Assembly (NCBI GenBank): GCA_002796835.1
Contig: LUGL01000073.1
Location: 74,103 to 135,727 of the forward strand
From: Elainella saxicola E1
GTDB lineage: Bacteria > Cyanobacteriota > Cyanobacteriia > Elainellales > Elainellaceae
DNA length: 61,625 nucleotides
Direction: 5' to 3'
Shown: positions 1 to 61,625 of the stretch, in pieces
Position numbering within the stretch: position 1 is the stretch's first letter
Layout of the letters: every line of letters starts with the position of its first letter
The notes under the pieces: model-generated
The model's database searches: none
Told to the model about the DNA's origin: nothing
What the model saw: the letters and a program-made list of their open reading frames with translations, nothing else
Position numbers and translations under genes: made by a program

Positions 1-1
1 G

Positions 2-2473
2 GAATTATTGCGCGATCGCATTCCTCCAGGGGTCGATCAGGCGGCTTATGTGAAGGCGGGCTTTTTGACGGCGATCGCCAAAGGGGAAGCGACCAGTCCG
101 TTGGTTTCTCCCAAGTATGCGGTTGAGCTGCTGGGCACGATGATGGGTGGCTATAACGTACAGTCGTTGATCGATCTGCTGTCTTCGGACCAGACCGAGA
201 TTGCGGCGACTGCGACGGCTGCTTTGAGTAAGACGCTGCTGGTCTATGATGCGTTTCATGATGTGCAAGAGCTGGCCGAAAGCGGCAATGCCTATGCCAA
301 ACAGGTGATGCAAGCCTGGGCGGATGGGGAATGGTTTACCAGTCGTCCGGTGCTGCCAGAGTCGATCACGGTGACGGTATTTAAGGTGCCGGGTGAAACG
401 AACACGGATGATTTGTCGCCTGCTCCTCATGCCACGACGCGGCCCGATATTCCGCTGCATGCGTTGGTGATGTTAGAAACTCGGATGCCGGGTGGTTTGA
501 ACACCATTGCAGAACTCAAACAAAAAGGTCATCCGGTGGCCTATGTGGGAGATGTCGTAGGAACTGGATCATCTCGTAAATCAGCGATTAACTCGGTGCT
601 GTGGCATGTGGGCGATGATATTCCATTTGTGCCGAATAAGCGATCGGGCGGTTACATTTTGGGCGGTAAGATTGCGCCGATTTTCTTCAACACGGCTGAA
701 GATTCCGGGGCATTGCCGATCGAATGTGATGTGACGCATCTGGAAACCGGGGATGTGATCACAATTTATCCCTACAAAGGCGAGATTACGAATGAGGCAG
801 GGGAAGTAATTTCCAGCTTCAGCCTCAAGCCGGATACGATTCTGGATGAAGTGCGGGCTGGTGGTCGCATTCCGTTGCTGATTGGCCGCACCCTCACCGA
901 TAAAACCAGGGCGACGTTGGGATTGGAACCCAGTTCGCTATTCATTCGGCCTCAACCCCCCGTCGATACGGGTAAGGGCTATACGCTTGCGCAAAAAATG
1001 GTGGGCAAAGCTTGCGGATTGCCGGGTGTGCGTCCGGGCCTGTCCTGTGAGCCGGTAATGACCACGGTTGGATCGCAAGATACCACTGGACCGATGACGC
1101 GAGACGAGCTGAAGGAATTGGCCTGCTTGGGCTTTAGTGCCGATCTGGTGATGCAGAGCTTCTGCCACACGGCAGCCTATCCCAAACCCGTGGATATTAA
1201 AACGCATCACGATTTGCCCGATTTCATCAACTCACGCGGCGGTGTTTCCCTGCGTCCGGGAGATGGCATCATTCACTCTTGGCTGAACCGGATGCTGCTG
1301 CCGGATACGGTGGGAACGGGTGGCGACTCGCATACACGCTTCCCATTGGGGATTTCCTTCCCGGCAGGTTCGGGACTGGTGGCCTTTGCGGCGGCACTGG
1401 GAGCCATGCCGTTAGATATGCCGGAATCTGTGTTGGTGCGCTTCACGGGTGAGTTGCAGCCCGGAGTGACGCTGCGGGATATTGTGAATGCGATTCCCTA
1501 TGTGGCGATCCAAAGAGGCTTGCTGACGGTCGAGAAGCAGAACAAAAAGAATGTCTTCTCTGGCCGGATTATGGAAATGGAAGGCTTGCCCGATCTGAAA
1601 TTAGAGCAGGCATTTGAACTCACTGACGCAACCGCTGAACGATCCTGTGCAGGTTCCACGATCAAACTTAGCACCGATACAGTGGCGGAATATTTGCGAT
1701 CGAACGTGGCGCTTCTGAAAAATATGGTGGCGCGGGGTTATGGCGATGCTCGCACGATCCTGCGGCGGGTGGCCAAAATGGAACAATGGTTGGCAAATCC
1801 CAGCCTGATGAAGGCCGACGCCGATGCCGAATATGCAGAAACGATCGAAGTGAACTTGAGTGAAATCAAAGAGCCGATCGTGGCGGCTCCAAACGATCCG
1901 GATAACATTAAGTTGATGTCGGAATGCGCAGGCGATCCGATTCATGAGGTATTTATTGGATCCTGCATGACGAACATTGGTCACTATCGGGCTGCGGCCA
2001 AAATTCTGGAAGGCGCAGGTCCGGTGAAGGTGCGCTTGTGGATTTGTCCGCCCACCCGCATGGATGAGAAACAGCTGCGTGAAGAAGGCATGTATGGCAT
2101 TTTTGCAGCCGCAGGAGCCAGAACGGAAATGCCGGGATGTTCACTGTGCATGGGCAATCAGGCGCGTGTGGCAGATGGCGTGACGGTGTTCTCCACTTCG
2201 ACGCGCAACTTCAATAACCGCATGGGCAAAGATGCCAAAGTATATCTTGGCTCGGCAGAGTTGGCGGCAGTTTGTGCGCTGCTGGGCCGTATTCCATCGG
2301 TGGAAGAGTACATGGAGATCGTTCAGAAGAAGATCGATCCCTTTGCAGCCGATCTCTATCGCTATCTCAACTTCGATCAAATTGCTGGATTTGAAGATGA
2401 GGGCCGCGTAATTCCGCTGGAAGAAATGCCTCGGATCGAGGATATTCTGGGAATGCCAACGGCAGCAAGGTAA
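2..2473 (+). CDS. acnB: Aconitate hydratase B (5' end cut by window)
   Basis: This is bifunctional aconitase/2-methylisocitrate dehydratase B, a cytoplasmic [4Fe-4S] enzyme that interconverts citrate and isocitrate. The frame is open to the first bases of the window and begins inside the N-terminal HEAT-like domain ([17 protein letters not shown], a well-conserved AcnB stretch). By comparison with E. coli AcnB, roughly 45 residues are missing upstream; the TTG at position 8 is not the real start. The swivel domain ([16 protein letters not shown]) and the cluster-binding catalytic region ([16 protein letters not shown], then [12 protein letters not shown]) are present and intact. The gene ends with TAA and is followed by a dispersed palindrome and a strong terminator, so it is probably the last gene of its transcript. 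Identification is secure; only the start is unseen. Confidence 0.97.
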
Positions 2474-2476
2474 AGC

Positions 2477-2511
2477 GGCCCCCTAAATCCCCCAAATTGG
2501 GGGACTTTGAA
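2477..2511. repeat. Dispersed CCCCCTAAATCCCCC palindrome
   Basis: Just after the acnB stop lies CCCCCTAAATCCCCCAAATT followed by GGGGGACTTTGA, with a core palindrome of CCCCC, AAATT and GGGGG at 2489-2503. From memory, near-identical units recur many times between genes in filamentous cyanobacteria. Only one copy is seen in this window. Confidence 0.6.
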
Positions 2512-2521
2512 GGAATGTTGG

Positions 2522-2559
2522 AGCGATCGATCTACATAAACTGGATCGATCGCTTTTTT
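2522..2559 (+). terminator. Rho-independent terminator of acnB
   Basis: Perfect 11-bp arms AGCGATCGATC (2522-2532) and GATCGATCGCT (2544-2554) enclose an 11-nt loop and are followed by a run of T. It lies about 50 nt after the acnB stop and probably ends that transcript. Confidence 0.85.
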
Positions 2560-2565
2560 AATTGG

Positions 2566-2775
2566 ATTGTCTACATAGACACATCAAATGGGTTACTTTA
2601 TCTTTCGAGAACGGTCATATATTTTCCGTTTGCAAAGGGGGCTGGGACGATCGGTGTAAACTTCACTCTGTCTGTCGCGATCCGTTTTACATAGAACTCG
2701 TTGATCGTGTGCAGGACTTGTTCTCTGGTGCCAATAATCCAGATTTGAGATTTATCGGTATGCGAAACGGGCAGC
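2566..2775. repeat. 210-bp direct repeat, copy A
   Basis: This block from ATTGTCTACATAGAC to CGAAACGGGCAGC is repeated in the same orientation at 6257-6465 with scattered substitutions and a one-base indel. The two copies bracket the STAND/TPR gene. Copy A holds most of the intact minus-strand small gene at 2598-2798. Confidence 0.9.
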
Positions 2776-2798
2776 AGTTCGTTGAACTCTGTAGTCAT
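2598..2798 (-). CDS. Small conserved-looking protein, 66 aa
   Basis: This is a 66-residue protein with no recognised domain. It begins MTTEFNELLPVSHTDKSQIW, has a compact alpha/beta-like pattern (IWIIGTREQVLHTI), and ends KYMTVLER. It has no signal peptide or membrane segment. It is judged real because a second, frameshifted copy at 6257-6465 keeps the same amino acids over most of its length (TDKSQIWIIGTREQVLHTI is identical there), and substitutions between copies often fall at silent positions. The ATG lies just downstream, on the minus strand, of a long hairpin at 2806-2881. I recall similar short hypothetical proteins in cyanobacteria but cannot name the family. Function is unknown. Confidence 0.65.
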   Translation of the reverse strand: MTTEFNELLPVSHTDKSQIWIIGTREQVLHTINEFYVKRIATDRVKFTPIVPAPFANGKYMTVLER

Positions 2799-2805
2799 AT
2801 TGATG

Positions 2806-2881
2806 GCCTCGCTAATCGTTGAGCTGAGAAGACAAGCTCAAGACTTGGCTCCCTATACCACTTTTTCAGCATTAGCGAGGC
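2806..2881 (-). other. Nested inverted repeat in leader of the 66-aa gene
   Basis: Outer arms GCCTCGCTAAT (2806-2816) and ATTAGCGAGGC (2871-2881) are perfect complements. An inner hairpin, TTGAGCT (2819-2825) with AGCTCAA (2835-2841), lies between them. The structure ends 8 nt upstream of the small gene's ATG, so in its mRNA it would be a structured leader; it could also be an operator or a small RNA. Confidence 0.5.
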
Positions 2882-3196
2882 GTTGATCGATTATCATGAT
2901 CAACAACCAATGCCCTCTGCTAGATCCAGGGGGTGTAGGCTAGCTGGTTAGGAGTGATGCCAACACTCTTAATCAGCGACCAAGCCTTAAGCCTGTCTAC
3001 TGGTCATTCACTTGGAAAACCAGCATTTATTAGCATAGAGGAAAGATCGATCGTACACAAGCGTAGTTGAGGGTTTGTCAACAAATTGTGAAAATTGGGC
3101 GATCGTTCAATAGGTCATTTCGATCTGGTCGTTTCAAGAATTGCAGGACATACTTGATCAAGAGAAGTCTGTGGTTCCCCGACTTTACGATCCCCT
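2882..3196. other. Gap before STAND gene; possible decayed ORF
   Basis: There is no complete gene here. On the minus strand 2920-3003 reads as 27 codons ending LKAWSLIKSVGITPNQLAY then TPWI and a stop, with no start codon. The reading looks protein-like and may be the tail of a decayed gene, but it is short enough to be chance. The remaining sequence shows no clear promoter. Confidence 0.25.
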
Positions 3197-6193
3197 ATGT
3201 CCCAAAACAATCGCGAACTCAATTGGAAAGCTCGTTTGCAACGTGGTCGTCAAAGTTCGTTTATTGGACGAGAAGTTCAGCTTCAGGCTTTTCGCAGTAC
3301 GCTATCCACCTATATTGAAGAACGCAGTAAACCGATCTTCAATATTTCTGGGCAGGGTGGAATTGGTAAAACTACGCTCCTACAGCAATTTCGCAAAATC
3401 ACCGTAGATTTAGAGCAGGTTGCGGTCTATGTCAATGAGGGGATTGAAAGTAACCGGGTGGATAATGTGCCGGAAGTGATCGATCGGTTGGTCAAAGATT
3501 TTGAGCAGCAAGGATATAAGTTTGATGAATTTCGTGAGCGATACAAAACCTTTCGGCAGAAAAAACAAGAGATAGAGGCTGATCCGGAAGCACCCCAGGG
3601 AATTGTGGCTGGGATTGGCAAGGTTACAGCAAAAGCAGGTTTGGGGGCGGTGAAATTCATTCCTGGAATTGGGGATGCCATGTCGGAATTGATCAATATT
3701 GATGCCGTTGCAGATAAAGCGGGTGATCTGGCAAGTTTTGCCTGGAGCAAATTTCGCAACAAAGATGATGTGGAGCTGGTAACACAACCGCTCGAAGTTT
3801 TGACCCCACTGTTTTTGAAGGACCTGAATCAAATTGCCGAAAAGAAGACGGTTGTGTTGTTGTTTGACACCTATGAGGAAACCAGCGTTTTTCTGGATGA
3901 TTGGCTGCGAGCAGTGCTGATTGACTATTACGGTAAGATGCCTCACAACTTTCTCCTAGCCATCGCAGGACGAGAACCCCTGAATTGGAACAATTGGACA
4001 GAGTTTGAGAATTGTATTGCCCGATCGGAATTAAAGCCATTTTCCCAAGAAGAGACACGGCAATATCTTGCGAACAAAGGCATTACTGATGAATCCGTCA
4101 TCCAAGAGATTTGGCGGTTGTCATCCGGGGGATTGCCGTTGCTGGTTGACATGATGGCGCAGGCTGCTCCCAAAGGTGCTCATGAAGTGCTGGATTTCTG
4201 TGAAGAAGCAGTCGAACGGTTTTTGAAGTGGGAAATAGATCCTGTAAAACGGCAGTTAGCGATGGAAGCCGCGATTCCGAGAGTGCTCGATCGCGATGTG
4301 CTGGGGCTGCTGGTAGAAGAAGCAACATTGCATGACCTGTTTGAATGGCTGAAGTCACGCTCATTCGTGATGAAGCATCCAGAGGGCTGGGAATATCATG
4401 CGATTGTGCGGGAGCAAATGTTGCTCTATCAGCGGAAAGTGTCCCAAAAGGATTGGGCTAAGCTGCATGGCAGATTGTCAGCTTACTATGATGAATTGCG
4501 GCAAAGTCTGGCTTTAGAAGAGGAAAAACAACGTAAGGATGAAATTTGGCGGAAGTATACGTTGGAGTGGTTATATCACAGTCTTTGTGCCAATCCAAAA
4601 CAGCAACTCGCTACGGCCTTAAATGGATGGCTAGCAGCATTGAAAGCTTCACGGGCTTTTGCGTGGGAATGGGCTGAAGTAATGGTCAGCATCAAAGATG
4701 GTGTGGATTGCGTGGAGGTGAAACAATGGGGCGAAAGATTACAAGATGGTTTACAGGCCTATCAAGAAGAACACTATGAGCCAGCGATTGAAATGTTTTC
4801 AGCATTACTCAAAGCCCCTCAGGTTGAAGCCCAGTGGCATCCGGTTGCCTTAGATTGGCGAGGGGTTGTTTACTGGCACGCTAATCGATATGAATTGTCA
4901 TTACAGGACCTGAATGAAGCAATTAGCCTCGCTCCAGAAGAAGCAGAATATTGGCTCGATCGCGGCAAGACTTATCACTGGATGGAGCATTATAACCAAG
5001 CTCTCGAAAATTTCGATAAGGCAATTAGCCTGTATTCAGATAATTCAGACATCTACGGATACCGCAGCCAAACTTACCGCGAACTCAAAAAATATGAACA
5101 AGCGATCGAGGATGCCAATCAAGCAATTAAGCTGAATGAAAAAAGTTCTTTTGCTTGGGTAAATCGTGGTGTAACTCATCAATTGATGAGAAATTATGAT
5201 GCAGCTCTTTCAGATTTTGATCGTGCTATTCAATTGGATGAAAATTATACGGGGGCGATCAAAAATCGTGGTGAAACTCATCGATTGATGAAAAATTACG
5301 ATGCAGCTCTTTCAGATTTTGATTGTGCTATTCAATTGGATGAAACTAGTGCATGGGCGATCGCAAGCCGTGGACAAACTTACAAATCACTTGAACGATA
5401 CGAAGAAGCAATTATAGATTTCAATCGTGCAATCGAACTGGATCCTGATTCAGCTTGGAAACTAACAGAACGGGGAATTACCTATTTTTTGGTAAAAAGC
5501 TACGATGCTGCTCTCGTTGACCTTGACTATGCAATGAAGCTTGATGAAAATAACATCCGTGCAATTGCGTTTCGAGGTGAAACTCATCGAGTGACAGAAA
5601 ACTATGCTGCTGCCCTTGCAGATTTCGATCGTATCGTTCAATTTGATGAGAATCAAGATTACCTTTGGGTAATTGTAAATCGTGGACTAATTTATAAATC
5701 AATTGAACGATACGAAGAAGCAATTGCAGATTTCAATCGTGCGATCGAACTGGATCCTGATTCAGCGTGGATAGTAGCAAATCGTGGTGAAGCCCGATTG
5801 GCTTTGAGTGAATACGAGCAAGCATTAGCTGATTTCAATTATGCTCTTACACTGGAACCCAAAAGTAACTGGAAACAGTATACTCGTGCCCTTGCTTACC
5901 TTGCTCTCAATCAAGTAGAACTGGCTCAAGCTGATCTCATTGCTGCTATTCAACAAGCTAAAGCTGAATACGATCAAAATCCAACAGACTGGTGCAATAT
6001 CTTCAACCTTGCTCTCTATTATTTAGTAAACAGTCAAATAGATGAGGCCGAAATGCTGTATGGCTTTGCCTCTGATGCTCCCAATAACTGGGTGAGAATG
6101 GCAATTCGCGATTTGCGAGATTTATTGGTTGTTTTCCCAAGCAATACTTTAGCTCAGCAGATGCTTCAGCAGTTGGAGTCTATTCGTCGTTAA
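3197..6193 (+). CDS. STAND-type P-loop ATPase with C-terminal TPR array
   Basis: This is a 998-aa signal-transduction ATPase. After a short N-terminal stretch with FIGRE comes a Walker A motif GQGGIGKT (residues 52-59) and a Walker B strand TVVLLFDTYE (218-227), then a winged-helix-like region around 350-450. About ten tetratricopeptide repeats follow from roughly residue 525 to 900 (repeating pattern YEEAIxDFNRAIELDPDSAW). Such proteins use the TPR part as sensor and oligomerise through the ATPase; many act in antiphage defence or cell-death-like responses. No effector domain is recognised at either end, so the output is unclear. Several TPR units are nearly identical at DNA level. The ATG at 3197 lacks an obvious Shine-Dalgarno. 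The gene stands alone between two copies of a 210-bp repeat, which suggests acquisition or rearrangement. Confidence 0.85.
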   Translation: MSQNNRELNWKARLQRGRQSSFIGREVQLQAFRSTLSTYIEERSKPIFNISGQGGIGKTTLLQQFRKITVDLEQVAVYVNEGIESNRVDNVPEVIDRLVKDFEQQGYKFDEFRERYKTFRQKKQEIEADPEAPQGIVAGIGKVTAKAGLGAVKFIPGIGDAMSELINIDAVADKAGDLASFAWSKFRNKDDVELVTQPLEVLTPLFLKDLNQIAEKKTVVLLFDTYEETSVFLDDWLRAVLIDYYGKMPHNFLLAIAGREPLNWNNWTEFENCIARSELKPFSQEETRQYLANKGITDESVIQEIWRLSSGGLPLLVDMMAQAAPKGAHEVLDFCEEAVERFLKWEIDPVKRQLAMEAAIPRVLDRDVLGLLVEEATLHDLFEWLKSRSFVMKHPEGWEYHAIVREQMLLYQRKVSQKDWAKLHGRLSAYYDELRQSLALEEEKQRKDEIWRKYTLEWLYHSLCANPKQQLATALNGWLAALKASRAFAWEWAEVMVSIKDGVDCVEVKQWGERLQDGLQAYQEEHYEPAIEMFSALLKAPQVEAQWHPVALDWRGVVYWHANRYELSLQDLNEAISLAPEEAEYWLDRGKTYHWMEHYNQALENFDKAISLYSDNSDIYGYRSQTYRELKKYEQAIEDANQAIKLNEKSSFAWVNRGVTHQLMRNYDAALSDFDRAIQLDENYTGAIKNRGETHRLMKNYDAALSDFDCAIQLDETSAWAIASRGQTYKSLERYEEAIIDFNRAIELDPDSAWKLTERGITYFLVKSYDAALVDLDYAMKLDENNIRAIAFRGETHRVTENYAAALADFDRIVQFDENQDYLWVIVNRGLIYKSIERYEEAIADFNRAIELDPDSAWIVANRGEARLALSEYEQALADFNYALTLEPKSNWKQYTRALAYLALNQVELAQADLIAAIQQAKAEYDQNPTDWCNIFNLALYYLVNSQIDEAEMLYGFASDAPNNWVRMAIRDLRDLLVVFPSNTLAQQMLQQLESIRR

Positions 6194-6256
6194 TTGACAA
6201 TCGATTTCTAATGCTTTAGTGAATGATTGATATCCTACACTCCATTTTCATACTAA

Positions 6257-6465
6257 ATTGTCTACATAGACGTGGCAAATCGTTTACTTTATCTTTCGAG
6301 AACGGTCATGTACTTTCCAGTTGCAAAGGGAGCTGGGACGATCGGTGTAAACTTCACTCTGTCTGTCGCAATGCGTTTCACGTAAAATTTTTGATCGTAT
6401 GCAAAACTTGCTCTCGCGTACCAATAATCCAGATTTGAGATTTATCGGTAGACGAAACGGGCAGC
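6257..6465 (-). pseudogene. Frameshifted second copy of the 66-aa gene (repeat copy B)
   Basis: This is copy B of the 210-bp direct repeat. On the minus strand TDKSQIWIIGTREQVLHTI is kept, but a one-base deletion follows and the frame hits TGA; the downstream part (V KFTPIV PAPF, KYMTVLER) continues in another frame. The part coding for the first residues and the hairpin leader of copy A are missing, so no start codon remains. It is a dead copy lying downstream of the STAND gene. Confidence 0.8.
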
Positions 6466-6527
6466 TGCCATCCACCCAGCAATGGAATCAAAATTTACGA
6501 TGGCCTTAACCCACATGCAGCGATCGA

Positions 6528-7028
6528 TTACTGCACCTTATCCACCTGCGCTTTGATCGTTTGCCAAACGGACAGGACTCCACCAATCCATCCTTGAGCA
6601 AACACAATCCGACTTTGGGGATCCACTTCCAACAAATAAGCAAAATCAGGATCCTGAATGCGGGCTTCCTGGGGATAGTTTTTCAGGTCTAAAAAGCTCC
6701 ACAAGTACTCCAACACTTCCTCATCCAGAGAGGTTGCTAAAGAAGAGACCCGTTCAAAATGGCGGAATTCTTTGTAGGAGAGTTTGGCACTGGAGCGAAT
6801 GCCTAATTCATATCCTTCCTGACGCACCTTATTGAGCAGGATCTGCTTTTCGGTCTGTAGGCGATCGACTAAATTGTCTGATTGAGCAACTTGGAGTTTG
6901 AGTTCTTCCTGAGTAATAGCCATTTCTAGTGCCTCCTGGCAAACAGCGGAAATATTGAAGTGATGTTTGACGGGTTGAAGGCGCTCAAATAGTGCATCAG
7001 GGACAGCAACAGTAACTCTTTGACTCAC
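6528..7028 (-). CDS. Ribbon-helix-helix-like DNA-binding protein, 166 aa
   Basis: The first 45 residues (RVTVAVPDALFERLQPVKHH then NISAVCQEALEMAI) have the strand-helix-helix pattern of CopG/Arc-type repressors or antitoxins. The remaining 120 residues, including a coiled-coil-like stretch (VAQSDNLVDRLQTEKQILLN) and an acidic, aromatic C-terminal part, match nothing I can name. The start is GTG at 7028, supported by GGGAGGAAG five bases upstream. No toxin gene is adjacent in this orientation, so a pure antitoxin role is not supported. Autoregulation is plausible because an inverted repeat lies right upstream at 7045-7062. Function beyond DNA binding is unknown. Confidence 0.7.
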   Translation of the reverse strand: MSQRVTVAVPDALFERLQPVKHHFNISAVCQEALEMAITQEELKLQVAQSDNLVDRLQTEKQILLNKVRQEGYELGIRSSAKLSYKEFRHFERVSSLATSLDEEVLEYLWSFLDLKNYPQEARIQDPDFAYLLEVDPQSRIVFAQGWIGGVLSVWQTIKAQVDKVQ

Positions 7029-7044
7029 AACTTCCTCCCGAAAA

Positions 7045-7062
7045 CTGTGTACTCTTATACAG
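7045..7062 (-). promoter_or_regulatory. Candidate operator/promoter of the RHH-like gene
   Basis: CTGTGTACTCTTATACAG is an imperfect palindrome with CTGT/ACAG ends and near-symmetric TAC/GTA parts. On the minus strand it contains TATAAG, usable as a -10 element, and it lies just upstream of the ribosome-binding site. Autorepression by the RHH-like protein is inference. Confidence 0.35.
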
Positions 7063-7462
7063 TAGCAGGCTTGATTGCATAAGGTCTAGCAAAGAAATAA
7101 TTTGTTGCATAAAATACAATTTCTCATGGGTAAGTATGCACTCAATCTGAAAGGTAAGGCAGTTGTTTAACTAAAATTTTCTTGAACACCGGCTTTTAGC
7201 TCCCTGGCAGGATCTTTGGCAACGATAATTATTTTCTATCCATTCAGAAATGGGACTGTCCAAAGGTGACATCTGTCCGTGCAAAAATTGTTGTTGAACA
7301 AGCACTCACTATCCGCTGTGAGAAAGGCCAGAAGTCTATATCAGCTTCTCATCGCTTCACCCCATACTTTCCAGATCTCAAGTCAACTCCATCACAAGTG
7401 CGATCGGCCAAATTTGAGTATTGTATGCTTCAGATAAAAATCATTTCGTTCGAGGAGATGCC
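7063..7462. other. Intergenic region with no recognised element
   Basis: About 400 bases between divergently transcribed genes. It must hold the promoter for the META-domain gene, but I see no clear -35/-10 pair, repeat or structured RNA. A short frame at 7266-7466 has no ribosome-binding site and overlaps the next start. Confidence 0.5.
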
Positions 7463-7981
7463 ATGACAGATCAAACTTCCTACTCTCAGAAATTTAAGCC
7501 AAGCTGGATGATCGTCTTTGCTCTTGGCCTGATGGGAGCAAATCCCGCCATGGCAAACCCTGCCGCAGCACCGCATTCCTGGCAAAATCCACAACCTTTT
7601 TACATGGCTCAATCTTCGTCTCTATCTGGCAGTTGGCGCTTAGCGAACATGACTTCAGCAAATCTGCCCACTCCCATGCTGCCTGTGGGTGAATTGACCG
7701 TTGAATTTTCGGGTGATCAAATTGGTGGCTCAGGGGGCTGCAACCGCTTTATGGGTGGCTATAAAGTCCAGGGGGAACAAATCACGATTGGCCCACTGGC
7801 CTCCACCTTTAAGGCCTGTGAACAGGATGTTATGACTCAGGAAACCAAATATTTGGCGGCGCTCCAGGGGGCACAGCGCTATGAAATCGATGATCAGGGA
7901 AATTTAACCATTTCTTATCAAACCGAACAGGGATCAGGCGTGTTACGCTTTACGGCTCAAACTGTCAGAGGACTATGGTAG
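7463..7981 (+). CDS. META-domain (HslJ-like) exported protein
   Basis: This 172-aa protein has an N-terminal signal peptide (basic FKPSW, hydrophobic MIVFALGLMG, then AMANPA as probable cleavage site). The mature part is a META domain: LSGSWRLANM, then GCNRFMGGYKVQGEQITIG and ASTFKACEQDVMTQE, matching the HslJ/META pattern of conserved glycine, asparagine and paired cysteines. Members in other bacteria are periplasmic or lipoproteins linked to heat shock or novobiocin resistance; the molecular role is poorly known. The start at 7463 is chosen over an upstream in-frame codon because GAGGAG lies immediately before it. It overlaps the next gene by 7 nt (ATGGTAG), so the two are probably co-translated. 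Confidence 0.85.
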   Translation: MTDQTSYSQKFKPSWMIVFALGLMGANPAMANPAAAPHSWQNPQPFYMAQSSSLSGSWRLANMTSANLPTPMLPVGELTVEFSGDQIGGSGGCNRFMGGYKVQGEQITIGPLASTFKACEQDVMTQETKYLAALQGAQRYEIDDQGNLTISYQTEQGSGVLRFTAQTVRGLW

Positions 7982-9057
7982 CTAGAACTGAAGAATTATC
8001 CCTCAATCCACCCGGTCATCCATCTGGCAATCCACCCAGCACCATCTACACGGGCGATCGCATCCAGGGGGTTCCCGTGATCACCCAGTTAAATGTCAAC
8101 GACCTCGAACCGGGCAAACACCGCTTCTTCTTTCAAGGCGTGCAGATGGGGACGGGACAGCATTGGTATGTTCCAGTAGTCGTGGCAAAAGGGGCACAGA
8201 ACGGCAAACGGATTTCCCTCACGGCAGGCGTGCATGGGGATGAGTTGAGTCCGGTGAATGCAGTGCAGCGAATCATGGCCAGCCTGGACCCTGCGGACCT
8301 ATGCGGCACCGTGATGGCGGTTTACGATCTGTCTCGTCCGGCAAAGGAATATACCCAGCGCAATTGGCCCGTGGCTCAAAAAGGCGGCATGTTGGTCGAT
8401 CTCAATCGCGTTTGGCCTGGTGATGAGGCTGGGGAAAATACGCCCACTCGTCATGCCGGACTGCTGTGGAATCGCTTGTTTCAACATAACGTTGATGTGG
8501 CGCTGGACTATCACACGGCGTCTACTGGCGGTGACTTTACCATGTTCATCTTTGCTGACTTGCGCAACCCGGAAATTCGGCAAATGGCAGAGCTGTTTCC
8601 GATCGAGCAAATTAAGAATGATGCAGGGGAGGAGGGTTCGCTAGAAATGGCCTTCCTGAAAGTTGGCGTGCCGGTGATGACGATCGAAATTGGCAGTCCC
8701 CGCATTTTTGATACTCGCAAGATTACCATGGCCATGGAAGGCACTGTGAATGTCTTGAAACATTACCAGGTGATTCCAGGTTCGATAGGCCGCACTGCTC
8801 AAACCGCAGGCACTTTCTTTGGCGATCGCTTTGAGACGATTCGGGCTACCGCAGGCGGATTTGTCGAGTTACTGGTCGATCTGAACGAAGCGGTAATCCC
8901 TGGTCAGCAAGTGGCGATCCAACGCAATTCCTTTGGTGATATTGTGGCTGAATATGCGGTTAGCGTCTCAGGGAGAGTTGCAACGATCGCCCGCGATGCC
9001 CTGAATGAACCAGGTTCAAGACTGATGCAAATCCTGTACGATAGTACCGATCGATAG
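7975..9057 (+). CDS. Succinylglutamate desuccinylase/aspartoacylase-family zinc deacylase
   Basis: This 360-aa protein belongs to the zinc M14-like deacylase family that removes acyl groups from amino acids. The zinc-binding HGDE motif is in LTAGVHGDELSPVNA, followed by LVDLNRVWPG and a second histidine in LDYHTASTGGD; a glutamate suitable for catalysis is in VMTIEIGSPR. The C-terminal region (about 280-360) forms a beta-rich domain typical of these enzymes. It overlaps the META gene by 7 nt. The substrate cannot be told from sequence; family members act on N-acyl amino acids such as N-acetylaspartate or N-succinylglutamate. Confidence 0.88.
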   Translation: MVARTEELSLNPPGHPSGNPPSTIYTGDRIQGVPVITQLNVNDLEPGKHRFFFQGVQMGTGQHWYVPVVVAKGAQNGKRISLTAGVHGDELSPVNAVQRIMASLDPADLCGTVMAVYDLSRPAKEYTQRNWPVAQKGGMLVDLNRVWPGDEAGENTPTRHAGLLWNRLFQHNVDVALDYHTASTGGDFTMFIFADLRNPEIRQMAELFPIEQIKNDAGEEGSLEMAFLKVGVPVMTIEIGSPRIFDTRKITMAMEGTVNVLKHYQVIPGSIGRTAQTAGTFFGDRFETIRATAGGFVELLVDLNEAVIPGQQVAIQRNSFGDIVAEYAVSVSGRVATIARDALNEPGSRLMQILYDSTDR

Positions 9058-9157
9058 TACCGATGATCAAAGGTCTAATTTCTTCGATCGACTAGCCTGA
9101 TTTCATTCCATCTACCGTTCATCATTTAATTTATCAACGATCAATCAGAGATTTCCT

Positions 9158-9277
9158 ATGAATGACAAAGACGAATTCAACCCATTTTTACCTGACGATA
9201 ATAGGCACCAGCAGGCACCGCCGCCAAACTTCCTAGCAGAAGAAATCGAGGATAGAGGGCCGATCGGCCAATTCTAG
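9158..9277 (+). CDS. Candidate 39-aa small protein
   Basis: ATG to TAG encodes 39 residues starting MNDKDEFNPFLPDDNR and ending GPIGQF. It is acidic and proline-rich, with no membrane segment, and would probably be disordered. It occupies most of the 320-base gap between two long genes, with AGAG upstream as a weak ribosome-binding site. Nothing in its composition excludes a chance ORF. Function is unknown. Confidence 0.35.
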   Translation: MNDKDEFNPFLPDDNRHQQAPPPNFLAEEIEDRGPIGQF

Positions 9278-9379
9278 CCCAGAGCATCGAACAGAACCTG
9301 TAAAGATAGGCAATGATAGGAATTGTCGATCGATCTGTGAAACATCATCCAATCAAATATTGTTAATCCAAAAATATCT

Positions 9380-12208
9380 ATGGTTGCACATCTGCCAGAA
9401 CGCCAAATGCACTGGGTTCGATGGGTTTTGACGATCGGTTGGCTACTGGTAATTGCTTCTCTGTTCTATGATCCCTGGACTGTCAATCTGACCCAACCCG
9501 ATCATCCCTGGAGTCCCTTGCGGCTTGCAGATGACTGTGTGCAGGTGCAGGGACAATGTTTGGAAGAACAGCCCTATCCGATCGGAGCTACCCTGTTTTG
9601 GGGCGCGATCGTTCCTTCTGGCATCCTGATTTTGCTGGTATTTGGCCATGAGGTCTGGCGACGAATTTGCCCCTTGTCATTTCTGTCGCAAATTCCGCGA
9701 GCGTTGGGCTGGCAGCGCCAATTCAAACGGGAAAACAAAGCGACGGGCAAAGTGCGATATGAGCTGGCAAAAGTCCAATCGGACTCCTGGCTGGGCCGAA
9801 ATTATGCCTATGTCCAGTTTGGCTGGCTGTTTGTGGGGCTCTGTGGCCGCATTCTGTTCTTCAATGCCGATCGGCTCGTTCTCGCAGGCTGGTTGCTGTT
9901 TACGATCGCAGCTGCCATTGCGGTGGGCTACTTCTATGGCGGCAAGTCCTGGTGTCAATATTTTTGTCCGATGGCTCCGGTGCAAACCATTTTTAGTGAA
10001 CCGAGAGGCTTGCTGGGCAGTAAAGCGCACATGAGCGATAGCCGCATCACTCAGTCAATGTGCCGCACTACCCTACCTGATGGCAACGAACAAAGCGCTT
10101 GCGTAGCCTGCCAGAGTCCCTGCTTTGATATTGATTCAGAGCGCACCTATTGGGATGGCCTCAACAAACCAGAAGAATCACTGATTCGCTACGGCTATGT
10201 CGGTCTGGTGGTCGGCTATTTTGTTTACTACTATCTCTACGCGGGTAATTGGGACTACTACTTTTCTGGAGCCTGGAACCGCGATCCTGACCAGCTTTCC
10301 TCGCTGATGAGTCCTGGCCTCTATCTGGCCGGACAGCCGATTAACATTCCGAAACTTGTTGCTGTTCCTTTAGTCTTAGGAGCTACAACGGCGATCGGCT
10401 ATGGGTTGGGCAATGCGATCGAAACCTGGATCAAATCTATCACTCGTCAGCGCCATGCCAACTTGAATCCTGACTTGATTCGGCATCGCATTTTTGCCAT
10501 TTGCACCTTTGGTATTTTTAACTTTTTCTTCTTTTTTGCGGGCCGTCCGCTGATTCAATTACTGCCGCTCTGGGTGCAGTATGGCTTCGATGTCAGCCTG
10601 GTATTCCTCAGCACGCTGTGGTTGCAACAAACCTGGCGACGCAGTGCCGATCGCTATTCTCGTGAAAATTTGGCGAGTCGATTCCGCAAACAGCTAGAGA
10701 AATTGCAGCTTAATATCAGCCAGTTTTTAGAGGGGCGTTCTCTGGATGACTTGCGTACCGATGAGGTTTATGTGCTGGCAAAAGTGCTGCCAGGATTCAC
10801 ACGCGAAAAACGGCATCAAGCCTATAAAGAAGTGGTACGAGAAGCCTTGGAAGAGGGTTACATCAACACCTCTAGCAGTCTGTCAGTATTACAACACATG
10901 CGACAGGAGTTGGGCATCTCCGATGATGAGCATGACGAAGTCCTGGAAGAGTTGGGCATTGAAGATCCGCAATTGCTCAATCCCACTCGCCAACGCACTC
11001 TGGAGAATCAAATTCGGTTGAGCGGCTACCAAAAATCCTTGGAACGGTTGATGCGGCTTCAGCAAAGCCAGTCTGATGTCCCCTCACCATCGCCACAAAA
11101 TTCCAAAATTCAGGCGTTGCGTCGAGCATATTCGATTACTCTGCAAGAAGAAGATGGGATTTTGAACGGTCTGTCTGCGGATGCTAGCTATATCCAAAAG
11201 GCAGATGTGCTGTTAGCCCGGTTAGCGGAATGGGTGGACTGCGATCGGGCCTGCCAGCACCCCATCCTGCAAAACCATCCTCTCGTGGTAAAACTGCTGC
11301 AAGACAATGGGCAACACAAACAGGCATTCATTATCCAATCGCTCTGGGAAATTCTGGTTGCGTTACAAGATCATCCCAATGCGATCGCCATTGCCCAATC
11401 TCTCAAGCAGCTTGCCCCGCAGCAGGTCGTTGCCGCTTTGCAGCATTATGATGGTCCAACCCAATTGCCGCCAGCGGTGGTTCAAATCCTGATGGAACCA
11501 GTCCAGCCCCGCCCTGCATCAGTTCCCTCAACCTCAACCGTCTGGGGGCATTTGGAAAATTTGCTCCAGCACTACAATCCGATCGTTCAAGCGGCAGCGC
11601 TTTATTTGATGGCGCAACTCGATCTCGATCGGGCAAAAGCGATTGCTCAGACAAAGATTGCTCAAACACTAAGTCCGCCAAGCCCTAATCAGACCAGCCA
11701 GGACCGGGTGATATCATCGCTGCTGCAAGAAACGATAGCTCAATTGCAAACCCTGTCTGCTGCACCGCCACTGGCGAAATTCCCCCAGCTCGAAAAATTA
11801 GCGCATTTGTGCAACAGCGATCTATTTGATCGTCTGCAACCTACAACGCTGACGGCTTTGGCCGATCGGGCTGAGGTCAAAACCTACTCAACGGGTAACG
11901 TGATTACGGAAGCGGGAGATACCTGTCGAGAACTCTTGCTGTTGATCGAAGGAGATGCCTACATTTCCGATCGAGCAGATGATGGAGCGCCAGTAGAACG
12001 GCTTCAGCCTGGACAAATGCTGGATGAGCTGGAGGTGTTATCTCACAGCAATTCAGAAAATACGATCGTCGCAGATGCTGAAACAACCCGGATTTTGGCA
12101 CTTCCGATTGATACTATCGATGATCTCTTGGAGCATGATCCTGACTTTGCACGACGCATCCTGGAACTCGAAAGTCGGCGGCTGCAACAGCTAATGACAC
12201 CAGCATAG
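9380..12208 (+). CDS. Polytopic 4Fe-4S membrane protein with C-terminal cNMP-binding-like domain
   Basis: This 942-aa protein has an N-terminal membrane part related to NapH/NosR/CcoG electron-transfer proteins, with cysteines in ICPLSF (C97) and SWCQYFCPMAP (C192, C196), followed by a ferredoxin-type cluster CVACQSPC (C241, C244, C248) with C228 nearby. Several transmembrane helices cover residues 10-420. A long soluble helical part follows (about 430-800), and the last 120 residues form a cyclic-nucleotide-binding-like beta roll (VITEAGDTCRELLLLIEGDA). The combination suggests membrane electron transfer regulated by a ligand or by redox state. The middle and C-terminal parts could equally be an oligomerisation or sensor module. 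Substrate and partner are unknown. Confidence 0.75.
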   Translation: MVAHLPERQMHWVRWVLTIGWLLVIASLFYDPWTVNLTQPDHPWSPLRLADDCVQVQGQCLEEQPYPIGATLFWGAIVPSGILILLVFGHEVWRRICPLSFLSQIPRALGWQRQFKRENKATGKVRYELAKVQSDSWLGRNYAYVQFGWLFVGLCGRILFFNADRLVLAGWLLFTIAAAIAVGYFYGGKSWCQYFCPMAPVQTIFSEPRGLLGSKAHMSDSRITQSMCRTTLPDGNEQSACVACQSPCFDIDSERTYWDGLNKPEESLIRYGYVGLVVGYFVYYYLYAGNWDYYFSGAWNRDPDQLSSLMSPGLYLAGQPINIPKLVAVPLVLGATTAIGYGLGNAIETWIKSITRQRHANLNPDLIRHRIFAICTFGIFNFFFFFAGRPLIQLLPLWVQYGFDVSLVFLSTLWLQQTWRRSADRYSRENLASRFRKQLEKLQLNISQFLEGRSLDDLRTDEVYVLAKVLPGFTREKRHQAYKEVVREALEEGYINTSSSLSVLQHMRQELGISDDEHDEVLEELGIEDPQLLNPTRQRTLENQIRLSGYQKSLERLMRLQQSQSDVPSPSPQNSKIQALRRAYSITLQEEDGILNGLSADASYIQKADVLLARLAEWVDCDRACQHPILQNHPLVVKLLQDNGQHKQAFIIQSLWEILVALQDHPNAIAIAQSLKQLAPQQVVAALQHYDGPTQLPPAVVQILMEPVQPRPASVPSTSTVWGHLENLLQHYNPIVQAAALYLMAQLDLDRAKAIAQTKIAQTLSPPSPNQTSQDRVISSLLQETIAQLQTLSAAPPLAKFPQLEKLAHLCNSDLFDRLQPTTLTALADRAEVKTYSTGNVITEAGDTCRELLLLIEGDAYISDRADDGAPVERLQPGQMLDELEVLSHSNSENTIVADAETTRILALPIDTIDDLLEHDPDFARRILELESRRLQQLMTPA

Positions 12209-12265
12209 GGAGGGATATCCCAGCAGAGTAATGTCAATCTTCCTATCTTCGCCGCCCATCGAGTT

Positions 12266-12301
12266 GGATAAGTAGGATTAGTAAGATTGGCAGGATTAAG
12301 T
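12266..12301. repeat. Four 9-bp tandem units upstream of phosphorelay operon
   Basis: GGATAAGTA, GGATTAGTA, AGATTGGCA and GGATTAAGT follow each other without gap. They lie 150 bases before the response-regulator start. They may be a short tandem-repeat tract or a cluster of regulator sites. Confidence 0.5.
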
Positions 12302-12450
12302 CTGGCATTACTGAAGTGATAATTCTCATGCTTCTTAATAATTTTTAGAATTCACTTCCAGTATTATATGAACCATATTATGCTTCTAAGGGCATAGATT
12401 TCATTTATCTCTGGTTTGAGAAAGCAAGCTTTACTAAGATAAGGTGCATA

Positions 12451-13587
12451 ATGAAAACCCTTCTAATAGAGGATGATCAATATACTAGTAACTTGCTTTC
12501 AGCAATGCTTTCAGATCATCACTATGTCGTTGATACGATCGCAGATGGTGCATTAGGGCTAGAGTTAGCGTTGCAATGGAATTATGATTTAATTCTGCTG
12601 GATGTTTTGTTGCCAACCTTAAGCGGGATCGAAATTTGTCGCCAGTTGCGAGCTCAGGGTAATCAAACCCCTATCCTGATGTTGACTGCTCAAAACTCCA
12701 ATGAAGCAATCATCGCGGGACTTGATGCCGGAGCCGATGATTATGTGGCCAAGTCCTGTGACATGTCGCAACTGCTAGCCCGCATGAGAGCCTTGCTGCG
12801 GCGCGGTAGCAAAACTTTTTCGTCGCCACTGTTGACTTGGGGGCAGCTCCAGCTCGATCCGACCTGTGCTCAAGTGACGTACAACCAGAAACCCATTGCT
12901 CTACGGCCCAAAGAATACAGCCTGTTAGAACTCTTTTTACGCCATCCCCAACGGATTCTGAGCCGCAGCAATATCATCGATCACCTGTGGCCAATGGAGG
13001 AAACCCCGGTAGAAGGTTCGGTAACGAATCTGATCAAAGACTTGCGCCATCGATTAAAATCTGCCGGGATGGCAGCAGACTTTATTGAAACGGTTTACGG
13101 ATTAGGCTATCGGCTCAAAACAGCCCCTGCAGAACAGCATGAGGAGAAGCGAGCAGAGCAACACCATAGTTGGGAGCATGGTGCACTTACCGCAATATCG
13201 TCCGTCAAAGCCGATAAGGATTGGCAGATCCGCGAAAAACGAGGAATAGCAGCCATTCATCACATTGCCGATCGATTTCGCATTTCCCTGGATCAGCGTA
13301 TTGCCGTTTTGGAAGCAGCAGCCCAGTCGTTTCAAACGGGTTATTTCAGCTCACAGCAGCAGAATGCCGTCCGTGAAGAAGCCCACAAGCTGGCTGGCGG
13401 ATTGGGCACATTTGGCTATGATCGCGCCTCTGAAATTGCTCGGGCGATCGAACAACTGGTTGCGAAGGCCAGTCCCGATCGGCAAATGTCGCATCAGTAC
13501 ATACAACTGCTGGAAAAGCTGCGGCAAGAGCTGGCTCGACCTGCTGCCCACCCTTCTATGCCGGAGGCTAGTCTTGTGAACCAATGA
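12451..13587 (+). CDS. OmpR-type response regulator with C-terminal Hpt domain
   Basis: This 378-aa protein has a receiver domain (residues 1-118; acidic pocket E7 D8 D9, phosphoacceptor D51 in LILLDVLLP, lysine K101), a winged-helix DNA-binding domain (about 125-225; [15 protein letters not shown] and TVYGLGYRL) and a C-terminal histidine phosphotransfer domain (about 265-345) with H312 in [15 protein letters not shown] receiver and an Hpt on one DNA-binding protein means it could be phosphorylated through both a kinase and a phosphorelay. The stop overlaps the start of the sensor kinase by 4 nt (ATGA), so the proteins are co-translated partners. The target genes are unknown. Confidence 0.92.
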
Positions 13588-15617
13588 TCGAGGTTGTTCA
13601 TCCCTTTCAGCCCTCGCTGTTCGTGGGATATGCGATCGGCCTGATCTTAGGGGGAATCAGTGGATTTATGACTGGTGGGCTGGCACTCCAGCTACTGCGG
13701 ACACGCGCCAACTTTACCAAGGAGCGGTTCACGCTGGATTCTCAGCGTCAGCAGGCAGAAGCGGCCCTGAAGCAAAGCGAAACGCTGAATCGCGCGATTC
13801 TGAATGCCCTGCCAGATTTAATTATTCGGCTGCATCAAGATGGCACCTATCTAGAGATCAAACCCGCAACCGCTTTTCCTTCCGATCTGCCCAATTTTCG
13901 GGTTGGGGAGAATATTCGCAACGTCTTACCGGCGGCTGCGGCTGAACGCTACTTAGAAGCGACTGCCACGGCATTACAAACGGGCACGATGCAAGTTTAT
14001 GAATTTCCCCTTTACGTACAAGGGCAGCACCTTTGGCAGGAAGCGCGAGTCATGCCAATTCAAGCCGATCAAGTTCTGATTGTGGTGCGAGACTTGACCC
14101 AACGCCAGCAGGCCGAAAAAGCGCTGCAAGAACGAGAAGCCATGCTGCGAGCCATCGGCGATAATTTGCCGAAGGGATTTATTTATCAGCGCGTTTATGA
14201 GCCGGGTAAAGGATTCTATTATTCCTATGTCAGTGCTGGAATTGAGCGATTGCTGGGCTTAAAACCTGAGGCCGTGTTGGCGAATGCGAAGGAGACGCGC
14301 ACGATCGGGTTTGCCGAAGATCTGGCGATTGCCGATCGGGTGGTGCAGGAGTCGTTGAAAAACCTGTCGCCGATCGAACTTCAAATGCGCAATCGAACGG
14401 TTGAGGGTGAGATCCAATGGTCTTCTATTCGTTCCGTCCCGCGTCGCTTGGAGGATGGCCGCACGGTCTGGGATGGCGTCGAAGTGGATATTACCGAACT
14501 GAAGCGCATCGAAGCCGCCTTGCGCACCAGTGAAGAACAATTCCGCCGCGCCTTTGATGATGCCCCGATCGGCATTTCGCTGGTTTCGCCTACCGGACAA
14601 TTTATTAAGGTGAATGCTTGCTACTGCAATCTGTTGGGCTACACCGAGGCAGAGCTACTCGCGCTCAACTTTGCAGATATTACAGACCCGGCTGATTTAG
14701 AGGCTGACCGGGAAGGGTTTCGAAAGTTGCTATCGGGGGAAATTCGCTCTTTTCAGATGCAAAAGCGATACATTTCCAAGCAGGGAACCCTGATTCCGGT
14801 GCTTTTGAATGCGGCATTGGTGCGTGACCAAAATGGACAGCCGCTTTACAACGTCGGTCATATTCAAGATATTCGCGATCGGCTTAAAGTGGAGCGGATG
14901 AAAGATGAATTTATTTCGGTTGTGAGTCATGAATTGCGCACGCCGCTGACTTCGATTCGGGGTGCACTCGGCATCCTGGAAACCGGCATTTTCGATCAGC
15001 AGCCCAGCCGTGCCCAACATATGCTGCAAATCGCCATCAAGAATAGCGATCGACTGGTGCGATTGGTCGATGACATCCTCAGCTTAGAGCGGTTAGAGTC
15101 GGGTAAAGTGCAGCTCGTGATAGAGTCGTGTCAGGTGGCAGAGCTGATGCAGCAGGCTGTAGAGAGCGTGCAGGCTCTTGCCGATCAAGGCAATATTACG
15201 CTATCGCTGATGCCCCTCCAGCGGCAGGTGCAGGCGGCCCCGGATGCGATCGTCCAGACGCTGACCAATTTGCTTAGCAACGCCATCAAATTCTCAGCCG
15301 CAGGCAGCACGGTCTGGCTCACGGCCATCGAAGATCGAGAGAAATATGTGCTATCCCAGCAATCTGCCTGCATTGTCTTTACCGTCGAAGACCAGGGACG
15401 GGGCATCCCTGCCAACAAACTGGATATTATTTTTGAGCAGTTTCAGCAGGTGGATATCTCCGATTCTCGCAAGAAAGGTGGAACTGGCTTAGGGCTGGCG
15501 ATTTGTCGTCGCATTGTTCAGCAACATGGCGGCAGGATTTGGGTGGAGAGCGAGTTAGGTCAGGGCAGCGTATTTTACTTTACATTACCGATCGGTGAAA
15601 CCCATGCAGCAACCTAA
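13584..15617 (+). CDS. Membrane-anchored multi-PAS sensor histidine kinase
   Basis: This 677-aa protein has one N-terminal hydrophobic segment ([20 protein letters not shown]), then PAS-type sensor domains (about 65-180, 190-310 and 320-435; the third reads [19 protein letters not shown]), a dimerisation/phosphorylation domain with H449 in [11 protein letters not shown], and an ATPase domain with DQGRGIP and GGTGLGLAI boxes. It is a complete kinase and has no attached receiver. It lies between the receiver-wHTH-Hpt gene (4-nt overlap) and a CheY-like receiver (14-nt overlap). The ligand of the PAS domains is not evident. Confidence 0.93.
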
Positions 15618-15987
15618 GCGAATTCTGATTGTGGATGATGAAGAAGATATTCGTGATGTGGTGCGAGTATCCCTGGAGGAATTTGGGGGATGGTTGACGA
15701 GTGCTGCTGCCTCTGGGTTTGAAGGGTTACAAATGGCAAAGGCAGAATCTCTAGATGCCATTCTGCTGGATATCTCCATGCCGGATATGGATGGACTGGA
15801 GATGTGTCGAAGACTGCAAACCGATCCTCGTACCCAGAAAGTTCCAGTGATTGTGTTAACTGCAAAAGTATTGCCGAGCGATCGCCTGCAATTCATTGAG
15901 CTAGATGTTGCAGGAATTATTACCAAACCTTTTAACCCAGTCACCATTTGGCAGCAGGTGGCTGAAATTCTGGGGTGGAATTCATAA
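15604..15987 (+). CDS. Single-domain (CheY-like) response regulator
   Basis: This is a 127-aa receiver domain alone: acidic pocket D11 D12, phosphoacceptor D56 in [10 protein letters not shown]87 in IVLTAK and K108 in ITKPF. There is no output domain. It begins inside the end of the kinase gene (ATG at 15604; a GTG at 15595 is an alternative), so it is co-translated. The natural reading is a phosphorelay: kinase H449 to D56 of this protein, to H312 of the Hpt domain, to D51 of the DNA-binding regulator. That order is inferred from gene content. Confidence 0.92.
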
Positions 15988-16449
15988 AAATATACTTTTA
16001 TACGGGCATCATATCAGTTTCATATCTTCCTCCTCTAACCTGAAAGACAAATCGCATAGCGGCACTGAATTCCACAGATGTTTTCATCTCATGAATTGAT
16101 ATTTCATGAGTGTTGAGCAATGTCTGTTTGATCGATCTGGATATCTTGGTTCTATTGGTTTTCATCTCTGGCTGTTAGGGTTAACAATCACAGAAGTGGA
16201 TCTGATCATCTTTAATTCACTTCACTTAATGTTCTTAAGACGAAGTTCGATCGTTCCAATTTGGTTTACCTTGACGCAGAATTTTCCGGAGATCTGAACG
16301 ATGGCAGGGTTGCATTTGTGGTTTGACCGATTCGGTTTGGTTTGACCGATTCATTGAGTTCCCAGATCGTTAGGTCAGCCGTTGTGTCAACCATCCTGCC
16401 AATCATGTCGCCCAGCTTCACACACTTAGACAACTCAGGAGATTTAACA
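15988..16449. promoter_or_regulatory. Leader region of arcD-arcA operon with paired GGTTTGACCGATTC sites
   Basis: This 460-base gap holds two identical 14-bp direct repeats GGTTTGACCGATTC at 16320-16333 and 16339-16352. Their starts are 19 bp apart, close to two helical turns, which would place two proteins on one DNA face. TTGAC inside each also resembles a -35 element. The sites are about 100 bases upstream of the DUF1269 start and are good candidates for the operon's regulator site. No other clear element is seen. Confidence 0.45.
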
Positions 16450-16944
16450 ATGTCTACATTGACCGTTTGGAAATTCAAAACGGCTGATGGCGCAGATAAA
16501 GCGCTTACAAAACTCGGAGAATTACAAAAACAGCAGATCATTCAAGTATTGGATGCCGCCATTGTCTCTTGGCCAGAGGGGCGGAAACAGCCTAAAACCT
16601 ATCAAGCCATGAATACGGTTGGTGCGGGTGCGCTGGGAGGAGCCTTCTGGGGCATGTTGTTTGGGTTAATCTTTTTTGCGCCACTGCTGGGAGTGATCGT
16701 TGGAGCAGCTACAGGGGCATTATCCGGTCGCTTAACTGACTATGGCATCAATGATGACTTTATTGCCGATCTACGTGGCAAGGTTACCGAAGGCACTTCT
16801 GCCCTGTTTTTGCTGACGGGTCAGGTAACAGTCGATAAAGTCGAGGCAGCCTTTACTCCAGAAGAAAGAGGGGAATTAATTCAATCCAATCTCTCGGCTG
16901 AGCAAGAAGCCAAGCTGCGAGAAGACTTTGGGGCAGAGGTATAG
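16450..16944 (+). CDS. DUF1269-family membrane protein
   Basis: This is a 164-aa protein of the DUF1269 type: an N-terminal soluble half (TVWKFKTADGADKALTKLGE), a glycine-rich hydrophobic hairpin (about 58-95; GALGGAFWGMLFGLIFFAPL) and a C-terminal soluble tail that has a RDF-like LREDFGAEV end. The start is ATG at 16450 because AGGAG is 9 bases upstream; the reading frame is open further but without a ribosome site. It ends 2 nt before the arcD start, so the two genes are translated together. The family has no established function; its place before arcD suggests a membrane role in the same pathway. Confidence 0.82.
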   Translation: MSTLTVWKFKTADGADKALTKLGELQKQQIIQVLDAAIVSWPEGRKQPKTYQAMNTVGAGALGGAFWGMLFGLIFFAPLLGVIVGAATGALSGRLTDYGINDDFIADLRGKVTEGTSALFLLTGQVTVDKVEAAFTPEERGELIQSNLSAEQEAKLREDFGAEV

Positions 16945-16946
16945 GT

Positions 16947-18398
16947 ATGACCACGACGACATCCACGGATGAAACCGCCGTTACTAAGCAAACGCTTTCG
17001 GTTTGGGCGTTGACTGCCCTGGTGATCGGTTCAATGGTGGGGGCCGGAATCTTTACCCTACCTGCATCATTTGGGCGTGCAACGGGTGTCTTAGGCGCAC
17101 TGATTGCCTGGATGATCGCCGGAATTGGTATGTTGATGCTGGCCTTTGTTTTCCAGAATCTGGCCCAGCGGCAACCCGATCTTGATGCAGGCGTATTTGC
17201 CTATGCCAAGGCTGGATTTGGCAACTATCTGGGATTTGCTGCAGCGTTGGGATTCTGGGCCGGGAGCTGCGTTGGCAACGTTTCCTATTTTGTTCTGATG
17301 AAATCGACTCTGGGACGAATCATTCCGGCGTTTGGGGATGGCAACACAGTTCCTGCGATCGTCACTGCTTCCATTCTGCTTTGGACTTTCCATTTTTTGA
17401 TTCTGCGGGGCGTGAAGCAGGCCACTGGCTTAAACAATATTGTCACCGTTGCCAAGATTGTCCCCATTCTCATCTTCGTCCTGATTCTGATCTTCAACTT
17501 TAATGCCGATCTCTTCACCACGAATTTTCTAGGGGGCGAAGGGTACGACGAATCGATCCTGGCGCAGGTCCGCAGTACCATGCTGGTTACGGTATTTGTC
17601 TTTCTGGGAATTGAGGGAGCCAGCATCTACTCCCGCTATGCCGAAAAGCGATCGGATGTAGGAGTGGCAACCGTTCTGGGATTTCTCAGCGTGCTTTGTC
17701 TGCTGGTCTTGGTCACCATCTTGCCTTACGGCATTCTGCCGCGCGAGGAGCTAGGCGCTTTGCGAAATCCCTCCATGGCAGCGGCACTAGAGGCCGTTGT
17801 GGGTCGCTGGGGGTCGGCGTTTATCAGTCTGGGACTGCTGATTTCAGTGCTGGGCGCTTACCTGGCCTGGACTTTATTTGCGGCTGAAGTGCCGTTCATG
17901 GCCGCTAAAGATCACGTGATGCCAAAGTTCTTGGCCCGTGAGAATAGCCAAGGCGTCCCGGCTGCATCGCTCTGGTTAACGAGCAGTCTCATCCAGGTGT
18001 TTTTAATCGTCACTTTATTCAGTCAATATGCATTTACGTTGGCGTTAGAGTTGACGAGTTCTCTGTCGCTGATTCCCTATTTGCTGGTTGCAGCCTATGC
18101 CTTCAAGCTTGCAATCACGGGAGAAACGTATGAGGCGAACAGCACCAGCCGCAGTCGGGATCTGACCATTGCTGCGATCGCCACGCTCTATTCTGCTTTG
18201 ATGCTCTATGCGGGCGGCTTGAAATATCTGCTCCTTTCCGGCCTGATTTATGCACCGGGCACGATTTTGTTCGTCCTGGCTCGACGGGAGCAGAACCGCA
18301 AGATCTTTACTTTTGGAGAATGGTTCGTGTTTTCGATTGTTGCGATCGCAGCCCTCTCGGCGCTCTATGCGTTGGTAACGGGTCAAATCAAAATTTAG
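16947..18398 (+). CDS. arcD: Arginine/ornithine-type amino acid antiporter (APC family)
   Basis: This 483-aa protein has about 12-13 transmembrane helices of the APC superfamily, with the glycine-rich first helix VIGSMVGAGIFTLPASF that binds the substrate backbone. It resembles ArcD/basic amino acid-polyamine antiporters. Its position, 44 bp before arginine deiminase, strongly suggests exchange of arginine for citrulline or ornithine across the inner membrane. Whether it carries ornithine, citrulline or agmatine cannot be told here; arcB and arcC are not in this window. Confidence 0.85.
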   Translation: MTTTTSTDETAVTKQTLSVWALTALVIGSMVGAGIFTLPASFGRATGVLGALIAWMIAGIGMLMLAFVFQNLAQRQPDLDAGVFAYAKAGFGNYLGFAAALGFWAGSCVGNVSYFVLMKSTLGRIIPAFGDGNTVPAIVTASILLWTFHFLILRGVKQATGLNNIVTVAKIVPILIFVLILIFNFNADLFTTNFLGGEGYDESILAQVRSTMLVTVFVFLGIEGASIYSRYAEKRSDVGVATVLGFLSVLCLLVLVTILPYGILPREELGALRNPSMAAALEAVVGRWGSAFISLGLLISVLGAYLAWTLFAAEVPFMAAKDHVMPKFLARENSQGVPAASLWLTSSLIQVFLIVTLFSQYAFTLALELTSSLSLIPYLLVAAYAFKLAITGETYEANSTSRSRDLTIAAIATLYSALMLYAGGLKYLLLSGLIYAPGTILFVLARREQNRKIFTFGEWFVFSIVAIAALSALYALVTGQIKI

Positions 18399-18442
18399 CG
18401 AGCAATCTCACCAAAGTCATTTTTTGAATTCAAGGAGTTGTT

Positions 18443-19723
18443 ATGACGGTTGCAGCAAACACACCCGCAGCTCAGCAAACTTCCGTTGCCTATGGTGTCC
18501 ATTCCGAAGTGGGCAAATTGCGCAAAGTGATGGTCTGTTCCCCCGGTTTAGCCCATTCTCGCCTCACCCCTTCCAATTGTGATGATTTGCTGTTTGACGA
18601 TGTCATGTGGGTGGACATGGCCAAGCGCGATCATTTAGACTTCATTGCCAAGATGCGCAGTCGCGGCGTGGAAGTGATCGAAATGCATGACATCCTGGCC
18701 GAAACGCTGGATGTGCCGGAAGCGAAAAAATGGATCTTAGATCAGCAGGTTGTGCCCAACGAAGTGGGGCCGGGACTGGTCGAAGATGTGCGGGCATTTT
18801 TGGAAGGTTTGAGTTCGCGGCAGTTAGCTGAATATCTGATCGGCGGACTGGCTGCCTATGATATTCCAGAAGGATTTGGTGGAGACTTCCTGTCGGCGGC
18901 TCAAGCAGCCAGCGGTATTACGGGATATTTATTGCCGCCCCTGCCCAATACGTTATACACCCGCGACACAACCTGCTGGATTTACGGTGGTGTCACCTTG
19001 AATCCGCTCTACTGGCCAGCCCGTCACGAAGAAACAGTTTTAACTACCTCCATCTATAAATTCCATCCCAGCTTTACCCAGGCCAAATTTGAAGTCTGGT
19101 GGGGCGATCCGACGCAGCACCATGGCTCAGCTACGCTGGAAGGCGGCGATGTGATGCCGATCGGTAATGGGGTCGTGTTAATTGGCATGAGCGAACGCAC
19201 CTCGCGGCAGGCGATTGCTCAATTGGCGGCAGCGCTGTTTGCCAAGGGCGGCGCAGAAAGAGTGATCGTGGCCGGAATGCCCAAACTGCGGGCAGCTATG
19301 CACCTGGATACGGTGTTTACCTTCTGCGATCGCGATCTGGTCAGCCTGTATCCCGAAATTATGAATCAGGTGACGACGTTTTCCCTCCGTCCCAGCGACA
19401 AAGCGCCTGGATATGAAATTACCCACGAAACGGAACCCTTTGTGAATGTTGTCGCATCATCGTTGGGATTGAAAAAGATGCGGGTTGTGGAAACCCAGGG
19501 AAATGCCTATGCCCGTCAGCGGCAGCAATGGGATAGCGGCAATAACTTTGTTTGCCTGGAACCCGGTGTCGTGGTGGCTTATGATCGCAATACCTTGACG
19601 AATACGGCCCTCCGCAAAGAAGGAATTGAAGTGGTGACGATCGTTGGGGCTGAACTGGGACGCGGACGTGGCGGTGGACATTGCATGACCTGTCCGATCA
19701 TCCGAGATGCGGTTGATTTCTAA
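18443..19723 (+). CDS. arcA: Arginine deiminase
   Basis: This 426-aa enzyme hydrolyses arginine to citrulline and ammonia. The family motifs are complete: RKVMVCSPG and [10 protein letters not shown] near the N-terminus, [27 protein letters not shown] with the catalytic histidine, and the C-terminal [14 protein letters not shown] with the nucleophile C414. The length equals that of known bacterial ADIs. It has an AAGGAG ribosome site and sits between an ArcD-type antiporter and an NhaC-type antiporter. The window holds no ornithine carbamoyltransferase or carbamate kinase beside it, so as seen the operon would yield ammonia and citrulline but no ATP. This fits nitrogen release or pH defence as well as an incomplete ADI pathway. 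Confidence 0.95.
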
Positions 19724-19766
19724 ACCGTTATCTATCTATTCCTAAACCCATCCTGAGGCTGCTGCC

Positions 19767-21254
19767 ATGTCCAATCAACCGACCGGACAACGATCGATTC
19801 GCAATCCATCCTATTTAGATGTCATTATTCCCCTAGTGGTGCTGATTGCTTCGATCGGCGGAGCGGTTTCTTTGTTTGGCCTCTCTGCGATTGATGGGCC
19901 GGTTCAGGTTGCCTTGCTGTTTAGCAGCATGGTAGCGTCTGTGGTGCTGCTCAAGAATGGCCACCCCTGGGAATCAATTTCAGCAGCAGGGGGCAGGGCA
20001 GTTTCTTCGATCGTCAGCGCAATTTTTATCCTGCTGGCGGTCGGGGCGTTGATTGGCTCCTGGAATATGTCAGGTACCATTCCCACAATGGTTTACTACG
20101 GTATTCAACTGTTGCAACCGAGCTGGTTTTATGCGGCCTCTGCGATTATTTGTGCGTTGGTGGCCCTCAGTATCGGTAGCTCCTGGACAACTGTTGGAAC
20201 GATCGGGGTTGGATTAGTCGGGATTGCCTCGCTGATTGGGGTTTCTCCAGTGATCACGGCGGGTGCAGTCATTTCAGGCTCCTATCTGGGAGATAAAACC
20301 TCTCCCCTGTCTGAAACTTCAATTCTGAGTGCCCAACTGGTTGGCGTCGATATCTATACCCATATCCGCAACCAAATTTGGACTTCGATTCCAGCTTTCG
20401 TGATTGCCCTGGTTGTTTTTATCGTGCTTGGACTGAAAGCAGATGTGGCTTCTACGGTTGAAACCGTCACTGACCTGAATCAGTTGAATCAGCTATTTTG
20501 GATTACCCCGCTGAATTTGATTCCTTTGGCCTTTTTGGTGTTCTTCTCAATCCGCAAAGTGCCTGCTTCTCTGGCAATTATGACTGCTGCCCTAGTAGGG
20601 GGCATCACAGGAGTGATTCTGCAACCGCAAGCGATCGTCCGCTTTGTCAACGATCCGAATTTAGCCACTCCGCTGGTCTACATTAAAGGCATCTGGATGG
20701 CCCTGGCGAATGGGTATCAGGAAAACTCTGGGATTGCAGATATCGATCGGCTGCTGTCACGGGGCGGCATGGATAGTATGTTGTATACCCTGTGGATTAT
20801 CATTGGCGCGGTGACGTTCGGTACTTTGATGGAAGAGTTTGGGTTGCTGGCTAAACTGATTAATCCAGTACTTTATCGCGCTAAAACGACAGGGTTGTTA
20901 TTTCTCACGGTAGTGATCACAGCGCTAGGCTTAAATATTGTGGCGGGCGATCAATATATTGCCCTCGTATTACCTGCCCGTTTGTTTCGCCTCGAATTTC
21001 AGAAGCGGGGCTTAAAGCCGCAGAATCTTTCGCGGGTGGCTGCGGATGCCGGAACGGTGACATCGCCGCTCGTTCCCTGGAATTCCTGTGGCGCATTCAT
21101 GGCCGCGACTTTGGGTGTGCCAACTTTACTGTATTTGCCGTTTGCTATTTTCAATATTGCCAGCCCAATTTTATCGCTTGCTTATGGCATTACGGGCTTC
21201 AAAGTTGAACGAATGCAGCCTATGAGCGAGAATCAATTTCAAAAGGTGAATTAG
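19767..21254 (+). CDS. NhaC-family Na+/H+ antiporter
   Basis: This 495-aa polytopic protein (about 11-12 transmembrane helices) matches the NhaC family: SSWTTVGTIGVGLVGIA, SGSYLGDKTSPLSETSILS and VAGDQYIALVLPARL are typical. It exchanges sodium, or in some relatives organic acids or amino acids, for protons at the cytoplasmic membrane. Its place right after arcA (43 bp) suggests that it balances pH or ions when arginine breakdown releases ammonia, or takes part in amino acid exchange. Specificity is not decidable from the sequence. Confidence 0.88.
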   Translation: MSNQPTGQRSIRNPSYLDVIIPLVVLIASIGGAVSLFGLSAIDGPVQVALLFSSMVASVVLLKNGHPWESISAAGGRAVSSIVSAIFILLAVGALIGSWNMSGTIPTMVYYGIQLLQPSWFYAASAIICALVALSIGSSWTTVGTIGVGLVGIASLIGVSPVITAGAVISGSYLGDKTSPLSETSILSAQLVGVDIYTHIRNQIWTSIPAFVIALVVFIVLGLKADVASTVETVTDLNQLNQLFWITPLNLIPLAFLVFFSIRKVPASLAIMTAALVGGITGVILQPQAIVRFVNDPNLATPLVYIKGIWMALANGYQENSGIADIDRLLSRGGMDSMLYTLWIIIGAVTFGTLMEEFGLLAKLINPVLYRAKTTGLLFLTVVITALGLNIVAGDQYIALVLPARLFRLEFQKRGLKPQNLSRVAADAGTVTSPLVPWNSCGAFMAATLGVPTLLYLPFAIFNIASPILSLAYGITGFKVERMQPMSENQFQKVN

Positions 21255-21384
21255 GCTAAAGATTTTTATCAATCCTCAAAATCATACGAGTTTCATACAT
21301 TTTTGATTTAGGTTGAAAATCAAATAATTCAATATTTCTGATACTCTCTCAACCAATGATGATTGATCAAACGCCAACTCCATA

Positions 21385-21449
21385 GGATTAGCGATCGATA
21401 TTTTAATTTGGCCTCATTAAGGCGGTTTCTACTAGATCATCGCTAATCC
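21385..21449. other. Long inverted repeat in gap 21255-21686
   Basis: Perfect 11-bp arms GGATTAGCGAT (21385-21395) and ATCGCTAATCC (21439-21449) enclose 43 nt that contain a smaller GCC/GGC stem. No T-run follows. It may be a structured leader RNA for the downstream receiver gene, an operator, or a dispersed palindrome. The rest of this 430-base gap shows nothing I can name. Confidence 0.4.
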
Positions 21450-21686
21450 ATTGCTCAGCAGCATGATTAGCCCAAGTCGTGTTCCGATCATTTCTCAAAC
21501 TGCCAATTTTGACGGCGGCTGGGGAGAGCAATAGGACTTTTAATTTATCGAGTTTCTGAAAATCTCACTTGAATAAATACTCATGCAGCAAATCAGCGGG
21601 ATGATAAGTCTGATTTTAAGCTTGCTATTTTTTCATGTTTACAAGGTGGGATTACCCTTCTTTTCTGAAGTAGAGGGGCGTCGTTC

Positions 21687-22076
21687 ATGCTTACGAAGTC
21701 AATTCTATTGATTGAACCTGAAATTAGTATTCGAGAAGTTTTACGCACCTGCCTCAGCGAGTTTGGCGGTTGGAGAGTCACGCTTTCGGATACGATTCAA
21801 GAAGGTATCGATCTTTGCATGCGAATTTCTCCAGATGTCGTTCTGTTGGATACATCAAGTTCTGAAACAGATGCCATTATTTTTAGTGAACAGTTGAAGT
21901 ATTATTCAATGAGTCAATCCATTCCCATTTTGCTGATTACAGCCAGAGCTAATTGGTTTACGCTGAATCAACTCCATCAGATGGGATTCGCAGGAGCGAT
22001 TACGAAACCATTCAATCCTTCCACGCTGCCTGACCAAGTCTCAAATTTATTGGGATGGCAGAAGCCTGACTGCTAA
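21687..22076 (+). CDS. Single-domain response regulator with altered acidic pocket
   Basis: This 129-aa receiver-like protein keeps the phosphoacceptor position D55 in VVLLDTSSS, a threonine in LLITAR and K107 in ITKPF, and ends in the same style as the CheY-like protein at 15604-15987 (QVSNLLGW versus QVAEILGW). The acidic pocket is changed to IEPEIS (E10, E12 rather than the usual DD), which may weaken magnesium binding and phosphorylation. No kinase is adjacent. The similar C-terminal and FGGW motifs suggest an origin by duplication of the receiver found in the phosphorelay 6 kb upstream. Confidence 0.85.
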   Translation: MLTKSILLIEPEISIREVLRTCLSEFGGWRVTLSDTIQEGIDLCMRISPDVVLLDTSSSETDAIIFSEQLKYYSMSQSIPILLITARANWFTLNQLHQMGFAGAITKPFNPSTLPDQVSNLLGWQKPDC

Positions 22077-22106
22077 TTGGCCAATCATTAAAACAAGGAA
22101 AAGTCC

Positions 22107-22568
22107 ATGAGTCTGTTTGCAAATACTAGTTCGACTTCAGGCGCACTTGATGCAAGTTCCATCCGAAGTGCTGCTTTTTTGTCTAACCCGCTCGTGCAAA
22201 ATAACGGTCCTAAAACCAGGAGCTTTGGCACCCGATCGCGCTTGGAGATCGGACGCTTCGATCGCGTTTTTACCACGTCGGGCAGCGTCAGACGCAACTT
22301 TGCCGATGTGTTTCGCTTCGAACTTTCGAGCCGCAGAAGCATCAGAATTTATTTGGGGAATGAGTTTTCCAATCCGAACTCCAACAATCGCCGCATGACT
22401 CTTGATTTGATTGACGATCGGACGTTAAGAACCATCACGAGTGCTACGGTGGTCCCCAGAGGTATTAACGCCATTACCAGAAGGCTGAATCCCGGCAACT
22501 ATCGCATTAGCATTTCTACTCGCAGTAACGATCGAGGCCGCTATTTTATGGATATGGTCAGGATTTAA
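22107..22568 (+). CDS. Hypothetical protein with pre-peptidase C-terminal-like (PPC) fold
   Basis: This 153-aa protein begins MSLFANTSSTSG and has no signal peptide. Residues about 55-153 show the beta-sandwich pattern of bacterial PPC domains: DVFRFELSSRRSIRIYLGN, MTLDLIDDRTL, LNPGNYRISIST. PPC domains are usually attached to secreted proteases; here it stands alone. The N-terminal 50 residues are rich in S, N and R and look disordered. It is preceded by AAGGAAA. Function unknown. Confidence 0.6.
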   Translation: MSLFANTSSTSGALDASSIRSAAFLSNPLVQNNGPKTRSFGTRSRLEIGRFDRVFTTSGSVRRNFADVFRFELSSRRSIRIYLGNEFSNPNSNNRRMTLDLIDDRTLRTITSATVVPRGINAITRRLNPGNYRISISTRSNDRGRYFMDMVRI

Positions 22569-22693
22569 AAACAGGAATTGCTGAATTGAGAAAAGCCCCC
22601 GGTCACACAAGTCTTGAGGATTGGGGGTAAGTGAGCTGTATAAGATAGTTGGATGGAGGAGCTACAGCGCCTATTCAAACGGAGCCAATCGCA

Positions 22694-23599
22694 GTGACAG
22701 TTATTTACGAGCTTGAGCATACCACAACCTACCGATATCGCAATCCCGTCACCTTTGGAGAGCATCGTGCCATTTTTTTACCCAGTCCGGGCTACAGCGG
22801 ACGAGTTTTGAATTACTCAGTCAAAACTAATATCCTATCTAGTGTTCGCTGGATGATGGATACGCTTTCCAACAATGTGGCGCTGATCAAATTTAGCGAA
22901 CCGGCTCAGGAGCTGATCGTCACCTATCAGGTCACAGGAGAGCACTTTGGCATTCCGGCCATTGCTGAATTTCCCCTCGATGCGCGTGCTGAAGAAGTGC
23001 CCGTGCAATATACACCCGATGAGTGGATCGATCTCTCTGTGTTTATGCGTCCTCATACTGAAGATCTCGATGGCAGCATTGCCGCCTGGGCTAAACATTT
23101 TGTCGCGGGCGATCAGGACAATACGCTTGAGATGCTGCAGCGCATGATGGATGAAATTAACAGCACGCTCCAGTATCAGGCTCGGGAAGCTGAAGGGACT
23201 CAAACGCCCAGTGAAACGCTGCGCTTGAAATCCGGAACCTGCCGCGATTATGCATGGCTGATGATCGAAGCCCTGAGACGGTTGGGCTTTGCTTGCCGCT
23301 TTGTCAGCGGATATCTCTATGACGCAGCCCTGGATGGCGGTGAAACGGGGATGACGGGTTCAGGAGCCACTCATGCCTGGTTACAGGTTTATCTGCCCGG
23401 TGCGGGCTGGCGGGCTTACGATCCAACCAATCGCATCACGGCAGGGTTTGATTTGATTCGGGTTGCTATTGCCCGTCATCCCGGCCAGGTTATACCGCTA
23501 TCAGGTTCCTGGTTTGGCGACGCTCAAGATTACCTGGGGATGGACGTGAACGTGACGATTCGCAAACTTGGTACGCTTCCTGAGTTTGGAGAAGAGTAA
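22694..23599 (+). CDS. Transglutaminase-like cysteine protease
   Basis: This 301-aa protein has an N-terminal bacterial transglutaminase-associated beta domain (YELEHTTTYRYRNPVTFGEH) and a transglutaminase-like catalytic core with the triad visible: C in LKSGTCRDYAWLMIEALRR, H in GATHAWLQVYL and D in WRAYDPTNRI. Family members cleave or cross-link peptides; the bacterial ones are often peptidases of unknown target. The start is taken as GTG at 22694 (GGAG 9 bases upstream) rather than a TTG at 22649. No signal peptide is seen, so the protein is probably cytoplasmic. Identification is firm; the substrate is unknown. Confidence 0.88.
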   Translation: MTVIYELEHTTTYRYRNPVTFGEHRAIFLPSPGYSGRVLNYSVKTNILSSVRWMMDTLSNNVALIKFSEPAQELIVTYQVTGEHFGIPAIAEFPLDARAEEVPVQYTPDEWIDLSVFMRPHTEDLDGSIAAWAKHFVAGDQDNTLEMLQRMMDEINSTLQYQAREAEGTQTPSETLRLKSGTCRDYAWLMIEALRRLGFACRFVSGYLYDAALDGGETGMTGSGATHAWLQVYLPGAGWRAYDPTNRITAGFDLIRVAIARHPGQVIPLSGSWFGDAQDYLGMDVNVTIRKLGTLPEFGEE

Positions 23600-23687
23600 A
23601 CCGACTATGATTGCTGTAGAATTTCGGTGTTCTGCTCAACCTTCTACCTGAATCTATCCAACATTACTATTCATAGACACTTCTTCA

Positions 23688-24296
23688 ATGTTTGACTTTC
23701 TTGCGACGGAAGCGCCCAGCCCCACCCCTCGACAGATTGCTCGTTCCCTCCGCTGGCTTGGTTGGACTGGCTTCTGGCTACAGGCTTTTCTAGGATTTAT
23801 TCCGATCCTGGTTGTGATCACCAACGTTCTGTCAAAACCGCAACGGCAAACGGGTGGCACCTCCTTTGGCTTAGGGCTGGCGATCGTCTGTCTGGTCATT
23901 CTGTTTTTTAGCATTTACTGGTGTTTCCGCTACACGAAATTGGCTAATCGGCTCGAAACGCCTGATCTGCGTCCAGCCAAGGCTGATGTGACTCGCGATC
24001 TGAAATTGGGTGTACTGGCCAATCTGGGGATTATGAGCAGCGCCGTGGTGATTGCCCTCGTTAGAGTCGGGGAATTGACCTTTAAGATGTTGACGCTTCC
24101 CCAGGGGGCAACGGTGATTGCGCCGAATCAAATCGGTACCACGCTGGCATCGCCAGGAGCCCTGATCACGCCATCCAATATGATCGCTATTCAAGCCATG
24201 ATCTGCACAATTGCGGCTGGCCTGATTGGCACGGTTGTTGCCCTGCTGCTGCTGTATCAAATTGGACAACACCGTAACTCGGACGCTCCACGCTAG
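23688..24296 (+). CDS. DUF3611-family membrane protein
   Basis: This 202-aa protein has four predicted transmembrane helices (around residues 28-48, 62-84, 105-125 and 165-190) and the SLRWLGWTGFWLQAFLG pattern near the N-terminus. It matches DUF3611, a family I recall in cyanobacteria and plastids without established function. It probably lies in an internal membrane. A good terminator follows at 24421-24447. Confidence 0.8.
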   Translation: MFDFLATEAPSPTPRQIARSLRWLGWTGFWLQAFLGFIPILVVITNVLSKPQRQTGGTSFGLGLAIVCLVILFFSIYWCFRYTKLANRLETPDLRPAKADVTRDLKLGVLANLGIMSSAVVIALVRVGELTFKMLTLPQGATVIAPNQIGTTLASPGALITPSNMIAIQAMICTIAAGLIGTVVALLLLYQIGQHRNSDAPR

Positions 24297-24420
24297 CGCC
24301 AACTTTTCCTATCAGTTTCATATTTTCTTGCTCTAATCTATAGAATAAAGTTGTCTGACGTATCAAATTGGCTTCTGGATGTTTAAAGAACGTAATCGCT
24401 TCCTCTCATTCCTTAAGGCA

Positions 24421-24447
24421 GGGGAAATAGCTCTTTTCCCCTTTTTT
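24421..24447 (+). terminator. Rho-independent terminator after DUF3611 gene
   Basis: GGGGAAA (24421-24427) pairs with TTTCCCC (24435-24441) around a 7-nt loop, followed directly by six T. It separates the DUF3611 gene from the glutaminase gene. Confidence 0.8.
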
Positions 24448-24499
24448 GATTGCAGTTCGATGCTTAAAAGTAACCCAATCGATTGACGCGCATCTTGCT

Positions 24500-25501
24500 A
24501 TGAACACTCGCCCCTTGATCGATGAGACTACATCACGATCGACGGTATTGGGGCATCTACCGCCTGCCGATCAGGTGCAATCGTTGGTGAATCAGGCCTA
24601 CGATCGCTTCAAAGGCATTGACGAAGGCAAAGTCGCGGATTATATCCCAGCACTGGCCCAGGTGCCCCACCATCTGTTTGGACTCTGCATTGTTGGGAGC
24701 AGCGGCGAGATTTGTCTGGCTGGAGAGATAAACTACGAGTTTTCCATCCAAAGTCTGTCGAAGCCGTTTTTGTTTGCTCTCATCTGTCAGGCGATCGGCG
24801 AAGATGAGGCTCGCGATAAGCTGGGCGTGAACAGTACAGGATTGCCTTTCAACTCGGTGATTGCCGTTGAACGCAGCAATGAGGGAACGAGTAATCCAAT
24901 GGTGAACGCTGGAGCGATCGCCGCAACCAGTCTGGCACCCGGCGAGACCGCTGCCGAAAAATGGCAGTTTATTCAAACCGGCCTGTCCCGATTTGCAGGC
25001 AGACCTCTGGTGCTGAACGAAGAGGTCTATCAGTCTGAAGCCGCTACAAATCAGCACAATCAGGGAATCGCCAAATTGCTGGATGCTTACGATCGCATTT
25101 TCTTTGATCCGATTGAAGCAACCGATGTTTACACTCGGCAATGTGCGCTGAACGTTACTGCAAAAGATATTGCAACCATGGCAGCCACGCTGGCCAACGG
25201 CGGCATGAATCCTCTGACGAAAGAACAAATTATTGATCCGCTCCATTGCCAACATGTGCTTGCGGTGATGGTCACAGCCGGACTTTATGAAAATTCGGGA
25301 GATTGGCTCTATGAGGTTGGTCTTCCGGGCAAAAGTGGAGTAAGCGGTGGTTTGGTAACAGTCGCACCTGGGAAAGGGGGGTTAGGCGTGTTTGCTCCAC
25401 CGCTCGATCCTGCCGGAAACAGCGTCAAAGGCCAACTCGTTGCCCGGTTTCTCTCCGAACAGTTGGGGCTTAACCTGTTTCGCTCGCGGCCAATCAGTTG
25501 A
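24500..25501 (+). CDS. glsA: Glutaminase (serine-dependent)
   Basis: This 333-aa protein is a bacterial glutaminase that hydrolyses glutamine to glutamate and ammonia in the cytoplasm. The serine-lysine pair of this beta-lactamase-like fold is in FSIQSLSKPF; other family motifs are GNPMVNAGAIA in the form SNPMVNAGAIA, ECAL-type TRQCALNVTAKDIA, LANGGMNP and GLPGKSGVSGG. Start chosen at ATG 24500 to match family length; a TTG upstream at 24446 lies in the preceding terminator. In E. coli a related glutaminase supports acid resistance. The next gene here is an HdeD-family protein, which is consistent with such a role. Confidence 0.93.
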   Translation: MNTRPLIDETTSRSTVLGHLPPADQVQSLVNQAYDRFKGIDEGKVADYIPALAQVPHHLFGLCIVGSSGEICLAGEINYEFSIQSLSKPFLFALICQAIGEDEARDKLGVNSTGLPFNSVIAVERSNEGTSNPMVNAGAIAATSLAPGETAAEKWQFIQTGLSRFAGRPLVLNEEVYQSEAATNQHNQGIAKLLDAYDRIFFDPIEATDVYTRQCALNVTAKDIATMAATLANGGMNPLTKEQIIDPLHCQHVLAVMVTAGLYENSGDWLYEVGLPGKSGVSGGLVTVAPGKGGLGVFAPPLDPAGNSVKGQLVARFLSEQLGLNLFRSRPIS

Positions 25502-25542
25502 CAAACCAGTTAACAAACCAGTTGACAAATGAATTGACAAAT
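25495..25542. repeat. Four 12-bp tandem repeats between glsA and hdeD
   Basis: CAGTTGACAAAC, CAGTTAACAAAC, CAGTTGACAAAT and GAATTGACAAAT follow each other and include the glsA stop codon. Each unit carries a TTGACA-like -35 element, 26-70 bases upstream of the HdeD gene. They may be an array of regulator sites or stacked promoters, or a slippage product. Confidence 0.7.
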
Positions 25543-25567
25543 CCTGATTAAAAGTGAGGTAAATCCT

Positions 25568-26140
25568 ATGATCACTGATGATATTCAACAGTTAGACACC
25601 CAAATTAAACGATCGACTGGCTGGATCATTGCCCTCAGTATTGGATTGATTATTTTGGGTGTGCTGGCGCTGCTAATGCCTGCTGTGGCTTCGGCATTTT
25701 TCACTTCTGTCATGGGCTGGCTCGCGATCATTAGCGGAATAGTGATGATCGTTCAATCGTTTCAGTCCAAGCCCGTTCGCGGATTTTGGCTGAATTTAAT
25801 TGTTGGGATTTTCTATGTCATTGCAGGAATTTATATCCTGTCCAATGTCGCAGCCGCCATGCTGGCCCTCACGTTTGCATTTGGTGTTCTGTTCATTGTG
25901 GAAGGAATTTTCACCATTATCATGGCGTTCACCAATCGCGCTGGCCACCGCATGTCCTGGTTGGTTGCCTTTAATGGAGTTGTAACGCTGATTCTAGGCA
26001 TTATGGTGATTAATCGCTTTCCCTTCAGTGCTCTGTGGTTGATCGGCCTTTATGTCGGAATTGGGCTGTTCATGCGAGGCATTGCTTTGTTGTCTGCGGC
26101 GATCGCAGTGCGGCGAACCCTTACTCCTTCAGCCTCTTAG
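25568..26140 (+). CDS. HdeD-family (DUF308) acid-resistance membrane protein
   Basis: This 190-aa protein has six transmembrane helices in three internally similar pairs, each with the GxxxLxxP pattern typical of HdeD (IGLIILGVLALLMPAVA, IVGIFYVIAGIYILSNVA, FNGVVTLILGIMVINRFP). In E. coli HdeD is a membrane protein of the acid-fitness island that helps at high cell density. Its position right after glutaminase supports a pH-related function here. The next gene begins 6 nt after its stop, so the two are probably in one operon. Confidence 0.88.
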   Translation: MITDDIQQLDTQIKRSTGWIIALSIGLIILGVLALLMPAVASAFFTSVMGWLAIISGIVMIVQSFQSKPVRGFWLNLIVGIFYVIAGIYILSNVAAAMLALTFAFGVLFIVEGIFTIIMAFTNRAGHRMSWLVAFNGVVTLILGIMVINRFPFSALWLIGLYVGIGLFMRGIALLSAAIAVRRTLTPSAS

Positions 26141-26146
26141 CGATCT

Positions 26147-26758
26147 ATGAAGCAGAATCAGCTCTTCAATGAAATTTACGCAATTGATGCATCGACGAAT
26201 CTCTACATGATTGAGATCGCGCTGGATCACTACAGCGATATTTTCAATGAGTGGGATTCTGCTCCATTTAAGCGGCGAGACCTTGACCCGGATTTGCAAC
26301 TCTACCTGGAAGGCAGTTCTAATGAGATTCCCCTGCGATATCCGATCGAGCTAAGTTTCACGATCCCGAAGGGAAGCCGAGATCAACAGATTGAGGAGGA
26401 AATTCGCAACAGCTTAAAGAACTATTTTGTCTTCAAGCTGTACTTGCTAAGAAGAGAGCTGAAACAAACCAATGTTCAAATGTTGAGATTTGTGGTGATC
26501 GGCTTTTTTCTGCTGTGGGTCGCGACCAAATTTTCAGAACAGTTTGAAGGTGTCCCTTTTGCATCAATCCTGAGTGAAGGATTATTTATTGGCGGTTGGG
26601 TTTTTATCTGGGAAGCAGTTTCTTTGTTTTTCTTTACCAACCGCGAGCTGTATGAACATTACCAGACCTATAGAAGGTTGCATAAGGCTCCTGTGTTTTT
26701 TCGAGAAGCAGAAAGAGCGGAGCGCTACCGGGGCGATCGGCCCAATCATATAGTTTGA
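26147..26758 (+). CDS. Hypothetical two-helix membrane protein
   Basis: This is a 203-aa protein that I do not recognise. The first 95 residues are soluble and acidic, with a conserved-looking beta segment (LRYPIELSFTIPKGSRDQQI). Two hydrophobic segments follow (about 115-132 and 140-165), and the C-terminal 40 residues are basic and helical. It begins 6 nt after hdeD and ends close to the next gene. Its operon position suggests a membrane partner of HdeD. Confidence 0.65.
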   Translation: MKQNQLFNEIYAIDASTNLYMIEIALDHYSDIFNEWDSAPFKRRDLDPDLQLYLEGSSNEIPLRYPIELSFTIPKGSRDQQIEEEIRNSLKNYFVFKLYLLRRELKQTNVQMLRFVVIGFFLLWVATKFSEQFEGVPFASILSEGLFIGGWVFIWEAVSLFFFTNRELYEHYQTYRRLHKAPVFFREAERAERYRGDRPNHIV

Positions 26759-26797
26759 ATGTCAGAATTTCCCCTAAAAAAATAGTTGAGTTCCATC

Positions 26798-27427
26798 ATG
26801 GCTATCAACCGAATGAATTTGAAAGGGTCAATCATCGCAGGATTGACCGGAGTTGGTCTATGCGTCACAGAGGCAGTTTTCTCTCCGGCCCATGCCACCC
26901 AACAGTTTTTTTGTCCTGGCCGCATGAGCAACGGCTGGAATTATACCGCTGAGTTTGTGAATGGTCGCTTTACGCAAATTCGCTGGGAGCGATCGGGTCA
27001 GCCGCCCCAGGTCACAACCCTCACTTTTTCTTCTACCAATACAGCAGGACAACCGATTTATCGCGGTAGTTTTCAGGCTGCGACTGCTATCACGCTAGTC
27101 GATCTCTCAAAGGGAAATGTGGGAGTCGGCTCAGAAATTTCTGTGGGTGCAGAGGAATGGGGCTGGTCACGAGGAACCTGTGGCACTTCTTCAAGCAGTG
27201 GTGGATCGGGGTCATCCTCTTCAACATCAACCGTGCGGCAAAATTTGTTGGGTGTGGAGCAAAACCAGGCGCGTGATTGGTTGCAGCAAAATAATTTCTT
27301 CTTCGTTCAAACCATGGAACACACAGATGCACGGGTAATCGAACGGTGGAAACTCGTCGATATGAGCCAAGGTGTGGATGTAATCATTGTGAATGGCAAT
27401 GTGTCGGATGTGGTGGAAGCCCGTTAA
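26798..27427 (+). CDS. Exported hypothetical protein with PASTA-like C-terminus
   Basis: This 209-aa protein has an N-terminal signal peptide (MNLKGSIIAGLTGVGLCVTE, AHA cleavage). The middle 100 residues are a beta-rich domain of unknown type with one cysteine pair (FFCPGR and RGTCGTS). A serine/glycine linker (SSSSGGSGSSSS) joins a C-terminal part, LLGVEQNQARDWLQQNNFFF, which has the pattern of a single PASTA-like or peptidase-inhibitor-like repeat. The start is the ATG at 26798; a TTG lies 12 bases upstream. Function unknown. Confidence 0.6.
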   Translation: MAINRMNLKGSIIAGLTGVGLCVTEAVFSPAHATQQFFCPGRMSNGWNYTAEFVNGRFTQIRWERSGQPPQVTTLTFSSTNTAGQPIYRGSFQAATAITLVDLSKGNVGVGSEISVGAEEWGWSRGTCGTSSSSGGSGSSSSTSTVRQNLLGVEQNQARDWLQQNNFFFVQTMEHTDARVIERWKLVDMSQGVDVIIVNGNVSDVVEAR

Positions 27428-27503
27428 GGTATGAAAATCAAATGGAACAGAGTTCTAAGAGGATGCGCTAGGGTAATTGGATTATGCTCTTTCCAACAAG
27501 TCA

Positions 27504-28031
27504 ATGAAGCGAATTCTCTGGAACTACTTGTTGTTGCTGATTTTGCCTCTCTCAGCCTGCGCCCTAACCAAACCGCCAGTCGAGCTTGGTACATCGTTGG
27601 AAACAGTTACTCTTGATGGCAAGGCAAAGTTCGTTGCAGGTCAAACCGTCTATGTTCCTATCTACTCGCACATTTACACCTGGGAACCGAGTCGGACAAT
27701 GAATTTGACTGCCACGCTGAGTATTCGCAATACAGACCTGAATCACCCCGTCATTCTATCTACAGTGAAGTATTACGACAGTAAGGGCAAACTGGTGCGC
27801 AACTATCTGGCGCAACCTGGTAAGCTGGGCCCTCTGGCTTCAACGAACTTTGTAGTGAATCAGGAAGATACAACGGGTGGCTCAGGTCCAGCTTTTATTG
27901 TTGAGTGGGTGGCGCAACAGCAGGTGTCTGAACCCGTGATCGAAGCCATTATGATCAGTGCGGCAGGCAATCAGGGCATTTCTTTTGTCAGCCCTGGACG
28001 AGTGATCAGGCATTTGCCAGCAGATAATTAA
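27504..28031 (+). CDS. DUF3124-family lipoprotein
   Basis: This 175-aa protein has a lipoprotein signal (MKRILWNYLLLLILPLSAC) with lipobox LSAC, so it should be anchored at a membrane surface. The mature part (VYVPIYSHIYTWEPSRTMNL, ATLSIRNTDLNHPVIL, VVNQEDTTGGSGPAFIVEW) matches DUF3124, found in cyanobacteria and some proteobacteria. The domain is probably a beta-sandwich. Function unknown. The start is chosen at ATG 27504 because it gives a good lipoprotein signal; a longer frame begins at 27477. Confidence 0.8.
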   Translation: MKRILWNYLLLLILPLSACALTKPPVELGTSLETVTLDGKAKFVAGQTVYVPIYSHIYTWEPSRTMNLTATLSIRNTDLNHPVILSTVKYYDSKGKLVRNYLAQPGKLGPLASTNFVVNQEDTTGGSGPAFIVEWVAQQQVSEPVIEAIMISAAGNQGISFVSPGRVIRHLPADN

Positions 28032-28128
28032 GGCTGTGTGACAAGACGCTGAACTGCCTGGAAAAGGTGAGAGAATTTAGGCAATTTTGCAGCGTGAAGC
28101 TGGAATCGAGCTTTAGGAGATCAAAGAT

Positions 28129-31100
28129 ATGACGGACCAATGGCTCAACCAACTTGGCAACTTGATTGGGGGATCCTTTTCCTTAAATCGGGAAACATTC
28201 CGAGCCATCGTCGATATCTCTGGAGGCCAAACGATCGCGCTACTTGTGGTCTTGTTTGCGGGACTTTCTCTAGGAGTGGGGCAGAGCATCATTCTGTTTG
28301 CCAATCAGGTTAAGCCCATCCGGTTTATTCTCAGTTTGCTGGTCAACGCAATTCTGTTCGTTTTTGGGTTTCTGTTTCTGGTGTTGAGCACCTGGCTGAT
28401 CGGCTGGCTCCCCGGATTTAGCCATCTGGCCTGGCGGGATCTGGTGATTAGTCTGGGGCTAAGCTATGCGCCGTTGCTGTTCAGCTTTCTGGGAGCCTTG
28501 CCCTATGCTGGGGTACCCATTCTGAATATTTTATCGGTCTGGCATTTGCTGGCCATGGTTGTCGGGGTGAGTGCGATCGCCCAAACCAGTGGAGCTAGCG
28601 CTTTTACCTTTGTTGCGTTTGGCTGGTTTATGCTGCATCTGCTGCAAGGCACGGTGGGACAACCGATCGCCCAATTGGGGCAAAAGCTTAGCCGAACAGC
28701 CGCAGGGGTAGACTTAGTTCATCGTCGATCAGAGCTGGCTGAACTGATCCAATCTGGTTTAGAAGAACGGTTTGCTCCCCTGAAACCCGGTCAGGTTGGC
28801 CAAGCTGCTCATGCCGATGATTCCGGCTCAGACGCTCAGTCATCAAGATTCCCCTCTGCCCAAACTGCTTTTCAGTATACAGAATTCACAGTTCAACCGG
28901 GCAATGTTGCGGCGCTACAATTACCCGCTCCAGATACGGAAGCGATCGGGGTGCGATTCGATCACTGGTGGCAGGGCATTCCCCAGATGATTCGCCTCGG
29001 GCTCATTTTAATGGGCATGATCCTATGCTTTGTGATCGTCCTCATTCTTCTCCGTCCTGTTCGCGATAGCCTATTTATTTGGCATGAGAGTCTGCCCCGT
29101 CTTGTGCGTTGGTTCTTCGACCTGACCTGGATTGGTATCGTTGCCCTGATTTTTGCCGGGTTGCTGGCTCCTCTAGAAACATTAGGCTGGTGGGCTGGCT
29201 GGTATGGGGAAGAATTGGACACTCAAACGATCAGTCCTGTGACGCTGCCATTGGGCAATGCCAAAGATCGATCGGTCGATCGCTATGTCATCTATTTAGA
29301 CGGGGTGGGTCAATCAGGTGAGGCCTATACGCCCGATGTGGTTGATTTTCTGCAGGCACTCGAACCAGTGCTGCCAGCTAATATGGCCTTTGTGCAGGGT
29401 TTGATGATGTATTCCGTGCGTAATCAGCCGCTGGTCGCGAATCGACCGTTGGCCTGGGTTTGGCGATTGGCTGACAAAATGCGGTGGGAAAATCCCATGG
29501 CGCTTCTGGGTTTAATGGTGAATCTCCGAAATGCCTGGATCGTCGCGGTTTCAGCCGATAAACGCTATGGTCCCATCTATAATCAGGGAATTGCCCAGGT
29601 ACTCTATAACGGCTTGGCGAGGCGAGGCTATCAGCCCGGTAGCGGTGTGCCGCTGACATTGATTGGCTATAGCGGTGGTGCCCAGATGTCAGTAGCAGCA
29701 GCCCCTTATCTGAAGCGAGCTTTAGGTGCAGATATTGAAGTGATCTCGCTGGGTGGGGTAATGAGTGCCAACAATAACTTTTTGAAGCTAGAGCACCTTT
29801 ACCATCTGGTGGGCGACAAAGATGGTGTCACTGCGCTTGGACCAATTTTATTTCCAGGCCGACGCAAGTTTTTGCCGTTGTCTTACTGGAACCGCGCCAT
29901 GCGGAAGGGCAAAATTAGCGAAATTTCCCTCGGTCCTATGGGGCATCAAGTGCCCGGTGGCATGATGGATCCCAATGCTTTCTTGCCGAATGGTGAAAGC
30001 CATCTGCAACATACGATCGCTAAAATCCTCTCAATTCTGCAAGGTCAAATTTGGGCAGATAGCCCCCGTCGATCGAGAACCACCAGCAATTATGAACTTT
30101 ACAAACAGGCTGATTTCAACAACTACACCTACTATCCCTTAACCGAAACCGTTGATTCTGAGCGGTATCGCCCCATCGCAGCCTGGATGGGCCGTTTGAT
30201 TTTGCCCCAGGCTTCGGAACGGCAACAAGTAAAAGGAGTTTGGTTTGAGGTGCATCATGCCGCTCCAGGCTATGAGTTCCTGGTGGGACAACAGGTGATG
30301 CTGCGTTGGGCCGATTATCCCAAAGTGAAAGATTTTGTCAAAGCCGTTACCCGTGATGTTCACTTCAGCGTTGATGCTGAATACTCCAGCCAATATGGAG
30401 GCAGTCTTCATCCCGATCGCTTAAATCACTGGCAAAAAGTCGGTCCCCTGGAATCCCTCGCCGGTTCCCATCCTACTGATGACCTGATCGTCATGCTGGA
30501 AGGCCACGTCGAAGTTCAGAATGATTCCCCTCTCCCCGACTCCTTCCCAACTCTCTATATCCAAAGTCAACCCGTCGAAATTACCGGACGCTATTACGGC
30601 TTAGTCCAATTCGAAGCACCTGTCGCAGGTACCGATCGGTTTCAGGTCAGACATTTCAATGCGGCCTCTCGGCAGTTTGATGGCGGCATGGAAGAAGTGC
30701 GGTTGCCGCAGGTGGTCAAAGCTCATAGTTATGGCAGTTATCCTTCCACAACCGATCAACTAGAACGTTCGCCGCTGAATGAGACAGGGTGGTATATCTA
30801 TGGTGCAAAAGATGCCAGCGGTTATTTTGTGGTGCAATCTCTGGCTCCGCGATCGCTCTTTCGGCTTCAGCCCGATCGGGTTCTGTTTGGCAGTAAAGCG
30901 TCCTATGGCTATATTCGTAAAGAAGCCTGGGCAGATGCCGTAGAACAAAAAGGCAAAATATCATCCGTGCTGTGTGTCGGACATCGGCAAACGGAAGACA
31001 ATCAGGCCGCAATTGACGATTGGAAAGTGGGCGATCGGGCCTTGCTGCTGCATGTTTATGGCGGCATTGGCGGTGAACAGAAAGAGCCTGCTGCTTCCAC

Positions 31101-31869
31101 CCCCATTTTCTTTGGTCATTTCTCCTATGGCTTAGCTACGGTCATTCATGATCCATTGAGTAACGAACGACGATTTGAAATTCAGTATTATCAAGTCTAT
31201 AGCCATAATATCGACGGGTTGACTTCTGGGACGTTACATTGGTCACGCTACATGGGCGATCGGCAATTTGGCTGGGTGGGAAATCGTCCCGTCTGCGATA
31301 TTTTGATCAAATTTGAACCCTTTACAGGCGCATTTGAGGTGAATGGCACCCATCAATCGGTTCTGGATATGATGCTGAGGCAGCTTGAGGCAATGACGGC
31401 CCGCTATCGGATTGGGGATGGTACGGGCGCAACCTATGTCGGTCCAGCCAATAACTGCGCTCAGGATTCAAATCAAGCGCTATTTGCCAGTATTCGCACA
31501 ATCTCCCAGCGCATCGAAGCGAATCAATCCTTGCTGCAAGCCTGGTTAGCCGATCATCCAGCCCAGGCCGATGGTTATCAGCAGCTTGTATCGGTGAAAA
31601 GCAAGCTATATAGCAAATTACAGCCGTTTGGCTCTCCCCGATCGGACTGGGAAGCGAACCAATTCAACCTGGGCACCACACTGGAAGATGACCCCTTGCG
31701 CAACCTTTGGACAGGCCTGGGCAGCTGGCGCACCCTGTTACCCCGCAAGGCGAGCGATACGATCGTGCAGGTGTTTTTGCAGCATGGGGCCTCGGTCTGG
31801 GTGTTACGCACAAATCAAATCGGTGGATACGATCCGAATATTGAACCGATCGTGCCAATGACGCTGTGA
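28129..31869 (+). CDS. Large membrane protein with alpha/beta-hydrolase-like domain
   Basis: This 1246-aa protein starts with a membrane part of about five helices (residues 35-200), with a Yip1-like pattern. Another pair of helices lies near 285-350. A soluble domain follows that looks like an alpha/beta hydrolase: YVIYLDGVGQSG for the oxyanion-type loop and IGYSGGAQMS (about residue 511) for the nucleophile elbow, followed by GHQVPGG. The remaining 600 residues are soluble and unassigned. I cannot confirm the acid and histidine of the triad. An enzyme or scaffold at the cell envelope is likely; the name is uncertain. Confidence 0.6.
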   Translation: MTDQWLNQLGNLIGGSFSLNRETFRAIVDISGGQTIALLVVLFAGLSLGVGQSIILFANQVKPIRFILSLLVNAILFVFGFLFLVLSTWLIGWLPGFSHLAWRDLVISLGLSYAPLLFSFLGALPYAGVPILNILSVWHLLAMVVGVSAIAQTSGASAFTFVAFGWFMLHLLQGTVGQPIAQLGQKLSRTAAGVDLVHRRSELAELIQSGLEERFAPLKPGQVGQAAHADDSGSDAQSSRFPSAQTAFQYTEFTVQPGNVAALQLPAPDTEAIGVRFDHWWQGIPQMIRLGLILMGMILCFVIVLILLRPVRDSLFIWHESLPRLVRWFFDLTWIGIVALIFAGLLAPLETLGWWAGWYGEELDTQTISPVTLPLGNAKDRSVDRYVIYLDGVGQSGEAYTPDVVDFLQALEPVLPANMAFVQGLMMYSVRNQPLVANRPLAWVWRLADKMRWENPMALLGLMVNLRNAWIVAVSADKRYGPIYNQGIAQVLYNGLARRGYQPGSGVPLTLIGYSGGAQMSVAAAPYLKRALGADIEVISLGGVMSANNNFLKLEHLYHLVGDKDGVTALGPILFPGRRKFLPLSYWNRAMRKGKISEISLGPMGHQVPGGMMDPNAFLPNGESHLQHTIAKILSILQGQIWADSPRRSRTTSNYELYKQADFNNYTYYPLTETVDSERYRPIAAWMGRLILPQASERQQVKGVWFEVHHAAPGYEFLVGQQVMLRWADYPKVKDFVKAVTRDVHFSVDAEYSSQYGGSLHPDRLNHWQKVGPLESLAGSHPTDDLIVMLEGHVEVQNDSPLPDSFPTLYIQSQPVEITGRYYGLVQFEAPVAGTDRFQVRHFNAASRQFDGGMEEVRLPQVVKAHSYGSYPSTTDQLERSPLNETGWYIYGAKDASGYFVVQSLAPRSLFRLQPDRVLFGSKASYGYIRKEAWADAVEQKGKISSVLCVGHRQTEDNQAAIDDWKVGDRALLLHVYGGIGGEQKEPAASTPIFFGHFSYGLATVIHDPLSNERRFEIQYYQVYSHNIDGLTSGTLHWSRYMGDRQFGWVGNRPVCDILIKFEPFTGAFEVNGTHQSVLDMMLRQLEAMTARYRIGDGTGATYVGPANNCAQDSNQALFASIRTISQRIEANQSLLQAWLADHPAQADGYQQLVSVKSKLYSKLQPFGSPRSDWEANQFNLGTTLEDDPLRNLWTGLGSWRTLLPRKASDTIVQVFLQHGASVWVLRTNQIGGYDPNIEPIVPMTL

Positions 31870-31995
31870 ATCTCAGAAAATTCCTGAGCTCTGTAGAGTG
31901 CGATCGATGATGCTAAACGCGATGAGAGCATCCGTGCAGGGAGCAATGCTTTACGTCATAGCTATAATCTAACTTGAAATCAAAGAGCGAGCGCC

Positions 31996-32196
31996 ATGAC
32001 AGCCTTAGAACAAATTGAAGCCGCAATCCTGACACTTCCAGCAGATGAGTTTAAGCGACTCAGGCAGTGGTTTCTGGATCTAGATAATCATCGTTGGGAT
32101 GAGCAACTGGAACAAGATATTGCTGATGGTAAGTTAGAAGCCTTAGCTGAGGAGGTGATCGCTGAGTTTAACGCAGAGCGTTATCAGGCAATCTGA
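31996..32196 (+). CDS. Antitoxin of a type II toxin-antitoxin pair
   Basis: This 66-aa acidic protein (MTALEQIEAAILTLPADEFK, RLRQWFLDLD, WDEQLEQDIADGKL) has the pattern of a common antitoxin family in which an LPADEF-RLRQWF helix precedes WDEQ. Its stop overlaps the start of the downstream toxin by one base (TGATG). It should bind and neutralise the toxin and repress its own promoter. A weak AGCGAGCG precedes the start. Confidence 0.85.
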   Translation: MTALEQIEAAILTLPADEFKRLRQWFLDLDNHRWDEQLEQDIADGKLEALAEEVIAEFNAERYQAI

Positions 32197-32462
32197 TGCA
32201 TTACACTACACCAAGATTTTGGAAGTGTTATGAAGCTTTACCCCAAAATATTCAGAAAACAGCAGCTCAATGCTACGGACTACTAAAAGCTGATCCCGCT
32301 CACCTATCGTTGCATTTCAAGAAGATTGGGAAAAAGTACTGGTCAGTTCAGGCAGGGCTGGATTACCGAGCTTTAGGTGTTGAAGTAGAAGGGGGTATTT
32401 TATGGTTCTGGATTGGAACCCATGCAGAGTACGATAAGTTAATCGATAATCTATACCCATGA
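32196..32462 (+). CDS. RelE/HigB-like toxin
   Basis: This 88-aa basic protein (FWKCYEALPQNIQKTA, LLKADPAHLSLHFKKIG, KYWSVQAGLDYRALG, WFWIGTHAEYDKLI) matches the family of small RelE/ParE-fold toxins partnered with the preceding antitoxin. Such toxins act as ribosome-dependent mRNA endonucleases or inhibit gyrase. Its stop overlaps the start of the AI-2E-type permease by 4 nt, so the toxin-antitoxin pair and the permease form one transcript. Confidence 0.88.
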   Translation: MHYTTPRFWKCYEALPQNIQKTAAQCYGLLKADPAHLSLHFKKIGKKYWSVQAGLDYRALGVEVEGGILWFWIGTHAEYDKLIDNLYP

Positions 32463-33535
32463 CAACGCCCCAATCTTCTCAATTCTGGCAAGCCCTGAGC
32501 ACCTCCACCCTGCTGCGATACCTACTGCTGTTTGGCTGCGGCTGGGTCACCGTCCTCCTGATCAACTATTTCTACGGCACGATCGCCCTATTCACTGCTG
32601 CCGGGATATTCGCTGCCTTGTTAAATTATCCGGTGGTTTGGTTGTCGCGCTACATTCCCAGAGGCTGGGCGATCGCCATCACCTTCATTACTGCAGTTGT
32701 GGTACTGCTGGGCTTATTTACCATTATTGGGCTGCAGGTGCTGAACCAGGGCCAGGGATTGGTGTCGCAACTTAGAGGGGCACTGGATGCTCAGGGGCCT
32801 TTGCCATTCCGAGATTTTTTGGCCCAGTTGGACATTGGCAAGATCATTAGCACGCTGCAAACCGGTCTGGTTTCTGGTTTGGGTATTGTTCAAGGCATTT
32901 TCTCCAGCGTATTTACCGGCATGTTTGGTGCGGTCATCAGTTTGTATATGCTGATCGATGGTGACAAGCTCTGGCAGGCCAGCCTCAAGCTGATTCCAAC
33001 CCATTCTCGTCAAAAATTTGCGGGCATCTTTCAACGCAGCTTCCTCGGTTTTTTGCGGGGACAGATGCTGTTGATGCTGTTTCTGTCGATTTCTACACTG
33101 CTGATTTATCCCTTTTTGGGTGTCAACTATGCCCTGCTGCTGGCCGTTATTTTAGGAATCATCGACGCAATTCCAGGGATTGGGGCTACGCTAGGCGTTA
33201 TTTTGGTGACTTTTTTGGTGTTTGCATCTCAGGGAATTGAGATCGCACTTCGGGTGGTGGTGGTTTCCATTGTGCTGATTCAAATTCAGGATAATTATGT
33301 GCGGCCCAAAGTCATGGGGGATGCCTTGGAGTTGAATCCGGTGTTGCTGTTCCTGGCGTTATTTATCGGCCAGCGGATCGCAGGACTCTTGGGAATCTTT
33401 CTCTCCATTCCGATCGCAGGGATGATTGCAGCCTGGATTCAAGCCACAGAAGCCGCAACTCTCCCAGAAACATCTCCAGAACTGGCGGTTGAAGGATTAG
33501 TTGATTCTTCAAAAGAGAACTCCGATAATCAGTGA
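32459..33535 (+). CDS. AI-2E family transporter
   Basis: This 358-aa protein has about eight transmembrane helices and the AI-2E/TqsA/PerM pattern: an N-terminal helix pair, the amphipathic soluble linker, then DAIPGIGATLGVILV and VRPKVMGDALELNPVLLFLALFIG. The family exports or imports varied solutes (autoinducer-2, ions) and is mostly uncharacterised. The start overlaps the end of the toxin gene by 4 nt (ATGA). A regulatory link with the toxin-antitoxin pair is possible but not shown. Confidence 0.88.
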   Translation: MTTPQSSQFWQALSTSTLLRYLLLFGCGWVTVLLINYFYGTIALFTAAGIFAALLNYPVVWLSRYIPRGWAIAITFITAVVVLLGLFTIIGLQVLNQGQGLVSQLRGALDAQGPLPFRDFLAQLDIGKIISTLQTGLVSGLGIVQGIFSSVFTGMFGAVISLYMLIDGDKLWQASLKLIPTHSRQKFAGIFQRSFLGFLRGQMLLMLFLSISTLLIYPFLGVNYALLLAVILGIIDAIPGIGATLGVILVTFLVFASQGIEIALRVVVVSIVLIQIQDNYVRPKVMGDALELNPVLLFLALFIGQRIAGLLGIFLSIPIAGMIAAWIQATEAATLPETSPELAVEGLVDSSKENSDNQ

Positions 33536-33589
33536 GTCGATTGCTGAACCAGCTCGACGAGAAACCGCTATCCTCTTCTTCCCCTGTTC

Positions 33590-36193
33590 ATGCCCCAGTT
33601 TTCAAACCTACGCTTAATATTCCGTCGAATTGCTTCCCGAATCAGGCGATCGGCCTTCTATTTGCTTTTAGGCATCGGCATCAGCCTTCTAGTGCTCAGT
33701 CAGTCGGTTCATGCTTCAGAAACGGTAATCTTGCAACATTTCGATCGCAGAATTTCGATTCCGCGTGCAGAATTAGTTGCCCTGGCTTCGGAGCAAGCAA
33801 TTTCTCCCGAACTTCAGCAATTTTTGCAGCGAAACCGTCAAGATCCAGCTGAATTACGCCAGTGGCTGACTACTCCAATTAAACCACCGCAACTCACCCA
33901 GAAAATCGACCCAGGCTTTATGCTGCTGCAAATCAACAAAGTGTTGGGCGATCCTCTAGGTCGAGAAAATTTAGAACCATTGAAAGTCGCTTTTGCAACA
34001 GCATTTGAGGACAAAACCTTTTCAATTTTAGAGGTTTTAGAGGCCTATCCAGAACCGACTGTGCGCTTAGCCCTCGGTCGCCTTGGACAGGTTTATTCTG
34101 ATGTGAATCAGCTCGTCACACGCATTCAGCCCGTCTTACAAGTTGCTGACGCGTTGCTACCAGAATTACTTTGTAACTGTAATGTTGCAAATAATCTCTC
34201 TGAATCAACTCCCCAAGCAATTGCCTATGCTCAGAATCAGGCTGCGCTGAAGTCGTTATGGACTAATACAGCGGCCAGTAGCTCGGCAGGCAGTGACTTA
34301 GCGACCAGTGACTCCGCAGCCAGCACCGCAAAACCAGTTGATGATTTACGCATTGCACTAGAACCAAGTGATTCTCCGGCTTTAGCCAATAAACGGCTGG
34401 TGATCGATTTTGGTCCGCTTGGCCGATCGATCTCTCTGGCCGATTTAACTCACTTTGCCGAAACGGGGGAAATTTCTAGAGGCTGGCGATTTTTCTTCAA
34501 TGTGGCTGGAATTAATCCAGAGGATGTTCGCACGGCTCTGAATCAATCAATCTCCGTCAAGCTGAAGCTGCTGGATCAAGCGTTAAATAACCTGCTGGGA
34601 GAGTTTGCCCTCTATGAACTTGGCCAGGTTTTACATACCCCTTCCAATACTGCGAATATTCAAGCCTTGCGATCGGCTGCGATTCTCTCGGTTGTGAAGG
34701 ACGATCGGCTGTCGCTCTTAGAAATTTTGCAGCGCTATCCCACCCAGCAGGTGCATCTCAACGGCGCAAGATTGGCAAGACTGGGTCGCGATGCTAGTCG
34801 ATTTCGAGCCAGTGGGGGGATAAAAACTGCAGTGCTCAGCCTGGAAGATTGGTTGGTGCAGCTGCAAGCCTCAGAAGCAGAAAGCGTTTGTAGCTGTGAG
34901 CAACCCGTACCGGGAACAGAAACGATTTTGCCCCCCGCTCCCACCATTTCCCCCGATCAAATCGCTCGCTTTCTGCCGCCCAGTTGGCAGCCTGTTGCAG
35001 CCCACCGAGAAGATCACGGCATTATCAGGGTCGTCTGGCAGCAGGGCACTCCCTATGAAATGGGCTATCAACATGGGCAATATCTGCATGATGAAATTGC
35101 CGCTTTAGGCAGTGAAGTGCTGAGTGCACTGCGATTTGCGGGTCGAGGGCTGGCCTTGGGCCGATTGGCCGCAGGTCGTTCCTTCCCAGACGTGGTGGAA
35201 GAATGTCGGGGACTATCTGATGCCACTCAGGATATTGGCATGACGATGGATGCTTGTCTGGTCCTGGCCTATGGCGACATCTATCAGGAAATTTTTGCGA
35301 ACACCTTGCCGAATGTGCTGTTTTGGGATGGCTGTAGCCAATGGGTTGCCGCCGGGGATGCCACAAAGGATGGCCGCATTTATCACGGCAGCACCCTCGA
35401 TAACGACAAAAAACCGATCGATTACATTGTCAATCATCCCGTTGTCTTTGTCCGTCAACCCAATGATGGGCTACCCCATGTCTTTATCACCTATCCAGGC
35501 GTGGTTTGGCCGAACTGGGGCTTAAATGTGGCTGGTCTGACGCTCGGACTGGACTCACTCCATCCCAAAAGCGCTGATGAGTTACCGCTAGTCGGCAGAA
35601 GTGAAGTGCAGCTCATGGGTCAGATTCTCAAAACCGCAACCAGTTTTACCGAAGCGCGGCAGGTGATGGAAACACAGCCCAGCGGCAGGGCTAATCTGAT
35701 CATGGCAACAGATAGTAAAACCCAAGAAGCAGGCGTGTTTGAAGTGATCGGCAAAACGATCGGCGTGCGACCCCTGCAGCCGAATGGCGTCCTTTATACC
35801 ACCAACCATGCGGTTCTGCCAGAAACGTTCGATCACCAACAATTTCCGGTGAGCGAATCCAGCCTGACCCGGTTTAAACGCTTTGCTCAGTTGATGGAAC
35901 CGAATGGATCTGCCACACTTTATGGGCAACTCGATCCGGCAAACATGGTCAAAATTGGGCGCGATCGCGTTAACCCCAATACAGGGGAAGCGAGTCCTTT
36001 TGATGTGTTTGATGATGATGCCAGTCCCGGCGGCAATGGTTCACTGCGGCAGGGCTTGTACGATCCTGACCATTTGCTGCTTTGGGTGGCTGCGGGTCGT
36101 CCGCCCGTTCCCGAAAATCCCTTTGTCTGCTTTTCGCTGGGACAGATGCTGAACTTCCCGAACGCAACGCCTTGCCCCTCACCTTCCCTTTAA
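33590..36193 (+). CDS. DUF1400-DUF1400-C45 acyltransferase-like fusion
   Basis: This 867-aa protein begins with a signal/anchor helix (FYLLLGIGISLLVLSQSVHA). Two DUF1400-type helical domains follow (about 45-200 and 265-410), the second reading ISLADLTHFAETGEISRGW; the domain usually precedes an alpha/beta hydrolase in cyanobacteria. The C-terminal 390 residues are instead an Ntn-hydrolase of the C45 peptidase/acyl-CoA:6-aminopenicillanate acyltransferase type: GTPYEMGYQHGQYL, the nucleophile cysteine in WDGCSQWVAAG, and GRIYHGSTLDND. If C584 is the nucleophile it becomes active after self-cleavage in this family. The DUF1400 pair joined to C45 is unusual. The protein is likely exported. Confidence 0.8.
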   Translation: MPQFSNLRLIFRRIASRIRRSAFYLLLGIGISLLVLSQSVHASETVILQHFDRRISIPRAELVALASEQAISPELQQFLQRNRQDPAELRQWLTTPIKPPQLTQKIDPGFMLLQINKVLGDPLGRENLEPLKVAFATAFEDKTFSILEVLEAYPEPTVRLALGRLGQVYSDVNQLVTRIQPVLQVADALLPELLCNCNVANNLSESTPQAIAYAQNQAALKSLWTNTAASSSAGSDLATSDSAASTAKPVDDLRIALEPSDSPALANKRLVIDFGPLGRSISLADLTHFAETGEISRGWRFFFNVAGINPEDVRTALNQSISVKLKLLDQALNNLLGEFALYELGQVLHTPSNTANIQALRSAAILSVVKDDRLSLLEILQRYPTQQVHLNGARLARLGRDASRFRASGGIKTAVLSLEDWLVQLQASEAESVCSCEQPVPGTETILPPAPTISPDQIARFLPPSWQPVAAHREDHGIIRVVWQQGTPYEMGYQHGQYLHDEIAALGSEVLSALRFAGRGLALGRLAAGRSFPDVVEECRGLSDATQDIGMTMDACLVLAYGDIYQEIFANTLPNVLFWDGCSQWVAAGDATKDGRIYHGSTLDNDKKPIDYIVNHPVVFVRQPNDGLPHVFITYPGVVWPNWGLNVAGLTLGLDSLHPKSADELPLVGRSEVQLMGQILKTATSFTEARQVMETQPSGRANLIMATDSKTQEAGVFEVIGKTIGVRPLQPNGVLYTTNHAVLPETFDHQQFPVSESSLTRFKRFAQLMEPNGSATLYGQLDPANMVKIGRDRVNPNTGEASPFDVFDDDASPGGNGSLRQGLYDPDHLLLWVAAGRPPVPENPFVCFSLGQMLNFPNATPCPSPSL

Positions 36194-36224
36194 AGCCCCT
36201 TTAAACCACGGATTAGAGCTAGCG

Positions 36225-37166
36225 ATGTTGCGATATATTCGGTCTACCATCCTGCCTTCAAAGCCCGCCCAACTCTTGATTCAAACTGCAATCAAGTGGG
36301 ATCAGGATAACTGCCCCGGCATGGCTGCTTCCCTGTCGTACTTCGCGCTCTTTTCCCTATTTCCGATTCTGTTGGTGATTCTCAGCGTTTTGGGTTGGCT
36401 GATCGGTCCTAATACGGCAGTGTTTCAATCCATCCAGGAAGCCGTACAGCGATATTTGCCGTCTGAAGTGCATGGCCTGATCAAAGATACGGTGATCGCC
36501 CTAAACGAAAATAGCGTTGGGGCCGGAATCATTGGATTTGTTGTGCTGTTATGGACAGCCAGTTCCGTTTTTGCCATTCTCAGGAGCTCGGTCAACAAAA
36601 TCTGGCGATCGCCCAGCCGTGTCTCTGAAGCTGGATCCATTGTCAAGATGATCCTGTTCTCGGTGATGAACAAACTCTTTTCCTTCCTGTTGGTATTAGG
36701 CAGCGCGCTACTGTTGCTCGCTTCTTTGATTTCAAATATTGCCATTAAAACAATTCTTGAACTGGTGGCAAACTTTCAAGAAACCTTTGCGTTTATCGAA
36801 ATTGATGAATTGCAGCTCACCAAAGGTCTGGAAACCAGCTCTTCTTTCTTCGTCTTGGCGCTCGTGACTTGTATCTTATTCAAAATTTTGCCGTCGGTCT
36901 ATGTGGGCTGGCAGGATATCTGGTTGGGGGCACTGCTGACTGCTTCATTACTGGTGGGATTGCAACAGTTAGTCAGCAATAGCGTTATATCGATCGGCAG
37001 CCGCTTTCTCTCCTATGGGGTGATCGGCAGCGTTATGATTCTGTTGCTCTGGATCTTCCTCACCTGCCAAATCTTTCTGTTAGGCTGCGTGTTCTCCTAT
37101 GTCTATGCTTACCTATTTGGTACTCGCCGTCACAGAACGATGAGTTCCTCGGATATGGAATCATAA
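36225..37166 (+). CDS. YihY/BrkB-family membrane protein
   Basis: This 313-aa protein has six transmembrane helices and the YihY/BrkB (formerly RNase BN) pattern: DNCPGMAASLSYFALFSLFP near the N-terminus, WRSPSRV, and a C-terminal YGVIGSVMILLLWIFLTCQI. The family includes virulence-associated and presumed transport proteins with no firmly assigned function. It follows the acyltransferase-like gene by 31 bp and may share its transcript. Confidence 0.88.
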   Translation: MLRYIRSTILPSKPAQLLIQTAIKWDQDNCPGMAASLSYFALFSLFPILLVILSVLGWLIGPNTAVFQSIQEAVQRYLPSEVHGLIKDTVIALNENSVGAGIIGFVVLLWTASSVFAILRSSVNKIWRSPSRVSEAGSIVKMILFSVMNKLFSFLLVLGSALLLLASLISNIAIKTILELVANFQETFAFIEIDELQLTKGLETSSSFFVLALVTCILFKILPSVYVGWQDIWLGALLTASLLVGLQQLVSNSVISIGSRFLSYGVIGSVMILLLWIFLTCQIFLLGCVFSYVYAYLFGTRRHRTMSSSDMES

Positions 37167-37185
37167 ATTTTGAAGTAAATTAAGC

Positions 37186-37214
37186 AATAAAAAGCCCTGA
37201 CTATTCAGAGCTTT
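37186..37214 (-). terminator. Rho-independent terminator of the SH3b gene
   Basis: AAAGCCCTGA and TCAGAGCTTT flank a 4-nt loop (37191-37214). On the minus strand the stem ends in TTTTTATT, as expected for a terminator of the SH3b gene, which ends at 37333. Confidence 0.7.
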
Positions 37215-37332
37215 GCAGAAGATTAATTCTGAGAATTTTGGAAAGTTAGAGAATACAAAACGGAAGTTGATTGGCAGTTAGCATCTACTTTGCAGCCTCT
37301 CTATTTCGTTTCACTGCCAGATCGATTGACAT

Positions 37333-38256
37333 TCATAGAACGCTATATCGGGCATTCAAATCCAAGTATTGCGCTGGCACCCAACCACCCGACTCCAATT
37401 CAACCCAGCCATCTTTCTGCCGACCGGATAAAATTACCTGCGCTCCGTCTTGTATTGTTCCAATCACCTCATCGTTCACGTTTGGACGGGAATAAATTTT
37501 GATAAATGGATCGTTACTTCTGACGATCGCTTCTCGCTGATTAGTATTAGCAACGTCAGGGTTATCCCGTCCTGCTCCTCGTTTGTTGAGCCAGAATAGC
37601 AACAGAGGCATGCCAATCAAAGGCAGCAATAACCACCATAAACTTGGGGTGGAATAGGTTGCGCTCGGATTCGGTGAGTCAGATGCGGTATTGGTGACAA
37701 AGGCCGATGAGGGATCTAATGAGGGATCCAATGAAGGCAGGATTGTTGCGGGATTAGGTAAAGCCTGAATAACTGGATTGGGGGCAGGAGGCGCAGGAGG
37801 GGCAGGAGGCGCAGGAGGCGCAGGATTGGGTTCAGTTTGCGCTGCTGGCTCCGGTGTGGTCGATGCGGGACTGGGTTCCGGCTGAGTTTTGAAATTCGAG
37901 GTTACCTGTGTAAATAGGTTCGAGACTGTCTGTATAACTGGATTCGAGGATGCCTGAGCTGCTTGATCAGCACTCGTTGTCACGCCCCCTGCTGTCGTAT
38001 ATCCGCAGGTTAATTTATAAGGCTCACCAGCCCGATCGAGGCTTAGAACCACCGTGGCTTCCTCCGCTGTACCTTTTGGCTCAACAGAGACCACTTTTGT
38101 CAATGCAAATCCCTTAGACGCTGCCAAATTAACACAAGCATCTTGAGCTGCTTTTGCAAAATCTGGAGCGAGCGTTTGAGCAAAAGCAGAAGGAGCAAAA
38201 GCCAACACAAGCCCCAGGGCAACCAAGGAAGGATCCACTGTAGGTTTCGTATTCAT
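37333..38256 (-). CDS. Exported protein with Pro/Ala linker, membrane helix and SH3b domain
   Basis: This 307-aa protein has a signal peptide (LVALGLVLAFAPSAFAQ), a short conserved globular part (VNLAASKGFALTKVVSVEPK, VVLSLDRAGEPYKLTCGYTT), a low-complexity linker rich in P, A and T with repeated APPAPP, a transmembrane helix (SLWWLLLPLIGMPLLLFWLN) and a C-terminal bacterial SH3 domain (IKIYSRPNVNDEVIGTIQDG, then GGWVPAQYLD). The SH3b part would lie inside the cell if the first helix is cleaved and the second stays; the topology is open. It may bind cell-wall or peptide ligands. Function unknown. Confidence 0.75.
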   Translation of the reverse strand: MNTKPTVDPSLVALGLVLAFAPSAFAQTLAPDFAKAAQDACVNLAASKGFALTKVVSVEPKGTAEEATVVLSLDRAGEPYKLTCGYTTAGGVTTSADQAAQASSNPVIQTVSNLFTQVTSNFKTQPEPSPASTTPEPAAQTEPNPAPPAPPAPPAPPAPNPVIQALPNPATILPSLDPSLDPSSAFVTNTASDSPNPSATYSTPSLWWLLLPLIGMPLLLFWLNKRGAGRDNPDVANTNQREAIVRSNDPFIKIYSRPNVNDEVIGTIQDGAQVILSGRQKDGWVELESGGWVPAQYLDLNARYSVL

Positions 38257-38802
38257 GTTTCGGAAGTCTCCCCTTACATGTTTTTTAATTTTCTGAATAT
38301 TCGATCAAAATTCCTGGCGACGATTTTCTAGCGCTTAATGACGATTTTTCGCCATTTTAGATCACTAACCAGACAAATCATACCGCCATTCGTTGATTTA
38401 GAGATTCAGCCAGTAATTGATTCAATCGGCTATAATTTGCTTGAAGCAATGGTAAAAGGCAAGCTGCCAGCCAAGAAACAGCAGCAAACCTGCATAGCAA
38501 AAGGCTCTCGGTTTAGGAAGTAAGGCATCCTAACAGCTTCTAAATTTTTTTCAAGTTTTGTATCACCTGGTTCAGCCCAACGGTTGGGAGTAAGCCGATC
38601 GCAATCGCTCATGCAAAGCTTGCAAATTTTACACCAGGGGATTGATTTTCAGCCCAGCGACAGGTTCAAGAACCTTCTTGGCATCTTGTATGATCTGACC
38701 AAGTGACAAGCGTTTAATATCACAACCTAAAGAGTGGCTCTGTACTCGTCGGTCAGCAGCAGCCTTCTCGAATCAGAACCTCGGGGACGCAAGGAGATTA
38801 AA
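38257..38802. other. Divergent intergenic region, no gene recognised
   Basis: About 540 AT-rich bases between the SH3b gene (minus strand) and the hydroxylase gene (plus strand). Short frames (for example at 38338-38523) have no ribosome-binding site and unusual composition. I see no convincing repeat, RNA or promoter, though both flanking promoters must lie here. Confidence 0.45.
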
Positions 38803-39579
38803 TTGATCCACCACTCATTTGGGTTTTATGGCATTGCTTTTTTTGGCATTATCCTGTTGCGATATTTTTTGGTGGCAGGCGGAACCTACTTAATTTTTTA
38901 TTCGCCATTTAGCCAATCCTTTGTCGGTCACGATCTTCCATATCAGCCTCCCACATGGCGATCGATCCAGCAAGACATTCAGCTCTCAGTGCTTTCTGCA
39001 GGCGTCTTTGCCCTGGCATCGGCCATGGTTTTGTCAGGATACAGTTTTGGGATGACCCAGTTATATAGTTATTCTCAACAGTATGGATTCTGGTATCTGG
39101 GAATCAGTTACATCATTGTCCTGCTTCTGCAAGATACCTATTTTTATTTTACCCATCGCTTATTTCATCACCCGTCCCTGTTTCGATGGCTGCATCAAGG
39201 ACATCACCAATCGCGCTATCCGACGCCCTGGACTTCGTTTGCCTTTGATCCATTAGAAGCAGTGGTGCAATCTCTTTTCCTTGTGGGAATTGTGTTCGTG
39301 ATGCCGCTGCATTTCATTACGCTGATTGCGGTATTGACGACTATGACGATCTGGGCTGTGGTGAATCATTTGGGGATCGATCGATTACCCACTTCCTTTC
39401 CCCATCATTGGCTAGGACGGTGGTTTATTGGTCCGGCACACCATTCCATTCACCATCTCAAATACAGAGTGCATTACGGCTTGTATTTTACTTTCTGGGA
39501 CAGGCTGCTCGGTACGCAGGACCCGAATTATCAGAAGAAGCTGAATGAGCACCTGATTGATGAAGGTAATCCGGGTTGA
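38803..39579 (+). CDS. Sterol desaturase/fatty acid hydroxylase superfamily protein
   Basis: This 258-aa membrane protein has the eight-histidine di-iron signature: HRLFHH, HQGHHQS, a further histidine in NHLGIDR and HHSIHH, with FDPLEA between. It should introduce oxygen or a double bond into a lipid. Four to five helices surround the motifs. I take TTG at 38803 as start, since AAGGAG lies 6 bases upstream; a longer frame from GTG at 38734 would add 23 residues (ALYSSVSSS) with no ribosome site. In cyanobacteria such proteins act on carotenoids, fatty acids or sterol-like lipids; the substrate is not evident. Confidence 0.82.
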   Translation: MIHHSFGFYGIAFFGIILLRYFLVAGGTYLIFYSPFSQSFVGHDLPYQPPTWRSIQQDIQLSVLSAGVFALASAMVLSGYSFGMTQLYSYSQQYGFWYLGISYIIVLLLQDTYFYFTHRLFHHPSLFRWLHQGHHQSRYPTPWTSFAFDPLEAVVQSLFLVGIVFVMPLHFITLIAVLTTMTIWAVVNHLGIDRLPTSFPHHWLGRWFIGPAHHSIHHLKYRVHYGLYFTFWDRLLGTQDPNYQKKLNEHLIDEGNPG

Positions 39580-39727
39580 ACTAATGATAGGAATAGATTG
39601 AATTCACGATCGAAATCAGTACATCAATCATTTTTTCGTTTAAGTACGAGAAAATCCTTTGTAATGTAGATAACTCCTGAATTGGATTCGTGGTTCAGAA
39701 AAACATAGATTGCTGACTTAAGCATTT

Positions 39728-40090
39728 CTATGATTGAGAAACTCCCAATGGATTAGCAGATGCTTCAGGTTTCAGTGCTTCAGGTAGCGTTGCTCCACGT
39801 AAATGGGTTCGAGTTAAATTGGCATCCTGCAAATTAGTAGCAGTCAAGTTAGCACTTGTTAGATTCGCCTGAGTAAAATTAGTTCCGATCAGATTTGCCC
39901 CAACCAAAATGGCTCCTGTCAGATTTGCTTGAGTAAAATTGGTTCGCGTGAGATTCGCCTTTGTCAGATTTGCCCCACTGAGGTTGATTTCACTCAAGTT
40001 CATATTTCTGAGATTGGCTGCTATCAAATTCAGGTTTCTGAAGTCTCTTTGTCCTGCTGCATACCGGCTCAAAAGTTCCTTTGTGTTCAT
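39728..40090 (-). CDS. Pentapeptide repeat protein, 120 aa
   Basis: This protein begins MNTKELLSRYAAGQRDF, a motif common before cyanobacterial pentapeptide repeats, and then has about 14 repeats of A(N/D)LxX type (LSGANLTKANLTRTNFTQAN). It should form a right-handed quadrilateral beta-helix about three to four turns long. Function is unknown; some pentapeptide proteins mimic DNA or modulate protein complexes. A longer frame to 40123 is less likely. It shares its N-terminal motif with the longer protein at 54951-55496. Confidence 0.88.
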   Translation of the reverse strand: MNTKELLSRYAAGQRDFRNLNLIAANLRNMNLSEINLSGANLTKANLTRTNFTQANLTGAILVGANLIGTNFTQANLTSANLTATNLQDANLTRTHLRGATLPEALKPEASANPLGVSQS

Positions 40091-40256
40091 AGCGTTAAGT
40101 CGAGTGAAAGAATAATTTGACAAAATAATCTGTCTTTAGAGTGACGTAATAGTTGATGAAAGTGAAAATGTTGCAGGAAAAACTAAGTAGCGCTCAAACA
40201 GCATTTTGATCATCTATTCACCAAGTTGTACGTTCGGCTCTCAAACCTGTCAACAA

Positions 40257-40445
40257 TCAATAACGGAGCTTCCGCTTTCGCTGTTTGTGTTTGGCAATCT
40301 CTTTCCGTTTCCGTTTTTCGATCGGAGTTTCAAAATGACGATGTTTTCTCATGTCTGGGAAAATTCCTGCCTTAGAAACCTGACGTTTGAATCGACGCAA
40401 TGCTGACTCAATTCCTTCGTTTTCGCCAGGAACAATTTGGGTCAT
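40257..40445 (-). CDS. rpsU: 30S ribosomal protein S21
   Basis: This 62-aa basic protein has the S21 signature: [20 protein letters not shown], then a very basic lysine/arginine tail [18 protein letters not shown]21 binds the small ribosomal subunit near the anti-Shine-Dalgarno region. In cyanobacteria rpsU often follows a cold-induced RNA-binding protein gene, as it does here. Spacing to that gene (40573-40875) is about 130 bp on the same strand, so they may be co-transcribed. A good AAGGAG lies upstream of its ATG. Confidence 0.96.
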
Positions 40446-40572
40446 TTAATCTCCTTATAAATTGACTCATCGAGGTGAGACGAGATAGGAAAATTGAGAG
40501 GCAAACCTTCGTTTGCCCCAGTGCTCTCCCGGCATCCCTCAAAGCTTAAGAATATCTTTCAATTCTTAAAAC

Positions 40573-40875
40573 TTAATAGCGGCGCGAAGACCCACCTCGA
40601 TTGCCCCAACTTCCGCCAGAAGAACCTCTCTCTTCACGAGGTTTGGCCTTATTCACTTTGAGGTCACGACCCATCCACTCTGCCCCATCCAGTGCTTCGA
40701 TTGCTGCAGCTTCTTCTGCATCTGTTTCCATTTCAACAAAAGCAAATCCACGCAGTCGGCCTGTTTCTCGATCGGTTGGCATTTGAACTTGCTTAACCGT
40801 TCCATACTCTGCAAAAACCTGAGTCAAGCCATCCTGGGTTACTTGATAGGATAGATTGCCGACATAAATTGACAT
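40573..40875 (-). CDS. rbp: RRM-type RNA-binding protein (cold-inducible Rbp family)
   Basis: This 100-aa protein has a single RNA-recognition motif with RNP2 (IYVGNL) and RNP1 (RGFAFVEM), followed by a glycine/serine/arginine tail (GSSGGSWGNRGGSSRRY). Cyanobacterial Rbp proteins of this type are cold-induced RNA chaperones or stabilisers. The gene lies upstream of rpsU, the order known from many cyanobacteria. Its leader, in the 340 bases upstream (40876-41212), is long, as is common for cold-regulated rbp genes, but I see no specific structure in it. Confidence 0.95.
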   Translation of the reverse strand: MSIYVGNLSYQVTQDGLTQVFAEYGTVKQVQMPTDRETGRLRGFAFVEMETDAEEAAAIEALDGAEWMGRDLKVNKAKPREERGSSGGSWGNRGGSSRRY

Positions 40876-41212
40876 AAAGATTCTCCCGAATCAATAGGTT
40901 ATAGAGATTTAGATTCGGAGAAACGCTATGAAAGACGAATTATACAACCGAAAATAAGCCTTACTAAGACAGTAACACAGGACTACCAAAGCGGCATGAG
41001 TTGAATCAACTTCCCTACAAATCGGGTTTCTACCACAGGTTTTACAAGCCCGATAAATTGACTATATAATCTGTCGAGAATATCCACTCATGACTTAATA
41101 ATATCTCAGCCAAAAGTCTGCCTTGCAAATCAGACCCTGCATCCATTGGGCAAGATAACTGCTGCTGAGGAGATGTTGCGATCGAACCATCAGGTTCTCT
41201 TAACTCAAGCTG
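40876..41212 (-). promoter_or_regulatory. Probable long leader/promoter region of rbp
   Basis: The 337 bases upstream of the RRM gene hold no ORF. Cyanobacterial rbp genes are known for long, cold-responsive leaders, so a promoter and leader are expected here. I could not pick out a definite -10/-35 pair or conserved stem. Confidence 0.35.
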
Positions 41213-41449
41213 CTATGCAGAAATGTTTTTCCCTTCAGCTTCAACACGCAGACTGCCGATGTAAACATATCCATCATATCCATCAACACTGTTGAGATAT
41301 CGGAATAACTGTGCTGAGCCGTTTTTATCTCCTTCCTTGACTTTATGGTCGTCAAACTCCAGAATCCTATATTTCAGACCCTCGACTTCTAAATAGTAAG
41401 TATTCTTATTGCTGTGAAGGGTTCCATTTTGTCTCTCTAAACTCTGCAT
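41213..41449 (-). CDS. Hypothetical small protein, 78 aa
   Basis: This 78-residue protein reads MQSLERQNGTLHSNKNTYYL, then LEVEGLKYRILEFDDHKV and YDGYVYIGSLRVEAEGKNIS. It is rich in charged and aromatic residues, with an alternating strand pattern that suggests a small beta domain. There is no signal peptide. It has a strong AAGGAG ribosome site 4 bases before ATG, which supports that it is a true gene. I do not recognise the family. Confidence 0.7.
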   Translation of the reverse strand: MQSLERQNGTLHSNKNTYYLEVEGLKYRILEFDDHKVKEGDKNGSAQLFRYLNSVDGYDGYVYIGSLRVEAEGKNISA

Positions 41450-42036
41450 ATTACTCCTTGATAAATCAGGACTGGACTTGGCCTTTCGTGGGTTAGAAAC
41501 AGGATTTGCTTACTATCTCAACTATCCAAGTAGAGCGATCGAATAACATCAGCCTAAATCAATGCTTTTGTCAAAACAAAATAAATGGCTGTTGACTAGC
41601 TAAGCATATCTGAAAACTGAATGAATCGAAATAAGTTGAATATTAGCTGAAATGCAGAAGGCACGATATTAAATCCTTCTTCTCGAATTGACCGATCGAT
41701 CTCCAAGGTTTTGGTCTAACCAATCTCATTTTGAGACAAGCCGAATATTTCGAGATAGTTAACTGGTTAACTATTAACTGTAAAACTAAATACAAATTGC
41801 TATTTGCTTAACCTTTATGATTCGCCTAAGTTCACTTTCACCCTTGCCCCAAATCGTTATTGAGGATTCGCGACTAGCTTCAGTTAGGAGTTGAATTGGT
41901 TCGTGGGATCGAAAAATCGTCCCAAGCTTGATTGTGATTGTGATTGTGAAAATTGATTACCTGCCTTAAAGATGCATTAATTTTGCATCGATTGTGCGTT
42001 GTGAACTTTCCGAACATATACTCGGTGGAAAAGTTG
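41450..42036. promoter_or_regulatory. Gap with perfect 20-bp palindrome ATAGTTAAC-TG-GTTAACTAT
   Basis: Within this 590-base gap, 41755-41774 is a perfect inverted repeat with 9-bp arms around TG. A second small palindrome (TCTCATTTTGAGA) lies at about 41734. They are about 270 bases upstream of the DUF3318 gene and 310 bases upstream, on the other strand, of the 78-aa gene. The palindrome is the size expected for a homodimeric regulator. The gap otherwise shows nothing I recognise. Confidence 0.45.
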
Positions 42037-42732
42037 ATGACTCAATCTGTTTTTGCTGCCGTTGAAAACCATGAAATTCAACGGTTGAAATCCTTAATTC
42101 CTGTAGACCTTCAATCTAAGATTGTGGTTGCCCGTTCCAATCGAACAAGGCCAGCCTTAATTACAAGTGAGAAACTAGGCAACCAACAATTTGCGATCGC
42201 GATCGATTTTATTCAATGGGAGCAGTTTTCTCCTCAGCAACGGGATTTACTGTTCTGGCATGAAGTCGCTCGCATTCAAAATCGGGCAATTCCTTCCTTT
42301 CCTTGGGAATTGGCTGTTCTCACTGCTGCCCTGGGTCTAGCGCTGATGGAGGTTACTACCCAAAATTTGTTATTGCTGTCGGTTACTCTGGTTGTGGCTG
42401 GATTGTCAGGCAATCAGCTTTACCAACGTAATCGAGGTGAACATGCTCTGAGAGAAGCAACTGCTGCCGATCAGAGTGCGATCGCTTTTGCCTTGCAATT
42501 TGGCTACTCCTGGTCTGAGGCGACTGCAAGTCTACGCAGCGCTATCCAGCAGTTAGGTAGACAGGCAACACGCAGGATACTCAAGAATAGATATAAGGTG
42601 CGGCTTCAGGTGTTAGAAATTCTTGTCGCCAATCAACCCTCTACCTTGAGAATCTCATCTATAAATATTGAAGAGCACTCTGGGCAAAAGCCACTCTGCA
42701 AACCTGAATCGATCGGCTACTTACAATTCTAA
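42037..42732 (+). CDS. DUF3318-family protein
   Basis: This 231-aa protein has the DUF3318 pattern: MTQSVFAAVENHEIQRLKSL, PVDLQSKIVVARSN, FSPQQRDLLFWHEVARIQN, then two closely spaced hydrophobic segments (WELAVLTAALGLALMEVTTQ and NLLLLSVTLVVAGLSG) and an alanine-rich helix (LREATAADQSAIAFALQFGY). The family is widespread in cyanobacteria, with the FWHEVARIQ segment its best-conserved part. Function unknown. The start is ATG at 42037; the longer frame from 41953 has no ribosome site. Confidence 0.82.
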   Translation: MTQSVFAAVENHEIQRLKSLIPVDLQSKIVVARSNRTRPALITSEKLGNQQFAIAIDFIQWEQFSPQQRDLLFWHEVARIQNRAIPSFPWELAVLTAALGLALMEVTTQNLLLLSVTLVVAGLSGNQLYQRNRGEHALREATAADQSAIAFALQFGYSWSEATASLRSAIQQLGRQATRRILKNRYKVRLQVLEILVANQPSTLRISSINIEEHSGQKPLCKPESIGYLQF

Positions 42733-42800
42733 AATTTTTTCCAGTCCAATCAAGCAAATAAATTCTGCTAAAGCACAGGCATTAGATAAAGTCCATTTCT

Positions 42801-42828
42801 TGTGGAGCAGGCATTTTGCCTGTCCCGC
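42801..42828. repeat. Dispersed GGAGCAGGCATTTTGCCTG palindrome
   Basis: TGTGGAGCAGGCATTTTGCC followed by TGTCCCGC contains the palindrome CAGGCATTTTGCCTG (42808-42822). From memory, this type of sequence (GGAGCAGGCnnnTTGCCTGC) recurs between genes in several filamentous cyanobacteria. It is a probable mobile or structural element rather than a gene-specific signal. Confidence 0.55.
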
Positions 42829-42903
42829 TGGGTGAGGGAACCTATGCCACAATTGATTTGATTCATCATCCTGGCAGCTAATTTATGACATTCACTTGAA
42901 ATG

Positions 42904-42949
42904 ACTGCATAATGGGTAAATCCGACGATTTATCCATTCATTCAGCAGT
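42904..42949 (+). promoter_or_regulatory. Stem-loop in leader of NCS1 permease gene
   Basis: AATGGGTAAATC (42911-42922) pairs with GATTTATCCATT (42927-42938) around a 4-nt loop (CGAC), one mismatch in 12. Outer arms ACTGC (42904-42908) and GCAGT (42945-42949) extend it across internal loops. It lies 154 bases before the permease start. It could be an RNA control element or an operator; there is no T-run for a terminator. Confidence 0.4.
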
Positions 42950-43102
42950 GTTAAATTCAGTAAATTTTAGGTTTGACTTCTGTTTTTTAACCGCTAAAGG
43001 ATTAATTCATTTTTTTATTCATTTTGTGTTGTCAGCTACTAAAAGAAACTTTAGAGTTTCCTTATTCTTAGATGCAATTAATCAGGTTTATTGAGGGGAA
43101 TA

Positions 43103-44755
43103 ATGGCCAGAGATGCAAATGCAACTGCCCGTCTTGAAAAATCCAAGCGGCATTACAATTCATGGGTCGTCAACGAAACGTTAGAGGACTATTCCTTACG
43201 GTATGCACCCCGATCGTTCCGCAAATGGTCTGAATTTACTGTTGCGAATGCTGCCTTAGGGGGTATCTCTTACCTCGCAGACTTCGCGATTGGTGGTTCG
43301 ATCGCCATCAGTTCAGGATTCACCAACTCATTCTGGGCGATTTTGATATCGGCCATCATCATTTTTGTGACTGGCGTGCCTATTTCTTACTACGCCGCTC
43401 GTTACAACATTGATATGGATTTGTTGACGCGAGGGGCAGGGTTTGGCTACATCGGTTCGACACTGACCTCGGTAATTTATGCGTCTTTCTGCTTCATTTT
43501 CTTTGCCCTGGAAGGGGCAATTATGGCTCAAGGGATTGAGCTTTATACAGGTTTACCGCTGGCCTGGGGCTATCTGCTCTGTACTGTTGCCATCTTTCCG
43601 CTGGTGGTGTTTGGCATGACCCTGTTGGCTCAGATGCAGGTGTGGACGCAGCCAATCTGGCTACTGGGAATGTTTGCGCCCTGGATTGCCGTACTGGTGA
43701 AGGATCCCACAGCCTGGACGACATGGACCAGCTTTGCGGGCAAATCGCCGAGCGGCAATGGATTCGATATTCTCTTATGCGCGGCAGGTGCAGGGGTTGC
43801 TTTATCGCTAATCGCCCAAATTGGCGAACAGGTAGACTATTTGCGATTCATGCCTGATCTAACCGAGCGCAACAAAGGTAAATGGTGGACGGCTGTATTA
43901 GCTGCAGGTCCAGGTTGGGTAATTTTAGGGGCATGGAAACAATGGGCCGGTGCATTTTTTACAGCGATTGCCGTTAAAGCCGGAGTCGATATTGCCAAGG
44001 CCAATGAGCCGATCCACATGTATATCGAAGGGTTCAAGGCAATTTTCTCGAATCCAGCCGTTTATATGGCGCTAGCCACCTTATTTATCATTCTGTCTCA
44101 GGTCAAAATTAACGTTACGAATGCTTATTCGGGCTCACTTTCCTGGTCGAACTTCTTTTCCCGATTAACGCACGCCCATCCGGGTCGAGTTGTCTGGTTG
44201 GTATTCCACCTGATCATTGCGTTGACTCTACAAGAACTGGGGGTGTTCAACGTGCTGCTTTGGGTTCTAGGTTTTTACTCTAATGTGGCGATCGCCTGGG
44301 TTGGAGCACTCGTGGCAGATTTGATCATTAACAAGCCTCTTGGGCTAAGTCCTTCTTACATTGAGTTTAAGCGGGCTCACCTATACAACTTCAATCCTGT
44401 TGGATTTGGTTCCATGATGATTGCATCGATTGTATCTGTGATTGCATTCTTCGGGTTAATGGGACCTGCAGCACAGGCCTTCTCCACCTTTATCGCGCTT
44501 GGCTTGGCATTTGTTCTCTCTCCGATTATTGCAGTTATTACCAAAGGCAAGTATTATATTGCCAGAGAAGATGTTCACTTTCGTGACAATCCCAGCGTTG
44601 CTGAACTGACTCAATGTTCAATTTGTGAGTATGAATATGAACGGGAAGATATGGCTTACTGCCCCGTCTATCAAGGTCCCATTTGCTCACTCTGCTGTAG
44701 TCTAGATGCCCAATGCCACGACGCTTGCAAAGCTGCACCAGGAGCATCTGCCTGA
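43103..44755 (+). CDS. NCS1-type permease with eight-cysteine C-terminal tail
   Basis: This 550-aa protein is a 12-helix nucleobase:cation symporter-1 (purine/cytosine permease-like) protein: TLEDYSLRYAPRSFRKW near the N-terminus, LLTRGAGFGYIGST, QVKINVTNAYSGSLSWSNFF and GLSPSYIEFKRAHLYNFNPV. NCS1 members carry nucleobases, hydantoins, allantoin and related compounds with Na+ or H+. After the last helix is a cytoplasmic tail with C505, C508, C520, C528, C531, C532, C538 and C542 (spacing C-x2-C-x11-C-x7-C-x2-CC-x5-C-x3-C), suited to bind zinc or an Fe-S cluster. The same tail occurs in the transporter-kinase at 48780-51605. ATG 43103 has GAGGGG upstream. It lies just before formamidase, so amide or related uptake is a reasonable guess. 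Confidence 0.85.
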   Translation: MARDANATARLEKSKRHYNSWVVNETLEDYSLRYAPRSFRKWSEFTVANAALGGISYLADFAIGGSIAISSGFTNSFWAILISAIIIFVTGVPISYYAARYNIDMDLLTRGAGFGYIGSTLTSVIYASFCFIFFALEGAIMAQGIELYTGLPLAWGYLLCTVAIFPLVVFGMTLLAQMQVWTQPIWLLGMFAPWIAVLVKDPTAWTTWTSFAGKSPSGNGFDILLCAAGAGVALSLIAQIGEQVDYLRFMPDLTERNKGKWWTAVLAAGPGWVILGAWKQWAGAFFTAIAVKAGVDIAKANEPIHMYIEGFKAIFSNPAVYMALATLFIILSQVKINVTNAYSGSLSWSNFFSRLTHAHPGRVVWLVFHLIIALTLQELGVFNVLLWVLGFYSNVAIAWVGALVADLIINKPLGLSPSYIEFKRAHLYNFNPVGFGSMMIASIVSVIAFFGLMGPAAQAFSTFIALGLAFVLSPIIAVITKGKYYIAREDVHFRDNPSVAELTQCSICEYEYEREDMAYCPVYQGPICSLCCSLDAQCHDACKAAPGASA

Positions 44756-44796
44756 GCCGTTGACCTATCTCTGACACCGATAGATTTGAATCATTC

Positions 44797-44821
44797 ACCT
44801 GACAATGAATTCGACTGTCAG
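44797..44821. promoter_or_regulatory. ACCTGACAA / CTGTCAG inverted repeat (candidate operator)
   Basis: CTGACA (44799-44804) and TGTCAG (44816-44821) form an inverted repeat with an 11-base spacer 44 bases after the NCS1 stop. ACCTGACAA occurs here and again at 47494-47502 with its inverse TTGTCAGGT at 47459-47467. A MarR-type output domain is encoded nearby and could bind such a palindrome. This is inference from recurrence alone. Confidence 0.35.
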
Positions 44822-45005
44822 ATCTGATCAACCGATTCTTTTATCGATCGATCTCCATCCAATTCGCTTGCATGGCCTGAGTAAAGTTACCGCAATTCTC
44901 CACCTGGGAGTGCGGCAGCCCCTGCCCCTGCCAGAGTTGCAATCTATCTTTCGAATTTGATGGAGTCATCCCTTGCTCAGACGGTTCTTGAGCCTAATTC
45001 GATAT

Positions 45006-45091
45006 GTTGGTGTATGAAGGCAGGCTGACAGTTAAACGCGGATTGGTTGAACGCTGATTGATGGAGCGCTAGGCCCATACACCAACTTTTT
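45006..45091 (+). promoter_or_regulatory. Attenuator-like leader structure before formamidase
   Basis: Perfect 11-bp arms GTTGGTGTATG (45006-45016) and CATACACCAAC (45076-45086) enclose a 59-nt region with smaller stems (AGCGCT; GAACGC with GCGCT-like parts), and TTTTT follows directly (45087-45091). It lies 43 bases before the fmdA start. Stem followed by T-run is terminator-like, so the element could be a transcription attenuator or an undescribed riboswitch for the amide operon; an ordinary terminator of the NCS1 transcript is the simpler alternative. Confidence 0.45.
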
Positions 45092-45133
45092 CATTTTCAT
45101 CCTCAAGTTTGTTGTTTGCCTGAGAGGACAATT

Positions 45134-46339
45134 ATGCCAAAAACACTCTTCAAAGTTGATCTGACCAAACCGATGGATCAGCAGGAATTACCAGGCCACA
45201 ACCGTTGGCATCCCGATATTCCAGCCGTTGTCTCAGTTAATCCTGGCGAGGTATTTCGGATTGAGTGTAAGGATTGGACTGATGGACAAATCAAAGACAA
45301 TGACGATCCGAGTGACGTTCGGGATGTCGATTTAACCGTTGTTCATGTTCTTAGTGGTCCAATTTGGGTGAATGGCGCACAGCCAGGCGATATTTTAGTC
45401 GTCGATTTGGTTGATATTGGCGCGTTGCAGGGAGACGAATGGGGCTTTACAGGTATCTTTGACAAGAAAAACGGCGGTGGTTTTCTCACCGATCATTTCC
45501 CTGAAGCTGCTAAGGCCATTTGGGATTTTCAGGGCATCTACACCTCTTCCCGTCATATTCCAGGTGTGCGGTTTGCGGGCATTACCCATCCCGGTCTAAT
45601 TGGCTGTGCCCCTTCCCATGAGCTGCTTGCTAAGTGGAACAAGCGGGAAGCTGCACTAATGGCTGAACAACCCGATCTGCGGACCTATGGCACAGGTTTA
45701 GCAGGAGATATTCCCCTGCTTGCAGCTTTGCCCAATCCCCAAAATGCAATTCTGGGCACCCTTGATCCGGCTGAGTACGATCGTGTTGCAGCAGAAGCAG
45801 CCCGAACGGTCCCACCACGCGAGCATGGCGGCAACTGCGACATCAAGAACCTGTCACGCGGCACCCGAATTTACTTCCCGGTATATGTGGAAGGGGCTAA
45901 GCTGTCGATGGGGGATATTCACTTTTCGCAGGGAGATGGCGAAATTTCCTTCTGTGGCGCGATCGAAATGTCGGGCTTCATCGATCTGCATGTGGATATT
46001 ATCAAAGGGGGAATGGAAAAATATGGCATGATCAACCCCATCTTTAAGCCAGGTCCAGTTGAACCACGCTATTCGGAATACCTGGTGTTTGAAGGAATTT
46101 CGGTAGATGAGTTTACCGGCAAGCAATACTTTATGGATGCCCATGTGGCTTACCGTCGGGCTTGCTTAAATGCGATCGAATATCTCAAGAAGTTTGGTTA
46201 CACAGGCGAACAAGCTTATTTACTCTTAAGCTGCGCACCCGTTGAGGGCAGAATCAGTGGCATTGTCGATATCCCAAATGCTTGCTGTACAATTGCCATC
46301 CCAACCGAGATCTTCGACAAAAATATTTTGCCGGTCTAG
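45134..46339 (+). CDS. fmdA: Formamidase/acetamidase
   Basis: This 401-aa enzyme hydrolyses formamide (or short amides) to the acid and ammonia. The FmdA_AmdA pattern is clear: NRWHPDIPAVVSVNPGEVFR, GPIWVNGAQPGDILVVDLVD, HPGLIGCAPSHELLA, GGNCDIKNLSRGTRIYFPVY and SMGDIHFSQGDGEISFCGAIEMSG. Length and motifs match the family from Methylophilus and mycobacteria. It is soluble and cytoplasmic. The start is ATG at 45134 after a GAGAGGA; a longer frame from 45116 is not needed. It follows the NCS1 permease gene by 378 bases and precedes the FmdB zinc-ribbon gene, so the three probably form an amide-uptake-and-use unit. Confidence 0.93.
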   Translation: MPKTLFKVDLTKPMDQQELPGHNRWHPDIPAVVSVNPGEVFRIECKDWTDGQIKDNDDPSDVRDVDLTVVHVLSGPIWVNGAQPGDILVVDLVDIGALQGDEWGFTGIFDKKNGGGFLTDHFPEAAKAIWDFQGIYTSSRHIPGVRFAGITHPGLIGCAPSHELLAKWNKREAALMAEQPDLRTYGTGLAGDIPLLAALPNPQNAILGTLDPAEYDRVAAEAARTVPPREHGGNCDIKNLSRGTRIYFPVYVEGAKLSMGDIHFSQGDGEISFCGAIEMSGFIDLHVDIIKGGMEKYGMINPIFKPGPVEPRYSEYLVFEGISVDEFTGKQYFMDAHVAYRRACLNAIEYLKKFGYTGEQAYLLLSCAPVEGRISGIVDIPNACCTIAIPTEIFDKNILPV

Positions 46340-46359
46340 CCTCGTATTCATTCTGTGAA

Positions 46360-46433
46360 TGTAGGGGTGGAGCATTCCGATAGAAATCGATATCCGTTCT
46401 GAAAAGATCATTTGCTGGATGCTTCCCCCTACA
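46360..46433. repeat. MITE-like palindrome (TGTAGGGG...CCCCTACA) between fmdA and fmdB
   Basis: TGTAGGGGTGGAGCATTCC (46360-46378) and GGATGCTTCCCCCTACA (46417-46433) are imperfect inverted arms around a 38-nt centre. From memory, palindromes of the type TGTAGGGGCGxxGCATTCGG recur widely in cyanobacterial genomes. A related pair, GGGCGTGGCATTCGG and CCGAATGCCGCGCCC, is seen at 61126-61189. Confidence 0.6.
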
Positions 46434-46496
46434 GGATATGAGGTTGATACCAAAAGGGTAATGAAATTGTAGAGATTGATAAGGAGAAGTTCGATC

Positions 46497-46760
46497 GTGC
46501 CGCTTTATGAATTTCGCTGTGATAGCTGTGGCATTTTCGACCTATGGCGCGCTATGGCTGAATCTGATCAGCCTGCCCATTGTCCAACCTGCCAAGAACC
46601 AGGCAAACGCATCTTTTCACCGCCGATGGTCTTATCTGGCTCATTACGGTTGAAGCGAGAAAACCCTGAGCCGCAGCTTGTCAAACGACCTGAACGGGAA
46701 CCCGAAAAACCAAAAGCACAGAGTCATACGGGTGGACGGCCCTGGATGCTCAGCCACTAG
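46497..46760 (+). CDS. fmdB: FmdB-family zinc-ribbon protein
   Basis: This 87-aa protein begins MPLYEFRCDSCGIFDLW and has a CxxC...CxxC zinc ribbon (C9, C12 and C32, C35 approximately, in AHCPTCQEPG), the hallmark of FmdB, first described as a possible regulator beside formamidase. The tail is charged and proline-rich (LKRENPEPQLVKRPEREPEK). GTG at 46497 is the start, with AAGGAG 8 nt upstream. A strong terminator follows at 46817-46857. FmdB is thought to act in control of fmdA expression; that role is not proven. Confidence 0.9.
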   Translation: MPLYEFRCDSCGIFDLWRAMAESDQPAHCPTCQEPGKRIFSPPMVLSGSLRLKRENPEPQLVKRPEREPEKPKAQSHTGGRPWMLSH

Positions 46761-46816
46761 GGAATTTGCCCAACTTGACTCGATCGCTCATCAAGAGATA
46801 TCCAGCTCACCGGGTG

Positions 46817-46857
46817 ATGAATGATGGTATGTCATCAATCATTCATTGCCTTTTTTT
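46817..46857 (+). terminator. Rho-independent terminator after fmdB
   Basis: ATGAATGAT (46817-46825) pairs with ATCATTCAT (46838-46846), followed by TGCC and seven T (46851-46857). It ends the fmdA-fmdB transcript just before the convergent gene at 46889-47332. Confidence 0.85.
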
Positions 46858-46888
46858 ATAGAGTTTTTCCCATGGTTTTTCACGCTGC

Positions 46889-47332
46889 TCAAGAGGTCTC
46901 TTCATCCTGAAATCTGATGTGCAAGTCCGATCGACACTCACATTTTGATAATCCGAGTCGAGCATTTTCAAGTTCCTGAGTTTCTTGAGACAGCACTTCC
47001 AGCTTTTTCAACAACCATTGCCAGAAACTAGGCAACTTTAAGGGAGCTTCTGCCAGTTCTAACAGCTCCAGGGCCGATCGATAGGCACGAATGGAATGCT
47101 GACATTCCCCTTTGCGGTACTTTGACATCTGCTGCACGGCGCGCTGTTTTAATTTGTGCTGAATGCCGATCGCTTTTGATTCCAGGCAATCGGGGCAGAC
47201 ATCTCCGTAAATTAAGCCCTGATCATTACAAAGGAGGGTGCGGATTCTGCCGACTTCAAAGGTGCGCTGGCAGGCAATACAGGGCAATTTGGGTGAGCAC
47301 GTTCCTAAGGTGCACTCAAGTTGAATCTTCAT
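46889..47332 (-). CDS. Hypothetical protein with cysteine pairs, 147 aa
   Basis: This 147-aa protein has an N-terminal zinc-ribbon-like region (C18 and C21 in LPCIACQRTF, then C47 and C50 in VCPDCLES) followed by two long helices (LKQRAVQQMSKYRKG and YRSALELLELAEAPL) and a coiled-coil-like segment. It has no signal peptide. I recall no named family. It lies downstream, on the same strand, of the receiver-MarR gene with a gap of about 310 bases. Whether it belongs to that signalling unit is unclear. Confidence 0.55.
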   Translation of the reverse strand: MKIQLECTLGTCSPKLPCIACQRTFEVGRIRTLLCNDQGLIYGDVCPDCLESKAIGIQHKLKQRAVQQMSKYRKGECQHSIRAYRSALELLELAEAPLKLPSFWQWLLKKLEVLSQETQELENARLGLSKCECRSDLHIRFQDEETS

Positions 47333-47458
47333 GGTTAGATCACCAAAAAATTTTTTGAAGAGGGAATTTATAGTGCCTTTAATTCGAGCTTAGCGAATCT
47401 TTTCTGTATCGTGACCAACCTTTTCGCGGTTTTTAACATCAAAAAATATATCTACATG

Positions 47459-47502
47459 TTGTCAGGTCAGGGTTTCCGGATATTTTGTGAATTACCTGAC
47501 AA
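47459..47502. promoter_or_regulatory. TTGTCAGGT / ACCTGACAA inverted repeat
   Basis: Perfect 9-bp arms TTGTCAGGT (47459-47467) and ACCTGACAA (47494-47502), 26-nt spacer, lie in the 309-base gap between the receiver-MarR gene and the 147-aa gene. It may be a terminator for the former (the minus strand ends in a short T-rich stretch) or a regulator site, since the same 9-mer recurs at 44797-44805. The rest of the gap is AT-rich without further features. Confidence 0.45.
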
Positions 47503-47641
47503 TTTTCTTGCTTCAGAATTTTTTAAGGATGGCTCGAAAGTCAGGCCACCGTTTGTCAAATGGGGCGATCGATCAAGTTTGGATTGAAAATTCTTCTGGA
47601 TCTGGATCTCAGCATCTCATGCTTGATCGTCCACCTATCCC

Positions 47642-48787
47642 TCAGTCCACCCGATCGTCTGATTCCATCAACTGCACCGCTCTCAACGCTAACTCAGCTA
47701 ACTTCTTGCGTTCCGGCTCCTCTAATGCAGTCATCAGCTCAGTGAATTCATATTGGTCTTGCGGCACCACCCAATCGAGAAACTGTTGGCCTGTTGCAGT
47801 CAGTCTCACAATCAAGGCACGCCGATCGGTCGGATCTGGGTCTCGTTCGACGTAGCCTTCTTGCTCTAAACTATCCAGCAAGCCCGTCATGGCCGCTCTG
47901 GTGACGCCACAATGTTTGGCCAAGGCAGAAGGGCTGGCATATTGTTCCGGTTCACCGCTCAAATAGACCAGAACCGCCAGCTTCGTTTGGGAAATGCCTA
48001 ATTTGGCGCAATGTTCATCCGTTGCCCGCAGCACCATACGAGCAATCCTGGTCACGACCGACATCGACTGAAATGCATCGACCTGATTAGCCCCATCATT
48101 CGATCGTGCTAGTCCGATGATCAGATGGCTGAGTGCTTCAATTTTTTCTGGTGTGGCAAAAGTGGGTTGCGTAGTTTGTAAGCCCTGAATCGACTGCTCG
48201 AACATTCGAATTAACGTTGAGAAGGATCGTAACGCAGTCACAACAGTGATGAACAGCTTTTTTGAAGTAAGTTCTGTTTTGGTTTTGTAGTCATCGATGC
48301 CATAGTCTACGACCACTAGATCTTCAGGCGCACGACCCGGTTGTCCAGTGCGGATAATAATTCGAATTAATTGGTTGCCTAATTCTTCTCGAATGTATTG
48401 CACCAATTGCAATCCAGCATCTTCAGTTTCCATTACCACATCTACAAAAGCGATCGCAATATCGGGATGGGCTTGAATGAGCTGCTTGGCTTGCTGGGCA
48501 GAATAGGCACTAATAAACGAGAGCGGTTTGTTTTCAAATAAGAAATCTCGCAGCGCTAATTTTGTGACGTTATGGACTTCCACATCATCATCAACAATCA
48601 GGATTTTCCAGCTTTTTAGAGCGGGTGGGCGATCGGCTTCTGAAGCCAGCTTTCCCTCTTCAATCAGGTTCTCTTCCTCGTCCTGAAATAACAGCTCGTC
48701 CTGCAAATCCTGCTCACTCACAATTTCTGAGTTCTGCATTGCCGTCCCCTCCTCAACCCTCGCGCGCTCATTCTCTAACTCAGTCAT
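47642..48787 (-). CDS. Response regulator with MarR-type output domain
   Basis: This 381-aa protein has an acidic N-terminal extension (about 1-55), then a receiver domain (about 58-185; D66-D68 acidic pocket, phosphoacceptor D116 in AFVDVVME, T147, and K168/K170 in DYKTKTELTSKKLF) and a C-terminal MarR-type winged helix (about 215-381; ASPSALAKHCGVTRAAMTGL then GYVERDPDPTDRRALIVRL). Receivers with the DYKTKTELTSKKLF motif usually carry HD-type or DUF3369 domains. A MarR output is rare among response regulators. ATG at 48787 overlaps the stop of the transporter-kinase by 8 nt (ATGACTGA), so it is its cognate partner. MarR proteins usually repress nearby operons; the NCS1-fmdA-fmdB genes are natural candidates, but this is inferred. 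Confidence 0.9.
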   Translation of the reverse strand: MTELENERARVEEGTAMQNSEIVSEQDLQDELLFQDEEENLIEEGKLASEADRPPALKSWKILIVDDDVEVHNVTKLALRDFLFENKPLSFISAYSAQQAKQLIQAHPDIAIAFVDVVMETEDAGLQLVQYIREELGNQLIRIIIRTGQPGRAPEDLVVVDYGIDDYKTKTELTSKKLFITVVTALRSFSTLIRMFEQSIQGLQTTQPTFATPEKIEALSHLIIGLARSNDGANQVDAFQSMSVVTRIARMVLRATDEHCAKLGISQTKLAVLVYLSGEPEQYASPSALAKHCGVTRAAMTGLLDSLEQEGYVERDPDPTDRRALIVRLTATGQQFLDWVVPQDQYEFTELMTALEEPERKKLAELALRAVQLMESDDRVD

Positions 48788-51605
48788 GGACAGCCAGTCC
48801 AATCTGGGGCAGCTTGATCACAAACCTTGTTCCTGCACCCACTTCACTATGACATTGAATCGTGCCAGCTAATTTCTGAGTCACCAAATTGTAAACAATA
48901 TGTAGCCCTAATCCGCTACCGCCCTGCCCCCGTTTGGTTGTGAAAAAGGGATCAAAAATTTTGCTAAGGTTCTTGGCAGGAATGCCTTTGCCGTCATCGG
49001 CATACTCAAAAATCAGCTCATGCAGATGTTGATAAAAGGCGATCGCAATACAGCCCTCGTCTTCTGGGCCATAGGCATGAACCAAGGAGTTCATCACCAA
49101 ATTCGTGACGATTTGGGAGAACACGCCGGGATAGCTGTCGAGGTACAGGTCTGGATCAACGATGATTTCGACCTGATGGCCTGTGTTTTTTAATTTAGGA
49201 CTGAGCTGCAACAAGACTTCTTCCAGGTACAGCTTCACATTGAACGATCGCTTGGAACCACTTGACTGATCGACAGCTACCTGTTTAAAGCTTTGAATCA
49301 GCTCAGCTGCCCGGTTCAGATTGGTAAGCGTCATGCGGCTACTTTCTTGGGCCAACTCCAGAAACTTCTTCAAATCCGATCGTTTCACCAGATTTTTTTG
49401 AAATAGCTCCGCAAAATCATCCGACTTTTCCATCAACAGGGAAACGGCTGTGACGCTATTGCCGATCGGCGTGTTGATTTCATGAGCAATACCGGCCACC
49501 AGACCACCTAGCGCTGCCATCTTTTCAGTTTGAATCAACTGGGCTTCCGCTTTCTGCAAATTGGTCAGCGTTTGCTCTAACTGTTCCGCTTTTTCTTGAA
49601 GTTGGGCCTCTGCTTGCTGGCGCTCTTTCACTTCCTGTTGCAACAGCAAATATTGCTTATCCAACTCTTCCTCGGCCAGCTCGCGGCTTTCTTGTGTCAG
49701 GATCAGGCCCCAAGTTCCAATCCCAATCAGGACCAGAAAGGCAGCATAGACTTCGATCAGCGTGGCAGCAACTTGCTGGGTGGCAGCTGTCAAAGGACGA
49801 GGCGGCATCACGACCTGCTGATAATACACAAAGCCTAGAACAATCCCGACCACGCTCGACAGAGATAAGAAGATCAGCAAATAGCGCAGAATTTTTGTCC
49901 CGATCTGGGGCGATAGCTTGCTTTGTAACAACGTTTTAGAAGGCATCGCTCCAACGTTCGGAAAATGATCCTGCATTCCAGACGTTAACATTTTACAAGC
50001 ATCATCGCAACGTGCATCCAAACTGCAACAGAGCGAGCAGATTGATCCTGCATAGGCTGGACAAAAAGCGGCATCTTGCGGTTCATAACGTTGCTCACAG
50101 ATACAGCAATTTGTTTCACCCGTAGACGAGTGGCCTACCGCATCTTTGCGCGCCAGGTAATATTTTCCTTTCGTCAAGAACGCGATCGCAGGTGCTAACA
50201 CAAAGGCCAGAATCAGGGCAATAAACGGCGCAAACGCCTTAGCAAACGGACCAAATACGCCTAAAAAAGCCAAAATAGCCACCACCGAAGAGGCAACCAT
50301 CGAGCCAAATCCCACCGGATTAAAGTTATAGAGATAGGCGCGTTTGAACTCAATATGGGGTGGACTCAGCCCCAAGGATTTGTTGATTACAAGATCGGCC
50401 ACTAAGGCTCCTATCCAGGCGATCGCCACATTTGAATAGAGTCCCAATACGGCTTCCAGCGTTGAGAATACGCCCAATTCCATCAGCAAGAGGGCGATCG
50501 CCACATTAAAGACCAGCCACACGACGCGACCGGGATGGCTATGGGTTAAGCGAGAAAAGAAGTTCGACCAGGCCAGCGATCCAGCATAGGCGTTGGTGAC
50601 ATTAATTTTGATTTGGGAGACGACAATAAACAGCGTGGTCACAGCCAGGACAACTTCTGGATTGGAAAACACATACTCAAAGCCCGTCAGATACATTTGG
50701 GTTGGCTCTTTGGCTTTAGCTAAGTTCACGCCATGACTGACGGCCAATGAGGCCAGAAATGCCCCGCCTAACTGTTTGCTGCACCCTAAAATAATCCAGC
50801 CGGGACCTGCCAGCACCAAAGCCGACCACCAACGACGCCGATTGTTTGCTGTTTTCTCTGGCAGAAATCGCAGGTAATCGACCTGTTCGCCAATTTGCGA
50901 GATTAAGGAGAAAGAAACTGTGGCAGCCGCTCCAAATAAGAGCGGATCGAACCCATTGCCTTCGCTGGCATTACCTGTAAAGTGAATCCAGTTCGTCAGC
51001 GCTTCTGGTTCTTTATGCAAAATAAAGCCATAGGGAATGACCATCAGCACCAACCAAAGCGGCTGAGTCCAGAGCTGAAGCTGATTGATTAAGGTCACCC
51101 CAAAGAAAACAAGCGGAATAATGATGAGCGAACAAAAAATATAGCCGATCGCTAATGGTAAGTGGAAATAAAGTTCTAGCGCCTGGGCCATAATCGCTGC
51201 CTCTAGCGCAAAGAAAATAAACGTAAATGAAGCGTAGATGAGTGAAGTGACAGTTGAACCAATGTAGCCGAATCCTGCTCCTCGCGTTAAAAGATCAATA
51301 TCAACATTATATTTGGCGCTATAGTAGGCGATCGGTAAACCCGTCAGAAAAATAATTGCCCCGACAACGATAATTGCCCAAAAGGAATTCGTAAACCCAT
51401 AGCTGATCACCAGAGAGCCACCGATCGCCTCCAGCGCTAAAAAGGAAAGCCCACCAATTGCCGTGTTGGCAACTAACCATTCCGGCCACTTGCGAAAGGA
51501 TTTGGGGGCAAAGCGCAGGGCATAGTCTTCGAGTGTTTCGGTTGCAACCCAGGTATTGTAATCCCGCCGTTCTTTAACAATTTTTAAGTTGGGAAGAGTT
51601 GCCAT
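48780..51605 (-). CDS. NCS1-type permease fused to histidine kinase
   Basis: This 941-aa protein is a transporter-kinase hybrid. Residues 1-485 form a 12-helix NCS1 permease (TLEDYALRFAPKSFRKW, LLTRGAGFGYIGST, NVTNAYAGSLAWSNFFS) highly similar to the separate permease at 43103-44755. Residues 500-537 hold the same eight-cysteine tail with identical spacing. Two further helices (about 572-595 and 612-637) and a coiled coil (640-695) lead to a histidine kinase core: phosphoacceptor H708 in AHEINTPIG, ATP-binding boxes N840-region, DDGKGIP (870-876) and GGSGLGL (895-901). The motifs look intact in both halves. CbrA-type proteins (an SLC5 transporter fused to a kinase) are the known precedent; an NCS1 version is unfamiliar to me. 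It should sense its substrate either by binding or by transport and signal to the overlapping receiver-MarR protein. Confidence 0.92.
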   Translation of the reverse strand: MATLPNLKIVKERRDYNTWVATETLEDYALRFAPKSFRKWPEWLVANTAIGGLSFLALEAIGGSLVISYGFTNSFWAIIVVGAIIFLTGLPIAYYSAKYNVDIDLLTRGAGFGYIGSTVTSLIYASFTFIFFALEAAIMAQALELYFHLPLAIGYIFCSLIIIPLVFFGVTLINQLQLWTQPLWLVLMVIPYGFILHKEPEALTNWIHFTGNASEGNGFDPLLFGAAATVSFSLISQIGEQVDYLRFLPEKTANNRRRWWSALVLAGPGWIILGCSKQLGGAFLASLAVSHGVNLAKAKEPTQMYLTGFEYVFSNPEVVLAVTTLFIVVSQIKINVTNAYAGSLAWSNFFSRLTHSHPGRVVWLVFNVAIALLLMELGVFSTLEAVLGLYSNVAIAWIGALVADLVINKSLGLSPPHIEFKRAYLYNFNPVGFGSMVASSVVAILAFLGVFGPFAKAFAPFIALILAFVLAPAIAFLTKGKYYLARKDAVGHSSTGETNCCICEQRYEPQDAAFCPAYAGSICSLCCSLDARCDDACKMLTSGMQDHFPNVGAMPSKTLLQSKLSPQIGTKILRYLLIFLSLSSVVGIVLGFVYYQQVVMPPRPLTAATQQVAATLIEVYAAFLVLIGIGTWGLILTQESRELAEEELDKQYLLLQQEVKERQQAEAQLQEKAEQLEQTLTNLQKAEAQLIQTEKMAALGGLVAGIAHEINTPIGNSVTAVSLLMEKSDDFAELFQKNLVKRSDLKKFLELAQESSRMTLTNLNRAAELIQSFKQVAVDQSSGSKRSFNVKLYLEEVLLQLSPKLKNTGHQVEIIVDPDLYLDSYPGVFSQIVTNLVMNSLVHAYGPEDEGCIAIAFYQHLHELIFEYADDGKGIPAKNLSKIFDPFFTTKRGQGGSGLGLHIVYNLVTQKLAGTIQCHSEVGAGTRFVIKLPQIGLAVHD

Positions 51606-51686
51606 AAACCTTGCTATCTCGCTGATCGGAGTTGGAATGACTCATAGCAGAATTTTCTAAAGGATGCAACTATTCTGGCAAAAGCT

Positions 51687-52064
51687 TTATTCACTGCCCA
51701 TTTCCTGCTCATTTGGATTGGTTAGATCTAGTTGAGGAGTGGCGGTTTCAGGAACATATTTCAATCCCCAAGCGATCATAGATTTTAGTATGGGCCGCAG
51801 TGTTTGACCGGCTTCTGTTAGTGAATAATTCATCCGACGCGAATGGTTACTGTAGGGTCGCTTCTGCACCAGACCTGCTGCCTCTAGCTGCTTTAATCGA
51901 TCGGCCAAAATATTCGTTGAAATTCCTTCTGGTGATTCCAGAAACTCTTCAAACCGTTGTTTGCTCATAAACATCATGTCGCGGACGACCAGTAAAGTCC
52001 ATCGATCGCCCAAAATATCTAACGTACAGGCAATAGGACAACAAGAGCGGCGAGACGAAGTCAT
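51687..52064 (-). CDS. HxlR-family transcriptional regulator
   Basis: This 125-aa protein has the HxlR winged-helix pattern: CPIACTLDILGDRWTLLVVR, FEEFLESPEGISTNILADRL, LEAAGLVQKRPYSNHSRR and MNYSLTEAGQTLRPIL. N-terminal cysteines in SCCPIAC may sense redox or electrophiles, as in YodB-type members. The start is ATG at 52064; a TTG nine bases upstream is the alternative. It is transcribed away from a cupin gene (52179-52655), and the 115 bases between hold both promoters, so the regulator probably controls the cupin gene. Confidence 0.92.
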   Translation of the reverse strand: MTSSRRSCCPIACTLDILGDRWTLLVVRDMMFMSKQRFEEFLESPEGISTNILADRLKQLEAAGLVQKRPYSNHSRRMNYSLTEAGQTLRPILKSMIAWGLKYVPETATPQLDLTNPNEQEMGSE

Positions 52065-52178
52065 GGGGATCAAGCAAGAAATAATGAATTACTTGCATTT
52101 TACAAGCTGAATTGATAAACTGATTTCAAATTTTAGATTGCAAGTTAAAAGTTACTATCTCGATGGAGATCACATTCA

Positions 52179-52655
52179 ATGAGTTCCTTGCCAATAACTC
52201 CCCGTATCGGACCAAACTTTGCAACGGCCCACCTAGGCACTTTTGCCGATCTACGCCAATATTGCTTCACCGCCAGTGATGTTCCGCTCAAGCTCGAAGG
52301 CAAGGTTTTTCTTCGGCAGTTGCTTCAGCTTACCAGCAGTGAAATTTCCCTGAATAATCTGCCACCCCAAACTTCTATCCCCTTCTATCACAAACACCAT
52401 CTCAACGAAGAAATCTATATTTTTATTGAGGGCATGGGCGAATTTCAGGTGGATGGGCAAATCTTTTCGATTCAACCTGGTACGATCGTTCGCGTCGATC
52501 CGGAAGGTGAACGTTGCCTGCGTAATTTATCGCTGAGTGAAGATCTCTGCTGGATTACGATTCAAGCCAGAGCGGACAGTTATTCTGGTTATACAATTGA
52601 AGACGGAATTGGAATCCCCAAGCCAGTTCAATGGAACAGCATTGCTGAACAATAA
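52179..52655 (+). CDS. Cupin-domain protein
   Basis: This 158-aa protein has a single cupin barrel with motif 1 in HKHHLNEEIYIFIEGMGEF and motif 2-like residues in IQPGTIVRVDPEG. The metal ligands of the first motif (H-H-E) are present; the second-motif histidine is not obvious. Cupins of this kind may be oxygenases, isomerases or binding proteins. GGAG lies upstream of ATG. It is divergent from the HxlR regulator, which suggests response to a quinone, aldehyde or oxidant. The exact function is open. Confidence 0.88.
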   Translation: MSSLPITPRIGPNFATAHLGTFADLRQYCFTASDVPLKLEGKVFLRQLLQLTSSEISLNNLPPQTSIPFYHKHHLNEEIYIFIEGMGEFQVDGQIFSIQPGTIVRVDPEGERCLRNLSLSEDLCWITIQARADSYSGYTIEDGIGIPKPVQWNSIAEQ

Positions 52656-52676
52656 GCGATCGCGATTGAACCGTCA

Positions 52677-53345
52677 TCAGTCAAATTCTGTGGCCCATTC
52701 CGGATGTTGCCAATGTTCATACATGCGTAAAATTTGAGCAGGCACCACTCTCCCCAGCGATAACTCTGGCAGATTAGCTACCGGGAAAAACTCAACTGCA
52801 TCCGTTTCTAAACTCGTTTGAGCCGAGCCACCCGTCAATTCACAAATAAAAAATAGCTTATAGGCATGAAATACCATAGGTGGATGGGGATGCCTGTTGC
52901 GATCGTAAATTGCACCCAGCTTAACCACACGCGTTTCGTAACCAGATTCTTCAAAAACCTCCCGCACCACGGCCTCTCCCGGTGGCTCTCCCACATCGAC
53001 CCAGCCTCCAGGCAGCGTCCATTTCTGATCTTCCCGTTCTAAAACCAATAGAACCTGATCGTCCTGAAATACCGCGCCTCGCACATCTACCTTGGGAGTT
53101 GCATATCCCTTCTCTTTCGCAAACAGATCCAGCACATCAACTGAATTTGCACCGGTGTGTGCTGCCATCATTTCACTGGCGATCGCCATGATTTGGTTAT
53201 AGCGTTCTCGATCGTAAGCGCCTTCAGTATAAGTCAGTCCTGTTTGAGCGATGGCCTGTAGTCTGCGTCCCCATTCCAGCCACTCCAGGCCTGTCCGATA
53301 ATCGTCCACTGTTTTGTGTCCCCCATTGAATACCCAAAATCTCAC
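52677..53345 (-). CDS. NUDIX hydrolase with N-terminal NUDIX-associated domain
   Basis: This 222-aa protein has a helical N-terminal domain (WLEWGRRLQAIAQTGLTYTE) of the type found before some NUDIX hydrolases, and a canonical NUDIX box GWVDVGEPPGEAVVREVFEE followed by SGYE. It hydrolyses a nucleoside diphosphate linked to another group; ADP-ribose-like compounds, sugar nucleotides or nucleotide cofactors are typical. The gene is convergent with the cupin gene, 21 bases apart. Substrate not assigned. Confidence 0.92.
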   Translation of the reverse strand: MRFWVFNGGHKTVDDYRTGLEWLEWGRRLQAIAQTGLTYTEGAYDRERYNQIMAIASEMMAAHTGANSVDVLDLFAKEKGYATPKVDVRGAVFQDDQVLLVLEREDQKWTLPGGWVDVGEPPGEAVVREVFEESGYETRVVKLGAIYDRNRHPHPPMVFHAYKLFFICELTGGSAQTSLETDAVEFFPVANLPELSLGRVVPAQILRMYEHWQHPEWATEFD

Positions 53346-53419
53346 GCTTAGTATGGCATACTTGCGATCGTATGTTTGTCAGGTATCGCTTTTATCTAGA
53401 GACAGCGTAGGGAATTAGC

Positions 53420-54853
53420 CTAAATCGGGATCTCGATCACCAATTTTGCGCCTCGACCGGGAGCCGAAACGCAGCACAACTTGCCTCCGTGCTGTTCAAC
53501 CACAATTTGATAGCTGATGGAAAGTCCCAGCCCTGTTCCAGAACCGATCGGTTTAGTCGTGAAGAAAGGATCAAACATGCAATCCTGAGTAGCTGCATCC
53601 ATACCGGGACCGTTATCGGCGATCGACACTTTGACAGTCTGGTCAGGCGTGATTTTGGTGGTGATGCAAATGGTTGGATCGGGAATCGCATCAATCCTCA
53701 GTGCATCAATGGCATTGACCAAAATATGCAGGAATACCTGATTGAGCTGGCTGGCATAACAGTTCACCAGTGGCAATTGGCAATAATCTCTCACAATCTG
53801 AATTTCAGGAAATGGTGCTTCCGCTTGCAGGCGATGATGAACAATTAGCAAGGCATTTTCGATCCCTTCATGCAGATCGACCAGTTTTTTATCCGCTTCA
53901 TCAAGCCGCAAAAAGTTGCGTAAACTCAACACTAAATTGCGAATGCGATCGCTGCCGCTCTGCATCGAGTGGAGCACGTTGGTCAAATCCTGCTGCAAAA
54001 ACTCTAGATCTGCGGCTTGCAGCTTCTGCTGTAATGCCTTCGAAGGATTGGGTACTTCTGCTTGATAGGCTGAGATTAGACTAAGCAGCGTCTCAGTATA
54101 GTCTTGAGCATGGGAAAGATTGCCATAAATAAAGCTGATCGGATTATTAATTTCATGGGCAATTCCAGCCACCATTTGACCAAGGCTCGACATTTTTTCA
54201 GCATGAATCAGTTGAGCCTGGGTTTGCTGAAGTCGTTTCAGCGTTTCTTCTAAACAAAGATTTTGCTGTTTGAGTGCTCGTTCAGCCAATTGCCGCTCAA
54301 TCTCCGCCGCAGATCGAGCCGCAAAAATCTTAAGGATTGCTGCCTGTTCCTCATAACTCCGTTTCAGCGGTTGAGTATGCAATCCAGCAATGTGCCCAAG
54401 GGGTTTTCCTTGGCTATTGAGAATTGCAATGCCCAAATAGCTCTCTGCCTCCATCGTGACTAAGTCCTCGTCTTGAGGGAAGTGCTGTTGAATGCCGCTA
54501 GAGTAGATTCTCAGCCCCTCTTCGATCACCACCCCGCAAGGAGTACCTGCCAAATCATAGTCAAAATTAGGCGCAAAATCCTCTCCGGCCCAAAAGGCCA
54601 GAACTCTCGCTCGCGGCTCCTCACAGTCAAGAAATTCAGCAATTAATGCATAGCGAATTTGCAGCAGCTCCGCCAAATAGCGAGCACAGGCCCGAAAGAA
54701 CTCTTCTCCAATTTGAGAAGCAATACCTTCAACGATCAGCTTGAGATCAGCCTGCCAATGTCGCTGTTCCAAAATTCCTGTCGAAGGTTGACCAGTTAAT
54801 TCAATAGAGTAGGATGGGGTATTCATCAGATTTGACCACAGGGTAAGAGCCAT
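53420..54853 (-). CDS. GAF-domain sensor histidine kinase
   Basis: This 477-aa soluble kinase has an N-terminal GAF domain (about 35-185; LQIRYALIAEFLDCEEPRA, LAGTPCGVVIEEGLRIYSSG), a short coiled coil, a phosphorylation domain with H233 in GIAHEINNPISFIYGN, and a HATPase domain with ADNGPGMD and GSGTGLGLSI. No receiver is fused or adjacent. ATG at 54853 is used; ATG at 54826 (MNTPSYS) is an alternative start. Its kinase core is similar in style to that of the transporter-kinase (HEIN-P motif). The signal and partner are unknown. Confidence 0.92.
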   Translation of the reverse strand: MALTLWSNLMNTPSYSIELTGQPSTGILEQRHWQADLKLIVEGIASQIGEEFFRACARYLAELLQIRYALIAEFLDCEEPRARVLAFWAGEDFAPNFDYDLAGTPCGVVIEEGLRIYSSGIQQHFPQDEDLVTMEAESYLGIAILNSQGKPLGHIAGLHTQPLKRSYEEQAAILKIFAARSAAEIERQLAERALKQQNLCLEETLKRLQQTQAQLIHAEKMSSLGQMVAGIAHEINNPISFIYGNLSHAQDYTETLLSLISAYQAEVPNPSKALQQKLQAADLEFLQQDLTNVLHSMQSGSDRIRNLVLSLRNFLRLDEADKKLVDLHEGIENALLIVHHRLQAEAPFPEIQIVRDYCQLPLVNCYASQLNQVFLHILVNAIDALRIDAIPDPTICITTKITPDQTVKVSIADNGPGMDAATQDCMFDPFFTTKPIGSGTGLGLSISYQIVVEQHGGKLCCVSAPGRGAKLVIEIPI

Positions 54854-54950
54854 GAACCCTTATCCCTTATTTTTCCCTGGCACTGAGTTTCAATCTCAGC
54901 AAAAGGGAAATTGGAGACGCAACATGCTGTATGGCGATCGGGCGATCCCA

Positions 54951-55496
54951 TTACGTTGCGAGAGTGCTGTCTCCCCCTTCTAGCAACGTTCCCTCTAAAT
55001 TAGCATTCTCTAAATTGGCCCCGCTCAAATTCGCTTCTTCCAGCGCAGCCTGATTCAAATTTGCCTGCTGGAGATCAGCAATGGCCAGATCTGCCCCGCT
55101 TAAATCGGCAGCTTCTAAATTCGCGCCACTCAAATCGGCCTGTTGCAAACTCGCCTGACTCAAATCAGCTTGAATCAGATTGGCAACTTTCAAATCGGCC
55201 TGATTCAGCGTTGCCCCATCCAAAATGGCTCCTTCTAAGGTTGCTCCGTCCAAAATTGCGTCGCTTAAATCTGCTCCACTCAGGTCTGCCTGGAACAAAT
55301 CTGCGCCATTCAAATCTGCGCTGCTCAAGTTAGCACGGCTGAGGTTAGCCCGCCGTAGATTTGCGCCATCCAATGAGCTACCACTCAAGTCAGCTCCACT
55401 CAAATCAACACCTTCTAGCTCTGCTTCACTCAAATCAATCGCACTAAACTCTCGATCGCCTGCTGCATAACGCTGGATGAGTTCGGTCTTATCCAT
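54951..55496 (-). CDS. Pentapeptide repeat protein, 181 aa
   Basis: It starts MDKTELIQRYAAGDREFSAI, the same N-terminal motif as the protein at 39728-40090, and then carries about 30 pentapeptide repeats (LSGADLSGSSLDGANLRRAN) ending at NLEGTLLEGG. The regular A(D/N)L pattern should fold into a right-handed quadrilateral beta-helix of about seven turns. Function unknown. The minus-strand DNA is repetitive, so recombination-driven length change is possible. Confidence 0.92.
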   Translation of the reverse strand: MDKTELIQRYAAGDREFSAIDLSEAELEGVDLSGADLSGSSLDGANLRRANLSRANLSSADLNGADLFQADLSGADLSDAILDGATLEGAILDGATLNQADLKVANLIQADLSQASLQQADLSGANLEAADLSGADLAIADLQQANLNQAALEEANLSGANLENANLEGTLLEGGDSTLAT

Positions 55497-56302
55497 CTTT
55501 CAGGTTGCTCCAGATGTATAGGAATCAGAAGTTGATGAACAGTGAGGAATAGGTTTGATTCTCTACTGTAAAGGAGCAGCACAAACTCAACCCCTCTCGG
55601 AAGGCACAGTTTTGGCGTTGATTACTAGCATTGATTACTGGGATTGATTAGTGGTACTGATTACTGGCATTGATGAAATGAGCCATATTTATAGCCAGTG
55701 CTACTACATCAAAATCAGATTGTTAAATCCGTTCTGCCCCTTACTGAAATTGGTTGATCGCCTAGGTGATTTTTAACACTGCGGATGGGTTGATCGAAAA
55801 AAATTTGAAAATAAGCTCTCTCACCTGGAGTATACCTGGACTGCTTTGGAGAAATGTTGTTTAAGCCTTGACTAGAAATTGTGGCTTGGTTTGGAACATC
55901 ATTTTCTGAAGTTAAAGCATAGCTCGATCGCTACGATCAGTAAGATTCTTTGTGAGGACTAAAGTTGTGGCCAGAATGGACGATAGGAGTCATCCGTTCG
56001 CCCGTGGTTGTGCAGCGGTTATGCAGCAATAACGAGGTCAGTAGTATTCTATTAAAAAAAATATTAAATAATGTAGAATTAGCAATACTCGGTGACAAAA
56101 GGAAACAATGTTCTAGAATTTAGTTGGCAGCAACCTTCACATTTTTCTTAGAAAAGCTTTTCATTCAAATTTTTCATCAGCCAAAGTTTCTATTCGATTG
56201 CCTGGGAAAATAAATTTTTCTAGAAAAATAAATAATCTAACTCTATCAAATAAGGCGTAGCAAGCAATCCGGGAGTGTTCTTGCTGCATTGACAATCTTT
56301 CA
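55497..56302. other. 800-base AT-rich gap before LuxR-type gene
   Basis: No ORF of convincing quality lies here. It contains four 13-bp tandem units at 55618-55669 and AT-rich stretches from 56040 to 56250. Both promoters (for the pentapeptide gene on the minus strand and the LuxR-type gene on the plus strand) must lie within. I see no tRNA or structured RNA that I can name. Confidence 0.45.
55618..55669. repeat. Four 13-bp tandem repeats
   Basis: TTGATTACTAGCA, TTGATTACTGGGA, TTGATTAGTGGTA and CTGATTACTGGCA follow without gap, and TTGATGA begins a fifth. Each unit differs by 1-3 bases. They lie 120-170 bases upstream (minus strand) of the pentapeptide gene and could be an iteron-like protein-binding array or replication-slippage product. 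Confidence 0.75.
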
Positions 56303-57001
56303 ATGGCGAGAGAGCTTATGGAAGCAAAGCAAAGCATTGTATTGAGTTACGATCGTCCAAATTTTACAAAGTGCGATCGTTGTGTCTTGAATATTTTGCG
56401 TTCTCATTTAGTCCGGGTAGATGAGAAAAACCTGGCATTTAGCCAAATTCAGCAATTGCTGAGGCAATTCAAACAAGCGATCGATCAAGGAAGTTTGATC
56501 TGTTTAGCCATGGATGGGCATGTCCAATTCATGACAGAACAAGCAAAACGGCTATTGAACCAATACTTTTTATACCAGGATACGCAGACGTTACCCGATC
56601 CTTTGCAACAATGGTTCCAAGATCAGATGAGGCGACATCAAATTCATGGAGATGATCCAGCCTCCTGTTTAGCCTTACATGTCGAGCAAGCAGAACGACA
56701 GTTGGTTATTCGATTTATGCCTGGTTCCATCAAAGAGCAGTATCTTTTGCTATTAGAAGAACGAGAAGAGCGATCTTTCTCCATTGCTGCTTTAGAGCTG
56801 CTAGGACTCACTAAACGCGAAGCAGAGGTACTGTTTTGGATCGCCAAGGATAAAAGTAATGCTGGAATTGCTAAGGTGCTGGGTTGTTGTGAAGGAACCG
56901 TGCGCAAACATTTGGAGAATCTTTACAAAAAACTAGGAGTGCAGACTCGCATGGGTGCAGTGATGGTTGCTTTAGAGAAGTTAGGGCTACTGAAAGGGTA
57001 G
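56303..57001 (+). CDS. LuxR-type transcriptional regulator with N-terminal sensor-like domain
   Basis: This 232-aa protein has an N-terminal domain of about 150 residues with a PAS/GAF-like pattern (QIQQLLRQFKQAIDQGSLIC, LAMDGHVQFMTEQAKRLL) and a C-terminal LuxR-type helix-turn-helix (LTKREAEVLFWIAKDKSNAG, IAKVLGCCEGTVRKHLENLY, KKLGVQTRMGAV). It has no receiver domain, so it should respond to a ligand or to cell state directly. The in-frame ATG at 56318 with GAGAGAG upstream is an equally likely start. The metalloprotease gene lies 357 bases downstream on the same strand and may be its target. Confidence 0.88.
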   Translation: MARELMEAKQSIVLSYDRPNFTKCDRCVLNILRSHLVRVDEKNLAFSQIQQLLRQFKQAIDQGSLICLAMDGHVQFMTEQAKRLLNQYFLYQDTQTLPDPLQQWFQDQMRRHQIHGDDPASCLALHVEQAERQLVIRFMPGSIKEQYLLLLEEREERSFSIAALELLGLTKREAEVLFWIAKDKSNAGIAKVLGCCEGTVRKHLENLYKKLGVQTRMGAVMVALEKLGLLKG

Positions 57002-57358
57002 GTAATCGTAGTCGTGTCGTTATTCTCTACGCGGATCATCGTATTTCTTCTAGACGTAACTTTTGCCAATATTTGAACAGAAGATCAGAAGTTTTGAAGC
57101 GAGCGAATCCAGCGAAACCACAAATACAAGTAATGAATCGAAAGAGATACTGGCGACTGCTCTGGCTGCAATCACGAGTGGCTTTGAAGCGAGTGCCTAC
57201 CTGGTTTCAAAAGATGCATATAGCTAAAACAATCGGCTATGCATTTCCAGATGTTAGTTTTGTCTGCGATCGCTACTGAGTGTGGTAGTGGATGTTCTCT
57301 TAAAAAATCTGATTTTCAGGAATTTATTGCCCCCTAAATTAAACAAGGAGAAAACGAC
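57002..57358. other. Gap with no convincing gene
   Basis: A frame at 57073-57279 (68 codons, MNRRSEVLKRAN) has no ribosome-binding site, high arginine and no family resemblance, so I do not call it. AAGGAG at 57350-57355 serves the metalloprotease start. No repeats or stems were noted. Confidence 0.45.
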
Positions 57359-58948
57359 ATGTTCGATGAAGCTTCTAGTTTGCGTCATCCAGCCAATCGC
57401 AACCGGGTTGATGCTTTTCTTTCCAATGAAGCGGCACAGCCAGTTGCGGTTGCCTCAGCAAGCAAGACTTTTCTGGCGCAACGACCCAATACCTCTCTAG
57501 AATGGAATACCACAACTGGAACACCTGCTGCGATCGCTGGTAAATTATCAATGCCAATGACAGGTACCGCATCTGAAGCGAGCCAATCATTCATTCGGGA
57601 GAATCCCGGTGTTTTAGGGCTGAACGCAGAAGAGGTTGAAGGTCTGACTGAAGTGGATAGTTTTGGTTGGGCAGGGCTGCAATTCATTCGTCACCAGCAA
57701 ACCTATCAAGGGTTACCCGTTTTCGGTGCTAAGGTTTTAGTTGGTTTGGATGACAAAAACCAAGTTCGCATGGTCACGAGCGGTTTGCGATCGCAAATTT
57801 CTGTCAAATCCAGCGACAAAGCAATCTCCCTGAGAGAAGCTCGCCAAATTGCCACTAAGGATCTGGGTGAACAGGCGAAGCAAAGAGGCTCGATCACTCA
57901 TGAAACGGTTCTCTATCCTACCCAGCAGGGCCATGTGAAAGCTTATCATCTCACTGTTCCAGCTCATCAACCTCTGGGTACTTGGGAATATTTCATCGAC
58001 GTTCAGAATGGAGAAATTGTCGATAGCTACAACTCGATGAAGTTCTACTCATTTTATTTTGCGCCTCGGGCAAGAGTTTACCCTAGCAATCCTGATAAAA
58101 CACAGTTGGCTACCGTAATGCTGCGAGATGTTAAATCTCCTTACACCAAATTAGATGGGCAATATTGTAAGGTAATTAATGAGGATGCTACAGCGGCACA
58201 GGCGAGCACTACTTATCGATTTGACTTTCCGCCAGATAATACACACTTTGATGAATGCCAAGTTTATTATGCAGTAGAAAAGGTCTATCAATACTTTCTT
58301 GATCTGGGATTTCGCGGTTTTACAGTCAGCAATCCCTATGGCAAAGCCAACGGTGGACAGCTTGCTGCGAATGTCCACACGGGGAACAAGTATGATAACG
58401 CCTTTTACGATCCTTCGACCGGACAAATCTACTTTGGTGATGGCAGCTATCCCAGCAATGCGAATGGATTGCGCGACCTAGCTAAGGAGGTTGATGTTGT
58501 TGCCCATGAGTTTACCCATGCGGTGATTGATGAATATCATCCGAATATGTTTGGTAGTGAAGGATCTGCTCTCCATGAGGGCTACGCCGATTATTTTGCC
58601 TGTTCTCTCTTAAATGATCCAGATATTGGGGGATATGTGGTTCCGGCCCCTGAAGCCCCTGGAGTGCTCCGCAACTGTGATAATGATGTGAGATACCCCA
58701 ACACCTCTGCAGAACCTCACGATCGCGGTCAAGCTTGGGCAGGGGCTTGCTGGCATCTGAGGAAACAGCTCGGACAAGAGGTAGCAGACTTTCTAATTTT
58801 CGGCAGTATGTTGATTCTTGGAACAACTGCTCCGACCTTCAAATATGCCAAAGATATGCTGCTGTTGATCGATCAGGCCTGGTGTGGAAGTGAGTATAAA
58901 GCGGTGATTAAACGGATTTTTGAGACCGATCGAGGCATTCCTGTTTAG
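57359..58948 (+). CDS. M4-like (thermolysin-type) zinc metalloprotease with FTP/PepSY-type propeptide
   Basis: This 529-aa protease has an FTP/PepSY-like propeptide (about 70-225; SQSFIRENPGVLGLNAEEVE, FIRHQQTYQGLPVFGAKVLV) and a catalytic domain with HEFTH (zinc ligands H383, H387; catalytic E384) and the third ligand E407 in ALHEGYADYFA, exactly 24 residues from H383 as in thermolysin. A further probable catalytic histidine is in PHDRGQAWAGACW. No signal peptide is visible at the N-terminus (MFDEASSLRHPANRNRV), so it may stay intracellular, as protealysin-like enzymes do. AAGGAG precedes the ATG. The gene is followed at 59033 by a candidate inhibitor gene. Confidence 0.9.
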   Translation: MFDEASSLRHPANRNRVDAFLSNEAAQPVAVASASKTFLAQRPNTSLEWNTTTGTPAAIAGKLSMPMTGTASEASQSFIRENPGVLGLNAEEVEGLTEVDSFGWAGLQFIRHQQTYQGLPVFGAKVLVGLDDKNQVRMVTSGLRSQISVKSSDKAISLREARQIATKDLGEQAKQRGSITHETVLYPTQQGHVKAYHLTVPAHQPLGTWEYFIDVQNGEIVDSYNSMKFYSFYFAPRARVYPSNPDKTQLATVMLRDVKSPYTKLDGQYCKVINEDATAAQASTTYRFDFPPDNTHFDECQVYYAVEKVYQYFLDLGFRGFTVSNPYGKANGGQLAANVHTGNKYDNAFYDPSTGQIYFGDGSYPSNANGLRDLAKEVDVVAHEFTHAVIDEYHPNMFGSEGSALHEGYADYFACSLLNDPDIGGYVVPAPEAPGVLRNCDNDVRYPNTSAEPHDRGQAWAGACWHLRKQLGQEVADFLIFGSMLILGTTAPTFKYAKDMLLLIDQAWCGSEYKAVIKRIFETDRGIPV

Positions 58949-59032
58949 TTGATTGCTGAATCTGCATCAACTAGAACTATCTAATCCAATCTGGGGTGTG
59001 ATTTTGTCATGCCCCAGAGATCAGTTTTTGCC

Positions 59033-59575
59033 ATGAAAAAGTTTTTCGATCGAAGACTCATTTCTACTTCAATTCTAGTTATGTGTTTAGGTGGTATAAC
59101 TGCTATGGCGATAGATACACCCTATAATCACACTTTCCTCACCCAAGATGGACACTTAACGGGAGAGCTGTCCTTCCGGGATGGGCAGATGGGCTTTGTC
59201 GGAATTGCAGGGATTACTTGGACAATTTTGCCTGATGGTAGCTGTCAGGCAAGCCGCTTTGTCAACGATAACTTGGCACCCCCTTACCAGACTGGTCATT
59301 TGGAACAGCCGGATTTAGCCATGCTTGCCAATACGCTCTCTACCCAAAATTTTGCCGATCTTCCTGCTGAAATTCCATCGGAACCAACCCTCAATCCCCA
59401 CCAGCTCACAATTTTTTTTAGCGGCAAATCCTCAACTCTGGTGCTGAAACCAGGCCAAAGTATTGAGAACGCTTTGATAACCGAGAAGAATCAGCAAGAA
59501 ACTCCTCGCTCAAGATTTCTCACGGTTGCCCAAGTTGTCAACCAATTAGTCTGGCAATATTGCGGCAATGATTAG
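59033..59575 (+). CDS. Exported protein, emfourin-like candidate inhibitor of the M4-like protease
   Basis: This 180-aa protein has an N-terminal signal peptide (LISTSILVMCLGGITAMAID). The rest, about 140 residues, follows the outline of emfourin, the inhibitor encoded beside protealysin-like M4 proteases: a strand near the start (ELSFRDGQMGFVGIAGITWT), a loop, LEQPDLAMLANTLSTQNFAD, LPAEIP and a final strand-loop (HQLTIFFSGKSSTLVLKPGQ). Two cysteines remain (GSCQAS and QYCGND). The known inhibitor is a cytoplasmic protein of about 115 residues; here an export signal is added, while the protease has none. Assignment rests on pattern and on position 84 bases after the protease stop. A start at 59009 is possible. 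Confidence 0.5.
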   Translation: MKKFFDRRLISTSILVMCLGGITAMAIDTPYNHTFLTQDGHLTGELSFRDGQMGFVGIAGITWTILPDGSCQASRFVNDNLAPPYQTGHLEQPDLAMLANTLSTQNFADLPAEIPSEPTLNPHQLTIFFSGKSSTLVLKPGQSIENALITEKNQQETPRSRFLTVAQVVNQLVWQYCGND

Positions 59576-59938
59576 GCTGAGATAGAGTCTTACGTCTGAT
59601 TGACCAGAATGTTCCAAAAATTCCAGCAAGGGGTCTTTTCAATATAGTACATTTGATCTACAATGGCTGCAAAGCAGGATTCATGCAGGCTAAATTCCTG
59701 ATTCGTCCTGGCTGATTTTGCTGTTGGCAACGGGCTGTTGGTGGCAAGGGCTGTTGATAGCAAGCTGTTGATGGCAAGCAGTTCACGACAGAATCAGGTT
59801 CAGAATGAGAGTGCTTCTACCTTTTCGCTTTACAGCGTGGAGATTCGATCTGGGTCTTCACTCTGGGTTGCTGCGACTGGATAGATTCTGCGCACCTTGC
59901 ATGCTGCGATTCCCCCTTGCATAACGGCGGTTGGACCT
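59576..59938. other. Gap before HtrA-like gene with tandem GCTGTTG units
   Basis: This 360-base gap has no ORF of note. At 59720-59780 imperfect units of 14-16 bases begin GCTGTTGGCAACGG, GCTGTTGGTGGCAAGG, GCTGTTGATAGCAA and GCTGTTGATGGCAA. The remainder shows no terminator with a good T-run. Confidence 0.45.
59720..59780. repeat. Four GCTGTTG-led tandem units
   Basis: GCTGTTG recurs at 59720, 59734, 59750 and 59764 with 14-16 base spacing, each followed by a purine-rich GGCAA-like tail. This is the fourth short tandem array in the window. Confidence 0.6.
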
Positions 59939-61066
59939 ATGACTCAAGCACAACATTCTTCCTATCCCTCCCATGCCCCGGTTCCCAGACGGCGAAAGGT
60001 GAAAAAAAATGCGCGTCGGCGTCAGCAGTTGTCGGCAGAATTGCTCCGCTGGGTTGGCTTGACCTTGCTCATTGCAGTCGGGAGCCGCGCTCTCGTTCCT
60101 CCAGAATCGCGATCGACAGATTGGAATAACGCTGCTCAACCCAGTCAAGATGTTGCTCCAGTGGGTGTCCAAGCCAGTCCTGTACAGTCTAACCCTGTAC
60201 AAAACCCTTTACAAAACCCTTTGCAAAAACTGCCCGGATTCGCCAATCAGTTGATTCGTCCTGTGCGCGATCCAGATTTGCCGTCAGATACGCCTGATTC
60301 GATCGCCAATGCCAATCGATCGGTTGTTATGTTAAAAAGTGCAAATTCTGTGGGGTCTGGCATTATTCTGTCTCAAGATGGCTTGATTCTCACGAATAGC
60401 CATGTTGTTCAAGGTGGCGGGATGGGCCGGTGGAGTGTGCGCCTCTCGGATGCTCAAGAACTGCCAGCTACTGTGGTTAATCCGGGTGCGGGTGCAGGCG
60501 ATATTTTTAGAGATCTGGCTTTAGTGAAAATTCAAGGCGCGAGTAATTTGCCAGTTGCTAATTTATCTCAGTCACAACCTCAACAAGGTGAGGAAGTTTG
60601 GGCGATCGGCGCTCCCTATGCACGTCCTGAAGTGGTGACACGAGGCGTATTGAAACAATTAACGAATGACGGAATTATTCTGACAAGTGCTGAGGTACAT
60701 CCGGGTAACTCTGGTGGCCCCTTGCTGAATCAACAAGGCGAAGTCATCGGGATTAATACCGCAGTGAATCCTCAACTGCCCGACAACGCAACAACGGTGG
60801 CCATTTCAACCGGATTGATTCAACAAAACTTGGCCGCTCTCACTTCGGGCAACATGGCTTCTGAGGCACAGCCCGGACCCGGAATGCAGCGTCCTATGAT
60901 GCGCTCTGGTCAGCCCAATTTTAGAGAGGGGATGCCAATGCAGCCCGGTTTTAGCCAGGGATCGCCGATGCCACCCAATGGAATGCCAATGCCGTCCTCT
61001 GGAGGTCGCCCGATGATGCCTCCCTTTGCCCAAGGTGGGATGGGAGGTGGTTCCCCCTGCCCCTGA
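59939..61066 (+). CDS. Membrane-anchored HtrA-like trypsin family protease without PDZ domain
   Basis: This 375-aa protein has a basic cytoplasmic N-terminus and one hydrophobic anchor (LRWVGLTLLIAVGSRAL), a linker with repeated NPVQNPLQNPLQK, then a trypsin-like domain: His in LTNSHVVQ, Asp in IFRDLALVKI and Ser in HPGNSGGPLL, the complete catalytic triad. There is no PDZ domain after it. The C-terminal 50 residues are rich in Met, Pro and Gly (REGMPMQPGFSQG, MPMPSSGGRPMMPPF) and end in SPCP, which could bind copper or mediate assembly. The start is ATG at 59939; the frame extends to 59897 without a ribosome site. Confidence 0.88.
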   Translation: MTQAQHSSYPSHAPVPRRRKVKKNARRRQQLSAELLRWVGLTLLIAVGSRALVPPESRSTDWNNAAQPSQDVAPVGVQASPVQSNPVQNPLQNPLQKLPGFANQLIRPVRDPDLPSDTPDSIANANRSVVMLKSANSVGSGIILSQDGLILTNSHVVQGGGMGRWSVRLSDAQELPATVVNPGAGAGDIFRDLALVKIQGASNLPVANLSQSQPQQGEEVWAIGAPYARPEVVTRGVLKQLTNDGIILTSAEVHPGNSGGPLLNQQGEVIGINTAVNPQLPDNATTVAISTGLIQQNLAALTSGNMASEAQPGPGMQRPMMRSGQPNFREGMPMQPGFSQGSPMPPNGMPMPSSGGRPMMPPFAQGGMGGGSPCP

Positions 61067-61125
61067 TCGATAACATTGCATCAAATTAGCTTGTTCAATC
61101 AGCAAAAAGTCTCTTCGGTAGCAGG

Positions 61126-61189
61126 GGGCGTGGCATTCGGTAAAAAGTCTTTGCGATTGCTCTGGAGTTATCTGCCGAATGCCGCGCCC
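61126..61189. repeat. Inverted repeat (GGGCGTGGCATTCGG / CCGAATGCCGCGCCC)
   Basis: 15-bp arms at 61126-61140 and 61175-61189, one non-Watson-Crick position, around a 34-nt loop. The arms resemble the GGGG...GCATTC palindrome at 46360-46433, suggesting one family of cyanobacterial dispersed elements. Confidence 0.6.
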
Positions 61190-61223
61190 GTACAAGATTG
61201 AAGTTGCTGATCTTATTAATTCA

Positions 61224-61335
61224 ACGTGAGTTCGACAGGTCAAAAGATCGCTTCAGGCAAGGCAGGTAAACCCTCTTAACAAGGACGTGAGTTCGATAGG
61301 TCAAAAGATCGCTTCAGGCAAGGCAGGTAAACCCT
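61224..61335. repeat. Two direct copies of a 51-bp IS982-end sequence
   Basis: ACGTGAGTTCGACAGGTC with its following bases (61224-61274) is repeated at 61285-61335 with one substitution and a 61-bp offset. The inner copy overlaps the transposase 3' end (stop at 61301). The extra copy is a likely remnant or tandem duplication of an insertion-sequence end. Confidence 0.85.
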
Positions 61336-61624
61336 TGGGTTGAAGATCGAGGGAGGGTCTGGAGTCTTGGTAGGTGTATGCCACCAGTCCAGCAATCAAA
61401 TTGACCATGAAATTCAGAGGACTGCGATGACGAGAATGTTCAATTTGAGCAATGTTCTTGAGTTGGTCATTGACCGACTCGATGATCGCTCGCTTCCGCA
61501 ACAGGATCTTGTCAAGCAGAGGCACCAAGCGGTTTTTCATATTCTTCTTAATCTTGGTGACCAGCTGAAGCCCTTGTTGCCATAACTGCTCGAATAAGGC
61601 TTGGGAAATATAACCCCGGTCGCC
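61301..61624 (-). CDS. IS982-family transposase (C-terminal part; window edge)
   Basis: The minus strand is open from the window edge to TGA at 61301-61303 and encodes 107 residues: [19 protein letters not shown], then the IS982 signature [20 protein letters not shown] with [20 protein letters not shown]. It is the C-terminal third of a DDE transposase. The N-terminal part lies beyond the window. The gene end is repeated once more downstream (61224-61274), so the element boundary is not a simple one. Confidence 0.9.
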
Positions 61625-61625
61625 A

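Follow-up and report, generated by a model that had tools for sequence, protein, structure and literature searches.

To our knowledge, few sensors combine a transporter with a kinase. In Pseudomonas, CbrA is an SLC5-STAC histidine kinase in which a transporter-fold membrane domain is fused to the kinase and which is tied to solute use (PMC13022988; PMC7096432). Ks-Amt5 of Kuenenia is described as an ammonium transporter that has become a sensor: it has lost transport and is joined, with no STAC domain, to a HisKA-type kinase (PMC5764959). Canonical NtcA-activated cyanobacterial promoters combine GTAN8TAC with a TAN3T -10 box (PMC3898017).

The locus analyzed here lies in a 61,625-nucleotide stretch of Elainella saxicola E1 DNA (the window). 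Its kinase resembles CbrA in joining a transporter-fold membrane domain to a histidine kinase, and Ks-Amt5 in joining a transporter-type module to a HisKA-type kinase. Unlike CbrA, it is NCS1-like with a cysteine tail and gives no SSF Pfam match, and its partner is a receiver-MarR regulator rather than one of the CbrB type. Unlike Ks-Amt5, which has the Amt fold, it is NCS1-like, gives no ammonium transporter Pfam match and is adjoined by a stand-alone relative with a formamidase. That stand-alone permease has the fold of the NCS1 transporters CodB and Mhp1, from which it differs in its cysteine tail, its amide gene context and its lack of a Pfam match. The control region shares GTAN8TAC and TAN3T, at matching spacing in 10/10 loci, with canonical NtcA promoters, and differs from them in a 20-bp palindrome centered 20, 22 or 30 bp 5' of the NtcA box center. 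We consider it likely that the kinase of this locus is an amide sensor derived from a transporter, and that its MarR-type partner binds the palindrome and acts beside NtcA on an amide-use promoter. Searches of open-licence papers for NCS1-type or permease-kinase fusions, receiver-MarR regulators, formamide permeases, and two-component control of formamidase, nitrile hydratase or amidase turned up no paper recognised as dealing with this system.

Gene layout and the two-component pair

Genes for a permease, FmdA, FmdB, a permease-kinase and a receiver-MarR protein are clustered in the window, every part an open frame.

41755..41774, no strand: 20-bp palindrome ATAGTTAA-N4-TTAACTAT, proposed receiver-MarR operator, 16/16
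41780..41793, plus: exact NtcA box GTAAAACTAAATAC (GTAN8TAC), centered 22 bp from the palindrome center
41816..41821, plus: -10 box TATGAT (TAN3T), 22 nt 3' of the NtcA box
41953..42732, plus: DUF3318 gene (PF11780), nearest gene 3' of the composite promoter
43103..44755, plus: stand-alone NCS1-like permease with C-terminal eight-cysteine tail
45131..46339, plus: fmdA, formamidase (NCBIfam NF045496 and 2wkn matches)
46500..46760, plus: fmdB, FmdB-family zinc-ribbon protein (FmdB zinc-ribbon model)
46889..47332, minus: 147-residue ORF, function unassigned
47642..48802, minus: response regulator, receiver and MarR output (TTG start; ATG at 48787)
48780..51605, minus: permease-histidine kinase, 941 residues
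49992..50108, minus: cysteine tail within the kinase

An earlier note on this DNA had named the five-protein set from the letters, and profile matches together with the open frames bear it out. FmdA scores 676 bits against the NCBIfam formamidase equivalog NF045496 (cut-off 500) and matches the solved formamidase 2wkn over its full length (E 1.3e-168, residues 2-401), and FmdB scores 51.7 against the FmdB zinc-ribbon model (cut-off 31.3); urease was absent among the ten window proteins scanned. The promoter lies about 1.3 kb from the permease gene with DUF3318 in between, and successive gaps along the block are 370, 375 and 160 nt. Three loci (L129, L057, L059) have a DUF3318 relative 5' of the permease and sharing its strand, three others (L055, L056, L060) have one on the opposite strand, and relatives of the 147-residue ORF adjoin the permease, fmdA or fmdB in L057, L059, L060 and L130. 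The proposed control region (41755-41821) falls 5' of position 42904, where the earlier note began; DUF3318, the NtcA box and the split of sensor from transporter permeases go beyond it.

The kinase comprises a permease module (residues 1 to about 490), the cysteine tail (500-538), a membrane helix (about 567-599), HisKA (699-757) and HATPase (830-934). In Pfam the kinase passes the cut-off of HATPase_c but not that of HisKA (19.8 vs 26.9 bits); the regulator passes that of MarR_2 and narrowly misses that of Response_reg (29.5 vs 30.2 bits). Kinase residues H708, N835, D870, G874, G898 and G900 are invariant among 13 sequences, and regulator residues D71, D72, D121, T152 and K175 among 9; we take these to be the phospho-acceptor His and ATP boxes of the kinase and the acidic pair, acceptor Asp, Thr and Lys of the receiver, which makes the two-component residue set complete in both proteins. 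The overlap of the two genes, also claimed earlier, holds at 23 nt from the TTG or 8 nt from the ATG. A full-length kinase model of low confidence (pLDDT 51, pTM 0.31), used solely as a hint on the linker, suggests helices at 567-599 and 606-672, in the region between transporter and kinase where a four-helix STAC domain would lie. In Stenomitos (G309), a receiver-kinase instead of a receiver-MarR protein comes after an orthologous kinase.

Stand-alone and kinase-fused permeases

Neither the stand-alone permease nor the permease part of the kinase gives any Pfam match even at E 10, and Transp_cyt_pur, presumably the Pfam family name for NCS1 transporters, is unmatched by the permease at the same threshold; the NCS1 label given in the earlier note consequently rests on fold, where it stands, and not on a Pfam family match. 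Structural comparison of the permease model (pLDDT 87, pTM 0.88) returned CodB at Z 34.0 and Mhp1 at Z 30.0, with the next family at 24.6, at 15-16% identity to CodB and Mhp1 over the fold. An hhalign comparison of the permease profile with E. coli CodB gave E 1.3e-4 and probability 54 over 205 columns, and querying solved structures by sequence with the permease returned nothing of note. By its predicted fold, the permease is rightly called NCS1. The cysteine tail reported as common to permease and kinase is indeed carried by both, with all eight cysteines kept in 64/64 stand-alone and 39/41 fused relatives, the remaining two being gapped there.

In a quick, unrooted tree without bootstrap, which gives no order of sensor and transporter, a single branch divides 64 stand-alone from 41 kinase-fused permeases, two rows truncated at a contig end (L078:5525, L051) having been assigned to the fused group by hand. 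Two serines kept by 64/64 stand-alone permeases are absent from the fused ones, where Ser343 and Ser347 are changed to Ala and Asp60 mostly to Leu. We propose that these three residues are coupling-cation ligands in the transporters. Because they separate the two groups almost completely, the change from transporter to receptor is testable by mutation, and in this locus both versions of one permease family lie only a few kb apart. Fusion partners across the family are kinases, hybrid kinases and one GGDEF-EAL protein.

The composite promoter

The palindrome lies 5' of the DUF3318-permease-fmdA-fmdB block. Its 12-base core, AGTTAA-N4-TTAACT, was first read from L038 and L040 and afterwards found exact in the window, and it was extended to 16 bases with the window and L129 already in view; among the six regulator loci fetched after that extension, five carry it perfectly and one at 14/16, all between the regulator and an amidase gene. 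All ten genomes found with the regulator, three of which (G333, G334, G335) are a single genus, carry palindrome, NtcA box and -10 box together; the regulator search of 292 genomes scored at most six candidates per genome. The palindrome matches at 13 to 16 of 16 bases (perfectly in 7/10), and the NtcA box is exact with TAN3T at 22 nt in 10/10. The NtcA box was first noticed in eight amidase gaps, so that the window and L129 are two tests outside those. L129 has the palindrome at 13/16, a level that eight other scanned loci reach, for which reason its assignment rests on the adjoining NtcA box; that scan included two non-cyanobacterial loci (L053, L054), and some of its loci overlap. Among 189 sequences (2.73 Mb) the composite is confined to regulator loci, and the perfect palindrome occurred in 0/300 simulated windows.

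Scanned for promoters and terminators, 41400-43150 gave roughly the number of sites that shuffled sequence gives. Within the 600 nt directly 5' of fmdA, an NtcA box with TAN3T occurs in 3/22 cyanobacterial loci, none of which is the window. Another palindrome just 5' of the permease (GAAACT-N4-AGTTTC, about 43046-43061), tested first, was dropped because the 21 other upstream regions examined contained neither an exact nor a one-mismatch copy.

In eight of the ten genomes the gene 3' of the composite, next to the kinase pair, encodes an aliphatic amidase, and in the window and G293 the shared element joins the regulator to the permease-fmdA block. The control of the presumed permease-formamidase operon by the kinase and regulator, as previously suggested, gains strong comparative support. 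A class II NtcA promoter has its box centered about 41.5 nt before the transcription start, which puts the expected start near 41828 and the palindrome center some 63 nt 5' of it. This position bears on the sign of regulation. MarR proteins are mostly repressors, and a palindromic site near a promoter, read by a MarR output domain, would suit a repressor that phosphorylation removes from the palindrome; we find this doubtful, since the site is 5' of the NtcA box, an activator-like place from which a repressor would need to hinder NtcA.

Neighboring genes, operator copies and a proposed mechanism

The wider permease family neighbors formamidase, aliphatic amidase, urease and urea-type ABC genes. 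Among 58 stand-alone permeases, formamidase, amidase or urease genes lie within 4 kb of 33 and at 6-10 kb from 2, a control zone smaller than the near zone because some loci fall short of 10 kb. By gene, fmdA is near 20, amidase near 21 and ureC near 8. No amide gene lies within 4 kb for 13 of 21 fused rows, all cyanobacterial; both sets are rows in named loci with identical sequences removed (an unnamed copy sometimes kept), drawn from the 64 and 41 of the tree. In loci of Acidocella, Acidiphilium, Acidimangrovimonas and Salinisphaera, fmdA is accompanied by a fused permease and by a regulator of the receiver-LuxR type.

Co-occurrence, which the earlier note had set as a test for the kinase pair and fmdAB, exceeds chance for the permease module and FmdA: in 292 cyanobacterial genomes, FmdA is present in 7/12 with the permease module vs 12/280 without (Fisher p 1e-6), or 5/9 vs 8/107 by genus (p 8e-4), though 5/12 module genomes lack FmdA and 12/19 FmdA genomes of the sample lack the module. 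The module is fused in all 11 genomes other than the source. FmdA was counted as a full-length match of at least 81% identity (19 of 46 genomes with any match; a broken G247 copy excluded), and the named-genome scan covered the best 80 of 129 relatives.

Urea, similar to amides in size and shape, might be the sensed solute, or the family might chiefly be a urea system with amide genes secondary. The ureC neighbors, and UrtA-like genes adjoining the kinase pair in six loci (L040, L168, L169, L170, L173, L174), would fit; we nevertheless think it unlikely, given the fmdA and amidase counts, the lack of urease among the scanned window proteins, and composite promoters that precede amidase or DUF3318-permease-fmdA, with a second palindrome beside nitrile hydratase and none beside urease.

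That second palindrome emerged from the 8.7 Mb genome of the organism itself, in which the window copy is the sole perfect 16-base one and exact 12-base cores number two, the other lying with cobalt-uptake genes on one side and a nitrile hydratase operon on the other, where an NtcA box with one mismatch is oriented toward the cobalt genes. Nitrile hydratase produces amides. Perfect palindromes number seven in the ten regulator genomes, 7/7 inside the cluster, and one in 14 other genomes (13 classed as lacking the regulator by no search match, G309 by its kinase locus only). Loose palindromes with at most two mismatches are not enriched in the ten genomes (23 vs 34 for the reversed control pattern), and other two-mismatch palindromes inspected were set aside as chance because they precede unrelated genes. 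The palindrome might instead belong to a different MarR-type protein and merely travel with the gene pair, as two finds would allow: G292 has a 15/16 copy just 5' of a MarR-like gene of ordinary type, and G325, a genome lacking the regulator, has a perfect copy that precedes a polyphosphate-kinase-like gene and has no NtcA box. This is very unlikely in our view, as the composite with the NtcA box occurs in 10/10 regulator genomes and at no other locus examined. That the genes are chance neighbors, with a kinase pair whose signal has nothing to do with fmdA, is scarcely credible, despite the 13 fused rows lacking nearby amide genes, given the co-occurrence with FmdA, the kinase pair adjoining permease-fmdA in L129, the fused permease adjoining fmdA in Proteobacteria, and the shared promoter.

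Under the preferred amide-sensor reading, the NCS1-like input of the kinase would bind formamide, acetamide or a closely related short-chain amide and relay binding through the membrane helix and a coiled-coil linker; the kinase would then phosphorylate the receiver-MarR protein, as gene overlap and conserved residues suggest. Co-occurrence and footprint point to ATAGTTAA-N4-TTAACTAT as the site the regulator may occupy, about two helical turns 5' of NtcA on a class II promoter, a spacing from which we infer that amide signal and nitrogen hunger act jointly on one promoter. Regulator and NtcA together would probably switch on formamide uptake and breakdown, with the window promoter reading into DUF3318-permease-fmdA-fmdB, whose products would take up amide and hydrolyze it to ammonium. 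At the second copy nitriles would supply the amide, and in eight relatives the same promoter would drive an aliphatic amidase. Judged from neighboring genes alone, the ligand appears to be a small amide: of the "amide or nucleobase-like" solute first proposed, the amide half is favored because of the formamidase, amidase, urease and urea-type ABC neighbors and the operator beside nitrile hydratase, while the nucleobase half, compatible with the fold, has no neighbor support. Counting against the preferred reading are the fused rows without nearby amide genes, the FmdA genomes without the module, the receiver-kinase in G309, the distance between promoter and permease, the lack of enrichment of loose palindromes, the perfect copy in G325, the mismatched NtcA box at the nitrile hydratase copy and the shared genus of G333, G334 and G335. 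Evenly balanced, in our estimate, is the broader reading that an NCS1-like family unknown to Pfam holds a lineage turned dedicated amide receptor, its cation-site residues lost and the protein spliced to kinases, hybrid kinases or GGDEF-EAL, which in cyanobacteria acts via receiver-MarR beside NtcA, one promoter computing "amide present AND nitrogen short".

For an orphan sensor family, the locus thus suggests a likely class of ligand, a candidate operator and a regulon of small size, and the joint action of a two-component regulator and NtcA at a single promoter can be tested here. Nitriles and amides are indicated as cyanobacterial nitrogen sources, and the locus bears on how a transporter turns into a receptor.

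Fold and lineages of the permease and the kinase

The gene cluster that an earlier note proposed as an amide-sensing unit (NCS1 permease, FmdA, FmdB, transporter-kinase and receiver-MarR regulator) is real, with all its parts found in the window, and the formamidase identity of FmdA is secure. The stand-alone permease is 65% identical to the permease part of the kinase, and both carry an eight-cysteine tail; neither has a Pfam match at E 10. A structure model of the permease, built from 55 relatives (pLDDT 87, pTM 0.88), has its best match in CodB (Foldseek E 2e-9, VIA Z 34.0) and matches Mhp1 at Z 30.0, with the next family at only Z 24.6. Comparing profiles gives only a weak match to CodB (E 1.3e-4, probability 54). 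Since the fold matches lead, Pfam is silent and the CodB profile match is weak, the NCS1 label of that note stands as a description of the fold and not as Pfam membership.

A tree of 105 sequences reveals that a single branch (SH-aLRT 99) parts 41 modules fused to further domains from 64 stand-alone modules ending soon after the cysteine tail. The sequences indicate that sensor and transporter modules are separate lineages and, because one branch divides them, that the window's permease and kinase did not arise by recent local duplication. Twelve alignment columns are fixed (at least 90%) in stand-alone modules and nearly absent (at most 10%) from fused ones. Three of the twelve are positions 343, 347 and 60: all 64 stand-alone modules carry Ser343, Ser347 and Asp60, compared to Ala (40 of 41), Ala (41 of 41) and Leu (38 of 41), respectively, in fused modules. 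Ser343 and Ser347 lie within the long helix 318-356 of the permease model, which we take to be TM8, and Asp60 lies beside the break that separates helix 44-53 from helix 59-101, presumably TM1. TM8 and TM1 of the NCS1-type fold hold the Na2 cation site, and we propose that these residues would be located there.

Distribution and gene neighborhoods

FmdA, counted at a minimum of 81% identity, is present in 19 of 292 cyanobacterial genomes and the permease module in 12. The two occur together in seven genomes, above chance (Fisher p 1e-6; 9e-6 leaving out Elainella saxicola E1, the genome of the window; 8e-4 by genus; 4e-3 by genus without E. saxicola). With at most six candidates scored per genome, the full receiver-MarR regulator was found in this sample only in E. 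saxicola, and 12 other genomes above the regulator threshold match its receiver part alone. The threshold is passed by 8 of 36 genomes of the same order, E. saxicola included, and the seven others carry kinase and regulator together in the fetched loci. Counting G322 and CCP2 (G292), which share gene positions, as one genome, and including G293 and G294, the regulator set comprises 10 distinct genomes. FmdA is seen in seven of these (E. saxicola, G292, G293, G294 and, within the fetched stretch, G334, G335 and G341), only the fetched stretch having been examined for the remaining three.

Outside E. saxicola, the permease modules of the 292 genomes lie only in frames of at least 963 residues, i.e. 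fused. Among the best 80 of 129 relatives from named genomes, the residues following the cysteine tail number 0 to 34 (191 in one case) or at least 397, a sharp split to which rows cut by a contig end are the exceptions. Within 4 kb of the stand-alone permease, fmdA, an AmiE/AmiF-type amidase gene or ureC is found in 33 of 58 cases, compared to 2 of 58 at 6-10 kb. The order permease-fmdA-fmdB is found in cyanobacteria (loci L055, L056, L057 and L059) and Acidithiobacillus; fmdA is divergent from the stand-alone permease in Alicyclobacillus, and Heyndrickxia presents the order amidase-permease-formamidase-urease. In Streptomyces, the permease is often preceded by a gene whose product has a UrtA-like ligand domain (L081:8130-9743, with similar genes in other Streptomyces loci). 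The fused permeases of Acidocella, Acidiphilium, Acidimangrovimonas and Salinisphaera adjoin fmdA, with a stand-alone permease and a regulator of one cluster nearby; the regulator scanned among these loci (L066) is a receiver-LuxR protein, and the two fusions scanned (L066 and L067) are hybrid kinases. Counter-evidence comes from the 21 fused rows in named loci: 13 of them, all cyanobacterial, lack such an amide or urea neighbor. Those among the 13 whose kinase domains were compared share only 30-36% identity with the kinase domain in the window, except for one short matched stretch each in L046, L047 and L049 (46-48%).

Several variations accompany these arrangements. The DUF3318 gene (41953-42732) accompanies the permease-fmdA block in several cyanobacteria. 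In Stenomitos (L153:8602-13087), the orthologous permease-kinase is followed by a receiver-kinase protein replacing the receiver-MarR regulator, and in Methyloprofundus (L158:8761-13425) the permease module is fused to PAS, GAF, GGDEF and EAL domains, joining the same input domain to a c-di-GMP output. An inverted repeat read by eye between permease and fmdA (GTTGGTGTATG at 45007-45017, CATACACCAAC at 45077-45087) is perhaps a small mobile repeat. Tubulin-like genes and small conserved ORFs lie 3' of the aliphatic amidase gene in L038, L040, L171 and L173; this assignment stems from weak PF13809/PF00091 matches in the single member scanned, and such a gene is an odd partner for an amidase. Upstream of the kinase lie two further genes:

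51687-52073, - strand, HxlR-type regulator gene, co-oriented with the kinase and 81 nt 5' of it
52179-52655, + strand, cupin gene, divergent from the HxlR-type regulator gene

A palindrome beside an NtcA box

The gaps between regulator and amidase genes of L038 and L040 have in common AGTTAA-N4-TTAACT, our first reading of a core found in exact form at two places in E. saxicola, one within the cluster. Once the window and L129 (the G293 locus) had been seen, this core was extended to a palindrome proposed as the operator of the receiver-MarR regulator:

41755-41774, palindrome ATAGTTAA-N4-TTAACTAT, perfect match

In loci fetched after the extension, the palindrome matches at 16 of 16 positions in G333, G334, G335, G340 and G341 and at 14 of 16 in G318, always between regulator and amidase gene. 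With the divergent kinase on one side and DUF3318-permease-fmdA on the other, the G293 site (13/16) taken alone would be unremarkable against chance matches. Across 1.07 Mb of loci, nearly all cyanobacterial, no locus outside the regulator group presented the extended palindrome with up to two mismatches, and eight did with three. Whole-genome scans of the 10 regulator genomes revealed seven perfect palindromes, all in the cluster, and those of 14 other genomes a single one, in G325. The latter (L179:7551-7570) lies 5' of a gene named by eye as polyphosphate-kinase-like; its host genome is from the same genus and lacks the regulator. Sites with up to two mismatches are not enriched in the regulator genomes (23, with the reversed pattern giving 34), and allowing one mismatch in the 12-base core likewise yields fewer copies than its reversed control; the signal thus resides in the perfect sites and their placement.

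Alignment of eight amidase gaps showed that GTAN8TAC is also kept, unlike most of the flanks. Passages of PMC3898017 give this motif as the NtcA site and describe a TAN3T -10 box in canonical NtcA promoters. In the loci of all ten regulator genomes, including the window and L129 (both outside the alignment), the NtcA box is exact and followed by TAN3T 22 nt downstream in every case, with its center 22 bp from that of the palindrome in eight loci, 20 bp in L040 and 30 bp in L171. This composite promoter, even with a looser palindrome, does not occur outside the ten loci in 189 sequences (2.73 Mb), and it was absent from 300 simulated windows. Exact GTAN8TAC occurs four times in the window, with three expected, so the NtcA box alone says little and its position beside the palindrome is what counts. 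The window promoter is directed toward DUF3318 (start at 41953 or ATG 42037), permease, fmdA and fmdB.

The other exact core of E. saxicola, matching the full palindrome at 15 of 16 positions, is flanked on one side by cobalt-uptake genes and on the other by a nitrile hydratase operon:

L176:6392-14120, E. saxicola contig 31, nitrile hydratase operon and second palindrome copy

The nitrile hydratase alpha subunit (305 vs 250 bits) and CbiQ (162 vs 112) exceed their equivalog cut-offs, the CobW-like GTPase scores under the CobW cut-off, and CbiM was assigned by eye only. The beta subunit is split into two ORFs, and the neighbors are cobalt ECF transporter genes and the CobW-like gene. Nitrile hydratase converts nitriles to amides, and one class of the enzyme needs cobalt. 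The NtcA box of this copy carries a single mismatch and is directed, together with its -10 box, at the cobalt genes. No intact relative of the promoter-bearing amidase was found in E. saxicola (best match 33%, with an internal stop), and FmdA therefore seems to take its place there.

Proposed mechanism and relation to known sensors

The sequences directly show the gene sets, the conservation of active residues, the palindrome, the NtcA box and the spacing between them. In the mechanism that we propose, the permease-kinase would sense a short-chain amide, the kinase would phosphorylate the regulator encoded by the overlapping gene, and this receiver-MarR regulator would bind the palindrome, probably as an activator beside NtcA; the palindrome is placed 5' of the NtcA box and nearly in helical register with it, which is more compatible with an activator than with a repressor. 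Urea, instead of an amide, could be the ligand.

Among the papers listed by searches of the open-licence literature, we recognized none as describing the present system, and NCS1 goes unmentioned in excerpts of a structural survey of transporter-receptor links (PMC11109136). Transporter-kinase sensors are already known, as described for CbrA (PMC13022988) and Ks-Amt5 (PMC5764959), and the novelty here is hence that of a variant, which has another transporter fold, a receiver-MarR partner and a proposed promoter.
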